Shown one piece after another: positions 1 to 64,000 of a DNA stretch of 64,000 nt. The notes under the pieces were generated by a model. That model saw nothing but the letters and a program-made list of their open reading frames with translations, searched no databases and was not told the DNA's origin. The stretch is from positions 62,001-126,000 of the forward strand of contig NZ_LT900021.1 of assembly GCF_900198835.1 (NCBI RefSeq). Reading direction: 5' to 3'. How positions within the stretch are numbered: position 1 is the first letter of the stretch; each line of letters begins with the position of its first letter. The DNA comes from Thermococcus henrietii (lineage in GTDB: Archaea; Methanobacteriota_B; Thermococci; Thermococcales; Thermococcaceae). Both the position numbers and the translations under genes were made by a program.

Positions 1-980
1 ACAGTTGCCCCGAAGAAGCCCACCATGTTAACGAAGCCCATAACCGGTCCAAGGTTGTCCTTTCTTGCAGTTTCGGCGGTGAAAGCCGTAACCATCGGGC
101 CAACCGAGTAGAAGGTCAGACCGAGGGCGAGGGCAGAAAGGAAGCCGGGTTTCAAAACGAGGAGAACTATTAGGAGTGCATTGGATAGGAAGGCGAGTTC
201 AAGAGCCTTTCTTCCGAGCCGGTCGTAGAGAACTCCACCGGTGAGGGAGCCCGCTATGCCGACCAGCGAGAGGAGGGAGAAGAGGTAAGAAGCCTTTTCA
301 ACGCCCATTCCCGTCGAGGTTAGGAAAGCGACGAGGAAGGTTAGAACGCCGAAGAAGGCCATCAGGGCGAGGAAGTTCGCAATCGCTAAGTTCACCGAGC
401 CGACCTCGATTGAGAGCCTCGCCTTACCCCTTCTTTCCTCAAGAGTTCTGAGGGAGATAACGAGCAGGACTCCAACGACCGAGCTCATAACGGCCAGAAT
501 CGGGAAGGCATAGCGCCAGCCGAGGTTCAAAGCAACAGGCACGACGAGGAGGGGAACTATCCCGGAACCGACGGGCGGGCCGAGCATGAAGACGCCGAGG
601 GCGGAGCCCTTCCTCGCCCCGTAGGTTTCGGCTATCAAAGCCGTTGCGGGGGCGTAGTAGAGGCCGGAGAAGAAGCCGTAGAGCGCTCTGAAGGCCAGGA
701 CTTCCCAGTACTGGGAAGCGAAGAAGAGCATCGCGGAGGAGATTGAGTAGCCGAATATGCTCAGAGCGAGGAGTCTCTTCCTCCCGAAGCGGTCGCCGAG
801 GTAGCCTGCTGGAACCTGAATGAGAGCGTAGGGGAGGAGCAGGGCAGTCATGAGAAGTCCCGCCTGAGCGTTGCTCAGATGGAACTCTGCCTTTATCATC
901 GGAAGGAGCGGGGAAACGGCCATCCTGTGGGCGTAGTTGAATATCCAGCCGAGGGTTATCAGGATAAGCGAAACGAACAT
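1..980 (-). CDS. MFS transporter, C-terminus cut by window edge
   Basis: The minus-strand frame is open from an ATG at 980 to the window edge, about 326 residues. It has many hydrophobic helices and the MFS signature GDRFGRKR in the loop after the second helix (about residues 63-70). A second, weaker copy (YDRLGRKA) lies in the middle, as expected for the two-domain fold. It is probably a secondary permease of the cytoplasmic membrane; the substrate cannot be read. The gene is divergent from the RIO2 kinase, with about 100 bp between them holding both promoters. The last helices lie outside the window. Confidence 0.85.
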   Translation of the reverse strand, partial: MFVSLILITLGWIFNYAHRMAVSPLLPMIKAEFHLSNAQAGLLMTALLLPYALIQVPAGYLGDRFGRKRLLALSIFGYSISSAMLFFASQYWEVLAFRALYGFFSGLYYAPATALIAETYGARKGSALGVFMLGPPVGSGIVPLLVVPVALNLGWRYAFPILAVMSSVVGVLLVISLRTLEERRGKARLSIEVGSVNLAIANFLALMAFFGVLTFLVAFLTSTGMGVEKASYLFSLLSLVGIAGSLTGGVLYDRLGRKALELAFLSNALLIVLLVLKPGFLSALALGLTFYSVGPMVTAFTAETARKDNLGPVMGFVNMVGFFGAT

Positions 981-1081
981 GGATTCGATGAGGAATTGAG
1001 CGCTTAAAAGATTGTTGGACAAAGGTGGCCGACGAAAGTTTATAAGAATCCGAGCGGTAGTAACGGGGGAGGAGAGAGCGA

Positions 1082-2014
1082 ATGGTCAGCAAGCTGTTGG
1101 CGCTCGAGGCTTATCCGAGCCTCCGCGACCTGGACTTCAGAATCCTTAGGGGAGTAGAGCTCAACATGAGGCACCACAAGTGGGTGCCGTTAGAGGACAT
1201 AGCGCGCTTCGCCAGGGTGGACGTTGAAACAGCCTCGTTCAGGCTCGGCAAGCTCGACGACATGTCCCTCGTCAGGCGGAGAAGCGACATAGGCTACATC
1301 GGCTACCAGCTCACGATACACGGCTACGACGTTTTAGCCATAAGGGCCCTCGCAAGGAAAGGGGTTGTAGAGGCGATAAGCACGACACAGATTGGCGTTG
1401 GGAAGGACGCGGACGTTTACGTCGGAATAACGCCAGCCGGCGAGAGAGTTGCCGTTAAGTTCAACAGAATAGGGGGCAGAACGGCTTCGCGGAGGGCTAC
1501 CTACCACTCCCACGTCTTCGCCGATAAACACCACACGAGCTGGCTCTACGTTTCGAGGCTCATCGCGAAGAAGGAATACGACGCGCTGGTTCTGCTCAGC
1601 CCGATTGCGAGGGTTCCGAAGCCAATAGCCTGGAACAGGCACGTCCTCGTTATGGAGTTCGTCGAGGGGACCGAGCTGGCGGAGCTGAGGGACGACGAGC
1701 TGACGAGGGAGGAGGCAGAGAACGTCCTTGACAGAATCCTCGAGGAGTACCTCAAGATAGTGCGCTTTGGTATAGTCCACTCGGATTTAAGCGAGTTCAA
1801 CGTCGTTCTAACGGGCGACGACATCTTGATAATAGACTGGGCCCAGCACCTGACCACCGCCCATCCGAAGAGCTACGAACTGTTGAAGAGGGATTTAACG
1901 GTCATAATCAACGCCTTCAGGCGGAGGTGGCGGGTTGAGAGGAGCTTTGATGAAATCTGGCCGGCCTTCGAGAGGGCCTGGCACGAGAGCAGGGGGGAGG
2001 GGTATGACGATTAA
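1082..2014 (+). CDS. rio2: RIO2-type atypical serine protein kinase/ATPase
   Basis: 310 residues, normal for archaeal Rio2. The N-terminal 90 residues form the winged-helix domain typical of Rio2. The kinase domain follows: a P-loop GVGKDADVY (105-113), the invariant Lys126 in VAVKF, the catalytic loop HSDLSEFN (233-240, Asp235) and the metal-binding IDWAQ (251-255, Asp252). In eukaryotes and archaea Rio2 acts in late maturation of the small ribosomal subunit. The stop codon lies inside the start region of the next gene (11-bp overlap), so the two are probably co-transcribed. A GGGGGAGG ribosome binding site precedes the ATG. All catalytic residues are present. Confidence 0.95.
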   Translation: MVSKLLALEAYPSLRDLDFRILRGVELNMRHHKWVPLEDIARFARVDVETASFRLGKLDDMSLVRRRSDIGYIGYQLTIHGYDVLAIRALARKGVVEAISTTQIGVGKDADVYVGITPAGERVAVKFNRIGGRTASRRATYHSHVFADKHHTSWLYVSRLIAKKEYDALVLLSPIARVPKPIAWNRHVLVMEFVEGTELAELRDDELTREEAENVLDRILEEYLKIVRFGIVHSDLSEFNVVLTGDDILIIDWAQHLTTAHPKSYELLKRDLTVIINAFRRRWRVERSFDEIWPAFERAWHESRGEGYDD

Positions 2015-2495
2015 GTACGAGCCCCTTAACAGGCGCGAGAGGATTGTTAAGCTCTTCCGCGAGGCAATCGAGGCCGAGAACAGGAAGGACCTCGAAACCG
2101 CGAAGAAAAAGCTCGACGAGATACTCCACGAGAGCCTCGACGTTGAGCCGGAGTTCTACTTCGAGGCCTGCTTCCGCCTGGCAGACATCTTCCTCCAGGA
2201 AGACAACTACCGGGGAGCCGTCAAGTGCGCCCTGAGGGCCATTCTAAGGGCACCGAGCGAGGACCACTACAGGCTCGGCGTGAGGAGGTTAGGAGACATA
2301 CTCGCGATAATCAAGAAGGAGAACCGCCTGGAGGAGCTGGCCGAGAACATGGACGCGACGCTTAGGCTCATCGAGGAGGACGAGGAGCTACACCGCTTTA
2401 CGCTCGCCCTCATGAGGCTCGCGAGTGGGGAGAGGGTCGAGGAGAGGTTCTCCCTTAGGGAGTTCAGCGAGGTGCTCGAGAACCTAACCGGGTGA
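2004..2495 (+). CDS. small TPR-like helical protein downstream of rio2
   Basis: 163 residues from the ATG at 2004, which overlaps the rio2 stop and has a purine-rich site just upstream; a longer in-frame extension to 1935 runs inside rio2 and is unlikely. The protein is almost entirely charged helices. The segment FYFEACFRLADIFLQEDNYR followed by GAVKCALRAILRAPS looks like a TPR unit. Tight coupling to rio2 suggests a protein-binding partner in the same pathway, but this is inference. Its 3' end overlaps the convergent radical SAM gene by 32 bp. I do not recognise a named family. Confidence 0.75.
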   Translation: MTIKYEPLNRRERIVKLFREAIEAENRKDLETAKKKLDEILHESLDVEPEFYFEACFRLADIFLQEDNYRGAVKCALRAILRAPSEDHYRLGVRRLGDILAIIKKENRLEELAENMDATLRLIEEDEELHRFTLALMRLASGERVEERFSLREFSEVLENLTG

Positions 2496-3402
2496 TCACC
2501 TCCTCCAGGTATCTTTTTTCGGGAGGAAACGGGAAGTTGTAGGGCTCTTTCTTTGGCCTCTCGTTGTAGTAAGGCCTGTTGCAAGCTGGACAGCCGTGCG
2601 TTGCGAAAACCGCCGGCGGAACCTCGATGTCAGCTAAATCAAAGCCCTCTATCGATTCCCCGTCGAAGATTATCCTGTTGCCCAAGCCCTTTTCAACGAG
2701 CCACCTCGCCAGCTGGACCTTCCGGTAGCGCTCGATGCTCGGCGGTTCGAGGTTCTCAAGCCCCGTTCCCTTGAGGGGGGTGAAGGCGAAGAGTGAAACA
2801 TCAGCCCCAATCGCGTAAGCCCTCTTGAAGACCTCTACCAGCTCCCTGTCGGTTTCGCCGAGGCCGACTATGACGTGGATTAAAGCTTTCCCCGGACCGA
2901 GGACGTCAACTACCCTCTCCGCAAAGTCCCACATCTCGTCCCACTCAAAGTCGGGCTTTATCTCGCTAAAGAGCCTCTCGCTCGCGACGTCGAGGCCAAC
3001 CCCGATGTAGTCAACACCCAGTTCCTTAAACTCCTCAAGCGTTTCCCTCGAAACGGGCGTTATCGAGACCGAGACCGGTAAGCGGAGGGGCTTGAACGCC
3101 CCCAGAAGTGCCAGAACGTCGTCGAGCATTCCGGGATAGTCTATCGTCTGGAGGCATATCCTCCCGAAACGGCCGTTGGGAAGAGCTTGAACGACTTTTT
3201 CGAGCTCGAAGGCCGGCCAGGTGACGCGGGAGAGCCTGTCGAGGTTTGCCCTGCTGGAGCGCGCCTGGGCGCAGAAGGCGCAGTCGTTGGCGCACTTGCC
3301 GGGCCAGTGGGTCATCAGATACGCGGTCGTCGGCCTGGCCAGGAGCTTCGCCCGGATTAAGCCCATCGCTATCGCCGTTCCGTAGGAGACCCTAACGAGC
3401 AT
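2464..3402 (-). CDS. BioB-like radical SAM protein, candidate lipoyl synthase component LipS2
   Basis: 312 residues. The radical SAM cluster motif is CANDCAFC (Cys37, Cys41, Cys44), followed by a biotin-synthase-like TIM barrel. Two further cysteines near the C-terminus (HGCPAC) could hold another cluster or metal. The protein resembles the uncharacterised biotin synthase homologues, one of which was shown in T. kodakarensis to be LipS2, half of a two-protein lipoyl synthase with LipS1. The local order asparaginase-MFS-radical SAM matches my memory of the TK2246-TK2248 locus, which supports LipS2. LipS1 is not in the window. The start overlaps the MFS gene by 11 bp and has a GGAAGGTC site. 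Radical SAM is certain; LipS2 is likely. Confidence 0.85.
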   Translation of the reverse strand: MLVRVSYGTAIAMGLIRAKLLARPTTAYLMTHWPGKCANDCAFCAQARSSRANLDRLSRVTWPAFELEKVVQALPNGRFGRICLQTIDYPGMLDDVLALLGAFKPLRLPVSVSITPVSRETLEEFKELGVDYIGVGLDVASERLFSEIKPDFEWDEMWDFAERVVDVLGPGKALIHVIVGLGETDRELVEVFKRAYAIGADVSLFAFTPLKGTGLENLEPPSIERYRKVQLARWLVEKGLGNRIIFDGESIEGFDLADIEVPPAVFATHGCPACNRPYYNERPKKEPYNFPFPPEKRYLEEVITRLGSRAPR

Positions 3403-4561
3403 TGACCTTCCCCCAGATGACGGGCGCGTAGAGGGTTATAAACCCGACCCCCAGGATGAGCGGGAGGAGCGGGAAGACGCCGGCGTAACCGTAGAGCTGG
3501 GCGGCGTAGCCGAGGCTGACCTGGCCGGCGAGCGTTCCGAGGTCAAAGAACATCGTGTAGATTCCCGAACCCATCGTCCTGATTCTCCTCGGAAGGTTGC
3601 CGAGGGCCATCAGCTGCATCGCCGGAACCGCCAAGCCAAAGCCGGCCCCGATTAGGGCGGCGCTGACGTAGGAACGGGGCGGGAGGGTGTAGACGTTCAG
3701 CAGGACGTAGCCGAGGAGGAGCAGGGTGAGGCCGAGGGTTATCGCCGGCAGGGGCCCGCGTCTGTCGGCGCTCTTACCGCCGATAACGCGCGTCATGAAG
3801 GAGAAGAGGCCGATGACCATCATGTAGTAGCCGAAGAGGCTCTGGGGGAGGGAGAGGGACTTGTAGAGGGCTGGGAGGTATGTGGTAACTCCCGCGTAGC
3901 TCATGGAGAAGAGGAAGAGCGTCAGGGAAGCGGAAACGAAGGTTACCCTCAACAGCTCGCGGTAGCTGGCCCTCTCGTGCTCCCTCGGCTTGACGACTTC
4001 ACCTGCCTCGCGCCAAGCTGTGAGCGCGAAGAACGCCCCAACTCCGGAGAAGAGAGCGGTGAGGGCGAACGCTCCGGCGAAGCCTATTACGTCGGAGGCG
4101 TAGCCGCCTATGGCCGGCCCGATTATGTTGCCGAGGGAGAACATCATGCCACGCCAGCCAAGGGTCTCACCAACCCTACCTGCTGGGGCCAAATCAACGG
4201 CCGTTGAGAGGCTTGAGGGGAAGAAGAGGCCCATTGAGAAGCCGTGAATGGCCCTTGCGAAGGCGAAGAGGTAGACGCTGGTGCTTATTGCCGAGACCAC
4301 GTAGAGGATTCCGGCGAGGAGGCCGAGTAAATTTCCGCCGACGAGGGCGTGGAAGCGATAACCTCTGTCGCCGACTGCACCGCCTATCGGCTTGGAGACG
4401 AGGGAGAGGAAAGAGGTAACGCCGGCGACGAGGCCTACGAGAAAGGGCTCGGCGTGGAGGCTGACGAGGAACGGGGAAACGACAGGGGTAACGACGCTTA
4501 TCCCGAGGAAGAAAAAGAAGGTCGAGACGTTGAGGAGCCAGACGTTCCTCATCGAGGCCAC
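3392..4561 (-). CDS. MFS transporter (middle gene of asparaginase-radical SAM operon)
   Basis: 389 residues, about 12 predicted hydrophobic helices, with an MFS-type loop KPIGGAVGDRGYR around residues 57-69 and GGKSADRRGP in the second half. The start is a GTG at 4561 that shares bases with the stop of the asparaginase gene (TAGTG) and has GGAGGCTGGTG just upstream, so translation is probably coupled. It is a secondary permease of unknown substrate. Its position between an asparaginase and a BioB-like enzyme does not decide the substrate. Confidence 0.85.
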   Translation of the reverse strand: MASMRNVWLLNVSTFFFFLGISVVTPVVSPFLVSLHAEPFLVGLVAGVTSFLSLVSKPIGGAVGDRGYRFHALVGGNLLGLLAGILYVVSAISTSVYLFAFARAIHGFSMGLFFPSSLSTAVDLAPAGRVGETLGWRGMMFSLGNIIGPAIGGYASDVIGFAGAFALTALFSGVGAFFALTAWREAGEVVKPREHERASYRELLRVTFVSASLTLFLFSMSYAGVTTYLPALYKSLSLPQSLFGYYMMVIGLFSFMTRVIGGKSADRRGPLPAITLGLTLLLLGYVLLNVYTLPPRSYVSAALIGAGFGLAVPAMQLMALGNLPRRIRTMGSGIYTMFFDLGTLAGQVSLGYAAQLYGYAGVFPLLPLILGVGFITLYAPVIWGKVNAR

Positions 4562-5481
4562 TAAACACCAGCCTCCGGTTCGTCCATGCCGTCCTTCATG
4601 AAGGCGTAGCTCATGTGCTTGGTGTTCTTGGCGAAGCCCACGTTGCCCCTCGCATCAACCATGATGATGCCCATTGTATCTTTTCCGAAGTACTTCGTGG
4701 CGAGGCTTATCGCGGCGTCGCTCGCCGACTGGGCGTCCATGCCGAGCCTGACGAAGTCGGTGGCGCTCTTCGCTAGTGCGAGCTTTATGGCAACCTCTCC
4801 AAGGCCGGTGCAGGAAGCTCCAGCCACTTCGTTGGCGTATGTTCCGCCACCGATTATAGGCGTGTCGCCAACGCGACCGAACATCTTGAGGAAGACCCCG
4901 CCGGTTGACGTTCCGGCAACGACCTCCTCACCGTCGAAGGCAACCGCCCCGACGGTGCTCCTTAGAACCTCGGGGTACTCCTTGATGAGCTCGTTGAGCT
5001 TCTTCCAGTGCCTCGTCTCGCCCTTTTCAATGAGCTTCTTCCTCAGCTCTTCCCACTGCTTGAGCCTCTCCTCGGTTACCGGGTCGTACTCCTCGAAGCC
5101 GAGAAGGCGAGCGAACTTCACGGCGCCTTCACCGATTAAAAGAACGTGGTCGGTCTTCTCCATGACCTTCCTCGCGACGCTTATCGGGTTCTTTACCCCC
5201 CAGATTCCGGCAACGGCTCCTGCCTCAAGGGTCTTCCCGCGCATTATGGCGGCATCCATCTCGACCCTGCCGTCGAGAGTTAAAACGCTCCCGGTTCCGG
5301 CGTTGAAAATCGGGTTGTCCTCAAGGGCTTTAACGGCCTCTTCAACTGCATCAAGAGCGGAACCCCTCTTCAGCTCGCGCCAGCCCGCTAAAACAGCCTC
5401 TCTAACGCCCTCGATGACCTTTGGAATCCTCTCCTCCTTCCGTATCGTGCCCGCTCCCCCGTGAACTATTATCGCCACCAT
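4561..5481 (-). CDS. plant-type (Ntn-hydrolase) L-asparaginase
   Basis: 306 residues from the ATG at 5481, chosen because GGTGG lies seven bases upstream; a GTG at 5490 overlaps that site. The N-terminal IIVHGGAGTI is the family hallmark. The autocleavage site is in RSTVGAVAFDG, where Thr176 would become the N-terminal nucleophile of the beta chain; the TSTGG loop (191-195) and the glycine-rich GGGTYA follow. It hydrolyses L-asparagine (and often isoaspartyl peptides) to aspartate and ammonia in the cytoplasm. It heads an operon with the MFS and radical SAM genes. This is not the bacterial type I/II asparaginase. Confidence 0.92.
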   Translation of the reverse strand: MVAIIVHGGAGTIRKEERIPKVIEGVREAVLAGWRELKRGSALDAVEEAVKALEDNPIFNAGTGSVLTLDGRVEMDAAIMRGKTLEAGAVAGIWGVKNPISVARKVMEKTDHVLLIGEGAVKFARLLGFEEYDPVTEERLKQWEELRKKLIEKGETRHWKKLNELIKEYPEVLRSTVGAVAFDGEEVVAGTSTGGVFLKMFGRVGDTPIIGGGTYANEVAGASCTGLGEVAIKLALAKSATDFVRLGMDAQSASDAAISLATKYFGKDTMGIIMVDARGNVGFAKNTKHMSYAFMKDGMDEPEAGV

Positions 5482-5540
5482 GAAAACCACCGAAAAAAGT
5501 TCCCTCGAAGGGTTAAAAGGGTTGTGGAAACGAAGAGAAA

Positions 5541-6452
5541 TCAGCTGAGGGCCATGTTGATTATCGTCTCGCCGATGTTCTCGATGTACTCGAGGATTCT
5601 CCGGAAGCTCTCCTTGGCTATGGACTGCCTGTAGTCGATTGCCTTAATCGTGGCGCGGAGTTCGAGCATGAGCTTGTCTATCGCCTTGAGGTCGCGCTTC
5701 TCTATCTGGGCAACCATCGCTTCGAACTTCTCCCTCAGGTAGGGCACGTCAACCTCGCCGGGGTTCTCGGCTATCCTGATGATGTGGTCGCCTATCCTCT
5801 CGATTTCCCTCGCTATGAAGAGGATTCCCATGAGGTCAAAGGTCCTCTTGACGATTCCGCTCTCCTCTGTAACCGTGTGCTTGCTGAGAAGCCTGTTAAC
5901 GGTTCTGACGATGAGGAAGTAAAAGCGGTCAAGCTCGTTTTCAAGGTCGTTTATGTCGCGCCTTATCTCGCCGTCCTCGCCCTGAATGAGCAGTTCGAGG
6001 TCGCCAAGCATCGAGACCACGAGGGAGCGAATCCGCCTGAGGAGCTCAACAAGGTTCACTTCATCCTCGTCGAGGAGGCTCTTCGCCACTATCCTGCTGG
6101 GCTCGTCGAGGATTATCTCAACGCCAGGGAGGCTCTGGAGGACCTTCCTTATCTTGACCTTGTAAATGGGCATCTCCTCAGTGAAGTGAATCTCAAGGAC
6201 GTCGTAGCCCTGAATGTAGGCGGAAATCACGAGCCTTATGGCCATGTCCGGCGAGAACTCCTTAGAAAGGCGCAGTATCTTCTTCTCGCTCACATCTCTG
6301 GGCTCGCTGGGGAAGATGATTATACTGCCGTCGGGGTTTATAGTCAGCGGTATTGTGTCGCCCTGCTTGAGGTTGTGCTCCTTGACCCATTTCTTTGGGA
6401 GGGAGATTATGTATGAGCTCCGCCCTGTAAACTGTATCTTCCTGAACTCCAT
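5541..6452 (-). CDS. AbrB/SpoVT-PhoU two-domain phosphate regulator
   Basis: 303 residues from the ATG at 6452 (GGTG nine bases upstream). Residues 1-45 are a SpoVT/AbrB-type DNA-binding domain (RKIQFTGRSSYIISLPKKW, then LKQGDTIPL). The rest is helical and PhoU-like, with the ligand-binding style motif FIAREIERIGDHIIRIAE. Archaeal proteins of this layout are annotated as phosphate uptake regulators. No phosphate transporter genes adjoin it here, so its targets are elsewhere or the role differs. It is divergent from the MFS gene at 6536, with a TATA-like TTATAAAC between them. Confidence 0.88.
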   Translation of the reverse strand: MEFRKIQFTGRSSYIISLPKKWVKEHNLKQGDTIPLTINPDGSIIIFPSEPRDVSEKKILRLSKEFSPDMAIRLVISAYIQGYDVLEIHFTEEMPIYKVKIRKVLQSLPGVEIILDEPSRIVAKSLLDEDEVNLVELLRRIRSLVVSMLGDLELLIQGEDGEIRRDINDLENELDRFYFLIVRTVNRLLSKHTVTEESGIVKRTFDLMGILFIAREIERIGDHIIRIAENPGEVDVPYLREKFEAMVAQIEKRDLKAIDKLMLELRATIKAIDYRQSIAKESFRRILEYIENIGETIINMALS

Positions 6453-6535
6453 AGCCAGCACCGAACGCTATATAGTGGTAGGCGTTAAAGGCTTCACTTC
6501 GATAGACTTATAAACGCTATGAGGGACGTTTCATC

Positions 6536-7705
6536 ATGCTCTCCGAGTACGGCAGGGACGCGAAGATACTCATAGGCGCCAATGCCTTAGGCCAGACGTT
6601 CCTCTGGTTCTCGTTCTTCATTATGCCCTTCTACCTCAAGGCCCTCGGCTACGACATGAAGGCTATGGGAGCATTTTTCTCGGCCCAGACGATAGTCGGT
6701 GGCCTCTTCTTTCTTCTGGCGGGCCACATCTCACTCCGCCTCGGCTATCGAAAGACCCTGCTCCTGAGCGCGCTCATCGGACTCATCGGAAGGCTCCTCC
6801 AGGTGCTCGCGTTGAACACAACGGTCCTCTTCCTCGGTTTCGTCCTGGTGGGAATCAACATGGGGCTGAGGCAGCCGAACTACAACGCCTACCTGAGCGA
6901 GCTGGTGCCCGATGAAAGGAGGCACGAGGCGTTTTCCAAGAGCTTTGGGCTGGGAACGCTCTTCAACTCCCTCGGCGTTCTCTTGGCTGGCTTTCTGCCG
7001 GGCTACCTCATGGGGCTATCCCTCGCTGAGGAGACCGCCTACAGGATAACCTTCTCACTCTCGATACTCCAGTTCGTCTTCGTCGTTCCAGCCTTGCTCC
7101 TCGTGAGGGACGTTGAGGTCAGGGAGAAGAGGATAAAGTGGGAGAGAAGCCTGGTCCTCAAAATCCTCAAGTTCTCGCTCCCGAGCGCGCTCATAGGCCT
7201 CGGCGCGGGGATAACGATACCCTTCATGAGCCTCTACTTCAAACTCAAGTTTGGGGAAACGCTCCAGGCGATAAGCTGGATTTTCTTCTTCCAGCAGCTG
7301 GCGATGGGGCTCGGCTCCTTTGGATTACCGGAACTCGTGAGGAGATGGGGTCCCGTGAAGGTCATAACGTCCTTCCAGGGGACGGCGACGTTCCTTTTCG
7401 CGATATTCCCCTCGATAGAGACGTTTGCACTCGCGGGGGCGGTCTACGTCCTCAGGGCGATACTCATGAACATCATCTGGCCCATAAACAGCTCCTTCAT
7501 GATGGGCTTCTTCAAAACCGAGGAAAAGGCCACCGCCAACGGGATACAGCAGGCCTTCTCGACCTTCATGCGCGGGGTGGGCAACTCCATCGGTGGAACA
7601 CTCTTCGCGGTTTCATTGGCCTATCCTTTCTACGCCACCGCGCTCCTCTACGCCCTCGCGACCGGACTGTTCTACGCCTTCTTCATAAAGCACAACGAAG
7701 AATGA
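6536..7705 (+). CDS. MFS transporter
   Basis: 389 residues with about 12 hydrophobic helices and the MFS loop GHISLRLGYRKT (about residues 63-74). The ATG at 6536 follows a GAGGG site and a TATA-like ATAGACTTATAAACG, so it seems to be a single-gene transcript. The sequence is only distantly like the other MFS proteins of the window. Substrate unknown. The gene ends 25 bp before the convergent iorB-like gene. Confidence 0.85.
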   Translation: MLSEYGRDAKILIGANALGQTFLWFSFFIMPFYLKALGYDMKAMGAFFSAQTIVGGLFFLLAGHISLRLGYRKTLLLSALIGLIGRLLQVLALNTTVLFLGFVLVGINMGLRQPNYNAYLSELVPDERRHEAFSKSFGLGTLFNSLGVLLAGFLPGYLMGLSLAEETAYRITFSLSILQFVFVVPALLLVRDVEVREKRIKWERSLVLKILKFSLPSALIGLGAGITIPFMSLYFKLKFGETLQAISWIFFFQQLAMGLGSFGLPELVRRWGPVKVITSFQGTATFLFAIFPSIETFALAGAVYVLRAILMNIIWPINSSFMMGFFKTEEKATANGIQQAFSTFMRGVGNSIGGTLFAVSLAYPFYATALLYALATGLFYAFFIKHNEE

Positions 7706-7729
7706 GAAAACCGGGTGGAAAACCAGAAA

Positions 7730-8314
7730 TCAAGCTTTGGCCAGCTCCTCACCGCGCTCGAAGGCCCTGAAGTTCATCTCCCAGAGCTTCTCGCGGAGGG
7801 TCAGCCTTATTCCCTCAAGAAGGCTCTCGCGCTTGAGCGGTATCAGGCCCTTCCCGTAGGCGTAGCCGAGCATCAGGACGCCCAAAGTTCTGGGGTTTAT
7901 CTTATCGGCTTCGCGCTGGAAGTTCATCATGTGGACGGGGCAGATTCTTCCTATCGCCTTTTCGATTTCATTGAGCTCCGGGTAGCGCTCCTTCCCGACG
8001 AGGGTCGTCGCCGTGTGAATGGGGTAGGCGTTCACTATGGCAACGCTGTCCTTTCCGAGAAAGCGCGCGTTCCTTAACGCCTCGGCCGGCTCAAGGGCGA
8101 GCATGAGGTTGGCTTTGCCCTCCTCGATGAGGGGGGAATAGACCTCCTCTCCAAAGCGGAGGTAGCTGAGCACACTTCCGTAGCGCTGGCTCATTCCGAG
8201 GGTCTCGCCGATGCGAACGTTGTAGCCCTCGACCATGGCCGCGTTTCCAACGATTCTCGAGAGGGTAAGACCGCCCTGACCGCCGACTCCGGTAATGATG
8301 AGGTTGAACTCCAT
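7730..8314 (-). CDS. iorB: indolepyruvate:ferredoxin oxidoreductase beta subunit (IorB family)
   Basis: 194 residues from the ATG at 8314, preceded by AGGTGGTG. The N-terminus IITGVGGQGGLTLSRIVGNAA is the typical gamma-type pyruvate oxidoreductase fold of IorB, and the GMSQRYGSVLSYLRFG region is also typical. With IorA it oxidises aryl pyruvates from aromatic amino acids to aryl-CoA, reducing ferredoxin in the cytoplasm. No iorA lies next to it in the window, so it is either a second copy working with an unlinked IorA or a related 2-oxoacid enzyme. The family call is firm; the exact substrate is not. Confidence 0.85.
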   Translation of the reverse strand: MEFNLIITGVGGQGGLTLSRIVGNAAMVEGYNVRIGETLGMSQRYGSVLSYLRFGEEVYSPLIEEGKANLMLALEPAEALRNARFLGKDSVAIVNAYPIHTATTLVGKERYPELNEIEKAIGRICPVHMMNFQREADKINPRTLGVLMLGYAYGKGLIPLKRESLLEGIRLTLREKLWEMNFRAFERGEELAKA

Positions 8315-8373
8315 GAGCACCACCTTGGGGAGTTGGAGGGGGAGAATAAAAAGCTAAGCTCAAAAAAATTCGC

Positions 8374-9525
8374 TCAGAGGATCAGCTCCTCGAAAATTCT
8401 GAGCTTTTCACGGTCCTTCAGGTTTACCCAGTCAAAGATTGAGCCACCGCTCTCCCTCAGCCTGAGGCTCTCAACGAGTTCTTTGTAGATTCCACCGGCT
8501 ATACCGTTGGCTATTACCGCGCTTCCCTCGGCCGCTTCCTTGGCCTTCGCCCTGCTCTCGAGTTTGAGAACCTCGACCGAGAAGCCGTAGCGCCCGAAGG
8601 CATCCTCAAGGGCTTCCTTGACGTCTCTGAAGAACTCCGGAATCCGCGAGAAGCGACCGCTGATGTAGATGCTCTCGGGCCTGACGGAGGGAAGCAGTGA
8701 GAAGACGTCCTTGACGATGGCCTCTATCATGGCACTGTAGCCCTTCGCGACCCTCTCGTCCTCCTTTGCGAGCTTTACGAAGTCCTCGGGCGAAACCGAG
8801 AACGGGTCTATACCGGCAACGTAGGACGCGCCACCCTGGAAGAGGACGAGCTTTCCGAAGTCATCGAGGGCGTTGGCTAGCGCATAGGCCAATTCACCGT
8901 CCATGAAGCCCATTCCGAGGTAGCCGGGGAAGCCGGCCGTTCCGGCCATGGCGTCAACGATTTGGCCGTTTTTGACGGCCATCGCGGAGGTGTAGGCAAA
9001 GCCAACCTCAACCGCTATGAGGTTCGTCTCGGAGTAGGGGATTCCCTTCCTCTCGGCTTCCCTCACCATCGCGAGGGCAACGGTGAAGACCTTGTCGGCC
9101 GTTCCGAGGTCTATCCTGTTGGCCTTCCTCCACTCGGGAACCGTCGGGAGGTGTATGACGCCGGGGGTGAAGTAGACGTTCAAATCCCTGGCTTCCCTGA
9201 GGAGGAGCATGAGCTCCCTCAAACCGACTATCTTGAGCCTCCGCTTAACGTCGGCCTCGGTTATGAAGGTCGCCAGTGCTATCTCTGCATCGGTGGCTTG
9301 CCTCGCGGGTTTGAGCGGTATCCCGTAGCCGCAGGGACCGACGATGGCGTCAATCTTCCCGTGCTCCTCCTGAACCTCGCGAAGAATCTCGACAATTACG
9401 GCCGGATTCTCGGTTACCCTGTTCCTGTCCACGGATACGTCGACTATTACCTCCCCAGTCTCGTCGTCGAAGCCGAACAAATCCATGCTCTTCGTTCCGG
9501 AGTCTATACCAACTGCCTTAACCAC
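8374..9525 (-). CDS. DUF1464 family protein, ASKHA (butyrate/acetate kinase-like) fold
   Basis: 383 residues from a GTG at 9525, chosen because GGTGGTGGA lies five bases upstream. It begins with the ASKHA phosphate-1 motif VGIDSGTKSMDLFGFD and has a second glycine-rich loop FQGGASYVAGIDP near the middle and YISGRFSRIPEFF late. The family is annotated as DUF1464, related to acyl kinases and BadF-type ATPases; no function is established that I know of. It overlaps the end of the beta-RFAP synthase gene by eight bases, so the two are translated together and may share a pathway. Confidence 0.85.
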   Translation of the reverse strand: MVKAVGIDSGTKSMDLFGFDDETGEVIVDVSVDRNRVTENPAVIVEILREVQEEHGKIDAIVGPCGYGIPLKPARQATDAEIALATFITEADVKRRLKIVGLRELMLLLREARDLNVYFTPGVIHLPTVPEWRKANRIDLGTADKVFTVALAMVREAERKGIPYSETNLIAVEVGFAYTSAMAVKNGQIVDAMAGTAGFPGYLGMGFMDGELAYALANALDDFGKLVLFQGGASYVAGIDPFSVSPEDFVKLAKEDERVAKGYSAMIEAIVKDVFSLLPSVRPESIYISGRFSRIPEFFRDVKEALEDAFGRYGFSVEVLKLESRAKAKEAAEGSAVIANGIAGGIYKELVESLRLRESGGSIFDWVNLKDREKLRIFEELIL

Positions 9526-10471
9526 GCTCCACCACCATCCCCCTGTTGTCAACGCCCGTAACGAAAACCTCTCCGCCGTCGCCGTTCTCGCGGAGGAAAT
9601 TCTCCACGAGGGATTTTAGTCTTTCCGCTTGAGCCTGGCCTTTGACGAGGCCGTAGAAGGTCGGCCCCCAACTCGTCTGGCAGGCGCAGTAGGCTTCGTT
9701 CAGCATTAGCTTGATGCCCTCGTTCACAAGGTCACAACAGTAGACGTTCTCCTGGTAGTCGCTCCAGAACTCCCCGAGAAGGTGGTTGAACTGGTAGAGG
9801 CCCTCCCCAAAGGTTTTGATGTCCCGCTCGACGAACGCGGGCAGGATTTTCATGAGCACTATCCTCGACAGCCTGTCCGCTAATTCCGGTGGCATCTTCT
9901 TGAGGTTTCCGAGTATCTCGTCCTCGCGCTTCCTGATTTCGGCGAGGGCCTTTCTTGGAGTCTCGGGAATTGCCACGACGAAGAGCCAGTCGCCCGGAAA
10001 GTCGCCCCTGAAAATCAGCGGGGGAACGACCTTCTCGCGTTTGTCCACAGGGAAGCCGCCCTCGTAGATGAAACCGCCGACCTTGAGGGCGTAGAAGCCG
10101 AGGGCCGTTATGAGACCCCGCCTTACAGCCAACGCCACCTCCTCAAGCGAGAGGTTCAGGTTGTAGAGTTCGCTCACGGCCATTCCTATGCTCAGGGCGA
10201 GGGTAGTGTGGAAGCCGATTCCAACCCACTTCGGGATGTAGCTCCTCACCGTAACCTCAACGGGCGGGAAGTCGTAGCGCTCGCGGAGCCTCGAAAGGAA
10301 CTTCAACGCGTCTTCGTCGTTGGAGCGGTCCTTTTCAGCTTCTCTGACTTCTATTTCGAGGCGTGGCTTTTCTATGGCGAAGCCAACCGTTCCGTAGAGC
10401 CGTCCCATGTCCCCGCTCAGGTCGGGGTTTCCAGTATGCAGATGAGCCGGCGCGCTAATCCTCACCACCAT
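9518..10471 (-). CDS. beta-ribofuranosylaminobenzene 5'-phosphate synthase family (GHMP superfamily)
   Basis: 317 residues from the ATG at 10471, which has GGTGAT upstream; an ATG two codons earlier sits too close to that site. The N-terminus RISAPAHLHTGNPDLSGD and the GHMP-like loop PKWVGIGFHTTLALSIGMA are typical of beta-RFAP synthase, the first step from 4-hydroxybenzoate or 4-aminobenzoate and PRPP to methanopterin-type pterins. Thermococcales make modified folates, so the enzyme fits even without methanogenesis. The window also carries PRPP synthetase, though far away (20.7 kb). It is divergent from the methyltransferase at 10527. Confidence 0.88.
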   Translation of the reverse strand: MVVRISAPAHLHTGNPDLSGDMGRLYGTVGFAIEKPRLEIEVREAEKDRSNDEDALKFLSRLRERYDFPPVEVTVRSYIPKWVGIGFHTTLALSIGMAVSELYNLNLSLEEVALAVRRGLITALGFYALKVGGFIYEGGFPVDKREKVVPPLIFRGDFPGDWLFVVAIPETPRKALAEIRKREDEILGNLKKMPPELADRLSRIVLMKILPAFVERDIKTFGEGLYQFNHLLGEFWSDYQENVYCCDLVNEGIKLMLNEAYCACQTSWGPTFYGLVKGQAQAERLKSLVENFLRENGDGGEVFVTGVDNRGMVVERG

Positions 10472-10526
10472 GTCCATCACCGGAAACTTCGGATACCTAT
10501 TTAAGGACTCGTGAGGACTCAAAAAC

Positions 10527-11213
10527 ATGACGTTCGAGGAGTACTATTCGGCCTTCAAAGCCTACAGCGACATCTATTCCGACGAGTACAGGAAGAGGAT
10601 TGAGAACCTTGAACCGCTCCTGATGAAGTTCATGAAGGAAAAGGGGAAAGTCCTCGACCTCGGCTGTGGGGCGGGGGGCTTCTCGTTCCTGCTTGAGGAT
10701 TTGGGCTTCACCGTCGTTGGCGTTGACAACAGCGACTACATGCTCTCCCTCGCAAGGGGTTTTGCCAAAGAGAAGGGCTCGAAGGTGGAGTTTGTAAAGG
10801 CAGATGCGAGGGAGTTGCCATTCGAAGATAACACCTTTGACTACGTCCTCTTCATCGACAACCTCGTCCACTTCGAACCCCTCGACCTCGGAAAGGCGTT
10901 CCGCGAGATGGCGAGGGTTCTGAAGCCCGGCGGAAAGCTAATCCTCCAGTTCACCGACCTGAGGACGCTCCTTCCGGTTCTCATGAACGGACAGGTAATC
11001 GGCGCTGAATACTGGATTAGCAAAGTTTTGCCAGACAAGGACGAGAAAACCGTCCTGATAGAGTTCCAGAGCGAGGAGAAGTCCTTCAGAGTTCGCTTCA
11101 ACGTCTGGGGAAAGACAGCGGTGGAACTCTTAGCGAAGCTCTACTTCAGGAAGGTCGGGGAAGAAAAGATAAACGAGCACACCTACCTCCAGGTATACCT
11201 GCCGAAAAAATGA
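10527..11213 (+). CDS. class I SAM-dependent methyltransferase
   Basis: 228 residues. Motif I is VLDLGCGAGG (42-51), then VVGVDNSDYML as motif II, KADARELPFEDNTFDYVLF as motif III/IV, and RVLKPGGKLIL. This is the methyltransferase 11 type, acting on a small molecule, cofactor or macromolecule that cannot be read. The promoter TATTTAAGG lies between it and the divergent beta-RFAP synthase gene. The gene ends one base before the end of the convergent lysS gene. Confidence 0.85.
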   Translation: MTFEEYYSAFKAYSDIYSDEYRKRIENLEPLLMKFMKEKGKVLDLGCGAGGFSFLLEDLGFTVVGVDNSDYMLSLARGFAKEKGSKVEFVKADARELPFEDNTFDYVLFIDNLVHFEPLDLGKAFREMARVLKPGGKLILQFTDLRTLLPVLMNGQVIGAEYWISKVLPDKDEKTVLIEFQSEEKSFRVRFNVWGKTAVELLAKLYFRKVGEEKINEHTYLQVYLPKK

Positions 11214-11214
11214 A

Positions 11215-12792
11215 TTAAGCCTCGAAGCGAAGCCTTTTGACCACGAACTCCTTGTCGAGCGAGGCCAAGAATGGGGCCAGCCTCGGCCCGCGGTCCTTTC
11301 CTATGAAGAGGTTGTAGAGTGCTTTGAACCACTCCTTGCTCGGGATTCCACGCTTCTTGGCAACATCGAAGATTGCGTTGTTGAGCTCATCAACGGTGAA
11401 GGTATTGGCCTCAATCCAGTCCGCTAATTCTCTCATCGCCTCCCTGATTTCGGGCTTGAGTTCGAGCTGGGGAAGTTCTTCGAGAAGGCTGAACTTGACG
11501 TTCTCAGGGGCGTACTTCTCGACCCAGTTCTTGGCGAGCCTGATGCGGAGCCTTATTCTCTCGAGGTCCTCTTTGCTCAGGTTCTCGGGAACGTGGCCCT
11601 GCTCCTGGAGAACCCTGATTATTCCATCCTCGTCGAGGTGGGGCATCTGGACGAGAGTGACGAGGAAGCGGAAGGGCGCCTGAGCGATAAGCCTCTCCGG
11701 AACCTTCGGCATCGAGAGCTCGTAGGTTCTCTTGAGTTCCTCTTCCTCCTCCGGGTTCTTTGCGTGCTCAAGGCCGAAGTAAATCCTCTCGACCTTGTCG
11801 AACTCGTCGTAGAGGTTGAGCAGGCCGAGACCGAGGTCTATCTTGAGTTCCTTGTTGGGCCTCGCCTTGGCGTAGATGAAGCGGATTATTCCCGGCTCGA
11901 GCACCTCGTAGAGGTCGCTGAGGAGGATAACGTTGCCCTTGCTTCCACTCATCTTGCCCTTCTGCCCCTTGATTCCAACGAACTCGTACATGAGCGTCAT
12001 CGGGGCCTTCCAGCCGAAGACCTTCTCGGAAATCTCCCTTCCTGTGTCGTAGGAGCTTCCGGCGGCGAGGTGGTCTTTTCCAGCGGGCTCGAAGTCCACC
12101 CTGAAGTGGGCCCAGCGCATCGGCCAGTCAACGCGCCAGCGGAGCTTAACGTTGCCCTCCCTTATGTCGGTCTCGCCTTCATCGCCACAGTGCTCACAGC
12201 GGTATTTAACCTTCCACCCGCCGTCCCACGAGACGAACTTCGCTTCTCTTCTGCACTTCGGGCAGTAGACCATAACAGGTTGCCAGTCGTCCTCGAGGGG
12301 CGGTTGCTTGGCCCTCTCACGGTACTTGTCGAGAACGGCCTTAATCTCGTCGCGCTTTTCGAGGGCGAGCCTTATCTCGTCGGCGTACTCGCCGGACTTG
12401 TACAGCTCGCTCGCGTAGAGGAAATCAACCTCAATGCCAAGCTTTCTCACTTCCTCCTCGAACTTCTCCATGAAGTGCTCCGCGTAGCTGTCGTGACAGC
12501 CCCAGGGGTCGGGGACCTCGCGAACCGGTTTCGTGAGGTGCTCCTTCCACTCCTGCGGGACGTTCTTGGGGACTTTTCTAAATCTGTCGTAGTCGTCCCA
12601 CATGTGGATGTGCCTGACCTTTTTGCCTCTGTCCCTCAGGGCGTGGCCCACTATGTAGGCCGTGAAGAACTCTCTAAAATTGCCTATGTGAACGTAACCG
12701 CTCGGCGTGATTCCGCTCTCGACCACGTACTCTTCCTTGTCGCCCCTTTCGCGGATTATCTTTTCGGCCATGTAGTCAGCCCAGTGAACCAT
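11215..12792 (-). CDS. lysS: class I lysyl-tRNA synthetase
   Basis: 525 residues from the ATG at 12792 (GGTGGTGAG upstream), the usual length. It carries the class I signatures HIGN (35-38) and KMSGSKG (280-286), plus a zinc-type cysteine set CPKC (177-180) and CEHC (199-202) in the inserted domain. It charges tRNA-Lys with lysine in the cytoplasm. Archaea such as Thermococcales use this class I enzyme rather than the bacterial class II form. A TATA-like CTTAAAAGCC lies at about 12822-12832. In-frame codons upstream of 12792 are past the ribosome binding site and are not used. Confidence 0.96.
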
Positions 12793-12863
12793 TCTCACCA
12801 CCGCGCTAAGCTCCTCGAAAGGGCTTTTAAGGTTAGCCACCAATTGGACAACTCTCCAAAAGA

Positions 12864-12879
12864 AAAGTTTATAAACTTT
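12864..12879 (+). promoter_or_regulatory. perfectly palindromic 16-bp TATA element
   Basis: AAAGTTTATAAACTTT reads the same on both strands. It lies about 40 bp before the ATG at 12919 and 72 bp before the divergent lysS start. It serves as TATA box for the plus-strand gene. Its symmetry could also allow firing to the left, although lysS has its own TATA-like element nearer its start. Confidence 0.6.
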
Positions 12880-12918
12880 GAGAGTAAGAACTACTGAACA
12901 ATGTAACAGGTGGACGCC

Positions 12919-13788
12919 ATGGAGTTCGAACTGAAGGGGATGAACGTATTCTTCCCGGCGTCGCTGGAGATTCAGGAGGAGCTACTCAAGGCCGGCTTTA
13001 AGGTACCGTACGACAAGGAAACCGGAAGGAGAACCCCCATCCCTGTGGTTTCGAGCTCGATGGACGGGCGAAAGCTGAGACGCGGGAGACTGCTGAAGGC
13101 GGGGGATTTTGAAACGAAAAGTAAATTCGCGGTGATTCCCGAGGAGAGGGCTTTCATCGAGCTCGAGGTTACAGAGAAGGACTTTCTCTTGATAAGGCCG
13201 AAGCCCCTGGAGTACCACCTCGAGGAGCTCGGCTTTCTCTCGGTTCCGCCGAGGCTCTGGGGAACGTGGGCGAGCTTCTCACTGCCCTTCTCAGCTTACG
13301 ATGCGCTCCTTTCAGGGCTGGAAGAGTTTAAGGAGGATAGAAAGGGTTTTTACACAGCTTCAAAAGGCTCAAGGGGCAGGATTGAGGTCTACGCATACAA
13401 GGGGAGGACGAGGAAGGACCTTGGGATTCCTGTTTTCGGCTACTCCCTCGGACTCCACGGCCTAACCCTTGCGGAGGAGTACCTGAGGGAAAAAGCCGAA
13501 GAAAACGGCGTCCCCGAGGAGAGGCTTCGCTACCTCAAGCTCGGCCTGAGGAAGAGGAAGGAAACCAAGGCCGGCCTCAGGGTCGGAATCGTCTGGGAGA
13601 ACGGAACGCCCGTTGAGGTTACCCTCAAGCTCTCGACGACGGAGCCGAGGGTCAGAATTCAGGGCCTCTACGGCGAGCTGGTTGGGAAGTCGAGGGGAGA
13701 GCTGACGAGAACGGACGACTGGTACATCGTGGTTCACGCTTCCGACTTCATCACCGCCCTTGAAACCGTTGGAGGGACGTTCGGATAA
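12919..13788 (+). CDS. hypothetical protein, mixed alpha/beta, unrecognised
   Basis: 289 residues from the ATG at 12919, five bases after AGGTGG. I do not recognise the family. It has no signal peptide or membrane helix. The first 100 residues are beta-rich and basic ([22 protein letters not shown], shown only in part); the middle has a helical hairpin [19 protein letters not shown]; the C-terminal part is beta-rich again. Own promoter at 12864. The lysine- and arginine-rich surface would fit nucleic acid binding, but that is only a guess. Confidence 0.8.
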
Positions 13789-13828
13789 AGTTATTAGGTT
13801 CGGCCCATTTCATTTTTTGGTGGAATCA

Positions 13829-14437
13829 ATGTTCGAGTGGTTGCCCTACGCGGGTTTAGCGGCCCTGCTCATACTGCTTGCAATCGGTTTCACGAGGAAG
13901 CTGGGCGAGGAATGGGCGTGGATAAACAGAAAGATAATTCACTTCAGCATCGTTCCGGCGGTTCTAATGTTCTACCGCGGAAAAATTCCCGCGGAGGTTT
14001 TCAGCGCTTCTGCTTTCGCCTTTGCCCTGTTCCAGCTGTGGCCCCACATCAAAAGGCGGGAGTTCTCGTGGTACCAGATAGAGCACAACTACGGGGAGGT
14101 CTTCTTCGCGTTTTCGGCATCGATAATACCCCTTGTTTTGCCGAGGGAGTACGCGACTGCCCTTTTGCTCGCGATGGCAATCAGCGATGGGGTAACCGGA
14201 GTGGTAAGGCACTACTACTTTAGAAGGCACGGCTTCAACGTGAAGCTCAAGAAACACTGGACTGGAAGCCTAGCGTATCTAATAACCGCCCTTGCGATAG
14301 CGCTCGCTTTCCTCGACGGTGGTGCAATAAGAAAGATGGCGTGGGCCGTGTTGCTGACCCTCGCGGAGTATCAGCCGTGGCTCGACGACAACTTGGCCGT
14401 TCCGCTGGTGGGAAGCCTGCTGTTCCTTCTCTACTGA
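13829..14437 (+). CDS. dolichol/polyprenol kinase-like membrane protein
   Basis: 202 residues from the ATG at 13829, after GGTGGA. It has six or seven hydrophobic helices and the family pattern NRKIIHFSIVPAVL near residue 38, AMAISDGVTGVVRHYY in the middle and KKHWTGSLAYLI. This is the pattern of the CTP-dependent polyprenol/diacylglycerol kinase and phosphatidate cytidylyltransferase-like group. It would phosphorylate an isoprenoid alcohol in the membrane, feeding glycan-carrier recycling or lipid salvage. Its start follows 41 bp after the previous gene. Substrate uncertain. Confidence 0.75.
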   Translation: MFEWLPYAGLAALLILLAIGFTRKLGEEWAWINRKIIHFSIVPAVLMFYRGKIPAEVFSASAFAFALFQLWPHIKRREFSWYQIEHNYGEVFFAFSASIIPLVLPREYATALLLAMAISDGVTGVVRHYYFRRHGFNVKLKKHWTGSLAYLITALAIALAFLDGGAIRKMAWAVLLTLAEYQPWLDDNLAVPLVGSLLFLLY

Positions 14438-14997
14438 GCCCACCTGACCTTCAGGCTGTCCTTCTTCACCTTTTTGAACTCCTCAACGAGTGCCCTTCCA
14501 GTCCTCTCCATGAACTCCTCAACGTCGGTGATGCCAACTTCCTTGAGGCCTATTGCCTCCACTCCCTCAGGAATGCCCCTAGCCTCGACGTTTATCCCGA
14601 TGTGGATTTTGACGCTTACCGGGGAAACCGTTGCTATCGAGATGCTGAGCTTTCTCCCGTTCACGTAGATGTCGTCGCCCTTTCTCTCAGTCTTCACGCC
14701 GTATTCAGCCAGAACCTCACAGAGCTTGGCTATGAAGAGCTTCTGGAGCGTTGAGGCGAAGAGCGTGTTCACCAAGTCGAAAACCTCGATGATGTAGTGC
14801 ACCATGTCGTCGCTCCTGATTTCCTTGCTCGCGCGGAGGTCCTCTATGTCAATCATCTCCTCGACCTTGACGTCGCACTTTCCGCGGAAGACGACGAGCG
14901 AGTTTCCGAGGATTCCAAAGTTCCTGTAGGCCCAGTGGCTTCCTATCGCGGAGCCGTCGTAGTCTATGCGTTTGTCTTTAACGACTAACAACTCCAT
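14431..14997 (-). CDS. DUF366 family protein
   Basis: 188 residues from the ATG at 14997, preceded by GGGGTGAT. The opening ELLVVKDKRIDYDGSAIGSHW and the following RNFGILGNSLVVFRGKCDV are typical of DUF366, an archaeal family of unknown function, possibly of the biotin/lipoate ligase-like fold. No membrane helix. Its 3' end overlaps the convergent polyprenol kinase-like gene by seven bases. It follows the HAD gene with the start inside the intergenic region, so the two likely form one transcript. Confidence 0.78.
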   Translation of the reverse strand: MELLVVKDKRIDYDGSAIGSHWAYRNFGILGNSLVVFRGKCDVKVEEMIDIEDLRASKEIRSDDMVHYIIEVFDLVNTLFASTLQKLFIAKLCEVLAEYGVKTERKGDDIYVNGRKLSISIATVSPVSVKIHIGINVEARGIPEGVEAIGLKEVGITDVEEFMERTGRALVEEFKKVKKDSLKVRWAQ

Positions 14998-15001
14998 GAT
15001 A

Positions 15002-15478
15002 TCACCCCAGCTTTTGGAGTAGTTGTTTAAGCTCCTCAAAACTCTTTACATCCACCCACATGTGGATGAAATCCACACCGGGAACGGCCATTTTGACGCC
15101 GTCGATGTGAATCACCCGGTCGTCAATGTAAATGACGTCGTCGATATCATAGCCGATGGAGCGAAGCTCCTCGATGGTTCTTCGAATCATATCGCCCTTG
15201 TCAGGATGGCCTTCGATTTTTGGAAACATGAAGTAGTCCCATAGACCAAAGCCCTCGAGAATCGGCCTTACCCTCTCCTCGATGTTCCAGCTCGCAATGC
15301 TTAGAATGAACCTATCGCTCGCCCATTCAATGAACTCGCGGACGCCGGGAAAGAGACAGAGTTTTTGGCCGAGGGAATCTGTTAAACAATCACCGCCAAA
15401 CTCGTAAGGCGGAACCAAAGCAGAAGCGTCCTCGTGGCCCCAGAGGGTGCCGTCTAAATCAAGAACGAGCAGTCTCAT
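15002..15478 (-). CDS. HAD-superfamily phosphatase, MDP-1-like
   Basis: 158 residues from the ATG at 15478 (GGTGATT upstream). The catalytic motif LDLDGTLWG (Asp5 nucleophile, Asp7 acid/base in this numbering by eye) is followed by SIASWN (motif II) and the C-terminal VIYIDDRVIHID (motif III/IV). The tryptophan after DGTL and the lack of a large cap domain point to the magnesium-dependent phosphatase-1 group. Substrate not known. Upstream lies the end of the rRNA operon, and its own AT-rich promoter AAAAATTAAAAT sits at about 15509-15520. Confidence 0.85.
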   Translation of the reverse strand: MRLLVLDLDGTLWGHEDASALVPPYEFGGDCLTDSLGQKLCLFPGVREFIEWASDRFILSIASWNIEERVRPILEGFGLWDYFMFPKIEGHPDKGDMIRRTIEELRSIGYDIDDVIYIDDRVIHIDGVKMAVPGVDFIHMWVDVKSFEELKQLLQKLG

Positions 15479-15562
15479 GGAAATCACCGGGAGAGGGTAT
15501 CACAGAGAATTTTAATTTTTGCGGATGGATTCTTGCAGAAGAGTCGAGTTAAGTTAAGTCAT

Positions 15563-15592
15563 GATGAGGGCCGTGCATAGGCGAGCTGGTCT
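15563..15592 (-). repeat. 3' arm of the 23S rRNA processing stem
   Basis: The 29 bases here are perfectly complementary to 18645-18673. In the transcript they pair across the whole 23S rRNA and bring its ends together, as in other archaeal rRNA operons. After one mismatch the pairing continues for four more bases (GTCA/TGAC). Such stems are cut by the splicing endonuclease EndA, whose gene is at 43.1 kb. Confidence 0.85.
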
Positions 15593-18640
<3,048 letters not shown>

Positions 18641-18644
18641 TTCT

Positions 18645-18675
18645 GGACCAGCTCGCCTATGCACGGCCCTCATCG
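18645..18675 (-). repeat. 5' arm of the 23S rRNA processing stem
   Basis: Perfect 29-base complement of 15563-15591, directly before the mature 23S 5' end and after tRNA-Ala in the transcript. See the 3' arm. Confidence 0.85.
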
Positions 18676-18739
18676 TGACCCCTGTTCGGGGTCTCAGGCC
18701 CTTCCACCCCGAGCCGAGCTCGGGATGTGCACCTCTTCG

Positions 18740-18816
18740 TGGTGGACCGGCCGGGATTCGAACCCGGGGCCTCCGGCTTGCAAAGCCGGCGCTCTCCCAG
18801 GCTGAGCTACCGGCCC
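18740..18816 (-). tRNA. tRNA-Ala (anticodon UGC), CCA encoded
   Basis: The sequence folds as a full cloverleaf in the 16S-23S spacer, the standard archaeal place. The acceptor stem pairs GGGCCGG with CCGGTCC, which puts a G3:U70 wobble at the alanine identity position. The anticodon loop is CTTTGCAAG (UGC), and the T arm is CCGGGTTCGAATCCCGG. The CCA end is encoded (18740-18742). Mature body without CCA is 18743-18816. Confidence 0.97.
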
Positions 18817-18821
18817 ACGTT

Positions 18822-18857
18822 GGCAGGCCCGGCACCCCTTAAACCCCCCCGGACGGG
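18822..18857 (-). repeat. 3' arm of the 16S rRNA processing stem
   Basis: Complementary to 20409-20444. Pairing comprises a 17-bp block (GGCAGGCCCGGCACCCC with its complement), a small internal loop, an AAACCCCC/GGGGGTTT block and GGACGGG/CCCGTCC. It lies between the 16S 3' end and tRNA-Ala. Confidence 0.85.
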
Positions 18858-18868
18858 TTTCCGGCGAT

Positions 18869-20356
<1,488 letters not shown>

Positions 20357-20738
20357 TGAGCAAGGAGTACGGCCGGTGGAACTCCCCTCAAATGGGGGAG
20401 TACCGATTCCCGTCCGGGGGTTTGGTCGGGGTGCCGGGCCTGCCTTACCCCCGAGGGGTCCGCCTTTCGGCGTTTCCTCGGGAGCGCACCTGGTGTGACC
20501 CGGACTGGAGGGCGGGGTTCATCTTTGGGTGCTTTGCACCCGTTCCCCCCGACGCCGCCGTCTTGGCGTCCGGGTCTTCGTCGCCCCCTGTTCGGGGGCT
20601 CCACCCAATAGGGGCGAACCCCCGCAGTGAAAAATTTTTGCAAAACCCCTTACGGGGGAGATTTTTGAAAAAGAACCTGCTAAAATTGAGAACAGGAATG
20701 CACAAAAATAGACATAAAAATGTTAAAAATTTTTGCAA
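20357..20738 (-). promoter_or_regulatory. rRNA operon leader and AT-rich promoter region
   Basis: About 380 bp without a protein gene. In transcript order (right to left) it starts with a strongly AT-rich stretch (about 20630-20738) containing AAAATTTTT blocks that can serve as TATA elements. A GC-rich leader of about 270 bases follows, with several small hairpins such as CCCCCTGTTCGGGGG, and then the 5' arm of the 16S processing stem at 20409-20444. The exact start site cannot be read. The prs gene ends at 20739, so the promoter begins right behind it. Confidence 0.7.
20409..20444 (-). repeat. 5' arm of the 16S rRNA processing stem
   Basis: Partner of 18822-18857; see there. It lies about 55 bases before the mature 16S 5' end. 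Confidence 0.85.
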
Positions 20739-21578
20739 TCAGAGGCGGAGTATTTCCGGCACAATGCTTATCTTCGAGACGGGAGTGGGTATCGTGTTCG
20801 TGACTGCGAGCTCATCAACAGCCCTACTAACCCTCTCAATGGCACCCTCGGCAAAGACTCCATGAGTGACCCCAACGAATATTTTTCCCGCACCCAATTT
20901 CCTCAAAATCTCGGACGCCTTAACCATGGTCCCTCCGGTGCTTATGATGTCATCAACTATCAGAACGTTCTTGCCCTTAACGTCTATATCAACCGGTCTC
21001 ATCTCAACCTCAGTTGGGGATATGCGCCTCTTCTCGAAGTGGCTGTACTCAAGACCAAGCTCCTCCGCAACCGCCCTAGCCCTCTCACGGGCGCCTTTGT
21101 CGGGGGCGAGGACTATGCCGTCGCCAAGCTTCTCGCGGAAGTAGTCCGCTATGACCCTCGCCGGAGAAACGTTGACCCCCCTACCCGGGAAGTACTTCAG
21201 CGTCTCGGGGTTGTGGAGGTCAAAGATGTAGAGTTCATCGTAGTAGATGCCGAGCGCCTTCATTACCGCCCTCACGCTTACCGGTTCACCCTCCTTCGTG
21301 ACCCTGTCCTGCCTGCTGTAGGCGAAGTAGGGAACGACGGCACGGAGTTTCTTGAAGCCCTTCTCCCTGAGCGCGTCCCCGATGAGAAGCAACTCAACGA
21401 TTTTCTCATCCTGAGGTGCGAAGGTAGAGCTGACGGCCGTTGCCTCATCGCCGGAACCAAGAACCCGAACGTACTTCTCCCCGTCTGGGAACTTCCTCAG
21501 CTCGACCTCGATGATTTCTCCACCGAGTTCCCTGAGCTCCCCCTCAAGGTGCTTCCCACCGCTCCCGATAACGAACAT
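20739..21578 (-). CDS. prs: ribose-phosphate pyrophosphokinase (PRPP synthetase)
   Basis: 279 residues from the ATG at 21578, preceded by GGAGGTGG; this is the short archaeal (class III-like) length. It has the FPDGE motif near residue 30, the catalytic loop YSRQDR (87-92), the divalent-cation site DLHNPE (about 120-125) and the PRPP-binding loop [13 protein letters not shown] (205-217). It makes PRPP from ribose 5-phosphate and ATP for nucleotide, histidine, tryptophan and pterin pathways. It stops right at the rRNA promoter, on the same strand, so read-through into rRNA is possible. Confidence 0.95.
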
Positions 21579-21633
21579 AAGCGCCACCTCCTTTGACGGC
21601 TTCCTGTTGAATTACCGCCTTATAAACCCACCG

Positions 21634-22341
21634 TCATACCAAGAGAACGGCAATAACCCCCGCGAGGAAGATTCCATCGAAGGTTCCGGCGCCACCTATG
21701 CTGACCATCGGCGCTCCGAGGCGCTTGATTTTCTCCCAGTTCATCAGGTCGGCCCCGATGAGAACCCCAAGCGTCCCGCTGACGTAGGCAACCAGCGTCG
21801 GGTTCCCGTCCCCGAGGAGCCAGCCAAGGAGAACGGCTATGAGCGGGGGAAAGAGCGTCGGCATTGCGATTCCAAGGCCACGAATCGGTCTCGCGACGGC
21901 GTTGCTGAGGAGCGAGGCAATGAAAACCGCGAGAAGGGTGTTCAGGAGGAGGCCGTACTCCCCGAGGTGGACGAGGCGAAAGAGCTCGTAGAGAACTATG
22001 CTCAGCGGGACCAGAGCACCACCGACGTTGACGGCTATGACCGTCTTCCGCTCCTCCCAGTCGAAGTAGGGCATCGGGTAGAGAATCCCGAAGAAGCCGA
22101 CTTCTCTAACCCGTATCACGGGCTCATAAGTTACCTCCTCCGCTATGGGTATGTTTATGAAGCTCCCGACGAGCGCAAAGACGAAGAGGGTGACCGCCAC
22201 ACCGGGCGGAAGGCCGAGCCTGTCGAAGGCCATGAGAACCGCACCGGAGAAGAAAACGAAGACGAGGACGAAGGCAACCGCTATGAGAATCAGAAACGGC
22301 CAGTTAAGGGGCGGGAACAGGAAGCGCCGGACCTTATTCAT
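21634..22341 (-). CDS. DUF1614 family integral membrane protein
   Basis: 235 residues with about seven hydrophobic segments. The central motif VGSFINIPIAEEV and the late VSIGGAGTFDGIFLAGVIAVL are typical of DUF1614, a family of archaeal and bacterial membrane proteins of unknown function. The start overlaps the ASCH-domain gene by eight bases, so they are probably translated together. It ends 56 bp before the prs start. Confidence 0.82.
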   Translation of the reverse strand: MNKVRRFLFPPLNWPFLILIAVAFVLVFVFFSGAVLMAFDRLGLPPGVAVTLFVFALVGSFINIPIAEEVTYEPVIRVREVGFFGILYPMPYFDWEERKTVIAVNVGGALVPLSIVLYELFRLVHLGEYGLLLNTLLAVFIASLLSNAVARPIRGLGIAMPTLFPPLIAVLLGWLLGDGNPTLVAYVSGTLGVLIGADLMNWEKIKRLGAPMVSIGGAGTFDGIFLAGVIAVLLV

Positions 22342-22702
22342 CCTTAACCACCACGTTGGCCCATATCTGGACTCCCTTGGCCATCTCCACCTCCTTGGGG
22401 CGGTCGAACTTCTCGGCGTTCCTGAGCACCCACGCGTAGAGTGGCTTCCCGTTGGAGTACTCGCGGAGGAAAGAAACGCTCGCGCGGTGCTTGTCCTCGT
22501 GTTCAGCTAACTCCTCCGGCGTGAACGGCCCGAGAACGTCAACGAGCTCCGCCTTCCCGATGGCCTTTCCGTTGCTGATTATCAGAATCTCCCCTCTGAT
22601 TTTCGTTCTCGTCTTCCTAATCTCCCACACCTTCTTGCCCTCGACGATTAGGCTCGCGTAGGGTTCCCTCACGATGAGGCCCTTTTTCCTCTCCATCGCC
22701 AT
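22334..22702 (-). CDS. ASCH domain protein
   Basis: 122 residues. GLIVREPYASLIVEGKKVWE followed by IRKTRTKIRGEILI is the classic ASCH opening (a PUA-like beta-barrel), and YAWVLRN lies near the end. ASCH proteins bind RNA; some act in RNA modification or on modified nucleosides. No clear ribosome binding site separates the two possible ATGs (22702 and 22696). A TATA-like TTTATTAAG lies about 25 bp upstream, so the transcript may be leaderless. First gene of a two-gene unit with the DUF1614 protein. Confidence 0.85.
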   Translation of the reverse strand: MAMERKKGLIVREPYASLIVEGKKVWEIRKTRTKIRGEILIISNGKAIGKAELVDVLGPFTPEELAEHEDKHRASVSFLREYSNGKPLYAWVLRNAEKFDRPKEVEMAKGVQIWANVVVKDE

Positions 22703-22790
22703 CGCCCTTAGTAGGTTTCGAGCTTAATAAAACCAACGCTGGGAAAACTTTAAGTCCGCTTTATCAAAGGCACTTGAGGAGGTCGAACCG

Positions 22791-23426
22791 ATGAAGGTCA
22801 TCTGGTACGGTCACGCATGCTTCTGGATTGAGACGAACGGGGTGAAGATACTGATAGACCCCTACCCAGAGGTTGACGACGACCGAATTGGCGAGGTTAA
22901 CTACATCCTGATAACCCACGAGCACACGGACCACTACGGAAAGGTCGAGCTCCTCTCAAGGCTCCGCGACGCCACGGTAATAGGCCCCAAGCAGGTCTAC
23001 CTGATGGCGGTGGCAGATGGCGTTACGAAGGTCAGGGAAATTGAGGCGGGACAGACGATAGAGCTCGAAAACGGCGTAAAGGTTACGGCCATCTACGTCG
23101 AGCACCCGTCGAGCCAGTACCCGCTCGGCTACCTGATAGAGGGCGACAAGAGGCTCCTCCATCCCGGCGACACCTACGCCGGCCCCGTGTTCCAGAGGCT
23201 TCGCGGTAAGGTGGACATCCTGCTCGTCCCGATAAGCGGTCGCTCAACTGCGAACGCGAGGGAAGCAACTCAGATAGTTGAAGACGTGAGACCGAGGGTG
23301 GTAATCCCGATGCACTACGGCGTTTACAACGACGCCGACCCGTCAAAGCTGGCCGAGGAGCTCAGGAAGAGACGCATCTGGACGCTCGTCAGAGAGCCCC
23401 AGCTCTACGAGGAGATGTCCTTCTGA
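22791..23426 (+). CDS. UPF0173-type metallo-beta-lactamase fold hydrolase
   Basis: 211 residues. The metal-binding motif THEHTDHYG (His43, His45, Asp47, His48) is followed by a late histidine in HPGDTYAG and another in VVIPMHYG. This is the YtkL/UPF0173 branch of metal-dependent hydrolases, cytoplasmic, substrate unknown. It ends nine bases before radB and likely shares its transcript. The promoter contains AACTTTAAGTCC, and GAGGAGGTC is the ribosome binding site. Confidence 0.9.
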
Positions 23427-23435
23427 GGGAAAGGC

Positions 23436-24101
23436 ATGCTCTCCACAGGCTCGCGGAAGCTCGACGAACTGCTCGGGGGAGGCTTCGCCCCCGGCGTGCT
23501 CACCCAGATTTATGGCCCCTACGCCACAGGAAAGACGACCTTAGCGGTCCAGACGGGAATTCTGAGCGGTAAGAAGGTCGCCTACGTGGACACGGAGGGA
23601 GGCTTTTCTCCCGAACGGCTGAAGCAGATGGCGGAGGCGAGGAACCTCGACCCCGAGGAAGCTTTGTCGCGCTTCATCCTCTTCACTCCCGCCGATTTCA
23701 AGGAGCAGAGGAGGATTATAGGCTCGCTCAAGAAGGTCGTTGACGACTCGTTCTCGCTCGTAGTGGTGGATTCCATAACCGCCCACTACAGGGCCGAGGA
23801 GAACAGAATGGGCCTCCTAACTGACCTTAGCAGACAGCTCCAAGTTCTCCTCTGGATTGCAAGGAAGCAGAATATTCCGGTTCTCATAATCAACCAGGTG
23901 CATTACGACAGCCGGTTAGAGAGAACGAGGCCAGTGGCGGAACAAACCCTCGGCTATCGCTGTAAGGACATTTTGAGGCTCGACAAGCTTCCGAAGCCGG
24001 GCTTAAGGCTGGCCATTCTCGAAAGGCACCGCTTCCGTCCAGAGGGGACGATGGTCTACTTCAGGATTACGGAGAAGGGGATAGAGGACGTGGGCGAATG
24101 A
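23436..24101 (+). CDS. radB: RadB recombinase paralogue
   Basis: 221 residues, typical RadB: a RecA core without the N-terminal helix-hairpin-helix domain of RadA. Walker A is GPYATGKTT (27-35); Walker B is LVVVDSI near residue 110. RadB is thought to mediate RadA function and bind the Hjc resolvase in Thermococcales. It follows the metallo-hydrolase by nine bases. Its 3' end overlaps the convergent AAA/DUF234 ATPase gene by 35 bp. Confidence 0.95.
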   Translation: MLSTGSRKLDELLGGGFAPGVLTQIYGPYATGKTTLAVQTGILSGKKVAYVDTEGGFSPERLKQMAEARNLDPEEALSRFILFTPADFKEQRRIIGSLKKVVDDSFSLVVVDSITAHYRAEENRMGLLTDLSRQLQVLLWIARKQNIPVLIINQVHYDSRLERTRPVAEQTLGYRCKDILRLDKLPKPGLRLAILERHRFRPEGTMVYFRITEKGIEDVGE

Positions 24102-25476
24102 CGTCGTTAAGGTCAAAGGCTAGGAAGCCCTCTTCCCTTAGTTCCTCCTTGCCCTCAAGCTCCCTCGCTATGACCCCGAACTGGTAATCCCCTTTGAGCG
24201 GGAGAAGTTTCGCCTTCCTCTCAAGGGACTTCAAAACCTTCCTCGCGTCCCTCAGGCTCAGGTCCTTCCACTTAACCTCGAAGAGTAGGATGTTTTTCCG
24301 GTCGTAGGCGACCACGTCTATCTCTTCTCCCTTGTGCCACCACCTGCCAACGCGCTCCGGTTCAAAGCCTAAGTCGAGCCCTCTCACGAAGTCCACTGCT
24401 ATTCTCTCGTAGGTTTTGCCAACGAAGGCGGGAAACTCAGTTTTAAAGCGCTCAAAGACCTTCTCAGGATTCTCCTCAAGGGAGGTGTAGTTGTGGTAAA
24501 CGAAGCGGAACCAGAAGTTGAAGAATTCGTCAATTATGCGATAGATTACTTTCCTCGTCTTCAGCGGGTTCTCGGTGACGGGAACTTCCCTCGTCAGGTA
24601 CTCGAAGTGGTTGGTCAGCTCGCTGAGGTACTTGCCGACGGTGAGGAGCTTTATACCCGTTTTGTCGCTTATCTCCTTGGGCGTAACGTAGCCGAGGCTG
24701 ACCGCTTCGAGGATTGAGAAGTGAGCGCGGTAGAACCTGCCGAACTCCAGTTTGAGAACGTTCAGGCCCTCCTCCCTCAGCGGGGCGAACTCATCGAAGA
24801 ACAGCGCCTTCAGAGCCTCAAGAGAGTCTCCTCGATAGTAGCGCGGGACGTAGAGGAGGTACCGGGGCATTCCGCCCAAAGCCGAATAAAGCTCAACGAA
24901 ATCCCTCGGCGGAACGCTAACTTGCGAGCGCACGAAGTCGAAGGAGGTCCAGAAGTCAAAGGGCCTGAGCTTAACCCACTCGTCCACCCTGCCGAAGAGT
25001 GGCTCCTTTCTATCCATGAAGATGCGCTTAATCATGCCAACGTACGAGCCAACTGCGATGAGCATTAAGTTCGAGGTTTCCTTTTTCTCGTCCCAGAGCC
25101 TCTGGAGGGAGGAGAAGAAGGAAGGCTTAACCGTCCTGAAGTTCTGGAACTCGTCAAAGACCACAAGGAGCTTCCTCTCCCGCGAGAAGTCGAGCAGGAA
25201 CCCAACCAGCTCCTCCAGGGAGCCGAACTTTGGCTTCAAATATGAAGGAAGGTAAGCAGAAAGCTTTTCCTCAATCTCGCGCGAGTACTCTTCGAGGAGC
25301 AAAGCCTCGTCCTTCTCGCCCACGAAGAAGTAGAGGCCGAGCTTATCACTCAGAAACTCCTTGACCAAGGCGGTCTTCCCAACCCTCCTCCTGCCGTAAA
25401 TAACGAGAAAGCTTGAGCCCGGAAAGGAGTAAACCTCGTTGAGCTTCTCAAGCTCGTGCCCCCTGTCGTAGAACAT
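24067..25476 (-). CDS. archaeal AAA ATPase with C-terminal DUF234 nuclease-like domain
   Basis: 469 residues from the ATG at 25476, four bases after GGTGAG. Walker A is YGRRRVGKTALV (about 27-38), Walker B is LLVVFDEFQ near residue 105-113. The middle has a winged-helix-like region (PKEISDKTGIKLLTVGKYLSEL). The C-terminus carries the PD-(D/E)XK-like pattern GEEIDVVAYDRKNILLFEVKWK in pieces. This is the abundant COG1672-type archaeal ATPase, often found in accessory or defence regions; its role is unknown. An operator-like palindrome overlaps the promoter and start (25475-25511). It neighbours a restriction-modification gene. Confidence 0.88.
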   Translation of the reverse strand: MFYDRGHELEKLNEVYSFPGSSFLVIYGRRRVGKTALVKEFLSDKLGLYFFVGEKDEALLLEEYSREIEEKLSAYLPSYLKPKFGSLEELVGFLLDFSRERKLLVVFDEFQNFRTVKPSFFSSLQRLWDEKKETSNLMLIAVGSYVGMIKRIFMDRKEPLFGRVDEWVKLRPFDFWTSFDFVRSQVSVPPRDFVELYSALGGMPRYLLYVPRYYRGDSLEALKALFFDEFAPLREEGLNVLKLEFGRFYRAHFSILEAVSLGYVTPKEISDKTGIKLLTVGKYLSELTNHFEYLTREVPVTENPLKTRKVIYRIIDEFFNFWFRFVYHNYTSLEENPEKVFERFKTEFPAFVGKTYERIAVDFVRGLDLGFEPERVGRWWHKGEEIDVVAYDRKNILLFEVKWKDLSLRDARKVLKSLERKAKLLPLKGDYQFGVIARELEGKEELREEGFLAFDLNDVIRPRPLSPSP

Positions 25477-25511
25477 ATTACTCACCGAGTATATTACTGA
25501 GCGAGTAATAT
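25475..25511 (-). promoter_or_regulatory. palindromic repeats over TATA box and start codon of the AAA/DUF234 gene
   Basis: On the plus strand, ATATTACT(25491-25498) and AGTAATAT(25504-25511) form an 8-bp inverted repeat with a 5-base spacer. A further copy ATATTACTC lies at 25475-25483, covering the start codon. The TATA-like TTAAATATT overlaps the outer arm. This placement fits a repressor site, possibly autogenous. Confidence 0.6.
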
Positions 25512-25536
25512 TTAAGGGTTACGGGAAAGAGAAAAA

Positions 25537-28500
25537 TCAAAACTTTGGCTCTATCTTTTCAAGCTCCTTCACGAGCTCTATCGTCCGCTTTAGTATTTCC
25601 ACGACCTTGTAAATGTGCTCAAGCTCTTCTAAGCTGAGCTTTCTCCCCTTCCTGCCCTTGAGGTACTTCTCTATCACGCGGTAGCCGCCGATAGTGTAGT
25701 TCCAGACCTCCGGCGGAATGCCACAGAGCTTCGTTGTCCTGTTTATCGCCACGCAGTCCTTTCCATCGTACTTGACTCTCTCGATAGTCAAGTCGTCGCC
25801 GACGAGTTTCGGCTCTATTGGGAAGTCAACCTTCATCAGGTGAAGCCTTACCAGCTCCTCGCCGATTTTCCGATACTTCTCGAAGGTCTCTTTGTCGTAT
25901 AGCGGAATCCTCGGAAAGTCGAACTTGAGGAACTCCGCGTAGCGCTTCCTGTACTTGGGGTCGTGGAGAACTGCGTAGGCGTAGTAGAGAAAGTCCTCTG
26001 GAGTTATGTCGCCGTACCGTTTCCTGAGCTCTTCGAGAAACTCTGGCTTGATGTTGGGTCTTCTGGTTTTTCTGTCGTCGGAGTAGAGGTAGAGGGGGAA
26101 GACAACAGCCGCACTCCTGTTACTGAGGAAAATTCGCCTATCCGGGATACTATTCACAGCTAGGAAGTGAGTGTACTCATCATCTTTTAAGTAAACTTGT
26201 CTCATTGTGAGGAGACCTAAGTTATCTCCAAGAACGAAATGTTTCATAACATCATACCGAGCTCTCCCAATGAATTTTCTTGGCAGATACAACACCCATC
26301 TATAATCAAACGGCCGATAGAGATACAATTTTGCCCTCTCACCAAACCATTTCTCAAAGTCTTTATACTTCAAAAAATCTGAGTTAAGAGCCTTCATAGC
26401 ATCATTCAAAGTCCAGACGCTCTTGTCCTTAACACCGTACTTACGACGTATTTCTTCAGTACTAAGTTCTAAAAAGTCCTTAATGCGTTGTTTTAGTTCT
26501 TCTCTTGTGAATGCTATCGTAGCCGCATCGTTCTGCGTCTCAACCCCCGAACTGTAAACTTCAAAAATCTCGTCCAGCTTTGGGAACTTGGAGTATTCCT
26601 CCTCAAGGCTCAAGTCTTTTGGCACGAAAAAGTAGTATGGCTCTTTGGGCTTAATCTCCTCCCACTCAACGGTCTTCCAAGTATTGTTTCTCAAAAACTC
26701 GTACTTTTCCTCTCTCGTCGTTTTGCCTTCATCGTTCACTATCGAGCGGTAATAGACTTTGCACTCCTCGGCCCTGTGCTTTCCTTCCCTGAGCTTAACG
26801 AAGAGAGCTATCGCAACGCCCTGCTGAATGTCGAAGACGTTCTCATCATCTTCACCTCTTCTCGCGTTTCCGTGCAGGTTGAGGATGTAAATTTCGTCGA
26901 AGCTCTCCATCAGGCTCTGCCTCATTCTCCTGTGGACAAGACCGTCAAGGTAAGAGTTGTTCGTGATGAAACCGACTATTCCTTTGCCGTTCTGGTCTAT
27001 CTTCCACTGGGCGAAGCGTATGAACTTGACGTAGTCGTCCTGCAAAGCACCTTTCTTCTTCTCCTTCTCAACGCCAAGGCCGTGAAGGTAATCCTCCATG
27101 AGCTCAGCAATCCAGCCCTCGCTCGGCTTGACATCATACGGCGGGTTTCCAATGACGACGAAAATCTTTGCATCTCTCTTGACCTTATCTGCCTCCTCGC
27201 TCTCCCTGTCCAGAGCCATCTCAAAGAGTCCGGCCTGCCCGCGCTCGCGCATTATGTCAAGGGCGTTGGTGAGGTAAATCTTAAACCGCTCATTATCCTT
27301 CAGCTTTATACCCCACTGGTTAAGTACCATGGAGAGCTTGAGGTGTGCCACGAGGTAGGGGGAGATGAGTATCTCAAAGCCGTAAATGTTGTTCAAAAGC
27401 CTCTCTTTGAGGTAGAGCTGGAAGAGTTCTCCCCTGACGTTCTTGTGTATCCTGTTGAGGACTCCAGCGAGGAAAGTTCCCGTTCCGGTAGCGGGGTCGA
27501 GAATTGTAACGCCCTCCTGGTGAAGCCTCTTTCCAAACTTCTCCGTGAGTATCTCGTCCACTGAGTTAACTATGAACTCAACTACCGGAATGGGAGTGTA
27601 ATAAACGCCCTTTGATTTCCTCAGATGGGGATTGTACTCCGCCAGAAAAGTCTCGTAGAAGTGCAGAAACGGGTCAAACTCGCCGTTTCCGAAGTGGAAG
27701 CGCCTCTTGAGCTCCTCAACGTCAACGTTGTTGAGTATGGCTATGAGCTCATCGAGAATCCACTCAAGGTAATCGGGAAGTTCCGAGGCGACGTACTTGA
27801 ATATCTCGTGGACGACACGAAGGGACTTCGGAACACCTCTAAATGCAACGTTTTCCCTCGTGAGCTCCCCATCTATTGTAAACCTCGCCATGAAGAGGCC
27901 ATAAACAACAGTTTGAGCATAGGCATCAGCGAACTCACTCTTCGTCATCCCACTCATGAGGTGCTCTCTAAATGCCTTGTAGAGGTGCTGAAGCCCTTCG
28001 TCGTTTCCAAGGTTCTCAAGAACAATGTCTTTGAGAATCCTCGCCCTCTTTGCGAGTATTCTGGCAAGATTCTCGGGGTCTTTAATCTTTGGAACGGTGA
28101 AGCTCAAAAACCTCTCAATCAGCCTCTGAAACCGCTCAACGTTCGATTCAATCAAATTAAAGTTCTCATCAAGCAGAGAAACCTCATCAACTTTTTCTCC
28201 CCTCTGGTACAGGATGAAATCCAGATAGTTCGTCAAGATGAAATTATCAAGTCTCTCAACGTAGCGCTTGATTTGACCTTTGTCTCTCTTGGGCAGATTG
28301 TGGAGGTTCACATCGGGGGCCTTCGTTTCAATGTAGCCCAGTATTCCCCCATCTGTGGATATCTTGAAATCGGGGGCCCCAAAGGTTTCCCTTCCCGGTT
28401 CGTGTATTATCCTGACATCATATTCCTTCGGAAAAAGACCGCGCAGAAACTCGTGGAAGGCTGGTCTGTACGAGTACTCAGTCGTTTTCCCGGACTCATG

Positions 28501-28548
28501 AACTCGTTTAAGAGCCCGTGAATAGCCCTTTAAAACACCGGGCTTCAT
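25537..28548 (-). CDS. single-chain restriction-modification enzyme (type IIG/IIL-like N6-adenine methyltransferase-nuclease)
   Basis: 1003 residues from the ATG at 28548 (GGTGATAGA upstream). The N-terminus has a PD-(D/E)XK nuclease pattern: Asp60 in APDFKIS, then Glu74-x-Lys76 in GYIETKAPD. A helical connector follows. The gamma-class methyltransferase has motif X KGVYYTPIPV (313-), motif I ILDPATGTGTFL (349-360) and motif IV NPPY (468-471). The last 400 residues would hold the target recognition domain. There is no helicase, so it is not a type ISP enzyme. It would cut and methylate the same site. DNA for about residues 680-800 is much more AT-rich than the rest. TATA TTTTATATGG lies upstream. 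Confidence 0.9.
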   Translation of the reverse strand: MKPGVLKGYSRALKRVHESGKTTEYSYRPAFHEFLRGLFPKEYDVRIIHEPGRETFGAPDFKISTDGGILGYIETKAPDVNLHNLPKRDKGQIKRYVERLDNFILTNYLDFILYQRGEKVDEVSLLDENFNLIESNVERFQRLIERFLSFTVPKIKDPENLARILAKRARILKDIVLENLGNDEGLQHLYKAFREHLMSGMTKSEFADAYAQTVVYGLFMARFTIDGELTRENVAFRGVPKSLRVVHEIFKYVASELPDYLEWILDELIAILNNVDVEELKRRFHFGNGEFDPFLHFYETFLAEYNPHLRKSKGVYYTPIPVVEFIVNSVDEILTEKFGKRLHQEGVTILDPATGTGTFLAGVLNRIHKNVRGELFQLYLKERLLNNIYGFEILISPYLVAHLKLSMVLNQWGIKLKDNERFKIYLTNALDIMRERGQAGLFEMALDRESEEADKVKRDAKIFVVIGNPPYDVKPSEGWIAELMEDYLHGLGVEKEKKKGALQDDYVKFIRFAQWKIDQNGKGIVGFITNNSYLDGLVHRRMRQSLMESFDEIYILNLHGNARRGEDDENVFDIQQGVAIALFVKLREGKHRAEECKVYYRSIVNDEGKTTREEKYEFLRNNTWKTVEWEEIKPKEPYYFFVPKDLSLEEEYSKFPKLDEIFEVYSSGVETQNDAATIAFTREELKQRIKDFLELSTEEIRRKYGVKDKSVWTLNDAMKALNSDFLKYKDFEKWFGERAKLYLYRPFDYRWVLYLPRKFIGRARYDVMKHFVLGDNLGLLTMRQVYLKDDEYTHFLAVNSIPDRRIFLSNRSAAVVFPLYLYSDDRKTRRPNIKPEFLEELRKRYGDITPEDFLYYAYAVLHDPKYRKRYAEFLKFDFPRIPLYDKETFEKYRKIGEELVRLHLMKVDFPIEPKLVGDDLTIERVKYDGKDCVAINRTTKLCGIPPEVWNYTIGGYRVIEKYLKGRKGRKLSLEELEHIYKVVEILKRTIELVKELEKIEPKF

Positions 28549-28637
28549 TCTATCACCCTTTACCCAAACGGTGGGACCATATAAAACGCTTTCCAAAAGG
28601 TTTTTAGCTATGAAAACCTACTAAGTTTGGTGAGACT

Positions 28638-28862
28638 ATGAGCCTGACAAAGGTAACTAGGAACTACCAAATTACTATACCAAGCGAGATTAGGAAAAAG
28701 CTTGGGATTAAAGTGGGGGACATACTGCTCGTTGAGGTTGAGGACGGGAAGGTTGTTCTCAAAAAGAGCGAGCTTGAGCTTCCACTGCTTCCGGGTGGAA
28801 AGAAGCTGACTGTTGAGGAAATCGAAGAAACAATCATCGAGGGCATCGGTGACGAAGAATGA
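28638..28862 (+). CDS. vapB: AbrB/MazE-type antitoxin (VapB-like)
   Basis: 74 residues. TKVTRNYQITIPSEIRKKLG followed by IKVGDILLVEVEDGKVVL is a SpoVT/AbrB swapped-hairpin DNA-binding domain. The acidic tail ([17 protein letters not shown]) would wrap the toxin. Its stop overlaps the PIN gene start by four bases (ATGA), the usual antitoxin-toxin coupling. The pair is divergent from the restriction-modification gene. Such antitoxins repress their own promoter. Confidence 0.9.
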   Translation: MSLTKVTRNYQITIPSEIRKKLGIKVGDILLVEVEDGKVVLKKSELELPLLPGGKKLTVEEIEETIIEGIGDEE

Positions 28863-29245
28863 CGGTCATAGACACCAACGTTTTTCTTTATGCGGTTCTG
28901 AAGGACTCTGAACTTAACGAGGAGGCGAGGAACCTGCTGGCGTCACTGGAGCGATGGGTCGTTCCGAGCATGGTTCTCTACGAGCTCTACTGGTTTTTAA
29001 AGAAGAGGGAGTACTCGGTGGAAGACATCAACGGGGTAATCTCCGCGGTTCTCTCAAGTCCCAGAACGAAGGTCGTCGGCGACAACGGGAAATACACGAA
29101 GGAAGCCCTGAAGCTGACCAAGAACCCCAAGCGGTTCAACGACATGGTAATCCTCGCAACCGCGAAGGACTTTGGAAGGCTCGCAACCTACGATAAAAAG
29201 CTGAGAAAAGAGGCGGAAAAACTCGGAATCAAAGTGCTACCCTAA
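28859..29245 (+). CDS. vapC: PIN-domain ribonuclease toxin (VapC-like)
   Basis: 128 residues. The PIN acidic residues are Asp5 ([10 protein letters not shown]), Glu42 (LYELYW) and an Asp in [15 protein letters not shown]. The end [15 protein letters not shown] is typical. VapC toxins cut tRNA or other RNA under Mg2+. It overlaps the antitoxin by four bases and the convergent FAU-1 gene by four bases. Confidence 0.9.
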
Positions 29246-30657
29246 ATCCTCTCGTAGACCTCCTGCGTAATCCTCAGCACGGCCTTGTAGAGCTTCTCGC
29301 TTATTACCCCCTCTTCGTAGTGCTCTGCCAGCTTCTCCTTGTCGATTATCTCCTTCGTTCCGTCCGGCCATTTAACGATGTCAACCTCAAGGTCAACGTA
29401 GCGCGCTCCATCGGGGTAAATCTCGACCGGCGTGTTGATGTTGTAGTACTCGCCCTTCAGGTTGCCGTTCTTGTCGTAATACCTGTGCACGAACCACCAC
29501 TTGCCGGCCTCGATTTCAGTTATGGCGTAGTCGCCGAACTCTATCGGGAGGTCGAGGCCGTCGTAGAACTTGCCGGGCTTGAGGTGCCTCTTTATCGTGA
29601 CCTTGAGCGGGTTGTGGCTGACCTCCAGAACTTCACCCGGCCCAATCCTTATCCTCTGGCCGTCGGGCTTGACGTGGTCGAGGCTGAAGAGCCAGCCCCT
29701 CCTCGGCCCCTTGTTTTCTATTAAAGCCTCCCAGAAGCCCTGGTTCACCTTCATTCTCTGGCCGGGAACCTTGGCGAGGATTCCCTCCGCTATCTCAACC
29801 GCGAAGCCGAGCTCGGGGTCTTTAGCCTTGAGCTGGTGGTGGCCCTCAACGGTCGGGACGACCTTGTTCCTTATCTCGTCGAGCTTCTTCTTGGCACCAC
29901 CACCGAACTCGACCTCGTAGATGTTCCTGCCCTCGATGATGAGCGACGGGGCGAAGTAGGTGTCGGCCTTGGCCAGTCTGTCGGCGAGCTTTGACAAGCG
30001 AACTATCTCGTCCCTCAGGGTGTTCCAGTCCTTGTAGGCCGCGGCGGTTCTCCAGAGGATTCCCCACTCGCCGAGGTCTATGCTCAGGCCGAGGATTCTG
30101 AGCCTCTCGCGCTCCTGGTTGTCCCTTATCTTCCTCGAAATCTTCACGTGCCTCTGCGCGCCTATCGGCTTGGGAATCAAAACCGCGTAGTCGCCGGGAA
30201 TCGTGAGGGTAGTGCTGAGGTGTGGCAGGAGGTTGTGCTTCTTCACCTGAACGAGAACCTCGTCCCCTTCGTTCGCCCTCGGGAGCTCGTTCTTGGGGAG
30301 GGTTCCTATCGCGCTCCCGAGGTCAACATAAACGTACCTATCATCAACCTTAACAACGAGACCCTTGTAGATGCCGTAAAGCTGGTAGGAGAGCCTCCTG
30401 AAGAAGACGTCGATGAGCTCGTCTTCGAGAACGGCTTTGGCCTCTTCAACTGCGTTTCCAACGAGAACGACGCCGTGCCTGTCCTTCTTGTCGTAGATGT
30501 CAACGTCGAACTCGTCGTAGGTCTTCTCAAGGCCGAAGCGCTCGACTATCTTGTTGCTCGGCTGGCTTATGCCGAAGCCCCTGTCGAGGAAGAGCTTCGT
30601 TAGGGCCGTTGAGTAGATGCCCCGAATCCTAACCGTAAGCCCTGTGTCTGTAGACAC
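29242..30657 (-). CDS. FAU-1 family RNA-binding protein / ribonuclease
   Basis: 471 residues if the GTG at 30657 is used; GTG codons at 30663 and 30666 are alternatives, but the best ribosome binding site (GGGGTGGT) is spaced for 30657. It has an S1-like RNA-binding region ([21 protein letters not shown] in part) of the RNase E/G type in the first third and a DUF402-like domain at the end ([21 protein letters not shown] in part). FAU-1 of Pyrococcus furiosus binds AU-rich RNA and was reported to act on 5S rRNA maturation. It overlaps the end of the coiled-coil gene by 29 bp, on the same strand. Confidence 0.88.
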
Positions 30658-31360
30658 CTTCACCACCCCTCATCTTCTTCTCCACCACTCCAATGAGCGC
30701 CAGTCCTTCAAGGATTTCCTCAGCGTCTCTCACTCCGCTGAGCTTCTCCACGTTTCTCGCCTCAACCCAGAGCAGGCCCTTGGAGTGCCATTCGAGCAGG
30801 GCCCTCTCGACGCGGTGAACATCGGAAGGATGAGCGTAGAGCCTGTAAACGAAGCGAACGAGTGAGTCGAGCCTCTCCTCAAGATACCTCGTTCTGTGGA
30901 TTTCCTCCAGTATGCCAACGGGAACCTTTTTGTGGTTTTCGCCCAGGAAGGCCAACCCCTCAACTTCGGCCGAGAGCTCGCCTATCGCCTTCCTCACCGC
31001 GTAGTCGTAGAGCCTGTGAAACTGGACCAGTCTGTCGAAGGAAGCTTTCAGTCTCGCCCGCGAGTTAAAGTCGTCACCGCGGAGGAGCGAGAGGACCTCC
31101 TCAATGCGGAACTTCATCTGGTGCTCGTTCTTGTAAAGCTCCTTCGAGAGCTCCTCAAGCCTTCCGCCGAACTTCGCCAGCTCGCGGTAGAGCGACGAGG
31201 CCTTCTCAAGCTTCTCGGCCGAGAGCTCGTGCAGTGACCTGAGAACCGCCTCAAGCTCCTCAACGCTCTTCTCACCGTAGAGCTCGGAGAACTTTGATTC
31301 AAAACGGGAGTGAAGCTTCTCAAGCTCCCCGAGAAGTGACCTGAGCTCGTCAACGTCCAT
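30629..31360 (-). CDS. coiled-coil hypothetical protein upstream of FAU-1
   Basis: 243 residues, almost all charged helix: heptad-like leucines from residue 1 to about 90, then a helical domain. The end ([22 protein letters not shown]) resembles a small winged helix. No signal or membrane segment. It is translationally coupled to FAU-1 (29-bp overlap), so an RNA-metabolism role is plausible but unproved. I do not recognise a named family. Confidence 0.75.
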
Positions 31361-31486
31361 ACCCGAAACCCCCTAAGGTAGGACTTGACCGTAGGCCTAC
31401 TTTTACTTTTCGATTGGCGGAGTTAAACGAAACCGCTTACCCGAAAGCCTTTTTTAAAAGCTCGTGTATCGGGTTAAGGTGTTGCC

Positions 31487-32413
31487 ATGACCCTCTACGA
31501 CCGCTTCGGAAGACCAGTGACGAACCTCAGGATTTCGCTCACGCAGGAGTGCAACTTCCGCTGTTTCTTCTGCCACCGCGAGGGCCAGAGGTTTTTAGCC
31601 AAAAACGAGATGACGCCCGAGGAAATAGAAAGGCTCGTCAGAATAGCCTCGCGTCTCGGAATAAGGAAGGTCAAGCTCACCGGTGGCGAGCCGACCGTTC
31701 GGGAGGACATAATTGAAATAGTTCGGAGGATAAAGCCCTACGTTAAAGACCTGAGCATGACGACCAACGGGAGCAGGCTTAAGGAGCTCGCCGAACCGCT
31801 CGCGAGGGCCGGTCTGGACAGGGTGAACGTCTCGCTCCACAGCCTAAAACCGGAAGTCTACAAAAAAATCACGGGCGTTGATATGCTCGAAACCGTTCTT
31901 GAAGGCATCGAGGAGGCGGTGAAGTATCTCTCTCCGGTCAAGCTCAACATGACGGTAATGAAGGGCCTCAACGATGGTGAAATCTGGGACATGATAGACT
32001 TCTCGGCGAAGACAGGCGCGATACTCCAGCTCATAGAGCTCGAAGCGCCGAGGGAGATGACGGAGACGGCGTTCTTTCGGAAGTACTTCTACCCGCTCAG
32101 GCCGGTGGAGAGGGAGCTCGAAAAGAGGGCAGTAGAAATCCGCGAGAGGAGGATGCACCGGAGGAGGAAGTACTTCATTCCGACCGACTACGGAATAGCC
32201 GAGGTTGAGGTCGTTAGGGCGATGCACAACACGGTCTTCTGCGCCAACTGCACAAGGCTGAGGGTCACCTCCAACGGGAAGTTCAAGACCTGCCTGCTGA
32301 GGAACGACGATTTGATAGACTTCCTGAGCGTGATGAGGAACGGCGCGAGCGACGCGGAACTCGTCGATATTTTCAGGAAGGCCGTGTTAAAACGCGAGCC
32401 CTACTGGCGGTAG
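31487..32413 (+). CDS. moaA: GTP 3',8-cyclase (molybdopterin biosynthesis)
   Basis: 308 residues. The radical SAM cluster is CNFRCFFC (Cys22, Cys26, Cys29). The second cluster site is [18 protein letters not shown] in parts near residues 246-263. TGGEPTVR (65-72) binds SAM. MoaA opens molybdopterin or tungstopterin synthesis from GTP; Thermococcales need it for tungsten enzymes such as aldehyde ferredoxin oxidoreductases. The C-terminal GTP-binding GG motif seen in bacteria is absent, as in many archaeal copies. Promoter: CTTTTTTAAAAGC about 30 bp upstream. Confidence 0.92.
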
Positions 32414-32456
32414 AAAGGTTTTTGTGGAGTAGCGCGCAGTTTTGAACGGTGGGACC

Positions 32457-33404
32457 GTGGGATTAGGTAACCTCGCACCGTACTTCTCGGGGATAGCGCT
32501 AATTATTATAGGTCTCTACGGGATAACCAAATCGTACTGGGAGTGGAAGGACCACGATGAACCCGTGAAGAGGCTCGCCTTCACCCTTATGGTGTCCTTT
32601 GCCCTGTTCGGAATCATAGGGGGCATAGCGGTATTCTTAACTATACTGGTTACCCCTCAATTCTGGGCCCTTCAAGCCATAGTTGTCACGACTGGATACT
32701 TAATACTCGCCCACGAGTCCCTGAGCATGCTTGAAAAGCTGAGAAAACCGGAGAAGAAACACGAGAGAAAAAAGGTCAAATGCGCACTTCCCGTCGCCGG
32801 AATCGTTAAATCACGGGAGGAAGCGGTAATCCTACTGAAAGCGGTGAGCAACTACGCGGACCTTCCCCTGCTCGTAATAGGACGAGAACACCCAGAAGAG
32901 TGGACTAACAAAACTGGCATAGAACCCGACGATTACATCTGGCTCACGAGGGTTGAGCACAAAAAGGCGGTAAGCCCGAGCAGCCTGCACGTTCTCAGCG
33001 GAAAGGTAATAGGATTCATAAGGGACAACCCCGGCGGAGTAATTTACATCGAGGGAATCGAGTACATGTTATTCTACTCTGACTTCAAGGCCGTTGCGAA
33101 GTTTCTGTTCTCAATCAGAGACGCGGCGATGATAGAGAGCGCCCACGTACTCATACTAGCCAACGAAGACACCCTCAGCCCAGAGCAGATGGCAATACTG
33201 AAAAAGGAGTTCGAGGAGATAGACGTCGAGAAAATCCTTGAAAAGCTCATGGGACCCGCGTTGTTCGGGGCTATTCCGAGCAGGAAGCGGAGGGATTTCA
33301 ATGCCAGCGCTGAGGGTTCCGAAGAGGGAAGCGGAGCCGGTGAAGAGAAGGCTGAAGAAGCTCGGCCTCTACGACGGGAAGAGACGGCCGAAGAGGGAAG
33401 ATGA
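32457..33404 (+). CDS. DUF835 membrane protein, tail overlapping trm5
   Basis: 315 residues from the GTG at 32457 after GGTGGGA; a TTG at 32442 lies before that site. Two or three hydrophobic helices lie in the first 95 residues (FSGIALIIIGLYGI, LMVSFALFGIIGGIAV, IVVTTGYLILAH). A cytoplasmic DUF835 domain follows (GVIYIEGIEYMLFY and HVLILANEDTLSPEQMAILKKE). DUF835 is nearly confined to Thermococcales and allies and resembles receiver-like domains; function unknown. The last 34 residues are low-complexity Glu/Ala/Arg and are read in another frame over the first 104 bases of the next gene. Confidence 0.82.
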   Translation: MGLGNLAPYFSGIALIIIGLYGITKSYWEWKDHDEPVKRLAFTLMVSFALFGIIGGIAVFLTILVTPQFWALQAIVVTTGYLILAHESLSMLEKLRKPEKKHERKKVKCALPVAGIVKSREEAVILLKAVSNYADLPLLVIGREHPEEWTNKTGIEPDDYIWLTRVEHKKAVSPSSLHVLSGKVIGFIRDNPGGVIYIEGIEYMLFYSDFKAVAKFLFSIRDAAMIESAHVLILANEDTLSPEQMAILKKEFEEIDVEKILEKLMGPALFGAIPSRKRRDFNASAEGSEEGSGAGEEKAEEARPLRREETAEEGR

Positions 33405-34323
33405 CTTCGTTCTCTTACCCGTCATCGAGGACGGGAGAATTTACACCCTCGGCTACGAGGTTCTGCCCGCTGAGCTTCCGTTCCGGCCCGAGAGGCAGAT
33501 ATATAAAAACCTTGAGAGCGTTTTAGCGGAGAGGCTGAGCGAGGAGGAGCTGAAGTACCTCAGGCGCTACGACGTTATAGGCGACATAGCCGTTATTCAG
33601 ATTCCACCCGAGCTGGAGCACCGCGTTGAGGACATCGTTTGGGGACTGCGGAAGGTCCACCCGTTCCTCAGGGTGGTGGCGAGGAAGGGCTTCCACGAGG
33701 GGACATTCAGGATCAGGGACTACTCGATAATCTGGGGCGAGAAGAGGCTCGAAACCGTTCACAGGGAGAACGGCGTCGAGATTAAGGTTGATTTAAGCAG
33801 GGTCTTCTTCAACCCGAGGATGAAGGGCGAGCGCTACCGTTTGGCCCAGCTGGTAAAAGACGGCGAGAAGATTTTGATTCCCTTCGCCGGCGTTCTGCCG
33901 TATGCTCTCGTGATAGCGAGGTACAGAAAGGTTAAGATAACGGCCGTCGAGCTGAACAGAGAAGCCTACGAACTCGGGCTGGAGAACGTAAAGCGCAACA
34001 GGAAGAGGCTGAAGGGCGAGATAGAGTTCATTCACGGCGATGCCTTCAAGGTTCTGCCCGAGCTTCCGAGCTACGACCGAGTTATAAGCCCGACGCCGAG
34101 GGGCGTTGACGCGTTGGCTTTAACGCTCTCGAAGGCCGAGCGCTGGCTTCACTACTACGACTTCGTTCACGAAAACGAGATTGAAGCCTTCAGGCGGAGA
34201 ATACTTGAGGAATGCCAAAAACTCGGAAGGGAGTGCTCCGTGAGGGTGAAGAAGGTGAGCGACTTCAAGCCCCACGTGTTTAAGGTGTGTGCAGATATCA
34301 AAGTGGAAGAAAAGAGGGTTTAG
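33301..34323 (+). CDS. Trm5-family tRNA G37 methyltransferase with altered motifs (Trm5a/Taw22 candidate)
   Basis: 340 residues from the ATG at 33301, preceded by GGAGGG. An N-terminal D1-like domain is followed by DVIGDIAVIQIP (91-102) and the family motif FFNPRMKGER (169-178). The SAM-binding loop reads IPFAGVLPYALVIA (193-206) instead of the usual MFAGVGPF type. The catalytic NLP-type motif is replaced by SPTPRGVD (263-270). Trm5 makes m1G37 in tRNA; the Trm5a/Taw22 branch also methylates imidazo-purine for wyosine derivatives. The altered motifs suggest that branch or a further diverged one. The start lies 104 bp inside the DUF835 gene. Confidence 0.82.
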   Translation: MPALRVPKREAEPVKRRLKKLGLYDGKRRPKREDDFVLLPVIEDGRIYTLGYEVLPAELPFRPERQIYKNLESVLAERLSEEELKYLRRYDVIGDIAVIQIPPELEHRVEDIVWGLRKVHPFLRVVARKGFHEGTFRIRDYSIIWGEKRLETVHRENGVEIKVDLSRVFFNPRMKGERYRLAQLVKDGEKILIPFAGVLPYALVIARYRKVKITAVELNREAYELGLENVKRNRKRLKGEIEFIHGDAFKVLPELPSYDRVISPTPRGVDALALTLSKAERWLHYYDFVHENEIEAFRRRILEECQKLGRECSVRVKKVSDFKPHVFKVCADIKVEEKRV

Positions 34324-34328
34324 CACCT

Positions 34329-35822
34329 TCACTTCTTCAGGAAATCAAACAGCGTCGCCTGCTTGCCCTTCTTCTTTTCGGGCTTCTTCTCCTTCTTCCC
34401 CACGGGCTCTATCTCCCTCTCGGCCTCCTCAAGCTCCTCCTCTGTGAGCTCCTCTTCCTCCTCGGGCTTTTCTTCAGGCTCTTCAGTTTCTTCAAATTCT
34501 TCGGTTTCCTCAGCCTCTTCCTTCTCCTTCGCCTTCCTGAGGCCCTCGCGGACGCTCGTCTCCAGCCTGCCCCGCTCCTTGAGCTTCTTCTCGATGTTCA
34601 TAGCCTTGCCCCATATCGTCTTGGCCTTCTCCGAATCCCCGGCGAGGAATTCAACCTCCTTCTCGCTCAGGTCGAGGAAGACCGTGAAGTGTGCCGCTAA
34701 ATCGGGATTGTTCTCGAAGATGACGCGGAGGTAGTGGAGGGTCTCCAGGGCCTCGACCTTGGCCATGTGCATCTCCTTCATGACCTTCTTGACTATCGAG
34801 TCCCTTAGCGTTCTCTCGGTCTTGCTCTCGGTGAGGAGCTTGATGGTCTTCGGCGGGTAAATCCTCACGAAGCCCTTCTTCTTGACACCCGCAACCGCCA
34901 CTCCCGCGGTCATCATGTCGGTGGCGTACTTCCAGAGCGAGTAGTTGCCGGTTCTCTGGGCCCTGGCGAGGTATATGTCGGCCCTGCTGAGGGCCTCGTA
35001 CGCCCGCGCTATGTCCTCGGGCTTGTAATAGACGTAGGGTACGTTCTCGTCAATCCAGAGGAGGAGTTCGTTCGGGAACATGTCCACGCCGAGAGTCGCC
35101 AGCTTGGCCTTCTTGGCGTTGTCGGTCGCGAAGACCTGAGCTAAAGCCTGAAAGACGCTCTTCTCAACGTCGCGGTAAGCGAGAACCTCCTTCGCGTCCT
35201 CGACGCCACCCGTAACCACCGTCTGGAGGTCGTTTATCGCCGCGCGGAGGTCGCCGTTCGCGCGCTTGGCTATCTCGTAGAGTATCTCCTTCGGAACGGT
35301 CTTTCCTTCACGCTTGAGAATCCTCACGAGGGCCTTTATGATGTCCCTCTGCGTTAACCGCTTGTACTGAACGATTAAAGCCCTGTTGCGGATCTCCCTG
35401 GGAACCTCCCAGTAGTGGTTGGCGCTCATGATTATCGGGTTCCTGGCCCTATCGATGAGCTTCGCTATCTCGCGGGCACCGCTCGGCTCTATGTTGTCCG
35501 CCTCGTCGAGGAAGATTAGCTTCCGCCTCTTTCCCAAAATGTCCATCGTATAAGCGGCCTGAACGTAGCGCTCTATCTTCTCGTAGGTTCTCTCGTCGCT
35601 CGCGTTAAGCTCGATGACCTCGAAGCCGTACTCGTTCGCCAAAGCGTAGACGGTCGTCGTCTTGCCGACGCCCGGAGGCCCGGCGAGGATTAATGCCTTC
35701 TTCTTCGGAGGGTTGCCGTGGAGCCAGGCCTCTATCCAGGCCCTAACCTGCTCTATGGCCTTCTCTTGGTTCACTATCTCACTCAGCTTCCTCGGCCGGT
35801 ATTTCTCAACCCATGGCTTCAT
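34329..35822 (-). CDS. rfcL: replication factor C large subunit
   Basis: 497 residues from the ATG at 35822. Walker A is [10 protein letters not shown] near residue 50, Walker B is LIFLDEADN near residue 107. The tail is very rich in Glu and Lys (about 425-485) and ends in the PCNA-binding PIP box [10 protein letters not shown]. It loads the PCNA clamp together with RFC small subunits. It follows rfcS, starting six bases past its stop, and they form one operon. No intein is present in this subunit. Confidence 0.96.
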
Positions 35823-35827
35823 GGCCA

Positions 35828-38428
35828 TCACTTGCCCATAATCGTGAACTGGGCGAGCAACGCCTCGAGCTGTATCATCTCGTTGGCCCCTTCAACGAGG
35901 CGGAAGTTGTACTCGCCTATCTTGTCCGCCAGAGCGACCTTCTTGTCTTCGGGAATCGGCAGGTTAAACACTTCTTTGTGCATCTGAATCAGCACGTCCT
36001 CACCGCTGAGGCCCTGCTTGAGGAGGACCTCCCGAAGCTTCTCCCTCGCCTTCAGGAAGTTGCCCTCCAGAGCCAGAGTCATCATCTCGCGAACGTCCTC
36101 GGGACGGGCCCTGCTGGCAACGAGGAAGACGTTCTCGTCGGTTATCTTCTTGTCGAGAGCCGCTGCCGCCTGAAGGACGTTGATTGCCCTCCTCAAATCG
36201 CCTTCCGCAACGTAAAGAATCGCCTGTAAGCCTTCTTCGGTGAGCTCAAGCCTCTCCTGCTCGGCGATGTATTTTATGCGCTTCGCTATGTCCTCGTCGT
36301 TGAGGGGCCTGAAGCGGAAGATTGCACACCTCGACTGTATCGGCTCGATTATCTTTGAGGAGTAGTTACAGCTGAGGATAAAGCGAACGTTGTTGGAGAA
36401 CATCTCCATCGTTCTCCTCAATGCCTGCTGGGCGTCCTGCGTTAGAGCGTCTGCCTCGTCGAGGAAGATTATCTTGAAGCTCGCCCCGCCTATCGGCTTC
36501 GTCCTCGCGAACTCCTTGACCTTCTCCCTAATCACGTTTATGCCCCTCTCATCGCTCGCGTTCAGTTCTAAGAAGTTGTGACGCCAGTTTTCGCCGAATA
36601 ACTCCCTCGCAAGGGCCAGTGCGGCCGTTGTGTTGTGGAGAACCGTCGGAAGGTTGCCGCCTATGAAGTTGTGGTAATCGGGCACATGGAGGTCATAGAT
36701 TACGAAGTCGCCCTTAAGCTTCTCGACCTGAACTATCTCATCCCAGAGGAGCTCGTTCTGGGCGAGGAATATCAGGTAAGCGACACCTCTCTTGAGCTTT
36801 TCGTCGTTGAGTATCTCCCTTAAAAGCTTCAGCTCGGCCTTTCTAATCTCCTCAAGGGCCTCTATCTTCTCGGTGTTGCTCTCAAGGACAATCCTCACAC
36901 TTGAGTTCCAGGTTCCGACGAGCCTTCCAATCTCGGCATAGCTTGAGTACTTCCTCGCAAAGGTGCGCATGGCTTCTATCGTTTCTTCCAGCTGAATTCC
37001 AAGGGCACCAGCAATCTTAAGGTAGTTCCTCAGGCTCGGCTTCCGCTTGCCCTTAATGTATTCAAGAAGTCTGTCAGGCCTTATACCTGTCTTCTCAGCT
37101 ATCTCCTTTCTTCTCCTCGCGACCTCGTTCCAGTCTACGAGGATGCTCCTCGACAGGGCCTTCTCAAGCTTTTCGAGCTCGTCAAGGCGATAGTAGATTT
37201 CCTTCATCAGCTCCCAGGCTATCCTCTTGGCCTTCTCCGGACTCCACCGGGCCTTGTCATCGTAGAAGTTCAGCTTGAGCCTGTTCCTGACGTAGGAAAT
37301 CAGCTCCCTGTCAGCGTAGAGCGAGCCGATGTTGGGATTCGGCTTCTTCACCAACGCCTCAGCCTTCCTCCTCTTCTCCTCGACCGAGAAGCCGACCTCC
37401 CCGAGGAAGCGCGATATGTTCTCGGAGCCCGAGATGACGACGTAGTAGTAGGTGCGTCCTTTGACGGCCTTGCTCCTCACTTTGGCGACCACTCCAAGCC
37501 CCGCCAACGCGTAAGAGACCTGCTCTGCCATCTCTCTGCTCGCGGTTGAGAGAACTATCCCGTTCTTCTCAACGCCCGCGTCGCAGTCGAAGTAGGCCCT
37601 GAGGAAGGAGCGCAGGCCCTTCCAGCCCTGCCCGGGTATGTAAACCCTATCCGCCTTCCTGCCGGCGAGGCCGAGGCTCTCAACGAGCTCCTTTGCCATC
37701 TTTGAGTTCACGTAAACGTCAGGGGCACGGTCCTTGTGGATTCTCTCCTTAATTCTCGCGTCCGGGAAGAGCCTTTCGGTGAGCTCCATGAAACGTTTCC
37801 TGAGCTTCTCGTCCGTGTTAGTGAAGGTTATGGCGTTTGTTTGGGCGTCAGCATGGCCATCACCGATGAAGTAGCCGAGCCACTCGGCCAGGGGGTCCTC
37901 ATCAAGAATCGCCGGGAGGAAGCGCGGAACTGCCAACCTGTCCCCGGGCCTGAGCTCCTCGGCCTTGACCCACTCTATTCTCCCGTCCTTCCTGTTCACG
38001 AGGAGCGGGTGGTACGGGGTTACCTTGAGCTCCCTGCCGAGTCTTGTTTTTATCCTGACAAGCTCATCGGTTCTGTCCTTGTAAACGTACTCGACTGGCA
38101 ACTCCCTGAGTTTTCCGTCCTCGTCAACGCCGAGAACCGTTAGGCCCTTGACGGGGGTTGGACCAAATCTACCGTTGCTCAGCTTCTCGACGAGTTCACC
38201 TATAGTGGTCAGCTCACCGTTGATTACGACCTTGGCGTCTCCCGTAAGGCACTTTCCAACACCTGGAGGCCCGGCAAAGAGCAGGTGGGGCATCGAACCG
38301 GTTTTAGCATAGTGTTTGAGCCTCTTGACTATGTGCTCCTGACCAACGATGTCATCGAGCCTCTGAGGGCGGTACTTTTCAACCCAGGGCTTCTCGAGAA
38401 CCTTAACCTCTCTAATCTCCTCGGTCAT
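35828..38428 (-). CDS. rfcS: replication factor C small subunit with intein
   Basis: 866 residues from the ATG at 38428: extein about 326 residues, normal for RfcS, interrupted by a 540-residue intein. The intein sits inside the Walker A loop, after GPPGVGK (53-59), and the extein resumes with [13 protein letters not shown]. Further extein motifs are the DEAD-type Walker [10 protein letters not shown] and the SRC arginine finger PIQSRCAIF. The protein forms the clamp loader with RfcL. Without splicing it could not bind ATP. The frame is open throughout, so the product is presumably active after splicing. Confidence 0.96.
36632..38251 (-). mobile_element. RFC intein with LAGLIDADG homing endonuclease (540 residues)
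   Basis: The coding segment runs from the Cys codon at 38251 to the Asn codon at 36632. Block A is CLTGDAKVV, block B TPYHPLLV, the endonuclease motifs are [11 protein letters not shown] and [11 protein letters not shown], block F is [10 protein letters not shown] and block G VLHN, followed by Thr as +1 residue. All splicing residues (Cys1, block B His, terminal His-Asn, +1 Thr) are present. Both dodecapeptide motifs keep their acidic residue, so homing may still work. RFC inteins at this site are known from other Thermococcales. Confidence 0.92.
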
Positions 38429-38476
38429 GTATTCCACCTAAACCTTTATGAGAGCCAAGAGTTTAAGGGCTTTGCC

Positions 38477-38935
38477 ATGGACCCGCTTGAGCACGCCTCG
38501 ATTCCGAGCCTCGTCTACCTCGCACTCTCCGGCGAGCCGACGCTAGCGGGACTCACCGCCCTCGCCCTCGGGGCTGTCTTTCCGGACCTCGATGCTTTGG
38601 CTGAGGAGCATCGCTCGTACCTTCACTCCCTCCTGCCCTTTCTCCCTGTCCTTCTCCTCGGTCTGCACCTCGGCAGTCCCTTCCTGCTCTTTGCCCTCGG
38701 CTGGGGAAGCCATCTGTTCCTCGACTTCTTCACAGGCGTCGTGCCCCCCGCTTACCCGCTGTCGAGAAGGGGCTGGGGGTTGTCAATCACCGTCACCGGG
38801 CCGGGAAATTTTAGAATCAGAGCCGAGATAATCGAAAGGTATCCGGACGAGAGGCACGATTACAGGCTTGAAATCGGCGGGAGCTTCGCGCTCGCCCTTT
38901 TGGCGATCCTCACGGCAATAATTAGACTGCACTAA
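38477..38935 (+). CDS. YdjM-like membrane-bound metal-dependent hydrolase family protein
   Basis: 152 residues from the ATG at 38477, which directly follows a TATA-like CCTTTATGAG with little leader. The family pattern is DPLEHASIPSLVYLAL at the start, GAVFPDLDALAEEHRSYLHS near residue 35 (metal-type Asp and His residues), and GWGSHLFLDFFT near residue 80. Several hydrophobic helices and one at the C-terminus. Such proteins are annotated as metal-dependent membrane hydrolases; substrate unknown. Confidence 0.78.
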   Translation: MDPLEHASIPSLVYLALSGEPTLAGLTALALGAVFPDLDALAEEHRSYLHSLLPFLPVLLLGLHLGSPFLLFALGWGSHLFLDFFTGVVPPAYPLSRRGWGLSITVTGPGNFRIRAEIIERYPDERHDYRLEIGGSFALALLAILTAIIRLH

Positions 38936-38990
38936 CCGGTTCAGTGCAAAACTTTTATACCGCGGTGCCCATATGTAAACGGTGGTTCTC

Positions 38991-40178
38991 ATGGGGAAGC
39001 TTGACTGGATTAGGGAGGAACTTCAGGAGCTCAAGGATAAGGGCCTCTACGTGACCATAAGGAAGCTCGAGAGCGCCCAGGGCCCGTGGGTCGTCGTTGA
39101 CGGCAAGAGGGTTCTCAACATGTGCTCCAACAACTACCTCGGCCTCGCCGCGCACCCGGAGATCAGGTACGCGGCCATAAGGGCCATCCTTGACTACGGC
39201 GTTGGTGCCGGCGCCGTGAGGACGATAGCGGGAACGATGGAGCTCCACGTAGAGCTCGAGGAGAAGCTGGCGAAGTTCAAGAAGCGTGAAGCGGCCATAC
39301 TCTTCCAGAGCGGCTACAACGCGAACCTGGGAGCCCTAAGCGCCCTCCTTACCAAGAAGGACAACGGGGTTTTCATCAGTGAGGAGCTCAACCACGCGAG
39401 CATCATAGACGGAATGCGCCTCAGCGGTGCGCCGAAGGTAATCTACAAGCACCTCGACATGGAGGACCTCGAGAGGAAGCTCAAGGAGAACAAGGACAAG
39501 AAGAAGAAAATCATCGTCAGCGACGGTGTCTTCTCGATGGACGGTGACCTCGCCCCGCTCCCGGAGATGGCCGAGCTGGCGGAGCAGTACGACGCGATAC
39601 TCTACATAGACGACGCCCACGGTGAGGGTGTTCTCGGAGACAGCGGAAGGGGTATCGTCGACCACTTCAAGCTCCACGACAAGGTTGACTTCGAGATGGG
39701 AACGCTCAGCAAGGCCTTCGGAGTAATCGGCGGCTACGTCGCCGGTCCAGAGGAGGCCATCGAGTACCTCCGCCAGCGCGGAAGGCCGTTCCTCTTCTCG
39801 AGCGCGCCGAACCCACCTGACGTCGCCGCTGCCATAGCAGCCGTTGAGATTCTCCAGAGGAGCGACGAGCTCGTCAGGAAGCTCTGGGACAACACCCACT
39901 TCCTCCAGAACGGGTTGAGAGACCTTGGCTACGACCTCGGAAACACCAAGCACCCGATTACGCCGGTCATGCTCTACGACGAGAAGCTCGCCCAGGAGTT
40001 CAGCAGGAGGCTCTACGACGAGTACAACATCTTCGCTCAGGCCATCGTCTATCCAACCGTCCCGCTCGGAACTGCCAGGATAAGGCTCGAACCCTCAGCG
40101 GCCCACAGCAAGGAGGACCTCCAGTACGTTCTGGACGCCTTCGAGGACCTCGGAAAGAAGACCGGGTTCTTGAAGTGA
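38991..40178 (+). CDS. kbl: alpha-oxoamine synthase (glycine C-acetyltransferase / 2-amino-3-ketobutyrate CoA ligase type)
   Basis: 395 residues from the ATG at 38991 (GGTGG upstream). PLP-binding features are IDDAHGEGVLG (206-216) and the Schiff-base Lys241 in GTLSKAFG. The substrate loop SNNYLGLA (47-54) is typical. Kbl works with threonine dehydrogenase to convert threonine to glycine and acetyl-CoA. Other family members (biotin or sphingoid synthesis) cannot be excluded from sequence alone, but a threonine catabolic role fits Thermococcales. The gene is followed by a T-rich stretch that may end transcription. Confidence 0.88.
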   Translation: MGKLDWIREELQELKDKGLYVTIRKLESAQGPWVVVDGKRVLNMCSNNYLGLAAHPEIRYAAIRAILDYGVGAGAVRTIAGTMELHVELEEKLAKFKKREAAILFQSGYNANLGALSALLTKKDNGVFISEELNHASIIDGMRLSGAPKVIYKHLDMEDLERKLKENKDKKKKIIVSDGVFSMDGDLAPLPEMAELAEQYDAILYIDDAHGEGVLGDSGRGIVDHFKLHDKVDFEMGTLSKAFGVIGGYVAGPEEAIEYLRQRGRPFLFSSAPNPPDVAAAIAAVEILQRSDELVRKLWDNTHFLQNGLRDLGYDLGNTKHPITPVMLYDEKLAQEFSRRLYDEYNIFAQAIVYPTVPLGTARIRLEPSAAHSKEDLQYVLDAFEDLGKKTGFLK

Positions 40179-40180
40179 GG

Positions 40181-40196
40181 TTTCTCCTTTTCTTTC
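40181..40196 (+). terminator. T-rich terminator after kbl
   Basis: TTTCTCCTTTTCTTTC follows the kbl stop by three bases. Archaeal RNA polymerase ends at such T tracts without a hairpin. Confidence 0.5.
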
Positions 40197-40347
40197 ATTA
40201 TGCCCTGTGGACAGTTGTTGTCAAGAAATCCCTCTGCATTCCCCAGGAATCCACAAAATCCATTTTTTGGCAAATCAGAAGGACGTTATTTGATGGCCTT
40301 TAGTGGTAAAACTTATAATTGACCTCGTTAAGAAAAACGTGGTGGTG

Positions 40348-40692
40348 ATGGTGAGGGCAAAATGGGTGTTTTTTGTGGAGGGGTTTTTGTCTGTGCTTCA
40401 CCCCTGGTTGGCGGTTGTCGTTTTGGTGCTCAACTGGATAATCAAGCCCCAAATGAAGTACTACTCGGAGAAACCGGCGAGCGTTCAGTTCCTGGCGGGA
40501 ATGCCGGTTGGATTCGTACTCGGTTATGGAGCGTTCAGAGGGGAATACCTCCAGTGGTGGCTGGATTACAGGGGAGACTTACTCAGAATAGTGGCCGGGA
40601 GCAAACCCGCATGGGTTCTCGCAGTACTGGCAGGACTCGCACTATGGGGAATCATTAGAAGGCCTAAAGAGAAGAACGAGAAAAGTGGTTAA
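40348..40692 (+). CDS. small membrane protein, unknown
   Basis: 114 residues from the ATG at 40348; the GTG at 40351 is also possible, and an in-frame GTG at 40303 lies before the TATA-like ACTTATAATT and so cannot be the start. Three hydrophobic segments: FLSVLHPWLAVVVLVLNWI, FLAGMPVGFVLGYGAF and PAWVLAVLAGLALWGII, then a basic tail. It opens the AT-rich accessory stretch. No family recognised. Confidence 0.6.
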   Translation: MVRAKWVFFVEGFLSVLHPWLAVVVLVLNWIIKPQMKYYSEKPASVQFLAGMPVGFVLGYGAFRGEYLQWWLDYRGDLLRIVAGSKPAWVLAVLAGLALWGIIRRPKEKNEKSG

Positions 40693-40936
40693 ATAAACGT
40701 GCCACACCACGCAAATCGCGGGCTTCAGCAGCATCTTCCCGACATCTCAGCCCATTTGCATGACCATGCAACTCCTTTACTCAGGCTTCTTTTGAACTGT
40801 TCTAAGAAGAAAACCCATGTTGGAATAAATTTATACTTTGAAAAGAAAGAAAGAAACTTTATGAACAGTAAAAGGAAAAGCTTATAAGGATAAGTTGTAT
40901 AGTTGACATTGCAGACAACTCTATGGGAGTGACCTT

Positions 40937-41626
40937 ATGCGGTGGAAGTCCGTGTTCGCAGTCCTGTTGGGACTGCTGATGATTGGAGTGACGGCCGGAA
41001 GCGCGGCGGCAATGCCCATCCACAACCAGCCAAGACCAAAACATCATATAGGTCTGGGGAGCGTGGTGATGTCTTGGTTAGGAAGTTATGATAATGCAAT
41101 AATTTCCAAAAACAGAGAATACGACGGTGGACTAGGCTATGTGTGGCACTACAAAGTAAGGCACAACGGCAGAGGATGGTTGCATATCTCAGTATTTAAG
41201 TATGTACCTCTTTTCGGATACACAACCTATACAATACTACCTGACATGACCCTGTACAAGAACACGTTCTACGGAAATCACTTTAAACTGAAATCCATCG
41301 AAACTCACAGGATACCCGGCACTAGTATAAGGTTCAAAACAATAGAGACCAGCTACTCAGCATGGTTCAGCTTTGGAGGATGGTGGGGAATAGACTTAAA
41401 GTTTGACGCAGGATACGGAAGACATGGTATAGTAACCTTCGGAATGAGCAACTTGGATAACTTCATTGCAACCTTCCTCGGCAAACTTGGGGCTGGAAAG
41501 TGGGCCGACAAACTCATCAACTTTGTTTCTAAAGGAAGTCTGTCATCACTGGCGGACGCATTGTCTGTGATTACGGTCTTTGCTTCGGGGATAAACGTGG
41601 ATGCAGTATACTTTACGGAGGTGTGA
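40937..41626 (+). CDS. secreted protein of unknown function
   Basis: 229 residues. A classic Sec signal peptide MRWKSVFAVLLGLLMIGVTAG ends at SAAA before MPIHNQ (cut about residue 25). The mature part has many aromatic and glycine residues, beta-rich (YVWHYKVRHNGRGWLHI), and a hydrophobic helical C-terminus (IATFLGKLGAG, LINFVSKGSLSSLADALSV). No cysteine, no membrane anchor. The promoter AAAAGCTTATAAGG lies 55 bp upstream and a GGGAGTGA site precedes the ATG. Two small membrane proteins follow closely. The layout recalls a secreted toxin or bacteriocin with immunity partners, but no homology supports this; I do not recognise it. Confidence 0.75.
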   Translation: MRWKSVFAVLLGLLMIGVTAGSAAAMPIHNQPRPKHHIGLGSVVMSWLGSYDNAIISKNREYDGGLGYVWHYKVRHNGRGWLHISVFKYVPLFGYTTYTILPDMTLYKNTFYGNHFKLKSIETHRIPGTSIRFKTIETSYSAWFSFGGWWGIDLKFDAGYGRHGIVTFGMSNLDNFIATFLGKLGAGKWADKLINFVSKGSLSSLADALSVITVFASGINVDAVYFTEV

Positions 41627-41629
41627 TGG

Positions 41630-41968
41630 TTGTACTTCCTTCTTTATTTTCTCTTTGGTTTTCTGCTGTCGTTTAGTCCTTATACGGGTATCCTCATGAT
41701 ATTGGTCGGCCTTCTTTTTGTCAGTATTAAAACAAAGAAGGAACTTGGAGGATTCGTGATAGGGTTTGTGGCGGGAACAGGAGCAGGAATAACTATATGG
41801 GGGAATTCCTGGATTCTTGAACAGTTAAAATGGGGCTACAAAGAGAAGGGTATCTTAGGCATCATAGGAGGCAACGCGGTTATCATATTATTAGCTCTAC
41901 TACTGTGGTTCGTTCTTTTAGCGAGAGGACATAAAAAACGCAAGGAGGAGCCTGAAAATGAACATTAG
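41630..41968 (+). CDS. small membrane protein in the secreted-protein cassette
   Basis: 112 residues with a TTG start at 41630, well placed behind GGAGGTG, which lies across the end of the previous gene; translation is thus coupled to the secreted protein. Three or four hydrophobic segments (FLLYFLFGFLLSFSPYTGI, GFVIGFVAGTGAGITIW, AVIILLALLLWFVLLA) and a basic-acidic tail. Unknown function; coupling suggests it handles, exports or protects against the secreted product. Confidence 0.7.
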   Translation: MYFLLYFLFGFLLSFSPYTGILMILVGLLFVSIKTKKELGGFVIGFVAGTGAGITIWGNSWILEQLKWGYKEKGILGIIGGNAVIILLALLLWFVLLARGHKKRKEEPENEH

Positions 41969-42057
41969 TATTAGCAGGAGATTTTTAAATTTATTTTTCA
42001 TTTTTCATTGTTTGTTATGGCGCGGTATTATACTCTCCGCAAATCCTTGGTTTTTAT

Positions 42058-42456
42058 ATGGTGCTACAAATTATGGATGCTCCTATGTGGAAAATATGGG
42101 TAGCCGTGATAGGAACAGGATTGAGGTTTCTCCTGCAGGTTTCAATATTAGGGTTGTTTATCTGGGTAGTACTCAAATATAAAATCAAATTTGAGGAAGT
42201 AAAATTAGCGTTTGTTCCATTATTAATAGGGGGTATCTCAAGTGCTCTTCTCAGAGGGATAAACTATTTCTTATGGAACAGTCCCTATTTTACCTCGTTA
42301 CGGCTCAATTTAGAGTTCGTTATCATGACGGTGGGATGGTTCTTTTCTATTTATCTTCTGGGAAGGGGCATAAACCCAAATGCCTCCAAGGTAACAAAGT
42401 ACTTAGTAGTATTTGGAGGAGGAACCATTGCATACCTCATTTTTCCACCAATATGA
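42058..42456 (+). CDS. small membrane protein, AT-rich, unknown
   Basis: 132 residues if the ATG at 42058 is used; ATGs at 42073 and 42085 are possible and the TATA-like GTTTTTATATGG overlaps the first, so the true start may be later. Four hydrophobic segments. The DNA is very AT-rich (18 G+C of 60 at 42181-42240 by hand count), unlike the core genes. No family recognised. Confidence 0.6.
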   Translation: MVLQIMDAPMWKIWVAVIGTGLRFLLQVSILGLFIWVVLKYKIKFEEVKLAFVPLLIGGISSALLRGINYFLWNSPYFTSLRLNLEFVIMTVGWFFSIYLLGRGINPNASKVTKYLVVFGGGTIAYLIFPPI

Positions 42457-42529
42457 AACCCAAAGGAAGGGTGAACATCAGAAAGGAGTTGAGTCCCATC
42501 ATAGAACTGTACTAAATAGATTGACAAGA

Positions 42530-43108
42530 ATGAGGAGGACTAACACCTTAATTCTCTCCCTTTTTATTCTCTTCATCCTCTGCACAGGCCTCTACGTCCA
42601 CTGGACACGCCAGAACTCCGAATTTGAATCCCTAATCGGCCAGTACCCCCACACCCTTGGTGGGATTTTCACTGGAACCGGGACGTACTACGAGTACTAC
42701 CAAGTAAACGCCAGCGGGGAAGAGCGCTACTACCGCGTTGCCAGAGAAGCTGAGAGCGGCAAGGTCTTGGAAATTCAGGAAATATCGTACAGCGACTACC
42801 TCACCTACACCGGCAGGGCGCTGGAAATGGCGCGCTCCTACGTTGAAGGCACCGGAAAACTTCCTCAAGATGCCGCCCTTATCACTTACAACGTGACCAA
42901 CCTCACGGTCAGGCTCTACTACTCAATTGGAAGCGGAGAAAGGGCCTCAAATTCGTCCACCCTCACCTCAACGCTCGCCTCCCCGGGGAGGGAGTTCATT
43001 ATCGCCACTGTTAATCTTGCCTCCGGAAACGTCACCCTCAGGGGGGTTTCGTTCGACGAACTCCCCAAGTGGGTTCGGGAGGTCGTGAAAGTGCTGAGCA
43101 GAAAATAA
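42530..43108 (+). CDS. hypothetical single-pass extracytoplasmic protein
   Basis: 192 residues from the ATG at 42530. An N-terminal anchor or signal LILSLFILFILCTGLYVHW follows MRRTNT. The outer part has a YEYYQVNASGEERYYRVARE stretch (split here) and several N-glycosylation sequons (NAS, NVT, NLT, NSS). GC content is back to normal. Unknown function. It ends just before the convergent endA gene. Confidence 0.7.
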   Translation: MRRTNTLILSLFILFILCTGLYVHWTRQNSEFESLIGQYPHTLGGIFTGTGTYYEYYQVNASGEERYYRVAREAESGKVLEIQEISYSDYLTYTGRALEMARSYVEGTGKLPQDAALITYNVTNLTVRLYYSIGSGERASNSSTLTSTLASPGREFIIATVNLASGNVTLRGVSFDELPKWVREVVKVLSRK

Positions 43109-43113
43109 GGTCC

Positions 43114-43620
43114 TCAAAACTTCGTCCACTCAACCCTGTAGTAGGTAACGTCGGCGTCCTCGTCAACTATCGCCATCACCATGTTCTTCCTGACGCCGTG
43201 GGCCACTCTAACGCGCGCTGTTATGTCGTTCGGGCTCAGGCGGGAGTTCTCCGGCAGGACCCACACGAGCCACTGGGAGTGCTCGTCCATGCCCCTGCGG
43301 TAAACCCGGAAGTGCGAGCCGAACTTGAGGCCGGACTTGACGGTGTAGCCCCTGTCGCGCAGGTCCTTGTAGACGAGGTACTTGGCGTCGAACAGCTCGT
43401 CCCTCTTCCTCCCGAGGTTCATAAGCTCCTCGACAGTGAGCTTTCTCTTCCCGTCCCTGACCTCTATCTTGCCCCTCTCGACGAGGTAGGTGGCTTCGAG
43501 CAACGAGAGGAAGAGCTTGCCCTCCACCAGCTTTCCGAAGTGGCGCTTGTTGTAAAGGCCGTTTATCGCGTTCTGGTCTGTCGAGAATACCCTGTCCCCG
43601 CTCAGGTAAAAGACTATCAT
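43114..43620 (-). CDS. endA: tRNA-intron (splicing) endonuclease
   Basis: 168 residues from the ATG at 43620, six bases after GGAGGGG, sharing its A with the TGA of rimI. The catalytic triad is visible: Tyr107 in FRVYRRG, His114 in DEHSQWLV and Lys145 in GVRKNMV. The short length matches the homotetrameric or alpha2-type archaeal enzyme. It cuts bulge-helix-bulge sites in pre-tRNAs and in pre-rRNA, relevant to the rRNA stems in this window. It is coupled to rimI. Confidence 0.95.
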   Translation of the reverse strand: MIVFYLSGDRVFSTDQNAINGLYNKRHFGKLVEGKLFLSLLEATYLVERGKIEVRDGKRKLTVEELMNLGRKRDELFDAKYLVYKDLRDRGYTVKSGLKFGSHFRVYRRGMDEHSQWLVWVLPENSRLSPNDITARVRVAHGVRKNMVMAIVDEDADVTYYRVEWTKF

Positions 43621-44120
43621 CAGCTTCCCCTCCATTCCTCTGCAGGCAGGAGCATGTAGTATGCATCTTCACCGTCCGAGTAATAGCCGATAATCCGCTT
43701 CACCTTCCGGAAGCCAAAGCGCTCGTAGAGCTTTATGGCCTTTTCGTTGCTCACGCGAACTTCGAGGCCGATGTAGCGAGCCCCCCGCGCGATGAGCCTG
43801 TCTATCGCCTCGGTGAGTAGGGCCGAGCCTATGCCGTTCCCGCGGTAGCGCTTGTCAACGGCTATGCTCATTATGTGTCCCTCAAGGTCCGGGCGGAGGT
43901 AGGCCATGACGTAGCCGATTACCCTGCCGTTGTACTCGGCGACGAGAAAAGTGTCCGGGTTGTTCTCGAGGAAGACGAGGAAGATTCCCCTTGGGTAGGC
44001 CTCGCGGAAGGACTCCCTCTCGATTCTCATCACGTCGCTTATGTCGAAGAGCTTCGCCGGCCGTATCGTGACGAGTGCCAGCGGTATTCTGGCCTTCACT
44101 TCCCTCGCTGAGACGCTCAT
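43620..44120 (-). CDS. rimI: GNAT N-acetyltransferase, RimI/Ard1 type
   Basis: 166 residues. The acetyl-CoA site is VDKRYRGNGIGSALL, with the typical FLVAEYNGRVIGYVMAYL before and NEKAIKLYERFGFRKVK after. Archaeal enzymes of this type acetylate protein N-termini. Its stop overlaps the endA start, so the pair is co-expressed. Confidence 0.9.
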   Translation of the reverse strand: MSVSAREVKARIPLALVTIRPAKLFDISDVMRIERESFREAYPRGIFLVFLENNPDTFLVAEYNGRVIGYVMAYLRPDLEGHIMSIAVDKRYRGNGIGSALLTEAIDRLIARGARYIGLEVRVSNEKAIKLYERFGFRKVKRIIGYYSDGEDAYYMLLPAEEWRGS

Positions 44121-44140
44121 GTTAGTAACTCTCCCCCAAG

Positions 44141-44150
44141 GCTTTTAAGG
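44141..44150 (+). promoter_or_regulatory. TATA box for the C/D box sRNA
   Basis: GCTTTTAAGG lies about 25-30 bp before the expected 5' end of the guide RNA at about 44175, at archaeal TATA spacing. Confidence 0.5.
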
Positions 44151-44174
44151 CTTGAGGGGACTCCCTATGATGAA

Positions 44175-44241
44175 CACCCCAACGTGATGAGCACTCTCGA
44201 ACCTGACCCCGGGATGATGACCGGATTCCTGGCTGATACAT
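44175..44241 (+). ncRNA. C/D box guide sRNA (dual guide)
   Basis: All four boxes are present at canonical spacing: C GTGATGA (44184-44190), a 12-base D' guide GCACTCTCGAAC (44191-44202), D' CTGA (44203-44206), a 7-base linker, C' ATGATGA (44214-44220), a 12-base D guide CCGGATTCCTGG (44221-44232) and D CTGA (44233-44236). Two 12-base guides are the archaeal norm for L7Ae-Nop5-fibrillarin particles. The D guide shares CGGATTCCTG with plus-strand 16224-16233, so it pairs over 10 bases with 23S rRNA; the fifth base from box D points to the G at minus-strand position 16230. The D' target was not found in the window. Ends are approximate. Confidence 0.82.
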
Positions 44242-44274
44242 CAACTTTAAAAGGCTGGACAAAAACTCCAGCAC

Positions 44275-45360
44275 ATGCGGAAGTGGCTCCCCGCCCTGCT
44301 CCTCCTTTCAGCCCTCTCGATTTTCCTCGGCGTCTACTTCGGCCCGGTTAGCTTGAGTTTTCACGACGTCGCCGAAAGCGTGGATTACGGGGTAAAAACG
44401 ACCATCACGAGCTGGCTCTCATGGGTTCTCGACAAACTCGCCCTGGCTATCCACTCGAACGTCCTCGCGGAGGAGGCCAAGTACGTAGCGGAGATTGTTT
44501 CAGGCCAACCCCCGCGGTACTTCACAATAGTGTGGCAGATTCGCATGCCCGAGGTCCTCTTAGCTTACCTCGTCGGCCTCGCGCTGGCGAGTGCGGGAGT
44601 CGCGAGCCAGGCGCTCTTTCGGAATCCCCTCGCGGACCCCTACATAATCGGAATAAGCTCCGGTGCCGCGCTCGGGGCGGCGATAGCGACGCTGATTAAC
44701 CCCCTCTACATGGCTCCGTTCGCGCTCGTCTTTTCATTCCTCTCGGTCTTCATCGTATACGCGATAGCGAGGACCAACGGCGCGGTTCCCGTGGACACGC
44801 TCCTCCTGGCGGGAATAGCCTACGGCTTCCTTGCAAACGCAATAACGTGGTACATCTACGTCACCCACCCGCAGGAAAGCCATCTCGGCTGGATGTGGCT
44901 CCTCGGGAGCTTCAACGGGAGCACCTGGCGGAACGTCGCGGTAATGCTCGTCGTCTCGGTTCTCGGTGTCCTGTTCCTCAGCTGGCGCTGGCGCGAGCTC
45001 AACCTCATTCTGCTCGGCGAGGAGAGCATAGCCCTCGGCCTCGACCTCCACCTGTATAGAAAAATCTTCCTCGGCGTCATAGCGACGCTTACTGCTTTCG
45101 CCGTTTACACGGCGGGAATAATCGGCTTCATCGGACTGGTAAGCCCCCACATAATGCGCCTTCTCCTCGGGCCGAACCACAGGGAGTTAACGCCAGCAAC
45201 TGCCCTCTTCGGCGGTGTTCTGCTCGTCGTTGCGGATTTGCTCGCGAGAACCGTGGCGAAGCCGACAGTAATCCCCGTCGGCATAGTGACGGCCCTCATG
45301 GGCGCGCCCTTCTTCCTCTACCTCCTGATGAGGCACAAGAGGGGTGAGCTCGTTGCTTGA
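44275..45360 (+). CDS. FecCD/BtuC-type ABC importer permease
   Basis: 361 residues, about nine hydrophobic helices. Family motifs: QIRMPEVLLAYLVGLALASAG (in part), GVASQALFRNPLADPYIIGISSGAALGA (in parts), WLLGSFNGSTW and GFIGLVSPHIMRLLLG. It moves iron chelates, cobalamin or similar across the membrane. A long extracytoplasmic insert follows the first helix (residues 25-80). A TATA-like AACTTTAAAAGG about 30 bp upstream suggests a nearly leaderless transcript. The ATPase gene follows with overlap; no binding-protein gene is adjacent. Confidence 0.93.
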   Translation: MRKWLPALLLLSALSIFLGVYFGPVSLSFHDVAESVDYGVKTTITSWLSWVLDKLALAIHSNVLAEEAKYVAEIVSGQPPRYFTIVWQIRMPEVLLAYLVGLALASAGVASQALFRNPLADPYIIGISSGAALGAAIATLINPLYMAPFALVFSFLSVFIVYAIARTNGAVPVDTLLLAGIAYGFLANAITWYIYVTHPQESHLGWMWLLGSFNGSTWRNVAVMLVVSVLGVLFLSWRWRELNLILLGEESIALGLDLHLYRKIFLGVIATLTAFAVYTAGIIGFIGLVSPHIMRLLLGPNHRELTPATALFGGVLLVVADLLARTVAKPTVIPVGIVTALMGAPFFLYLLMRHKRGELVA

Positions 45361-46075
45361 AGCGAGAATCTCTTTCGCATACGGCGAGAGGGAGGTTTTG
45401 AAAAACGTAGAGCTCAAAGCCGAGAGAGGCGAACTTCTCGCGGTAATCGGGCCCAACGGAGCCGGGAAGAGCACGCTCCTCAAGTGCCTCGTCGGGATTT
45501 TAAGGCCGAGGGGAACGGCAAGGCTCGACGGCGTTGAGCTGACATCGCTCAGGCCCGCTGAAAGGGCGAGGCTGATAACCTACGTCCCCCAGAGCTCCCT
45601 CCCCCAGTTCGCCTTCACCGTCGAGGAGTTCGTCGAGATGGGTGCCTACATGACGCGGGGGAGCGTCAGGAAAGCGCTCGAGAGGGTCGGCCTCTGGGAG
45701 AGGAGAAGAGACAAAATAACGAGCCTGAGCGGTGGGGAATTCCAGCTCGTCCTTATAGCGAGGGCTTTGGCACAGGGGAGCAGGGCAATCCTCCTCGACG
45801 AGCCCACGAGCCACCTCGACGTAAACCACGCGCTCATGGTGATGGAGTTGCTCAACGAGCTCAAAGGGGAGAAGATTATCGTTGCGGTCCTCCACGACCT
45901 CAACCTCGCGTTAAGCTACGCAGACAGGGTTCTCGTCCTGAAGGACGGCGAAAAGGTCTGGGAGGGGTCGTCGAAGAAGCTGGAGCCAGCGGTGATAGAG
46001 ACCACCTACGGGATAAGGGCGAGGATAATCGAGGTTGAGGGGAAGCGCCTCCTCGTGCCGGGACTGAAGGGCTAA
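45353..46075 (+). CDS. FecE/BtuD-type ABC importer ATPase
   Basis: 240 residues from a TTG at 45353, four bases after GGTGAG; a GTG at 45344 is possible but its site would be too near. Walker A GPNGAGKST, signature LSGGEFQLVLIARAL, Walker B ILLDEPTSHLD and the His switch AVLHDLN are all intact. The start overlaps the permease end, so the two form one unit. Substrate shared with the permease, iron-chelate or corrinoid class. Confidence 0.93.
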   Translation: MLEARISFAYGEREVLKNVELKAERGELLAVIGPNGAGKSTLLKCLVGILRPRGTARLDGVELTSLRPAERARLITYVPQSSLPQFAFTVEEFVEMGAYMTRGSVRKALERVGLWERRRDKITSLSGGEFQLVLIARALAQGSRAILLDEPTSHLDVNHALMVMELLNELKGEKIIVAVLHDLNLALSYADRVLVLKDGEKVWEGSSKKLEPAVIETTYGIRARIIEVEGKRLLVPGLKG

Positions 46076-46117
46076 GGTTTAAAACTTCGGCGCGTTTCTT
46101 ACTTCAGGTGAGAGAAG

Positions 46118-46711
46118 GTGGAGAAGAAGACCGGAACAACAACGGTGGGAATAAAGGCCAAGGACGGAGTGGTTCTCGCGGCTGACACTCAGGCCTCGCT
46201 TGACCACATGGTTGAAACCCTGAACATCAAGAAGATAATCCCGATAACCGAGGGGATAGCGATAACCACCGCGGGAAGCGTCGGCGACGTCCAAGCTTTA
46301 GCGAGAACCCTCGAAGCTGAGGCGCGCTACTACCAGTTCACGTGGGGAAGGCCGATGACGGCAAAGGCGATGGCACACCTACTCAGCAACATCCTCAACG
46401 AGAACAAGTGGTTCCCCTACATGGTGCAGATTATCATAGGTGGCTACGTCGAGGAGCCAACCCTAGCCAACCTCGACCCGCTCGGAGGTCTCATCTTCGA
46501 CGACTACACGGCCACTGGCTCCGGCAGTCCCTTCGCGATAGCAGTGCTCGAAGAGGGCTTCCGGAAGGACATGAGCGTCGAAGAAGCCAAGGAGCTCGCC
46601 GTTAGGGCCGTCAGAACCGCCGGAAAGCGCGACGTTTACACCGGGGACAGGAAGGTCCAGGTCGTCGTCATCACGAAGGACGGCATGAAGGAGGAGTTCG
46701 TCGAGTTTTAG
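46118..46711 (+). CDS. psmB: 20S proteasome beta subunit
   Basis: 197 residues with a GTG start. The short propeptide MEKKTG is removed to expose Thr7 of [19 protein letters not shown], the catalytic N-terminal threonine. GSVGDVQ and the C-terminal half are standard. It forms the inner rings of the proteasome; Thermococcales usually have two beta genes, and this is one of them. It stands as a single gene with its own promoter (GGTTTAAAACTT). Confidence 0.95.
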
Positions 46712-46761
46712 ACTTGCACCAAATCCCTTTTTAACTCCCCACCCAATTTTCTCCGAGGGGG

Positions 46762-47856
46762 ATGAAGGAGAAAGCGCTTGCGGTTCTTCTCGTGGCGACG
46801 GTCGTTCTGTCTCTCTACTCAGCGGTTGACCTAGCTTACTCCACCAACGCGATTCTCGACCAGATTAACGACATCATAAAACAGGTCCAGGAAATCAGAG
46901 GGCTACACTTCAAGGAGAAGCCGAAGGTAATCGTCATCAGCAGGGCGGAGGCCATAAAGCTCTTCGGGCCAGGTAGCCAAAACGAGGAGGAGCTGAAGGT
47001 TCAGGAGCTCACCTACAAGATGACCCTCCTGTTACCGGGGAACTACTCGTTCAAACGGGAGGAGAGCCAGCAGGTGGCGGGGTGGATAGCGGCGACGGTT
47101 GGGGACACCATCTACGTCATCGAAGAAAACTTCGAGGGGAACCCCGCGGTTGCAAGGAGAACCCTCGCCCACGAGCTCACCCACGTTCTCCAGAAGCAGT
47201 GGTTCGATGCAAAGTACGGGGCCAGCACGTTCGACGGAACCCTCGCGGTGAGGGCGCTGGTTGAGGGAGATGCAGACCTCGTGGCCGACCTCTACTGCGA
47301 GCGGAACGGGATTCCTATATACAAGATACGCTCCCTCAGCGGGAACCCTCTAACGGACATCGGTATCTTCCCCTACGTCTTCGGCGACCCCTTCGTCCGT
47401 TACCTCTACGAGAAAGGTGGCTGGAATCTTGTGAACGAGGCCTACAGGCACTACCCAGTCTCAACGGCCCAGATAATGCACCCCGAACTCTATCTGGAGA
47501 ACATAACGCCCGTGAACGTTTCGCTGAACGTTCCGGCCAACTGGAGCGTCATGAGGGACGACAGGATGGGCGAGTTCTACGTCTACGTTCTCCTCAGGGA
47601 CGTCGCCAAACTCGACAACGGGACCGCATGGAACGTTTCAAGCGCGTGGCTCGGCGACCACCTCGTCCTCGCGACCAACGGAACCGACTACGTTCTCCTG
47701 TGGAAGGTTGAGTTCTCAAACGAGAATGCATCGAAAACCTTCGCCGAAACCCTCAAGAGCCTCGCCGAAAAGGACACCTACGCAAGGTTCACAATTACCC
47801 TCGACGGAAAGACCGTCACCCTAAAAGCCGTGAGGAGGGTTCGGGTTGAAGCTTAG
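46762..47856 (+). CDS. membrane-anchored zinc metallopeptidase (HELTH)
   Basis: 364 residues. An N-terminal signal anchor (LAVLLVATVVLSLYSAVDL) exposes the rest outside the cell. The zinc motif HELTH is at 137-141, with Glu168 in VEGDAD as the likely third ligand, a gluzincin-like layout. Several sequons (NYS, NVS, NGT, NAS) fit an exposed glycoprotein. It would cut proteins or peptides at the surface; no closer family is recognised. It overlaps the thrC start by 11 bp. Confidence 0.82.
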   Translation: MKEKALAVLLVATVVLSLYSAVDLAYSTNAILDQINDIIKQVQEIRGLHFKEKPKVIVISRAEAIKLFGPGSQNEEELKVQELTYKMTLLLPGNYSFKREESQQVAGWIAATVGDTIYVIEENFEGNPAVARRTLAHELTHVLQKQWFDAKYGASTFDGTLAVRALVEGDADLVADLYCERNGIPIYKIRSLSGNPLTDIGIFPYVFGDPFVRYLYEKGGWNLVNEAYRHYPVSTAQIMHPELYLENITPVNVSLNVPANWSVMRDDRMGEFYVYVLLRDVAKLDNGTAWNVSSAWLGDHLVLATNGTDYVLLWKVEFSNENASKTFAETLKSLAEKDTYARFTITLDGKTVTLKAVRRVRVEA

Positions 47857-48979
47857 GTGTCCAATCTGCGGCAGAACCTACGAAAAGCCCGTCCAGAGGT
47901 GCGAGTACGGTGAACCGGTCGAGTTTGAACTCTTTGAGGGAGAACCCTACATCGGAAAGAGCGTCTGGGAGCGCTTTTGGGACTTCTGGCCGGTCGAGCC
48001 GGCCCTTGAGTTTTCACTCGGAGAGGGCGACACCCCGCTTGTGAAGTCGAGGCTCGGCGACGAGTTCGGCGTTAGGCTCTACCTCAAGAACGAGACCGTC
48101 AATCCGACCTGGAGCTTTAAGGACAGGGGAACGTTTCTGGCGATGAGCTACGCACTCAAAGCCGGCTACAAGACCGTTGGGACAGTCTCTACCGGAAACA
48201 TGGCGGCGAGCGTCTCAGCTTACGCTTCACGCTTCGGACTCAAAGCCAAGATTCTCGTCTCCGAGAGCGCGGGCGACGAAAAATTAAAGGCCGTCTCTGT
48301 CTACGGCGGAGAAGTGATAAGGGTTCTCGGGGACTACGGGAGGCTCTACTTCGAGAGCCTCAAGCTTGGAGAAAAGCTCGGGGTCTACTTCATGAACTCC
48401 GACAACCCCTTCAGAATCGAGGGCTATAAGGGGATAGCTTTCGAGATAGCCGAGGAGCTTACCCCGGACTACGTTCTAATCCCAACCAGCTCTGGCGGTC
48501 TTTTCAGGGGAGTGGCAAAGGGATTCCTTGAGCTTTACGAGAATGGGCTTATTGATGGCCTTCCAAAGCTGATAGCGGTTCAGGCAGAAGGCTGTTCTCC
48601 AATATGCAGGGCCTTCCGCGAGGGTAAGGAAAAGGTGGAGCGCTTCGAGAGCCCGAGAACGATAGCGAAGGCAATAGCGAACCCCTATCCTCCAAGTGGA
48701 AACGCCGTTCTGAAACTTTTGAGGGAGTTCGGTTGGGGTTGCGTTGCCGTTTCGGACGAGGAAATCAGAAAAGCTCAGGAAAGGCTCGCCCGCGAGGGTC
48801 TCTTCGTTCAGCCGGCGAGCGCAACGGGGATAGCAGCCATAGAAAAGCTAAACCTTCCCGAGGGGACTAAGGTTGTCTCGATTCTCACCGGTTCCGGCCT
48901 GAGAACGCTGAAAGATGCACCCACAGGAGAGATAAAGGAGTGCCCGCTCGAAAAACTCGAAGAGTTGCTCAAAGGATAA
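47846..48979 (+). CDS. thrC: threonine synthase
   Basis: 377 residues with a TTG start at 47846 behind GGAGGG. An N-terminal zinc-ribbon-like CPICGRTYEKPVQRC is usual in archaeal forms. PLP lysine is in NPTWSFKDRG; the phosphate-binding loop is TSSGG near residue 214 and a TGSGL loop lies late. It converts O-phosphohomoserine to threonine in the cytoplasm. The 11-bp overlap with the protease gene seems a matter of compact genome, not a shared role. Confidence 0.93.
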   Translation: MKLRCPICGRTYEKPVQRCEYGEPVEFELFEGEPYIGKSVWERFWDFWPVEPALEFSLGEGDTPLVKSRLGDEFGVRLYLKNETVNPTWSFKDRGTFLAMSYALKAGYKTVGTVSTGNMAASVSAYASRFGLKAKILVSESAGDEKLKAVSVYGGEVIRVLGDYGRLYFESLKLGEKLGVYFMNSDNPFRIEGYKGIAFEIAEELTPDYVLIPTSSGGLFRGVAKGFLELYENGLIDGLPKLIAVQAEGCSPICRAFREGKEKVERFESPRTIAKAIANPYPPSGNAVLKLLREFGWGCVAVSDEEIRKAQERLAREGLFVQPASATGIAAIEKLNLPEGTKVVSILTGSGLRTLKDAPTGEIKECPLEKLEELLKG

Positions 48980-48980
48980 C

Positions 48981-49259
48981 TCAGAGGTACTTCCCGAAGT
49001 TTTTATTCCTCTCACTCTGAACGGCGGTGATTGTTGAGTTATCCCCCACTGACCCAGGGTCCTCCCCAGAGATGAAACGGTATAGGCGTCGGATTACCAT
49101 CTCAACCCCAATATACCCCACAATCAACAACCCAACGAGTCTAGTCGCCACGTGGGCAAAGAACAGTGGAATCCCACCTATGAAACCGAACGTAAAGGCT
49201 GTCATCAGCCTAAGAAGCACGTTGTAACCGTAACGTTCCATAAAGAGGGTGATATCCAT
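48981..49259 (-). CDS. small membrane protein under a palindromic promoter
   Basis: 92 residues from the ATG at 49259, behind AGGTGAC. Two hydrophobic segments (LMTAFTFGFIGGIPLFFAHV and LVGLLIVGYIGVEMVI) and a polar tail. Unknown function. A perfect 9-bp palindrome lies between its TATA box and start codon. Confidence 0.65.
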   Translation of the reverse strand: MDITLFMERYGYNVLLRLMTAFTFGFIGGIPLFFAHVATRLVGLLIVGYIGVEMVIRRLYRFISGEDPGSVGDNSTITAVQSERNKNFGKYL

Positions 49260-49272
49260 GGATGTCACCTAA

Positions 49273-49301
49273 CTTTTACATTGATGTAAAAGATTATAAA
49301 C
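49273..49301 (-). promoter_or_regulatory. TATA box with adjoining perfect palindrome (operator candidate)
   Basis: CTTTTACAT (49273-49281) and ATGTAAAAG (49284-49292) form a perfect inverted repeat with a 2-base spacer. It directly adjoins GTTTATAATCT, the minus-strand TATA box (about 49291-49301). A protein bound here would block initiation of the small membrane gene, perhaps also of the divergent gene at 49378. Confidence 0.6.
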
Positions 49302-49377
49302 TTTTAGCCAGATAACGACGTTCGTAATGATAAAACGACTTAAAGTCAATGAGATGTACATTCAAGAGGTGATTGAG

Positions 49378-50169
49378 ATGCTGGTTGGTGTTGGCCTAAT
49401 GCCCCACGGCAACCCGGTTCTGGAACCGAAGGACGAGGAAACCGAGAGGCTCGCGGAAGTCCTGAGGAGAATCGGCGAGGAGTTCAGAGATGCGGACTCC
49501 TACGTCCTGATAAGCCCGCACAACGTGAGGATGAGTGACCACCTCGGCGTCGTTCTGGCGGAAAACCTCGTTGCATGGCTCGGCTTCGAAGGGAAGGAGC
49601 TACCTGGAGAGTGGAAAACCGATAGAGAGCTGGCGGAGAAGGTTTACAGGACTGAGAAGGAAGCTGGAATGCCAGTGGTAGATTTGAACTTTGCCGCGCT
49701 CAGTGGAGAGTACTCGCGCTGGCCCCTGAGCTGGGGCGAGCTGATTCCGCTCCAGTTCCTCAAAAGGAAACCACTCGTCCTGATGACGCCGTCTCGGGGA
49801 GTTAGCAGGGAAACACTCGTCCGCTTTGGCGAAATCCTCGGCGAGGTCCTTGAGCGGGAGGAGAAGAGGGTTGCGCTGATAATCAGCGCGGACCACGGGC
49901 ACGGGCACGATGAAAAAGGCCCCTACGGAAAGGTGAAGGAGAGCGAGGAGTACGACAGGCTGATAATGAAGCTTATCAACGAAGACCGCCTCGAGGAGCT
50001 TCTCAGCATTCCCGAGGACCTCGTTAGGAAGGCCCTCGTGGACAGCTACTGGCAGATGCTGATAATGCTTGGAGCTATGAGAAAGGCCGAGTTCGAGCTA
50101 AAGGCGAGCGCCTACGCCTGCCCCACTTACTTCGGCATGGCCGGGGCGCTGTGGGTGCGGAAGTCTTGA
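49378..50169 (+). CDS. extradiol dioxygenase LigB-like / DODA-type protein
   Basis: 263 residues from the ATG at 49378 (GGTGATTG upstream); in-frame ATGs at 49327 and 49354 precede that site. The start MLVGVGLMPHGNPV holds the first metal histidine; SPHNVRMSDH and SADHGHGHDEKGPYG hold the others. This is the class III extradiol dioxygenase LigB fold (COG3885 group). In archaea its substrate is unknown and the activity may not be ring cleavage. Confidence 0.85.
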   Translation: MLVGVGLMPHGNPVLEPKDEETERLAEVLRRIGEEFRDADSYVLISPHNVRMSDHLGVVLAENLVAWLGFEGKELPGEWKTDRELAEKVYRTEKEAGMPVVDLNFAALSGEYSRWPLSWGELIPLQFLKRKPLVLMTPSRGVSRETLVRFGEILGEVLEREEKRVALIISADHGHGHDEKGPYGKVKESEEYDRLIMKLINEDRLEELLSIPEDLVRKALVDSYWQMLIMLGAMRKAEFELKASAYACPTYFGMAGALWVRKS

Positions 50170-50177
50170 ACGTTAGT

Positions 50178-50190
50178 CTCTTCTTTTTCT
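50178..50190 (+). terminator. T-rich terminator after the LigB-like gene
   Basis: CTCTTCTTTTTCT lies nine bases after the stop codon, a usual archaeal termination tract. Confidence 0.45.
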
Positions 50191-50192
50191 AT

Positions 50193-50278
50193 TCCCCGAA
50201 GAGGACACCCTCAACAATCAGAAGTCGTTCACCTTCGAGGGCGACTTCACGGTTCACGGGTTCATTATGGTTCCCTGA
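50193..50278 (+). pseudogene. remnant of a coding sequence C-terminus
   Basis: A short frame reads FPEEDTLNNQKSFTFEGDF and continues TVHGFIMVP to a stop at 50276-50278, with the C-ended codons typical of this genome, but there is no start and a stop lies upstream. The opposite strand also has a short open frame (ending VEGVLFGE), so direction is not certain. It is most likely a decayed fragment of a lost gene next to the accessory stretch. Confidence 0.35.
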
Positions 50279-50398
50279 GAGCACAACACTTTCGGTGCAT
50301 TGATAGCTTTATTAAAACACACAAGTTGGCAATCTTACCAAAAAGATTTTAACTTAAAGTTGATACATTAAATTGAAAAACAGTGGAGGTGATAGTAC

Positions 50399-51295
50399 GT
50401 GACTTGGAATGTTGGTCTTTTCTACTATACTGGTAGTGGGACAACCCCAACATCGCAAATAAAAGACTTTGTAAGGGAGTTTGATGGGGCCATAATTTTA
50501 GGGCCAGAAACAGAGAGAGACTCAGCGGACATTGACAGGCTAATAGAGGTAATCAACAGGTTTTGGGACTTAAAGCCCGGATTCCAGTTGATAGCCGAAA
50601 TTCCAAACCCCCACGGCACATAGACATATCCCCAAATGAAAGACTGGCTCAATACTATAGAGAGGGGGATAGGTTCCAAGGTTAGAGGGTACTACTTAGT
50701 CCCGGAGGGAGCTTACACTATGTATACAGCTAGAGCCAAAGACGGGACATACTGCCGTGATAACATCCAAAAAATTGTTGAAGACATCAGGAACATGAAA
50801 AAATATGCCGTGTGGATTCCGATTGAGGATAACCTAAGCTTTGAATACATGGACAAGTGCCAAGAGCACATACACTTCACCAACATAGCTCCTCAGCCCC
50901 ACTACTATCAGGTCAGGGATGATACGGGGTACAAATACACTCCGAATTGCATAAAGGTAAAAGACCCACACAGACCAAACGGCATGAACTTCAATCAACT
51001 GAAAGCATTCATGCTGGAGTGCAAAAAACGGGGCTGGGGAGTTGAATTCGAATGCGATAACGCTGTAAGGGATGAATATGAGGGTGGAAAGAGGGAGAAC
51101 TGCGGATGCCAGTGCATACCGGAGGAAGACTTGAGATGCACTAACCGGGCGGCAGGATATTACTGTGCAAGCGATGCAGTTGGGGGATTTGAGTATATCT
51201 ATCATTATTTCAGCAATGACATTAGAAATTATTTAAAAGTAAAAAAAGAGTACACTAATAATTCTTGCAATGAAATAGTGAACAAAACTTGTTGA
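50399..51295 (+). pseudogene. DUF4855-like gene interrupted by one in-frame amber codon
   Basis: Two open segments, 50399-50623 (74 residues) and 50636-51295, lie in the same frame and are separated only by a TAG at 50621-50623 and four codons (Thr-Tyr-Pro-Gln) before the next Met. Read through, the product is about 298 residues. It starts with a GTG well placed behind GGAGGTGATA. The sequence AVWIPIEDNLSFEYMDK and FTNIAPQPHYYQ resembles the barrel-like DUF4855 family. The C-terminus has a cysteine cluster CGCQCIPEEDLRC. No signal peptide. The 3' third is strongly AT-rich. Nothing in the window suggests recoding. Confidence 0.7.
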
Positions 51296-51361
51296 GCTCT
51301 TTGTACACAGTTTAATTTTTATTTTTAAGTTTTAAGATAGAAATACTTTGGGGGCCTGCAA

Positions 51362-52447
51362 ATGAAGACAACCATACCGATTGTGGCGATGCTTATTGGG
51401 ATTATGCTCCTCCCTTTAGCTATGGCGGGTAATAGGCTGGAGATATGGGGGCTCGCCTCCAACGGAACGGCCGCGATGGTAACGTACTACACTGGAAGCG
51501 AGTTTCACACGGTCCTCTACGACGGAAAAACCTTCTACGAGGTGCCCATTCCCTCAGGAAGAGATGACATAAAGAAAACTCCCTTTTTCCTCCAGCCCAA
51601 CGACTGGACCTACTTTGATAGGCTGAACCCCTACGTCATCGGCTACTTCAAAGGCCTATGGATTTTCGGCGGCGTCGAAAGGGTCGCGACCTTGGACTGG
51701 AAGACGTTTAGGGTGTATTCAAACCCCGGCTGTTCAACTTGCCAGCCAATCGAGTTCAGAGCGGGACGCGACAGGGCGGCGCTCGTCATGGAGAAGACCA
51801 CCATGATGACGTTTCAAATCCTAGTCTGGTTCAACGGGACGGACTTCGAGACGACGAACCTGACGGCCGACGAGATACACGTCGCGCCCATCGGGAACGA
51901 ATGGCTTGTCTACACCAAGACCGGAAACCGAACGTCGCTTTACCTCCAGCAAAGCGGTTCAAAGCTCTCAATAGAGTGCCCAAGCGGGCTTGAGGTCTAC
52001 TCGATGTCGTCGAACGGCTCGGCGGTTCTAATAGCCACCAACAGAGGTCTGTACGTTTACAGAGATGGAAGAAACCTATCCAAGATTTCGGAGGCGGGTG
52101 CAAGCTTAGCAGTCTGGAACGGGCGCTGGTTGGTGTTTGAGGGGAGCAAAATCATCGAGTACGATGGGAGACACCTAAGGGAGGTTGCCCAACTCAACAT
52201 CACGCCAACTTACGTGGCCCCATTCAAGGGCTCCGTTCTCGTTGCGGGCAGTGTGGGAACGAGGAAGTGGAAGCTGCTCATGGTCTCAGCGGATGGGAAA
52301 GTCGAGGACCTAACGAAGGAAATGACGTCCCCCAAGCCATGGACGGATAGAAACGAGGAAGAAGGGCGGAAAATCTGCGGGCCGGGACTGCTCGCGCTCC
52401 TGACGGTGGTTTTTGGAATGCTTGGGTGTCGGTTCACACCTCGCTGA
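51362..52447 (+). CDS. secreted beta-propeller-like protein with CGP-CTERM-like tail
   Basis: 361 residues. Signal peptide MKTTIPIVAMLIGIMLLPL ends near AMA-GN. The mature part consists of repeated short beta strands with aromatic and Asn-Gly turns (NGTAAMVTYY, DGKTFYEVP, WNGRWLVFEGSK, DGRHLREVA), suggesting a propeller. The end KICGPGLLALLTVVFGMLG is the CGP-CTERM type sorting tail of Thermococcales, but the final basic run is weak (CRFTPR rather than several Arg). Function unknown; it is probably a surface protein. Confidence 0.75.
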   Translation: MKTTIPIVAMLIGIMLLPLAMAGNRLEIWGLASNGTAAMVTYYTGSEFHTVLYDGKTFYEVPIPSGRDDIKKTPFFLQPNDWTYFDRLNPYVIGYFKGLWIFGGVERVATLDWKTFRVYSNPGCSTCQPIEFRAGRDRAALVMEKTTMMTFQILVWFNGTDFETTNLTADEIHVAPIGNEWLVYTKTGNRTSLYLQQSGSKLSIECPSGLEVYSMSSNGSAVLIATNRGLYVYRDGRNLSKISEAGASLAVWNGRWLVFEGSKIIEYDGRHLREVAQLNITPTYVAPFKGSVLVAGSVGTRKWKLLMVSADGKVEDLTKEMTSPKPWTDRNEEEGRKICGPGLLALLTVVFGMLGCRFTPR

Positions 52448-52452
52448 CCCCT

Positions 52453-52506
52453 ATTGTGTATTAAAAATACACAATCTTTTTATATTATTGTGTATTAGAG
52501 ATACAT
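52453..52506 (+). promoter_or_regulatory. twin palindromes flanking the TATA box of the second AAA ATPase gene
   Basis: ATTGTGTATT (52453-52462) and AATACACAAT (52466-52475) form a perfect 10-bp inverted repeat with a 3-base spacer. The same half-site ATTGTGTATT recurs at 52487-52496, followed by a partial inverse GATACATAT reaching the ATG. The TATA-like CTTTTTATATT lies exactly between. This is a strong repressor-operator layout. Confidence 0.65.
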
Positions 52507-53757
52507 ATGATTTCACTCACAGAAATCACCGAGGAGTACCTCTGCTCGCTCAGGTTCATTGAGGAGATTCCAAGGGAAGTGCCGTTGCCCACTGGAAAGG
52601 ATATAAAAGCTGTAATCGGGCCAAGGAGAGTCGGCAAAACGTTCCTGCTCCTCAAAACTGCTGAAAAACTAAGAGAGGAGAAAAACGTCGTGTACATACC
52701 CTTTGACGAACCCGAGCTGAGGAAGATGAGCGCGAGGGAATTTGCCGAGGCCGTCAGGGAGGAGTTTCCAGAGGGGGAGGTAACACTATTCCTCGATGAG
52801 ATACAGGAATGGGAGGACTGGGACGTCAAACTCCGCTGGCTTCACGACGTTAAGGACTTTGACATATACGTTTCCGGGTCTTCATCAAGCCTCATGTCCT
52901 CGGAAATCCCGAGCAGGCTGCGGGGAAGGCACGTTTCAAGGCTCGTTTTGCCTCTCTCCTTCCGAGAGGTGGGCGGTGAGAGCCCAAAGACGTTCCGGGA
53001 AAGGGGAAAGATACGAAAGCTGCTAAGGGAGTACCTTCGATGGGGAGGTTTTCCCGAGGTCTGGACGACGAGGTCGAGGGAAAAGATAATCTCAATCCTC
53101 GAAACCATGTTCTACAGAGATATGGTCGAGCGCTTTGCCTTCAGGGACGTCAAGGAGTTTCAGGAGGCGTTTTACCACATTATCTCCCTCTACGGGGGCT
53201 ATTTCACATACCATTCCCTTCAGCGGGCGTTGAAGGGTATGGGGATTGACGCCAACGTCAAGACCGTGATGAACTACCTTCGGGCTATGGAGGAGGCATT
53301 TCTGGTCTTTCAGCTCCCCGTGTTTGTGCCCTCGATGAGAAAAATCTTGAGAAGCCCAAGAAAGCTTTATCTGGTTGATATAGCATTCGCAAACCTCTTC
53401 TTCAAGGGGCTCGACGAGGGCAGGAGAATCGAAAACATGGTTTTTATCGAACTTCTCAGGGAGAAGAGCTACTGGAGGCCTGAGATTGAGCTGTCATACT
53501 ACTCCAACGGGGACATTGAGGTGGACTTCGTTGTTAGAGCCGGTGGGCACATCGAAGAGCTTGTTCAGGTAACCTACGAACTAAACGCATCCAATTACGA
53601 GAGAGAGGTTAGAAACCTCGTTAAAGCTGGAAAGAAGCTCGGAGTCAAAAAGCTAACCGTTGTAACGCTTGAAGACGAGAAAACCATTAAAGAAGGCGGG
53701 AAAACCGTAGAGGTCATCCCATTGTGGAAGTTCTTGCTCAGAGAACCTCAAAGCTAA
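52507..53757 (+). CDS. archaeal AAA ATPase with DUF4143-type C-terminus
   Basis: 416 residues. Walker A is [11 protein letters not shown] (38-48), Walker [13 protein letters not shown] (91-102), sensor VSGSSSSLM near residue 125. The C-terminal half has the winged-helix and PD-(D/E)XK-like DUF4143 pattern, ending with [16 protein letters not shown] and [11 protein letters not shown]. It is a cousin of the 24.1-kb ATPase. The family is common in archaeal accessory DNA, function unknown. Expression seems controlled by the palindromes directly upstream. Its end overlaps the convergent alaX gene by 20 bp. Confidence 0.88.
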
Positions 53758-54199
53758 TCTCCAAAAGCTCCCTGCTCCTCCTGAAGCGGGCCTTTCTGAT
53801 TCTTATCTCCCCTATTTCGCCCGTCGTCCTCGTGTGCTCCTTATTGCACGCGTTGACGTTCCAGCCCTCGATGACGACCACCTTGAGGGTTTTAACCTCC
53901 TTGGGAACGGGAAACAGGTCGTACATATCATCGCCGAAGCGCTTCTCCGCTTTCCCGCGCGGAAGCTCGTAAACTTCAACTGGAACGTTCTCCCTGACCT
54001 TCTCGTTGGCGAGACGCTCTATCTCCTCTACCTCCTCGGGCGCCGGCTTCCGATTGAACTTAACCGCTAAAACCCCGCGGTTGCCTTTGGCGTAGGTCGA
54101 GGCCGTCCACTTGGCGTCTCTGCCGAGGACCTTCACAACGGCCCCCTTGAGGACGTGCAGAGCCGTGTGAGTTCGAACTTCAACGTCCCCACTAACCAT
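53738..54199 (-). CDS. alaX: alanyl-tRNA editing protein AlaX-S
   Basis: 153 residues from the ATG at 54199. The zinc site comprises HTALH (His11, His15) and Cys/His in [15 protein letters not shown]. Without N-terminal glycine-rich domain it is the small AlaX-S form, close to the P. horikoshii enzyme as I remember it. It hydrolyses Ser-tRNA-Ala in trans, supporting AlaRS editing. The longer reading to 54241 has no supporting ribosome site. Confidence 0.93.
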
Positions 54200-54406
54200 G
54201 ACAATCCCCGAAAGTGTCTTCGGCAATCGTTTATTAACCAATCGGGTAATCTGGAAACGGCGGAGATTCAGCGTTTTTTGAAGGTTTTTCAGGAAATATC
54301 AGATGATTTCGAAGGAGTTACGTAAAAGTCTTTCATCACTAAACGAAAACCGTTATAAGTGTAAAGGGCAATACACCAGCGGACAAAGTTTTAGAGGTGA
54401 ACGAAA

Positions 54407-55756
54407 ATGGCCGAGAAGAAAAAGAAGAGGGTTCTGATTCTTGGAGCGGCCGGAAGGGACTTCCACAACTTCAACGTGTTCTTCAGGGACAACCCTGACT
54501 ACGAGGTCGTGGCCTTCACCGCAACCCAGATTCCGGACATCGAGGGCAGGATTTACCCGCCCGAGCTCGCCGGCGAGCTCTACCCGAACGGAATCCCGAT
54601 ATGGAGCGAGGACGACATGGAGAAGATAATCAAGGAGCACGACATTGACATCGTTGTCTTTGCCTACTCGGACGTTCCCCACGAGCACGTCATGCACCTC
54701 GCGAGCAGGGCCCACTCGGCCGGCGCCGACTTCTGGCTCCTCGGCCCGAAGAGCACCATGCTCAAGAGCACCAAGCCGGTCGTGGCGGTTACCGCCATAA
54801 GAACCGGCTGTGGAAAGAGCCAGACCAGCAGAAAGGTCGCCCAGCTCCTCCAGGAGATGGGGTACAAGGTCGTTGCAATAAGGCACCCGATGCCCTACGG
54901 TGACCTCAGGAAGCAGGTCGTCCAGCGCTTCGCCAGCTTCGAGGACCTCGACAAGTACGAGTGTACCATCGAGGAGCGCGAGGAGTACGAGCCGTACATC
55001 GAGCGCGGCATGGTGGTTTACGCGGGCGTTGACTACGAGAAGATTCTCCGCGAGGCCGAGAAAGAGGCCGACATAATCCTCTGGGACGGAGGAAACAACG
55101 ACTTCCCGTTCTACGAGCCCGACCTCTGGATAGTCGTCACCGACCCGCACAGGCCCGGCCACGAGGTCAAGTACCACCCAGGTGAGACCAACTTCAGGGC
55201 CGCTGACGTCATAATCATCAACAAGATTGACACCGCCAACAGGGACGACATACAGGCCGTTCGCGAGAACATCGAGAAGATTAACCCGAACGCCACCGTC
55301 ATCGAGGCTGCCTCGCCGATATTCGTCGACAACCCCGAGCTCATCAAGGGCAAGCGCGTTCTCGTCGTCGAGGACGGTCCGACCCTCACCCACGGCGGCA
55401 TGAAGTACGGAGCCGGCTACGTCGCAGCGAAGAAGTTCGGAGCGAAGGAAATCATCGACCCGAGGCCCTACGCCGTCGGCTCAATCGTTGAGACCTACAA
55501 GAAGTACCCGCACCTCGACCTCATTCTGCCGGCCATGGGCTACGGCAAGAAGCAGATTAAGGAACTTGAGGAGACCATCAACAGGGCCGATGCCGACGTC
55601 GTCATACTCGGAACCCCGGTTGACCTGCGCAGGTTCATGAACCTCAACAAGCCGGCCGTCCGCGTCAAGTACGAGCTCGAGGAAATCGGCCAGCCCAAAC
55701 TCAAGGACATCCTCGAGGACTGGGTCAAGAACTGCAAGAAGCTCAAGAAGGAGTGA
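54407..55756 (+). CDS. cyclic 2,3-diphosphoglycerate synthetase-like P-loop protein
   Basis: 449 residues. The N-terminus VLILGAAGRDFHNFN is the family start; a P-loop VTAIRTGCGKSQTS (128-141) and the base-recognition-like IIINKIDTAN follow. Proteins of this group (COG2403) are annotated as cPGS-like GTPases. True cyclic 2,3-DPG synthesis is known from methanogens; in Thermococcales the role is unproved. High, highly biased codon use (AAC, GAC, GAG, ATC) suggests strong expression. Promoter CGTTATAAGTG upstream and AGAGGTGA as ribosome site. Confidence 0.85.
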   Translation: MAEKKKKRVLILGAAGRDFHNFNVFFRDNPDYEVVAFTATQIPDIEGRIYPPELAGELYPNGIPIWSEDDMEKIIKEHDIDIVVFAYSDVPHEHVMHLASRAHSAGADFWLLGPKSTMLKSTKPVVAVTAIRTGCGKSQTSRKVAQLLQEMGYKVVAIRHPMPYGDLRKQVVQRFASFEDLDKYECTIEEREEYEPYIERGMVVYAGVDYEKILREAEKEADIILWDGGNNDFPFYEPDLWIVVTDPHRPGHEVKYHPGETNFRAADVIIINKIDTANRDDIQAVRENIEKINPNATVIEAASPIFVDNPELIKGKRVLVVEDGPTLTHGGMKYGAGYVAAKKFGAKEIIDPRPYAVGSIVETYKKYPHLDLILPAMGYGKKQIKELEETINRADADVVILGTPVDLRRFMNLNKPAVRVKYELEEIGQPKLKDILEDWVKNCKKLKKE

Positions 55757-55785
55757 AGTTTTTAACTTTCACTCCTATTTTTCTT
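55751..55785 (+). terminator. hairpin plus T tract after the cPGS-like gene
   Basis: GAGTGAA (55751-55757) and TTCACTC (55768-55774) form a 7-bp stem over the stop codon, followed by CTATTTTTCTTC. The T tract alone would end archaeal transcription; the hairpin is an addition. The next gene starts only two bases on, so termination may be partial. Confidence 0.45.
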
Positions 55786-55786
55786 C

Positions 55787-56035
55787 ATGGACTTCGTGCT
55801 GTTCCTTGGAATACTGCTGGGAGCTTTGAACGTTCTTGGGTTCGTCTGGGTCACCTACGACGTCGTTAAGAATCAGAAACTTATGCAGGAATCTGAGAGG
55901 TTCATCTGGATTTTCATGGCGTTTCTGTTCGGTTCGCTCATCGCCCTCGTCTACGCCATCTCAATTAAGTTGAGCGGGAAGTACGAGGAAGTCGAGCTCG
56001 AGAAGAACGAAAACGAAGAGGTCAAAGTGTGGTAG
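55787..56035 (+). CDS. small two-helix membrane protein
   Basis: 82 residues. Two hydrophobic segments (FVLFLGILLGALNVLGFVWV and WIFMAFLFGSLIALVYAIS) and an acidic-basic tail. The layout, with a polar turn KNQKLMQESERF between helices, resembles the phospholipase D N-terminal-like membrane domain found in many small proteins. Function unknown. The ATG comes directly after the previous terminator-like element, with no clear ribosome site. Confidence 0.65.
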   Translation: MDFVLFLGILLGALNVLGFVWVTYDVVKNQKLMQESERFIWIFMAFLFGSLIALVYAISIKLSGKYEEVELEKNENEEVKVW

Positions 56036-56067
56036 AAAGCCTTTTATGGTGAAAGGTCAAACTCAAA

Positions 56068-56135
56068 TCGCCCGGGGAGCACCGCCGAGGGCGGAGTCAA
56101 TGAACTCGGGCGGGTTATTACCCCCTTTCACAGCA
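56068..56135 (+). ncRNA. candidate structured ncRNA with own TATA box
   Basis: Between two convergent genes, a GC-rich segment can fold: CCGCCGAG (56082-56089) pairs with CTCGGGCGG (56105-56113, one bulge), alternatively CCGCC with GGCGG as a tight hairpin, and CGCCCG (56069-56074) with CGGGCG. GGG-TTATTA-CCC follows, then TTTCACA. A TATA-like CTTTTATGG (56041-56049) lies about 25 bases upstream of the start. The closing ACA and pocket-like TTATTA would suit an H/ACA guide RNA, but the match is imperfect. Real transcript or not cannot be told from sequence. Confidence 0.4.
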
Positions 56136-56165
56136 GAACTCACACTTCTCAAGGTGTATAAATAG

Positions 56166-56186
56166 GTGAGAACCCGAAGTTCTCAC
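56166..56186 (-). terminator. perfect 8-bp hairpin at the end of yjbQ
   Basis: GTGAGAAC (56166-56173) and GTTCTCAC (56179-56186) form a perfect stem around CCGAA, covering the yjbQ stop codon. It could mark the 3' end of the minus-strand thiamine transcript. Confidence 0.4.
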
Positions 56187-56593
56187 TCCCCAACGACCTG
56201 CACGATAACGCGCCTGTGCCTCGGCCTGACGTCCAGCTCGACGAAGAAAATCTGTTGCCACGTTCCGCGAACGAGCCGGCCATCTATGACGGGGAAGCAC
56301 TCGCTCGCGCCGAGAAGGGTCGCGCGCAGGTGGCTGTGGGCGTTGTCGTCTATCCTGTCGTGGAGGTAACCGGCACCTTTTGGTATCAGCTCCATCAACG
56401 CTCTCTTGAAGTCCTCCAGAAGACCCGACTCGTGCTCTATCGTAACTATCGCGCCCGTTGCCCCGGGGACGAAGACGAGAGCAATGCCGTTCTGGATTCC
56501 GGACTCTTCAACGACCCTCTCAACCTCGGCCGTTATGTCCACGAGGTCAATCTCGCCCCTCGTTGAAAAGCGGAGCTCCTTGCTGTAAATCAT
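56183..56593 (-). CDS. YjbQ/UPF0047 family secondary thiamine-phosphate synthase
   Basis: 136 residues, complete. Family motifs: GIALVFVPGATGAIVTIEH, NAHSHLRATLLGAS with the conserved histidines, and GTWQQIFFVELD. Members have weak thiamine-phosphate synthase activity; the physiological role is debated. It overlaps thiR by four bases (ATGA), which places it firmly in thiamine metabolism here. Confidence 0.9.
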   Translation of the reverse strand: MIYSKELRFSTRGEIDLVDITAEVERVVEESGIQNGIALVFVPGATGAIVTIEHESGLLEDFKRALMELIPKGAGYLHDRIDDNAHSHLRATLLGASECFPVIDGRLVRGTWQQIFFVELDVRPRHRRVIVQVVGE

Positions 56594-57477
56594 TCCACCA
56601 CCTCCAACAGCGCTTTAACCTTCCCAACGACGTCAAGGGGATTCCTGCCGAAGACGTAGGTGAGTGGCTCAACACCCTCCCCGCCCCAGTCGAGGACGAA
56701 GTCAGGGGAATCGTTCTCAAACAGGCCCGCTATCCTTTCTATGGCATCCTCGTCACTCAGGCCGCCGGTCCTTATCCCGGAGTATTTGAGACCCAATTTC
56801 TCAACTGCCTCGGCAATCTCGCGGTCGAGGCGGACGTTCATGACGCTCCTCACTTCCGGAGCCTTCTCGGAGACCGAGAGGATTAGAGAGGCAGTGAACT
56901 TACTCGCGCCGGGCTCCGGCGGAAGGGCGTAGGGCCTGCCCTTGACGAGGGTTATCCTCCCGGGAATCGCGATTACATCGGCTGGACTCTTCGCTCCCGG
57001 GGGCGCGTAGGCCAGGTTGCTCCTGACCTCGGGGATGAGCTTTGGAAGCCCAGGCAACGAGAGGAGCTCGCGGAGGGCCAGCCTCATCTCCTCAACGGCA
57101 GACGAATGGATTGGGGCAAAGAGAGACCTGCAGATATCTTCACTCACCCCGGCGTACTTGGCATAGTGTCTGCAGAGTTTACCGGAAGAGAAAAGCTCAA
57201 AGAGCCTCCTTGAGGTGAAGACTACAATCTCATCCTTCGCAGCACCCGTCAGGATTAGCCCGGCAATCTCCTCGGCTATCGCATCTAAGAGCACGGCAAC
57301 TTCCTCGGGAGGGTGCTTGTACGTCCCCCCAAGATACTTGCTCACCATCGCCTGAGTTATGCCAAGGTAGCTCGCTATCCTCGACTGCCTGAACCCCTCA
57401 CGGTACAGGATTCCCGCTATCCTCGCGCGCAGATAGGGCATGAGCTCTTCGGCGATGTAAACGTTCGGCGTCTTCAT
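56590..57477 (-). CDS. thiR: ThiR-type thiamine regulator (HTH fused to ThiN)
   Basis: 295 residues. An N-terminal helix-turn-helix is visible (REGFRQSRIASYLGITQAMVSKYL in parts, residues 27-50). From about 120 a ThiN domain follows, with VRSNLAYAPPGAKSPADVIAIPG in parts and VMNVRLDREIAEAVEKLG. In archaea this fusion senses thiamine phosphate and represses thiamine genes; the stand-alone ThiN domain is a thiamine-phosphate synthase. Coupled to yjbQ. It may control its own promoter; a TTAAACCGCGG-like stretch lies just upstream, but I cannot define an operator. Confidence 0.88.
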   Translation of the reverse strand: MKTPNVYIAEELMPYLRARIAGILYREGFRQSRIASYLGITQAMVSKYLGGTYKHPPEEVAVLLDAIAEEIAGLILTGAAKDEIVVFTSRRLFELFSSGKLCRHYAKYAGVSEDICRSLFAPIHSSAVEEMRLALRELLSLPGLPKLIPEVRSNLAYAPPGAKSPADVIAIPGRITLVKGRPYALPPEPGASKFTASLILSVSEKAPEVRSVMNVRLDREIAEAVEKLGLKYSGIRTGGLSDEDAIERIAGLFENDSPDFVLDWGGEGVEPLTYVFGRNPLDVVGKVKALLEVVE

Positions 57478-57559
57478 ACCATCACCCTAAAACCGAGTTA
57501 TTAAACCGCGGAGGATTTAAATCGTTATTGTCCACAAGTTGATGTCAAAAAAGGCTTAA

Positions 57560-58528
<969 letters not shown>

Positions 58529-58984
58529 ATGCCCGAGCTGAAGGTTGAGGTAATCCCCGAGGGGACGGTAATAGACCACATCCCGGCAGGAAAATGGCTC
58601 AAGGTCATCGAAATCCTCGGCCTGACGAAGCCCAACGGTGGAACACTCCTCATAGCCTCAAACGTTCCCAGCAAAAAGCTCGGCAGGAAAGACATCGTCA
58701 AGGTCGAGGGACGCTACCTGAGCGAGGAGGAAGTGAACAAGATTGCCCTCATCGCACCCAATGCGACGGTGAACATCGTCAGGGATTACAAGATAGTGGA
58801 AAAGTTCAAGGTCTCGATTCCGGACGAGATAGTTGGAATCCTCACCTGCCCGAACCCCAACTGCGTCAGCAACCACGAGTACGTAAAGCCACGCTTCAAG
58901 GTCGAGAGCAGGGACCCGCTAAAGCTCCGCTGCCACTACTGTGAGAGAACTATCGAGGGAGACGAGATACTGGGGAACCTTTGA
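58529..58984 (+). CDS. pyrI: aspartate carbamoyltransferase regulatory subunit
   Basis: 151 residues. The N-terminal allosteric nucleotide domain is followed by the zinc domain with Cys107 and Cys112 (CPNPNC) and Cys135 and Cys138 (CHYC). It joins PyrB in the dodecameric holoenzyme and gives CTP/ATP control. It starts on the base after the pyrB stop. Confidence 0.97.
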   Translation: MPELKVEVIPEGTVIDHIPAGKWLKVIEILGLTKPNGGTLLIASNVPSKKLGRKDIVKVEGRYLSEEEVNKIALIAPNATVNIVRDYKIVEKFKVSIPDEIVGILTCPNPNCVSNHEYVKPRFKVESRDPLKLRCHYCERTIEGDEILGNL

Positions 58985-58986
58985 AT

Positions 58987-59000
58987 CCTTCTCTTTTTTC
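58987..59000 (+). terminator. T tract after pyrBI
   Basis: CTTCTCTTTTTTC lies three bases after the pyrI stop; a strong archaeal terminator sequence. Confidence 0.55.
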
Positions 59001-59012
59001 AAAAATTGAGAA

Positions 59013-59636
59013 TCAAAAAGCGGTCTCCTCAATGTCATCAACTGGAACATCCTCAACACCAAGGTGAGGCAACCTTCTGAGAACGGGAACCGCAACCGCG
59101 AGACTCAAGAAGACGTCTATAACACTCTGAACCGCGTTTGGCAAACCGATTGCCACCCAAAACGGGACGTGGGTCCAGTTCTCAACGGCCTGGACGACCT
59201 TTTCCCTCGGAAGGCCAAGCCAGATGGGAAGAGCCACGTAGTAGTTGAGCAGAAGCATCAAGGGGACCCGTATAACCACGCCGACGATGTACGCGACAAC
59301 GCCGAAGAGGAGCAACCTGCGGGGGTTCCTGAAGTCCAGACCAACCGTTCTCCTCGCGAACTCAAGGCCCAGTATGACAGCGAAGGTTGCCGTTACCTTC
59401 ATCATCGCCCCGAGCCAGCTCGCAGATGAAACCACGCTGAGGCCTATGAAGAGTAGACCGAGGGCAAAGAGGCTTCCCCAAAAGCCCAGGATGAAGTAAA
59501 CGATTACTATCGGCACGGCGACGACGTCAATCTTCATGCCCCAGACAGTTGGAAAGTCTATTGGAGCAACGTCGAGGAGGAGCGCGAGACCGAGCATTAC
59601 GCCTGAAATTGCAATCTCCCTTGGGCCGAGTCTCAT
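59013..59636 (-). CDS. ECF transporter substrate-binding (S) component-like membrane protein
   Basis: 207 residues, six hydrophobic segments. The opening REIAISGVMLGLALLLDVAPIDFPTVWG and the later arrangement fit the S component of energy-coupling factor vitamin transporters. The vitamin cannot be read. No EcfA/T genes adjoin it, so it would share a common energising module. The C-terminal tail is acidic (VEDVPVDDIEETAF). TATA-like AACTTTAAAATTTTT upstream. Confidence 0.72.
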   Translation of the reverse strand: MRLGPREIAISGVMLGLALLLDVAPIDFPTVWGMKIDVVAVPIVIVYFILGFWGSLFALGLLFIGLSVVSSASWLGAMMKVTATFAVILGLEFARRTVGLDFRNPRRLLLFGVVAYIVGVVIRVPLMLLLNYYVALPIWLGLPREKVVQAVENWTHVPFWVAIGLPNAVQSVIDVFLSLAVAVPVLRRLPHLGVEDVPVDDIEETAF

Positions 59637-59704
59637 TCCTCACCACCGGCCCAAGTTTGTTCCAGAACTTTAAAATTTTTGTTCCAAAAAAGAGACAAAA
59701 AGAG

Positions 59705-60316
59705 TTAGGTTCCAGGGCCCCCTCCCCCACCCGTCATCACGAGCACGGTAAAGTCGAAGTCAAACTTCCGGGTCAAAACTGAACCCGGAGATTGAGGCCA
59801 GATAATGTAGAAGCTTTCACTCCCGGTAACCTCCCCGGAGCTTACATTGTACACACTGACCTCGACTACTGGGAGCAGGAGGAGCGGCCTCACAACGGCA
59901 ACGAACTCAATCTTCTTGTTGAGACCAAGGGAATGGCTTGACCCCACGTCCTGGACGAAGTACACCCACATTGGACCAAATGAGGGGACGTTGTACTTTT
60001 TCAAACTCTCTGAGAGTGTTGGATAGTACGACAGGGGCTTAGAAGAGAGAATACAGGAGGAAGTCATGCAGAACTGCGAATCGGTTGGAGAGTGGATGTA
60101 CAGGTATTTACCAACCAGCTGGGCGCCCATGAAGGATGTTACAATTGATGCAAGAAGAAGCAATATTATAAGCTGTTTTAAGTGATAGTTCCCTTTTTGT
60201 ATGTACGCGTTGTACTTCCAGAACCATGCTATGACCGCCACGAAGAAAGCAACGTAGTAAATCACGAAGAGCGTCCCAAACACAACCGGGGTGGTAGTGT
60301 GTGTATAATACACCAT
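59705..60316 (-). CDS. membrane protein with glycine-rich end, unknown
   Basis: 203 residues, start behind GGTGAGTAA. Two hydrophobic helices at the front (VVFGTLFVIYYVAFFVAVIAW and LIILLLLASIVTSFMGAQLV, in parts) and an extracytoplasmic beta-rich domain with a cysteine pair (FCMTSSC). It ends in TGGGGGPGT, an odd glycine tract. GC is lower than in flanking genes. No family recognised. Confidence 0.65.
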   Translation of the reverse strand: MVYYTHTTTPVVFGTLFVIYYVAFFVAVIAWFWKYNAYIQKGNYHLKQLIILLLLASIVTSFMGAQLVGKYLYIHSPTDSQFCMTSSCILSSKPLSYYPTLSESLKKYNVPSFGPMWVYFVQDVGSSHSLGLNKKIEFVAVVRPLLLLPVVEVSVYNVSSGEVTGSESFYIIWPQSPGSVLTRKFDFDFTVLVMTGGGGGPGT

Positions 60317-60376
60317 GTTTACTCACCAGTAAAAGTACGCGAGACCTTTAAAAAAGTTATTGAAGGGCTGAGATGT

Positions 60377-61282
60377 TCACCGAAGAACACCTTCGGGCAA
60401 CTCGCCGTGGAGGACGTCAACGCTCTCGGGGCTCCTCGTTATCAGCGTTCCGGCCTTTTTGCCAACAAACTTCCTCGTCGGACCCGGTGGAACACCGCTC
60501 GTCTCGTAGACGAGGGACTGAACGTCAGGGTCGTGGTAGAGGAGGAGCGTCGGGCCGGCTATGTTCAGGAGCGAGTCGAGGGCGTACTGGCTCGCGATGA
60601 CCGTAACCCTGTGCTTCAGCGGTTTTGTGAGGAGAGGAATTCCGGCGCTTCCAGCCGTCGTGTAGCCGAGGACGGCGCCGTCAACGAGGCCAACAACCGT
60701 CTCGCGCCTCTTCTCAAAGGCAGCCGCGAGGGTTAGGAACGCTATGCCGACGAGGGTTATGCTCCTGGTCTCGCCGAGGTTCACCCTAACGCTTCCTTCG
60801 AGCTTCGGTGGCTCGCCGCTGTACAGCGCCTCGTCGAGGGGAGTGTAGCTCTCAAGGATGACCTCCGAGTACTTCTCTTTCCTCTTTACCGCCTCGGGAA
60901 CGCTCGAAACCTTGCCGAGGAGCACGTCAACGTAGAGCCTGTCTGTTAGCGACCTGTCGAGGCCGTACAGTGTTTGGACGATGGTGACCGCGGTGTACGG
61001 GTCGAAGTAGCCGGCCTTGTAGAGCTTTATCGGGTCGAGGCCGAGGCTGGCACCGTCGCGAACCTCTATTACTTCATCAAAGTCCCCCTCAACCTCCCCG
61101 GTGGTGTCGAAGACGACCGCCGAGTAGCCGAGCTTCCTGTACTCACCGATAACGTATGAGAGAAACCTGACGGGATAATCGTCCATCCCGAAGACCTTCA
61201 GCGTCCTGCCGTGGTAAACTGGGTCGTAGAAGACGAGTTCCTCACCGTCGAGAACCTTAACCGCTATCCTGCTGTGTCTCAT
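60377..61282 (-). CDS. hypothetical protein, possibly a degenerate HerA/FtsK-like ATPase relative
   Basis: 301 residues from the ATG at 61282 (GGTGG upstream). Soluble. The run AVVFDTTGEVEGDFDEVIEV and then DGASLGLDPIKLYKAGYFDP resembles the segment after Walker A in HerA-type ATPases (Asp-x-x-Gly-Glu, then GLNP-like). However no Walker A is present. A later hydrophobic patch (ITLVGIAFLTLAAAF) looks like a core helix or strand. Not recognised with confidence; it stands upstream of an ECF-like gene and downstream of the COG3199 kinase on the same strand. Confidence 0.65.
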   Translation of the reverse strand: MRHSRIAVKVLDGEELVFYDPVYHGRTLKVFGMDDYPVRFLSYVIGEYRKLGYSAVVFDTTGEVEGDFDEVIEVRDGASLGLDPIKLYKAGYFDPYTAVTIVQTLYGLDRSLTDRLYVDVLLGKVSSVPEAVKRKEKYSEVILESYTPLDEALYSGEPPKLEGSVRVNLGETRSITLVGIAFLTLAAAFEKRRETVVGLVDGAVLGYTTAGSAGIPLLTKPLKHRVTVIASQYALDSLLNIAGPTLLLYHDPDVQSLVYETSGVPPGPTRKFVGKKAGTLITRSPESVDVLHGELPEGVLR

Positions 61283-61330
61283 GAGAACCACCGGGGAAAA
61301 TAGGAAGAGGTTCTATAAACGGCTTCCGGT

Positions 61331-62458
61331 TTAAACAACTTTGACGAGCTTCTCCATCCAGGGACTCACGCGCACCCTAATGTAACCCCTGAACTTCCCG
61401 TCAACTTCCCTATCTCCTGTGTAAACGCGAATCGGGCCGGTCAGCTTGTCCGGCGTTGCAACGACGATTACGTTCTCCCTCGGGATTCTCCTGAGGACTT
61501 CGGCCGAGAACTGCTGGTTGCCCCTGCCGAAGAGGAAGTTTGCCCCGCCGATTACCGTGACGACGACCCTTGGATTCCTATCAGCAAACCGGAGCAGGTC
61601 CTTCTCAGTGGCGTCCTTGACGAGGAGTTTGGCTTCTCCGTCCCTTACCTCAACGACGTCAACGCCGAGGAGCGTCCCGTCTACCCCGAGCTCCTCCTTT
61701 ATCCTCTTTATCGTCGAGCCCGAGCCGAGGAAATAAATCCCCTCGCTTTCAAGGATTTCCTCAGCGACGGCCTCGGCCAGGGCTTCAAGCTCCCCGGCCT
61801 CGTCGGCCTTGATAGCTTCCTTGCTCCCCTGCACAAGGTTCTCGACGACCGGAACGAGGGCCTTTCCGTAGGTCTTCGCCCTGACCTCGTCCCTCCTGAA
61901 GGCCTCTTCGTCGATGTCCCTCACTTCCCTCTCCTCGAGTTTGGCTTCCCCGCGCAGGAACCTAACGAGGACCTCCGATGCCTTCTCCGGCGAAACCGCA
62001 AAGACGCCGGAGTACATCTTGACCCCCGTCGGAATCCCGAGGATTGGAACCTTCCTACCGACCGCGCTAACAACGTCCCTCGCGGTCCCATCACCGCCAG
62101 CGAAGATTATGAGCTTAACTCTCCCGAGCATCTCGCGGGCAAGCTTTTTTGTGTGCTCCGAACTGGTGTCGGGGATTCTAACGCCGTTGACCTCGCGGTA
62201 GTGGAACTCAAGGGGGATAACCTCAAAACGAAGGCCGAATTCCCGAAGGTAGTCCTCGCCGAGCGGGCCAAGGCCCGTGAGGAAGGTTATCGAGCGGGCC
62301 TCGGGGTAGTGGGAAAGCTCGCGCAGGAAGAGCCGGACGAGGTCCGGAGAAACCGGCCTGGCCCCCCGCCTGATGGCCTCCTCAACCACTCCGTCGGTGC
62401 CCTTGAGGGCCACCTTACCGCCCATTCCCGCTATCGGGTTCACTATCAGCCCTATCAC
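61331..62458 (-). CDS. ATP-NAD kinase family protein (COG3199)
   Basis: 375 residues. The nucleotide-binding start LIVNPIAGMGGKVALKGTDG and the diacylglycerol/NAD-kinase signature FAGGDGTARDVVSAVG are clear; LGIPTGVKMYSGVFAVSPE follows. The family is annotated as predicted ATP-NAD or polyphosphate kinase; the true substrate in archaea is uncertain because a standard NAD kinase usually also exists. It begins four bases after the channel gene ends, so both are on one transcript. Confidence 0.85.
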   Translation of the reverse strand: MIGLIVNPIAGMGGKVALKGTDGVVEEAIRRGARPVSPDLVRLFLRELSHYPEARSITFLTGLGPLGEDYLREFGLRFEVIPLEFHYREVNGVRIPDTSSEHTKKLAREMLGRVKLIIFAGGDGTARDVVSAVGRKVPILGIPTGVKMYSGVFAVSPEKASEVLVRFLRGEAKLEEREVRDIDEEAFRRDEVRAKTYGKALVPVVENLVQGSKEAIKADEAGELEALAEAVAEEILESEGIYFLGSGSTIKRIKEELGVDGTLLGVDVVEVRDGEAKLLVKDATEKDLLRFADRNPRVVVTVIGGANFLFGRGNQQFSAEVLRRIPRENVIVVATPDKLTGPIRVYTGDREVDGKFRGYIRVRVSPWMEKLVKVV

Positions 62459-62462
62459 GCTC

Positions 62463-63899
62463 TCACCTCATGTACTTCCTCGCGAACACCGTCAGGAAGA
62501 CCGCCCACATGAACATTCCGAAGAGCGCCTCGACCGACGCTATGACCCTGCCGACTCCTATCGGGTGGTAGTCGCCGTAGCCGAGGGTAGTTGCCGTTAC
62601 AATGCTGAAGTACTCGTAGTCGAGGAAGCTCAGACTGTTGGAAAGCCCCTGAACGCTCCCCGTGACGAAGAACAGGACGGGAAACAGGACGTTGACGGCG
62701 AAGAGCCATATCATTATCGGCCTCTTCCAGTCGGTTCCGTACTTGCAGGTCAAGTCTGCGAAGAGCCACTCGAAGGCAACCTCAAAGCGGTCCACGAGCT
62801 TTTTAATGCCCTTCCGCCTCGCCCTCAGGCGCGCCTTCCTCCTGGCGACCATCTCAAGGTAGTAGTACTGGTCTGCCCTCTCGAAGTCCCCGCTACGCTC
62901 CCAGCTCGTCCTCGCGAGACGGTAGAAGACCTCCTCCGCGTAGGGGTTGTTGAAGCGGCAGTCCTCGATTATCATGAAACCCTCAACGGTGAGTTCAAGG
63001 GGCAGGCTCGGGAGGACCGTCATAATCCACGTTGAATCCACGTTGACCTGGCTCTTCCGGATTATCAGGTTGCTGTGGACGAAGACGTGAACGAACTCGG
63101 GGCTCTTCAGGTGGCTCCACTTGACCTCAACGTGGCCGAAGACGTCAAGGTTCTCTAGAACGAGGTTTCCGGAGAACCCCGCGATTGAAAGCCTGACCTG
63201 TCGTTTGAACCTCGGCGCGGTGTCGAAGGAAACGTCGCGGATGACGAGCGAGCGGACCTTCACCATCCTCCTGCCGGCCTCAGAAACGTTGACCCCATGC
63301 TCCTCGAGGATTTTCCTCAGAAGGGGATAGCGGGAGTTTATCCCGATTCTCCTCACGTCACGGAGGTTTGAAAGCTCGATTAAGCCCTTGGCACTCTTCC
63401 CCCCGTAGGTTTCCTCCTCTCTCTCGCCTACGTACTGGGTCGAGTTCACCATGAGGTACTTGACGCTTGAATCCCTGATTGAGATGTTGCTGGAGAAGTC
63501 CACGCGGAGCACGTTGAGACCAAAAACCGTCGAACCCTTGACGAGGATGACCTCAACCTTTGACTGGAAGAGAATAACCCTGTCCACGGTCGAGTTCAGC
63601 AGAACGAGACCCTTGAAGTTCGAATCCTCTATGACAAGGCTCTTGATTTGGGAGTTCTTAAAGACGAGAATCCTCTCGCTCCGGTAGTCTTTGATTGAGA
63701 CGTCGTAGAGGTAGACGCCCTCGAAGTAGCTCTGACCGACCTTGAGCCTCCGCTTGAACGTCTCGGCCTTCAGCTCCTTTATGCCCTCGCCCAGTAAGGA
63801 CTCGCCCTCGTCGTAGGGAATGTGGAGGGGACAGTACCTCGACCCCTCAACGGGCTTCAGGCGACATTTTTTGCCGTTTTCGTAGACGTACTCGCACAT
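62463..63899 (-). CDS. potassium-channel-like protein with N-terminal Cys/His motif and beta-helix-like domain
   Basis: 478 residues in three parts. First a Cys/His cluster C2, C12, C23, H26 (CEYVYENGKKC, YCPLH), possibly zinc-binding. Then about 300 residues of repeated short strands (DYRSERILVFKNSQIKSL, VIEDSNFKGLVLLNSTV), like pentapeptide or right-handed beta-helix repeats. Last a two-helix channel: TM1 IMIWLFAVNVLFPVLFFVTG, pore with the K+ filter TTLGYGD (437-443), TM2 VIASVEALFGMFMWAVFLTVF. Large cytoplasmic domains usually gate such channels. It is joined to the COG3199 kinase. I know of no described channel with this layout. Confidence 0.82.
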   Translation of the reverse strand: MCEYVYENGKKCRLKPVEGSRYCPLHIPYDEGESLLGEGIKELKAETFKRRLKVGQSYFEGVYLYDVSIKDYRSERILVFKNSQIKSLVIEDSNFKGLVLLNSTVDRVILFQSKVEVILVKGSTVFGLNVLRVDFSSNISIRDSSVKYLMVNSTQYVGEREEETYGGKSAKGLIELSNLRDVRRIGINSRYPLLRKILEEHGVNVSEAGRRMVKVRSLVIRDVSFDTAPRFKRQVRLSIAGFSGNLVLENLDVFGHVEVKWSHLKSPEFVHVFVHSNLIIRKSQVNVDSTWIMTVLPSLPLELTVEGFMIIEDCRFNNPYAEEVFYRLARTSWERSGDFERADQYYYLEMVARRKARLRARRKGIKKLVDRFEVAFEWLFADLTCKYGTDWKRPIMIWLFAVNVLFPVLFFVTGSVQGLSNSLSFLDYEYFSIVTATTLGYGDYHPIGVGRVIASVEALFGMFMWAVFLTVFARKYMR

Positions 63900-63923
63900 C
63901 GTTTCGAGTTCAGGGGAGGACTA

Positions 63924-64000
63924 TTAAGGTTTTCTGCTCTTCAAAGCCCGCATGTAGAATGTCTCGCCCCGGTAGTTCAGCCGTATCAATTTTCCCTCCT
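63924..64000 (-). CDS. C-terminus of a gene entering from the right edge
   Basis: The last 25 codons read GKLIRLNYRGETFYMRALK then SRKP and a TAA stop at 63924-63926. The rest lies beyond the window. Codon use fits a real gene; family unknown. An alternative frame is also open here, so this call is tentative. Confidence 0.4.
   Translation of the reverse strand, partial: EGKLIRLNYRGETFYMRALKSRKP

Follow-up and report, generated by a model that had tools for sequence, protein, structure and literature searches.

A Thermococcus henrietii copy of the C/D box sRNA sR5 predicted to guide methylation at two neighbouring sites of 23S rRNA

The element described here is, with a probability of about 0.94, sR5 in its Thermococcus form, a C/D box sRNA with two guides that is predicted from its sequence to direct methylation of G2370 and G2403 of the 23S rRNA. 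It lies, together with both of its predicted targets, in the window analyzed, a stretch of 64,000 nucleotides of the Thermococcus henrietii genome. As a member of a described family with a known mechanism, it opens no new class.

The initial annotation had read this element as a C/D guide RNA with boxes C, D', C' and D and two guides of exactly 12 nt; the positions were confirmed on the sequence, and the reading was upheld, Rfam now naming the family sR5. The covariance-model scan that it had proposed gave a match to RF01304 (sR5) at 47.2 bits, above the gathering score of 40, covering positions 1–53 of the 53 of the model (window 44181–44237). Archaeal C/D box sRNAs are defined by C/C' boxes RUGAUGA, D/D' boxes CUGA, and guides of 10–12 nt (PMC7994747), and the window element has all of them, with a spacer between the D' box and the C' box. 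The strict C-D'-C'-D pattern occurred once in the window, both strands included, and never appeared in 200 dinucleotide shuffles. A terminal stem was not evident in sR5. Genes of the fibrillarin, Nop, and L7Ae families are encoded in this genome (G000, Pfam matches). The features of the locus and of the two targets are the following:

43620–44120, minus strand: GNAT acetyltransferase gene (Pfam)
44142..44150, plus strand: TATA-like element CTTTTAAGG, probable sR5 promoter (sequence; predicted start site)
44178..44241, plus strand: approximate mature sR5 C/D box sRNA (Rfam RF01304 match 44181–44237; predicted ends)
44184..44190, plus strand: C box GTGATGA (sequence, strict box-pattern search)
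44191..44202, plus strand: D' guide GCACTCTCGAAC, 12 nt (sequence; target pairing; cross-genus comparison)
44203..44206, plus strand: D' box CTGA (sequence, strict box-pattern search)
44214..44220, plus strand: C' box ATGATGA (sequence, strict box-pattern search)
44221..44232, plus strand: D guide CCGGATTCCTGG, 12 nt (sequence; target pairing)
44233..44236, plus strand: D box CTGA (sequence, strict box-pattern search)
44275–45360, plus strand, divergent from the GNAT gene: FecCD permease gene (gene neighbourhood)
16256..16265, minus strand: D' target TCGAGGGTGC of the 23S rRNA, on the 3' side of a local hairpin (pairing, local fold)
16224..16234, minus strand: D target TCAGGAATCCG of the 23S rRNA, in the loop and 3' side of the hairpin that follows (pairing, local fold)

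The D guide shares CGGATTCCTG with the plus strand at 16224–16233, the 10-base match to 23S rRNA on which the initial annotation had relied, and an extra G-U pair extends the duplex to 11 contiguous pairs (1 G-U included) with 23S positions 2399–2409. G2403 (window minus 16230) lies opposite the fifth guide base upstream of box D, which upholds the G already predicted as the methylation site. Both guide and target are nearly invariant, the D target being identical in 65 of the 65 genomes with a 23S sequence read and the guide core CGGATTCCTG being kept in 59 of 61 sR5 copies.

The D' guide had been thought to lack a target in the window. This was wrong: it forms 10 contiguous pairs, including 1 G-U, with 23S positions 2368–2377, encoded in the same window at minus 16256–16265, a match that was overlooked because of the one G-U pair in the duplex. 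Its fifth base upstream of the D' box faces G2370 (window minus 16263), so that fifth-base pairing is found for both guides, at G2403 (D) and G2370 (D'). Both guides have their predicted target in 23S rRNA, at sites 33 nt apart, which makes sR5 a double guide as this term is used in PMC4644070. Like other double-guide sRNAs, it carries two guides directed at most 100 nt apart on one rRNA, follows the fifth-base rule, and belongs to the 50–70 nt class, and no essential difference from them was seen. Only 0.1% of trials with composition-shuffled guide pairs gave both 10-bp matches at most 100 nt apart. By alignment to the E. coli 23S rRNA, G2403 corresponds to E. coli 2309 and G2370 to E. coli G2276, positions that we take to lie in helices H84 and H81, respectively. 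A local fold places the targets on the 3' sides of two 23S hairpins that follow one another.

The presence of the element in related genomes, which the initial annotation had named as a check, was borne out, as 76 of the 94 Thermococcales genomes gave RF01304 matches (E ≤ 0.001), with 60 exceeding the gathering cut-off. The Thermococcus and Pyrococcus-type copies have the same box layout and the same D guide; their D' guides differ in sequence but target the same 23S site. The D' guides by genus group are GCACTCTCGAAC in Thermococcus, GCGCCATCGATG and GCGCCATCCGATA in the Pyrococcus-type copies, GCGCTTCCGATC in g4, and GTGCCCTTGATC in g5, and the D' target variants across genomes are TATCGAGGGTGC, TATCGGGGGCGC, TATCGGAGGCGC, TATCAGGGGCGC, and TATCGAGGGCGC. 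For nearly all D' guides, the best site in the whole 16S and 23S rRNA is the 23S D' target, the exceptions being two single-copy guides (CCACTCTCGAAG and TGAACGCCATCGATA) that score slightly better at another rRNA site. The other genera with the target read keep this pairing, except for the single g2 genome (G002), which has lost D' complementarity. In cross-pairing, the Thermococcus D' guide reached -17.6 with its own target, as compared with -7.6 to -13.7 with the remaining ones, the g5 guide was best on g5 targets, and the Pyrococcus-type guide GCGCCATCGATG was nearly indifferent among targets. This comparison covers few distinct targets and is supportive rather than a formal test. That the D' guide diverges between genera yet still pairs, usually best with the site of its own lineage, lends direct comparative support to a function. 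sR5 shows a guide changing together with its rRNA target between genera, and its second target is testable. A literature search on RF01304 found no paper; the D' target and the guide-target co-variation were worked out here, and Gaspin et al. 2000 may already list targets.

The same comparison bears on tRNA T loops as a target of the D' guide in place of 23S rRNA, T-loop pairing being a suggestion that the initial annotation had called speculative. The 3' half of the guide, UCGAAC in the RNA (TCGAAC), is complementary to the common T-loop motif GTTCGA. This match is one of sequence only and does not hold up across copies: any of the four bases may end the D' guide in Thermococcus, and in other genera its last four bases are GATG, GATA, or GATC, whereas within the rRNAs the guide nearly always pairs best at the 23S site, which co-varies with it. 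We therefore regard T-loop targeting as very improbable. Just as improbable is that the element serves as a cis-regulatory k-turn, to be bound by L7Ae within the 5' leader of the FecCD permease gene, rather than as a trans-acting guide. Its position just upstream of this gene would fit, and leader k-turns have been discussed for T. kodakarensis (PMC4247193), but a separate TATA-like box and a conserved promoter lie directly after the sRNA, beyond box D and ahead of the permease start. sR5 is also found without a downstream FecCD permease in most relatives, T. kodakarensis included, which argues against its being the leader of this gene, and its guides stay complementary to 23S rRNA across genera.

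The sR5 locus reads as that of a guide RNA with its own probable promoter, the TATA-like element CTTTTAAGG lying ~43 bp upstream of box C. This agrees with the fitting distance noted in the initial annotation, and most Thermococcus sR5 loci show such a spacing too. CTTTTAAGG is nearly symmetric and may serve the divergent GNAT gene too. The neighbours had been called rimI and an ABC permease: GNAT and a FecCD permease stand, and Pfam gives no specific support for RimI. As for expression, the T. kodakarensis RNA named sR05 (116401–116466, PMC9014305) was rejected as evidence for sR5, since the sRNA numbering of that study follows genome position and the sR5 orthologue lies at 2002457–2002514 in G023. 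This genome was taken as T. kodakarensis KOD1 because C/D-like elements are present in it at published sRNA positions. The T. kodakarensis sR5 copy is absent from the published circular-RNA table.

Transcription of sR5, RNP assembly, and methylation in this organism are inferred from the sequence. In the proposed mechanism, C/D and C'/D' would fold as a k-turn and a k-loop to which L7Ae binds; Nop5 and fibrillarin would then join the L7Ae-bound sR5, and the D' and D guides would pair with 23S 2368–2377 and 2399–2409, allowing fibrillarin to methylate the 2'-OH of G2370 and G2403. Since each target forms the 3' side of one of two adjacent hairpins, it is plausible, on the folding model, that sR5 binding would hold both hairpins open until release, a folding-chaperone effect. 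It is rather unlikely that sR5 is mainly a folding chaperone, with the near-perfect palindrome GGGTGGCCACCC of most Thermococcus copies forming a hairpin in the 5' leader in place of the missing terminal stem.

The palindrome itself (GTGGCCACC, mostly GGGTGGCCACCC) stands 4–5 nt ahead of box C in 25 of the 37 copies from Thermococcus (L119 and L012 are examples) and in 0 of 24 others, and is degenerate in the window (44167–44180). The GGGTGGCCACCC 12-mer is absent from this genome and was found only at the sR5 locus in each of four genomes checked. Several sR5 copies with the upstream palindrome can form a 5' hairpin.

No recognised sR5 was found in 19 genomes with a 23S sequence read, and their targets are unchanged in nearly all. 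At least seven genomes (G022, G026, G039, G041, G055, G059, and G067) keep the GNAT-FecCD gap and lack sR5; six of these (all but G055) have a 23S sequence read, with unchanged target sequences. Pattern searches of limited tolerance found no replacement guide for either site. Judged from these genomes, sR5 is dispensable and its predicted marks non-essential, because locus and unchanged targets are kept without the sRNA. The sR5-lacking genomes with an otherwise kept locus are natural controls for the function of the two predicted methyl groups.

Two leads were discarded. An sRNA with guide GTACCCTCGCAT, present in sR5-lacking g4 genomes and at first sight a substitute for the D' guide, has its best site elsewhere (~LSU 2005–2020), and the same kind of sRNA is also found in sR5-bearing genomes. 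Matches to GGATTCCTGGCTGA in G014, G033, and G044 are without the C/D box layout. In the T. henrietii genome, a candidate second C/D sRNA (G000:C1:1628486-1628507) with guide GTACCCTCGCAA resembles T. kodakarensis sR28 (832364–832425), and close relatives of this guide pair best at ~LSU 2005–2020.

Two further elements were observed in the window. A near-palindrome, TGGACAAAAACTCCA, lies at 44256–44270 between the TATA element and the start of the FecCD permease gene; it has a counterpart, TGGAYAAATAATCC, in relatives, including those without sR5, and both are candidate operators for a metal or cofactor regulator. Finally, an H/ACA guide RNA, Pab19 (RF02794), was found at 20494–20599 on the minus strand, ~140 nt upstream of the 16S gene and on the same strand, and is probably located in the rRNA leader.

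Follow-up and report, generated by a model that had tools for sequence, protein, structure and literature searches.

Private, regularly spaced promoter repeats accompany two families of candidate defence ATPases in Thermococcus henrietii and related archaea

The window analysed here, a stretch of 64,000 nucleotides (bases 62001-126000) from the genome of Thermococcus henrietii, carries at 52507..53757 (+) a gene for a 416-aa ATPase in which an AAA_14 domain and a winged helix precede a PD-(D/E)XK-like DUF4143 domain and which corresponds to PADLOC PDC-S01. Directly upstream lie two copies of a palindrome, neither assigned to a strand. Copy 1 (52453..52475) has perfect arms of 10 bp, ATTGTGTATT at 52453-52462 and AATACACAAT at 52466-52475, separated by an AAA spacer. 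It is followed at once by CTTTTTATATT (52476..52486, +), which from its sequence is probably the TATA element of the promoter and which fills exactly the gap between the two copies. Copy 2 (52487..52506) is imperfect, with 90% identity to copy 1 over 20 nt; it lies 34 bp downstream and adjoins the ATG at 52507. The distance from TATA to ATG suggests a leaderless promoter, with this ATG as the expected start of the mRNA. The general form of the element is TGTGTATT-NNN-AATACACA, with copies centred at 52464 and 52498. A preliminary description of the window had placed a palindrome at 52453, a TATA box in between and a partial copy reaching the ATG, and all three are present. Farther upstream, the ORFs at 50399-50623 and 50636-51295 (+) are perhaps one interrupted gene; neither piece has a Pfam match.

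By itself the palindrome is weak evidence and not rare: two perfect palindromes with 10-bp arms and spacers of 0-6 occur in the window, where 12 random windows drawn from a Markov-1 model averaged 0.75. The only other one in the window is at 19556-19578. The significance of the 52-kb palindrome comes from its second copy, its promoter position and the comparison with other genes. Inverted-repeat scores of at least 10 were found for 6 of 10 DUF4143 promoters of the same genome and for 4 of 241 control promoters, a set that took in ATPase promoters; two of its four positives are ATPase promoters themselves. Among the top-scoring non-ATPase controls is the gene at 49327, whose palindrome-rich promoter (window ~49240-49326) contains CTTTTACATTGATGTAAAAG and a second repeat.

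Within the 52-kb protein, the AAA_14 P-loop domain covers residues 32-155 (52600..52971, +; Walker A GPRRVGKT, Walker B LFLDE). An AlphaFold2 model (pLDDT 89.6, pTM 0.90) places the winged helix at approximately residues 213-290 (53143..53376, +; boundaries from secondary structure), with its third helix at 251-263, and a PD-(D/E)XK-like domain at approximately residues 300-410 (53404..53736, +), which includes E309, D340, Q354-V-T and R366. The second ATPase of the window, a 469-aa protein encoded at 24067..25476 (-), combines ATPase_2, winged-helix and DUF234 domains according to profile matches and its AlphaFold model (pLDDT 92.3, pTM 0.89), and corresponds to PDC-S27. In both models a P-loop domain is followed by helices and a winged helix, and the C-terminus forms a PD-(D/E)XK-like domain; we took these names from the profile matches and from the secondary structure. 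The PDC-S01 profile PDLC04787 matched residues 30-413 of the 52-kb protein (E 6.6e-95), and the PDC-S27 profile PDLC04984 matched the 24-kb protein (E 1.4e-44); both systems are single-gene ATPases with a PD-(D/E)XK domain, and their profiles match most of both window proteins. PHROGs gave no match for either ATPase and NCBIfam gave none; a PDB sequence search found no relative that covers the 52-kb protein over its full length.

The two families differ at the catalytic D...(D/E)xK motif. The 24-kb family has the canonical D387 and E400-V-K402, with D387, E400 and K402 invariant in 21 aligned rows. The 52-kb family has D340 in 136/136 proteins, with ExK replaced by Q at 354 in 134/136 and by T or S at 356 in 133/136; given E309, D340 and Q354-x-T/S instead of ExK, catalysis is doubtful. 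Several bacterial relatives of the 52-kb protein have the same Q-x-T/S-type reading.

STAND NTPases carry a GxP-type motif after the P-loop core. The corresponding residues are G180 and P183 in the 52-kb family (invariant in 26 rows; GGFP, one residue longer) and G202 and P204 in the 24-kb family (invariant in 21 rows), and the first ~300 residues of both models have the STAND arrangement of P-loop module, helical and winged-helix domains. This region aligns best with the archaeal ATPases 2qen (P. abyssi PAB2304) and 2fna (SSO1545), with Z of 23.9 and 21.4 for the 24-kb protein and 15.1 and 15.6 for the 52-kb protein. Plant NLRs, CED-4 and Apaf-1 come next, together with Avs and ORC proteins; STAND NTPases and NLRs (CED-4, Apaf-1, plant resistosomes, Avs4/Avs5) share the NBD-helical-winged-helix arrangement at Z of ~11-16. 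Unlike these, the window ATPases have no sensor repeats, end in a nuclease-fold domain and are predicted to have private DNA sites.

The same genome holds 13 DUF4143 matches (12 above the cut-off) and 22 ATPase_2 matches (16 above the cut-off). The 52-kb gene is one of ~28 ATPase genes there that belong either to the DUF4143 family (PDC-S01-like) or to the ATPase_2 family (PDC-S27-like and shorter). Most of them have a palindrome or repeat of their own at the promoter, and the sequences differ. Among the matches listed, a relative of the 52-kb protein was present in at least 84 of 94 Thermococcaceae genomes. From the upper rows of the listed relatives we took 100 regions, and we assembled 136 DUF4143 genes; L010, L011 and L013, which did not match the Walker A pattern used, fall outside this set. 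When the promoters were read in tree order, nearly every clade had its own element.

We then scored direct repeats at offsets of 20-50 in 135 of these promoters (L149 had no upstream DNA). A repeat scoring at least 9 was found in 92/135, in every case at 32-35 bp: 32 bp in 2, 33 in 31, 34 in 42 and 35 in 17. The other 43 promoters fell under the threshold. Of 239 control promoters, which include that of the 24-kb ATPase, 18 had such a repeat, at 20-30, 36, 39, 41 or 48 bp, and none of the 18 was at 32-35 bp. The 92 arrays belong to related genes and are not independent events; by hand typing they comprise ~20 operator types. Only 46/92 were individually palindromic at p<=0.05. A TATA-like hexamer lies in the spacer of 43/92 two-copy arrays, compared with 14 of 675 control stretches. 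Several arrays have 3-4 copies at the same period, and the TATA box comes after all of them; the spacing is therefore also found between copies that both lie upstream of TATA, so promoter geometry alone is not its cause. That ~20 unlike sequences share one spacing suggests that a single protein family binds them all.

In 38/92 arrays the last copy ends no more than 6 bp from an in-frame start, as might be expected if the palindromes acted in RNA, as attenuator hairpins, as a block of the start codon or as terminators of the upstream gene. We regard this as very improbable: copy 1 of the 52-kb operator precedes the TATA element and would be absent from a transcript of that promoter, the copies are direct repeats with constant spacing, and Rfam gave no family at gathering score across 52200-52800, the one sub-threshold match there being inside the coding region.

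The spacing rule also held out of sample. A phylum-wide search for relatives reached as far as the same class. DUF4143 genes from another family of this class gave 8 matches (one at a contig edge and one fragment); the six with upstream DNA, representing 3 operator types, had best periods of 33, 33, 33, 34, 34 and 33 bp when offsets of 12-60 were allowed. Among 8 plasmid-borne relatives of the 52-kb protein, the single archaeal one, from Methanomethylovorans, has a 32-bp repeat, and no spacing rule was seen for the 7 bacterial ones; 11 distant relatives on viral contigs had no consistent spacing. Distant relatives of the 52-kb ATPase were found in 230 plasmid records, 172 of them Acinetobacter plasmids.

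Close orthologues of the 52-kb gene (61-83% identity, plus one broken gene) offered 13 readable upstream regions besides the window, counting once the identical DNA of L041 and L066. The layout is kept in all 13, with the same operator in 10 and a replaced one in 3, and the 33-34-bp spacing is kept wherever two copies score. The ten retain TGTGTATT (as in L036), the L046 copy being degenerate. The replacements are TGTTTCC..GGAAACA in L047 and the broken gene L049, and a TGTGGAGT-type operator in L048, whose upstream region contains copies of TTGTGGAGTATAAATCCACAA. The expectation of the preliminary description that palindromes would stand upstream of orthologues and match their subfamily was borne out, the ~20 operator types tracking protein clades. 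As regards the two-gene operon of type II toxin-antitoxin systems, upstream sequences differ between some of the 52-kb orthologues.

With types assigned by hand, the tree in view, the same operator type was shared by 207/242 gene pairs at protein distances of 0.2-0.3, 77/120 at 0.3-0.4, 5/372 at 0.4-0.5 and 0/2249 at 0.5-0.6. Both attempts to map operator specificity onto the winged helix failed: a partial Mantel analysis of 135 genes gave a specificity signal of r only ~0.1, peaking at residues 268-302, and a regression that covered 131 genes, their operators sorted by hand into 21 types, found no excess for the winged helix.

In the single-contig genome of 2.16 Mb, the 52-kb operator occurs at <=2 mismatches at two sites, both in its own promoter. 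When 22 operators of this genome were compared with 26 ATPase promoters, each matched its own promoter best, and in 20/22 the next-best promoter was at least 3 mismatches farther away. The two exceptions are the short operators of L012 and L021, which also match another ATPase promoter with <=2 mismatches. Against the 239 control promoters, 0-mismatch matches were found at the 24-kb ATPase promoter, which belongs to that set, and at the divergent neighbour of L025; the L006 operator is <=2 mismatches from one control promoter. In other genomes, single sites of the 52-kb operator (<=1 mismatch) occur in six that have no orthologue, and in four of these (G001, G025, G027, G038) the site is at the vacated locus, beside the same neighbour gene. 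The sequences thus give good support to private operators, and their scope, two large ATPase families with an operator geometry for each, is far wider than the preliminary description had stated. Of its proposal that each ATPase controls itself through a private operator, the privacy is upheld by the cross-match of 22 operators and the ~20 types by clade; the self-control is what these patterns suggest.

The 24-kb gene follows a second rule. Its operator array, ATTAC-N7-GTAAT plus a further GTAAT at a 16-bp repeat, occupies 25475..25511 (no strand assigned) and runs into the ATG; all the repeats lie downstream of the TATA element and overlap the start codon. The likeness to the 52-kb gene claimed earlier therefore holds for the presence of repeats at the promoter and fails for their arrangement, with both repeats downstream of TATA and a 16-bp period, and the two ATPases share neither family nor layout, being AAA_14+DUF4143 and ATPase_2+DUF234 proteins with different geometry. 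In 28/28 orthologues of the 24-kb gene, TTAAATATTAC-N7-GTAATATAC-N7-GTAAT precedes the start codon, with invariant half-site bases and variable spacers. DUF234-class paralogues of the same genome have periods of 14-16 bp in 7/8 cases, and the eighth also has 16 bp, through a TTTATA repeat only. None of the 19 control repeats scoring at least 8 was at 14-16 bp (238 promoters, that of the 24-kb ATPase excluded). Plasmid relatives from Methanocaldococcus jannaschii and haloarchaea had a best period of 15 bp in 7/8, one weakly scored; these amount to about three independent sequences, five sharing TCATTATC-like repeats and two sharing TAGCCAATTC. A third class, ATPases of 350-377 aa, has a 19-bp period in 5/7 and 17 bp in two, some with weak scores. 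The best structural matches, 2qen and 2fna, are likewise ~350 aa and have no nuclease domain, and ATPases of that size in this genome mostly have 19-bp periods. Five of the 350-377-aa genes (L027, L023, L024, L022 and L017) have long palindromes, with arms of up to 13 bp, over the start codon. Directly upstream of the 24-kb ATPase, a 1019-aa ORF (window 25537-28596, -) has by eye the look of a type ISP or IIG restriction-modification protein.

Some arrays stand without an ATPase. The element TTTACCAGTATGNTGGTAAA belongs to the ATPase that follows serA in 18/18 stretches, 14 of which also include a fumarase gene. At 12 fetched loci from genomes without that ATPase, serA is followed by copies of TTTACCAGTATGNTGGTAAA, with a fumarase gene in the stretch in 9/12, and some of these orphan sites are perfect. 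In G026 and G047 a 3' remnant of the ATPase follows the array directly, which points to relics; other empty loci have different junctions. The ATPase thus appears, from these sequences, to have been lost repeatedly at the serA locus, leaving the array behind. In L187 (G070), at ~1670-1949, serA and fumarase are separated by an orphan tandem array in which the palindrome is repeated several times in phase, and no ATPase is present there. In the T. henrietii genome itself (L002, 2157-2176), only 19 bp separate the end of the DUF4143 ATPase from the fumarase alpha gene, a gap that suggests the two are perhaps co-transcribed, and the fumarase promoter seems to overlap the ATPase 3' end.

The presence and absence of an ATPase at one serA-fumarase locus might also be read as a mobile gene cassette, with the repeats as its ends or target site. 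This is the least probable reading we considered: the arrays are on one side only, and the differing deletion scars of the empty loci, two of which keep the ATPase tail, indicate loss and not precise insertion.

Archaeal Orc1/Cdc6 initiators have binding sites in the form of repeated inverted elements close to the genes that encode them, and they share an AAA domain and a winged helix with the window ATPases. The arrays might accordingly be loading, partition or origin-like sites for an AAA oligomer, comparable to iterons or to the ORB elements by archaeal Orc1 genes, with promoter overlap as a secondary matter. Tandem arrays of at least three phased copies, the structural likeness to ORC/Cdc6 and TnsC and the ability of arrays to outlast the ATPase fit such a role. 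We nevertheless consider it improbable, since many arrays are just two copies around a TATA box or start codon, more than 20 different arrays lie on one chromosome, and the orphan arrays at the fumarase locus carry deletion remnants. Moreover, Orc1/Cdc6 proteins recognize a conserved origin element instead of private ones and lack a nuclease domain.

A rather unlikely alternative is that transcription factors encoded at other loci occupy the arrays, the ATPases being merely regulated targets. Orphan arrays that persist without their ATPase are compatible with this, as are the failed mapping of specificity to the winged helix and the indirect case for the ATPase as binder. However, each of the ~20 operator sequences would call for a dedicated factor of its own, all of them imposing 32-35 bp, while the other ATPase family has 15-16 bp instead; each operator tracks its ATPase clade, and the 52-kb operator has no site in its own genome beyond its promoter.

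We consider it likely, on the patterns described, that each ATPase binds its own phased operator array and represses its own gene. Several observations weigh against this: both mappings of specificity failed, 43/135 promoters fell under the repeat threshold, half of the 92 arrays were not individually palindromic, arrays persist after serA in genomes that lack the ATPase, and the bacterial plasmid relatives have no such spacing. As in a self-repressing regulator, the palindromic operator overlaps the promoter of its own gene, from which we infer binding and repression by the product. The ATPase would bind as an oligomer that sets a fixed distance between sites, 32-35 bp in the DUF4143 family and about 15-16 bp in the DUF234 family; the common spacing would reflect the oligomer and the different sequences private recognition. 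At 52.5 kb, the two bound sites would cover the upstream border of the TATA/BRE region and the transcription start, respectively, which would exclude TBP/TFB or RNA polymerase and keep expression low. Private sequences would stop the many paralogues from controlling one another, with operator and protein diverging together. The ATP cycle of a STAND-like switch may alter DNA affinity, and release, probably coupled to the ATP state on sensing a virus or another foreign trigger, would raise expression of a putative defence ATPase. The preliminary description had spoken of a toxin-like or defence device: the PADLOC matches to PDC-S01 and PDC-S27, themselves candidates, are consistent with defence, and the toxin-like part found no support of its own.

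A more speculative reading, which we think unlikely though worth stating, is that the arrays are self-recognition tags: a phased NLR-like oligomer on its own array would keep the nuclease-fold domain inactive and the gene silent, and titration by DNA or a trigger would free both. If so, the repeated operator switching between orthologues would stem from viral decoys or from paralogues competing with one another, and STAND/NLR-like proteins would here use their winged helix to read a specific DNA sequence.

Autorepression through repeated palindromes has a parallel in defence-island control: the available text of PMC12255303 describes RptR-type repressors that repress themselves through repeated palindromes in the defence genes' own promoter. 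RptR, as described there, is a small dedicated repressor with one conserved motif, whereas here the ATPase itself is the predicted repressor, with an operator for each paralogue. DNA binding by an NLR is also on record, for plant Rx1, in the available text of PMC4599002. According to the accessible part of PMC12988326, PDC-S01 is the fourth most common defence system across prokaryotes, PDC-S01 and PDC-S27 are enriched in archaea, and validation is pending for most such candidates; 'palindrom' and 'promoter' each have 0 occurrences in that part. We found no report of these promoter arrays in the open-access literature, and they are a new element relative to that account of PDC-S01 and PDC-S27.

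PDC-S01 is a very common family of archaeal ATPases, suspected to be antiviral, for which we found no trigger, partner or target in the literature. A private operator with family-specific spacing gives it a testable handle: the DNA that is bound, the number of subunits and the timing of release. The dozens of natural protein-operator pairs are material for a recognition code, and binding by the ATPases would link an NLR-like winged helix to sequence-specific DNA recognition.
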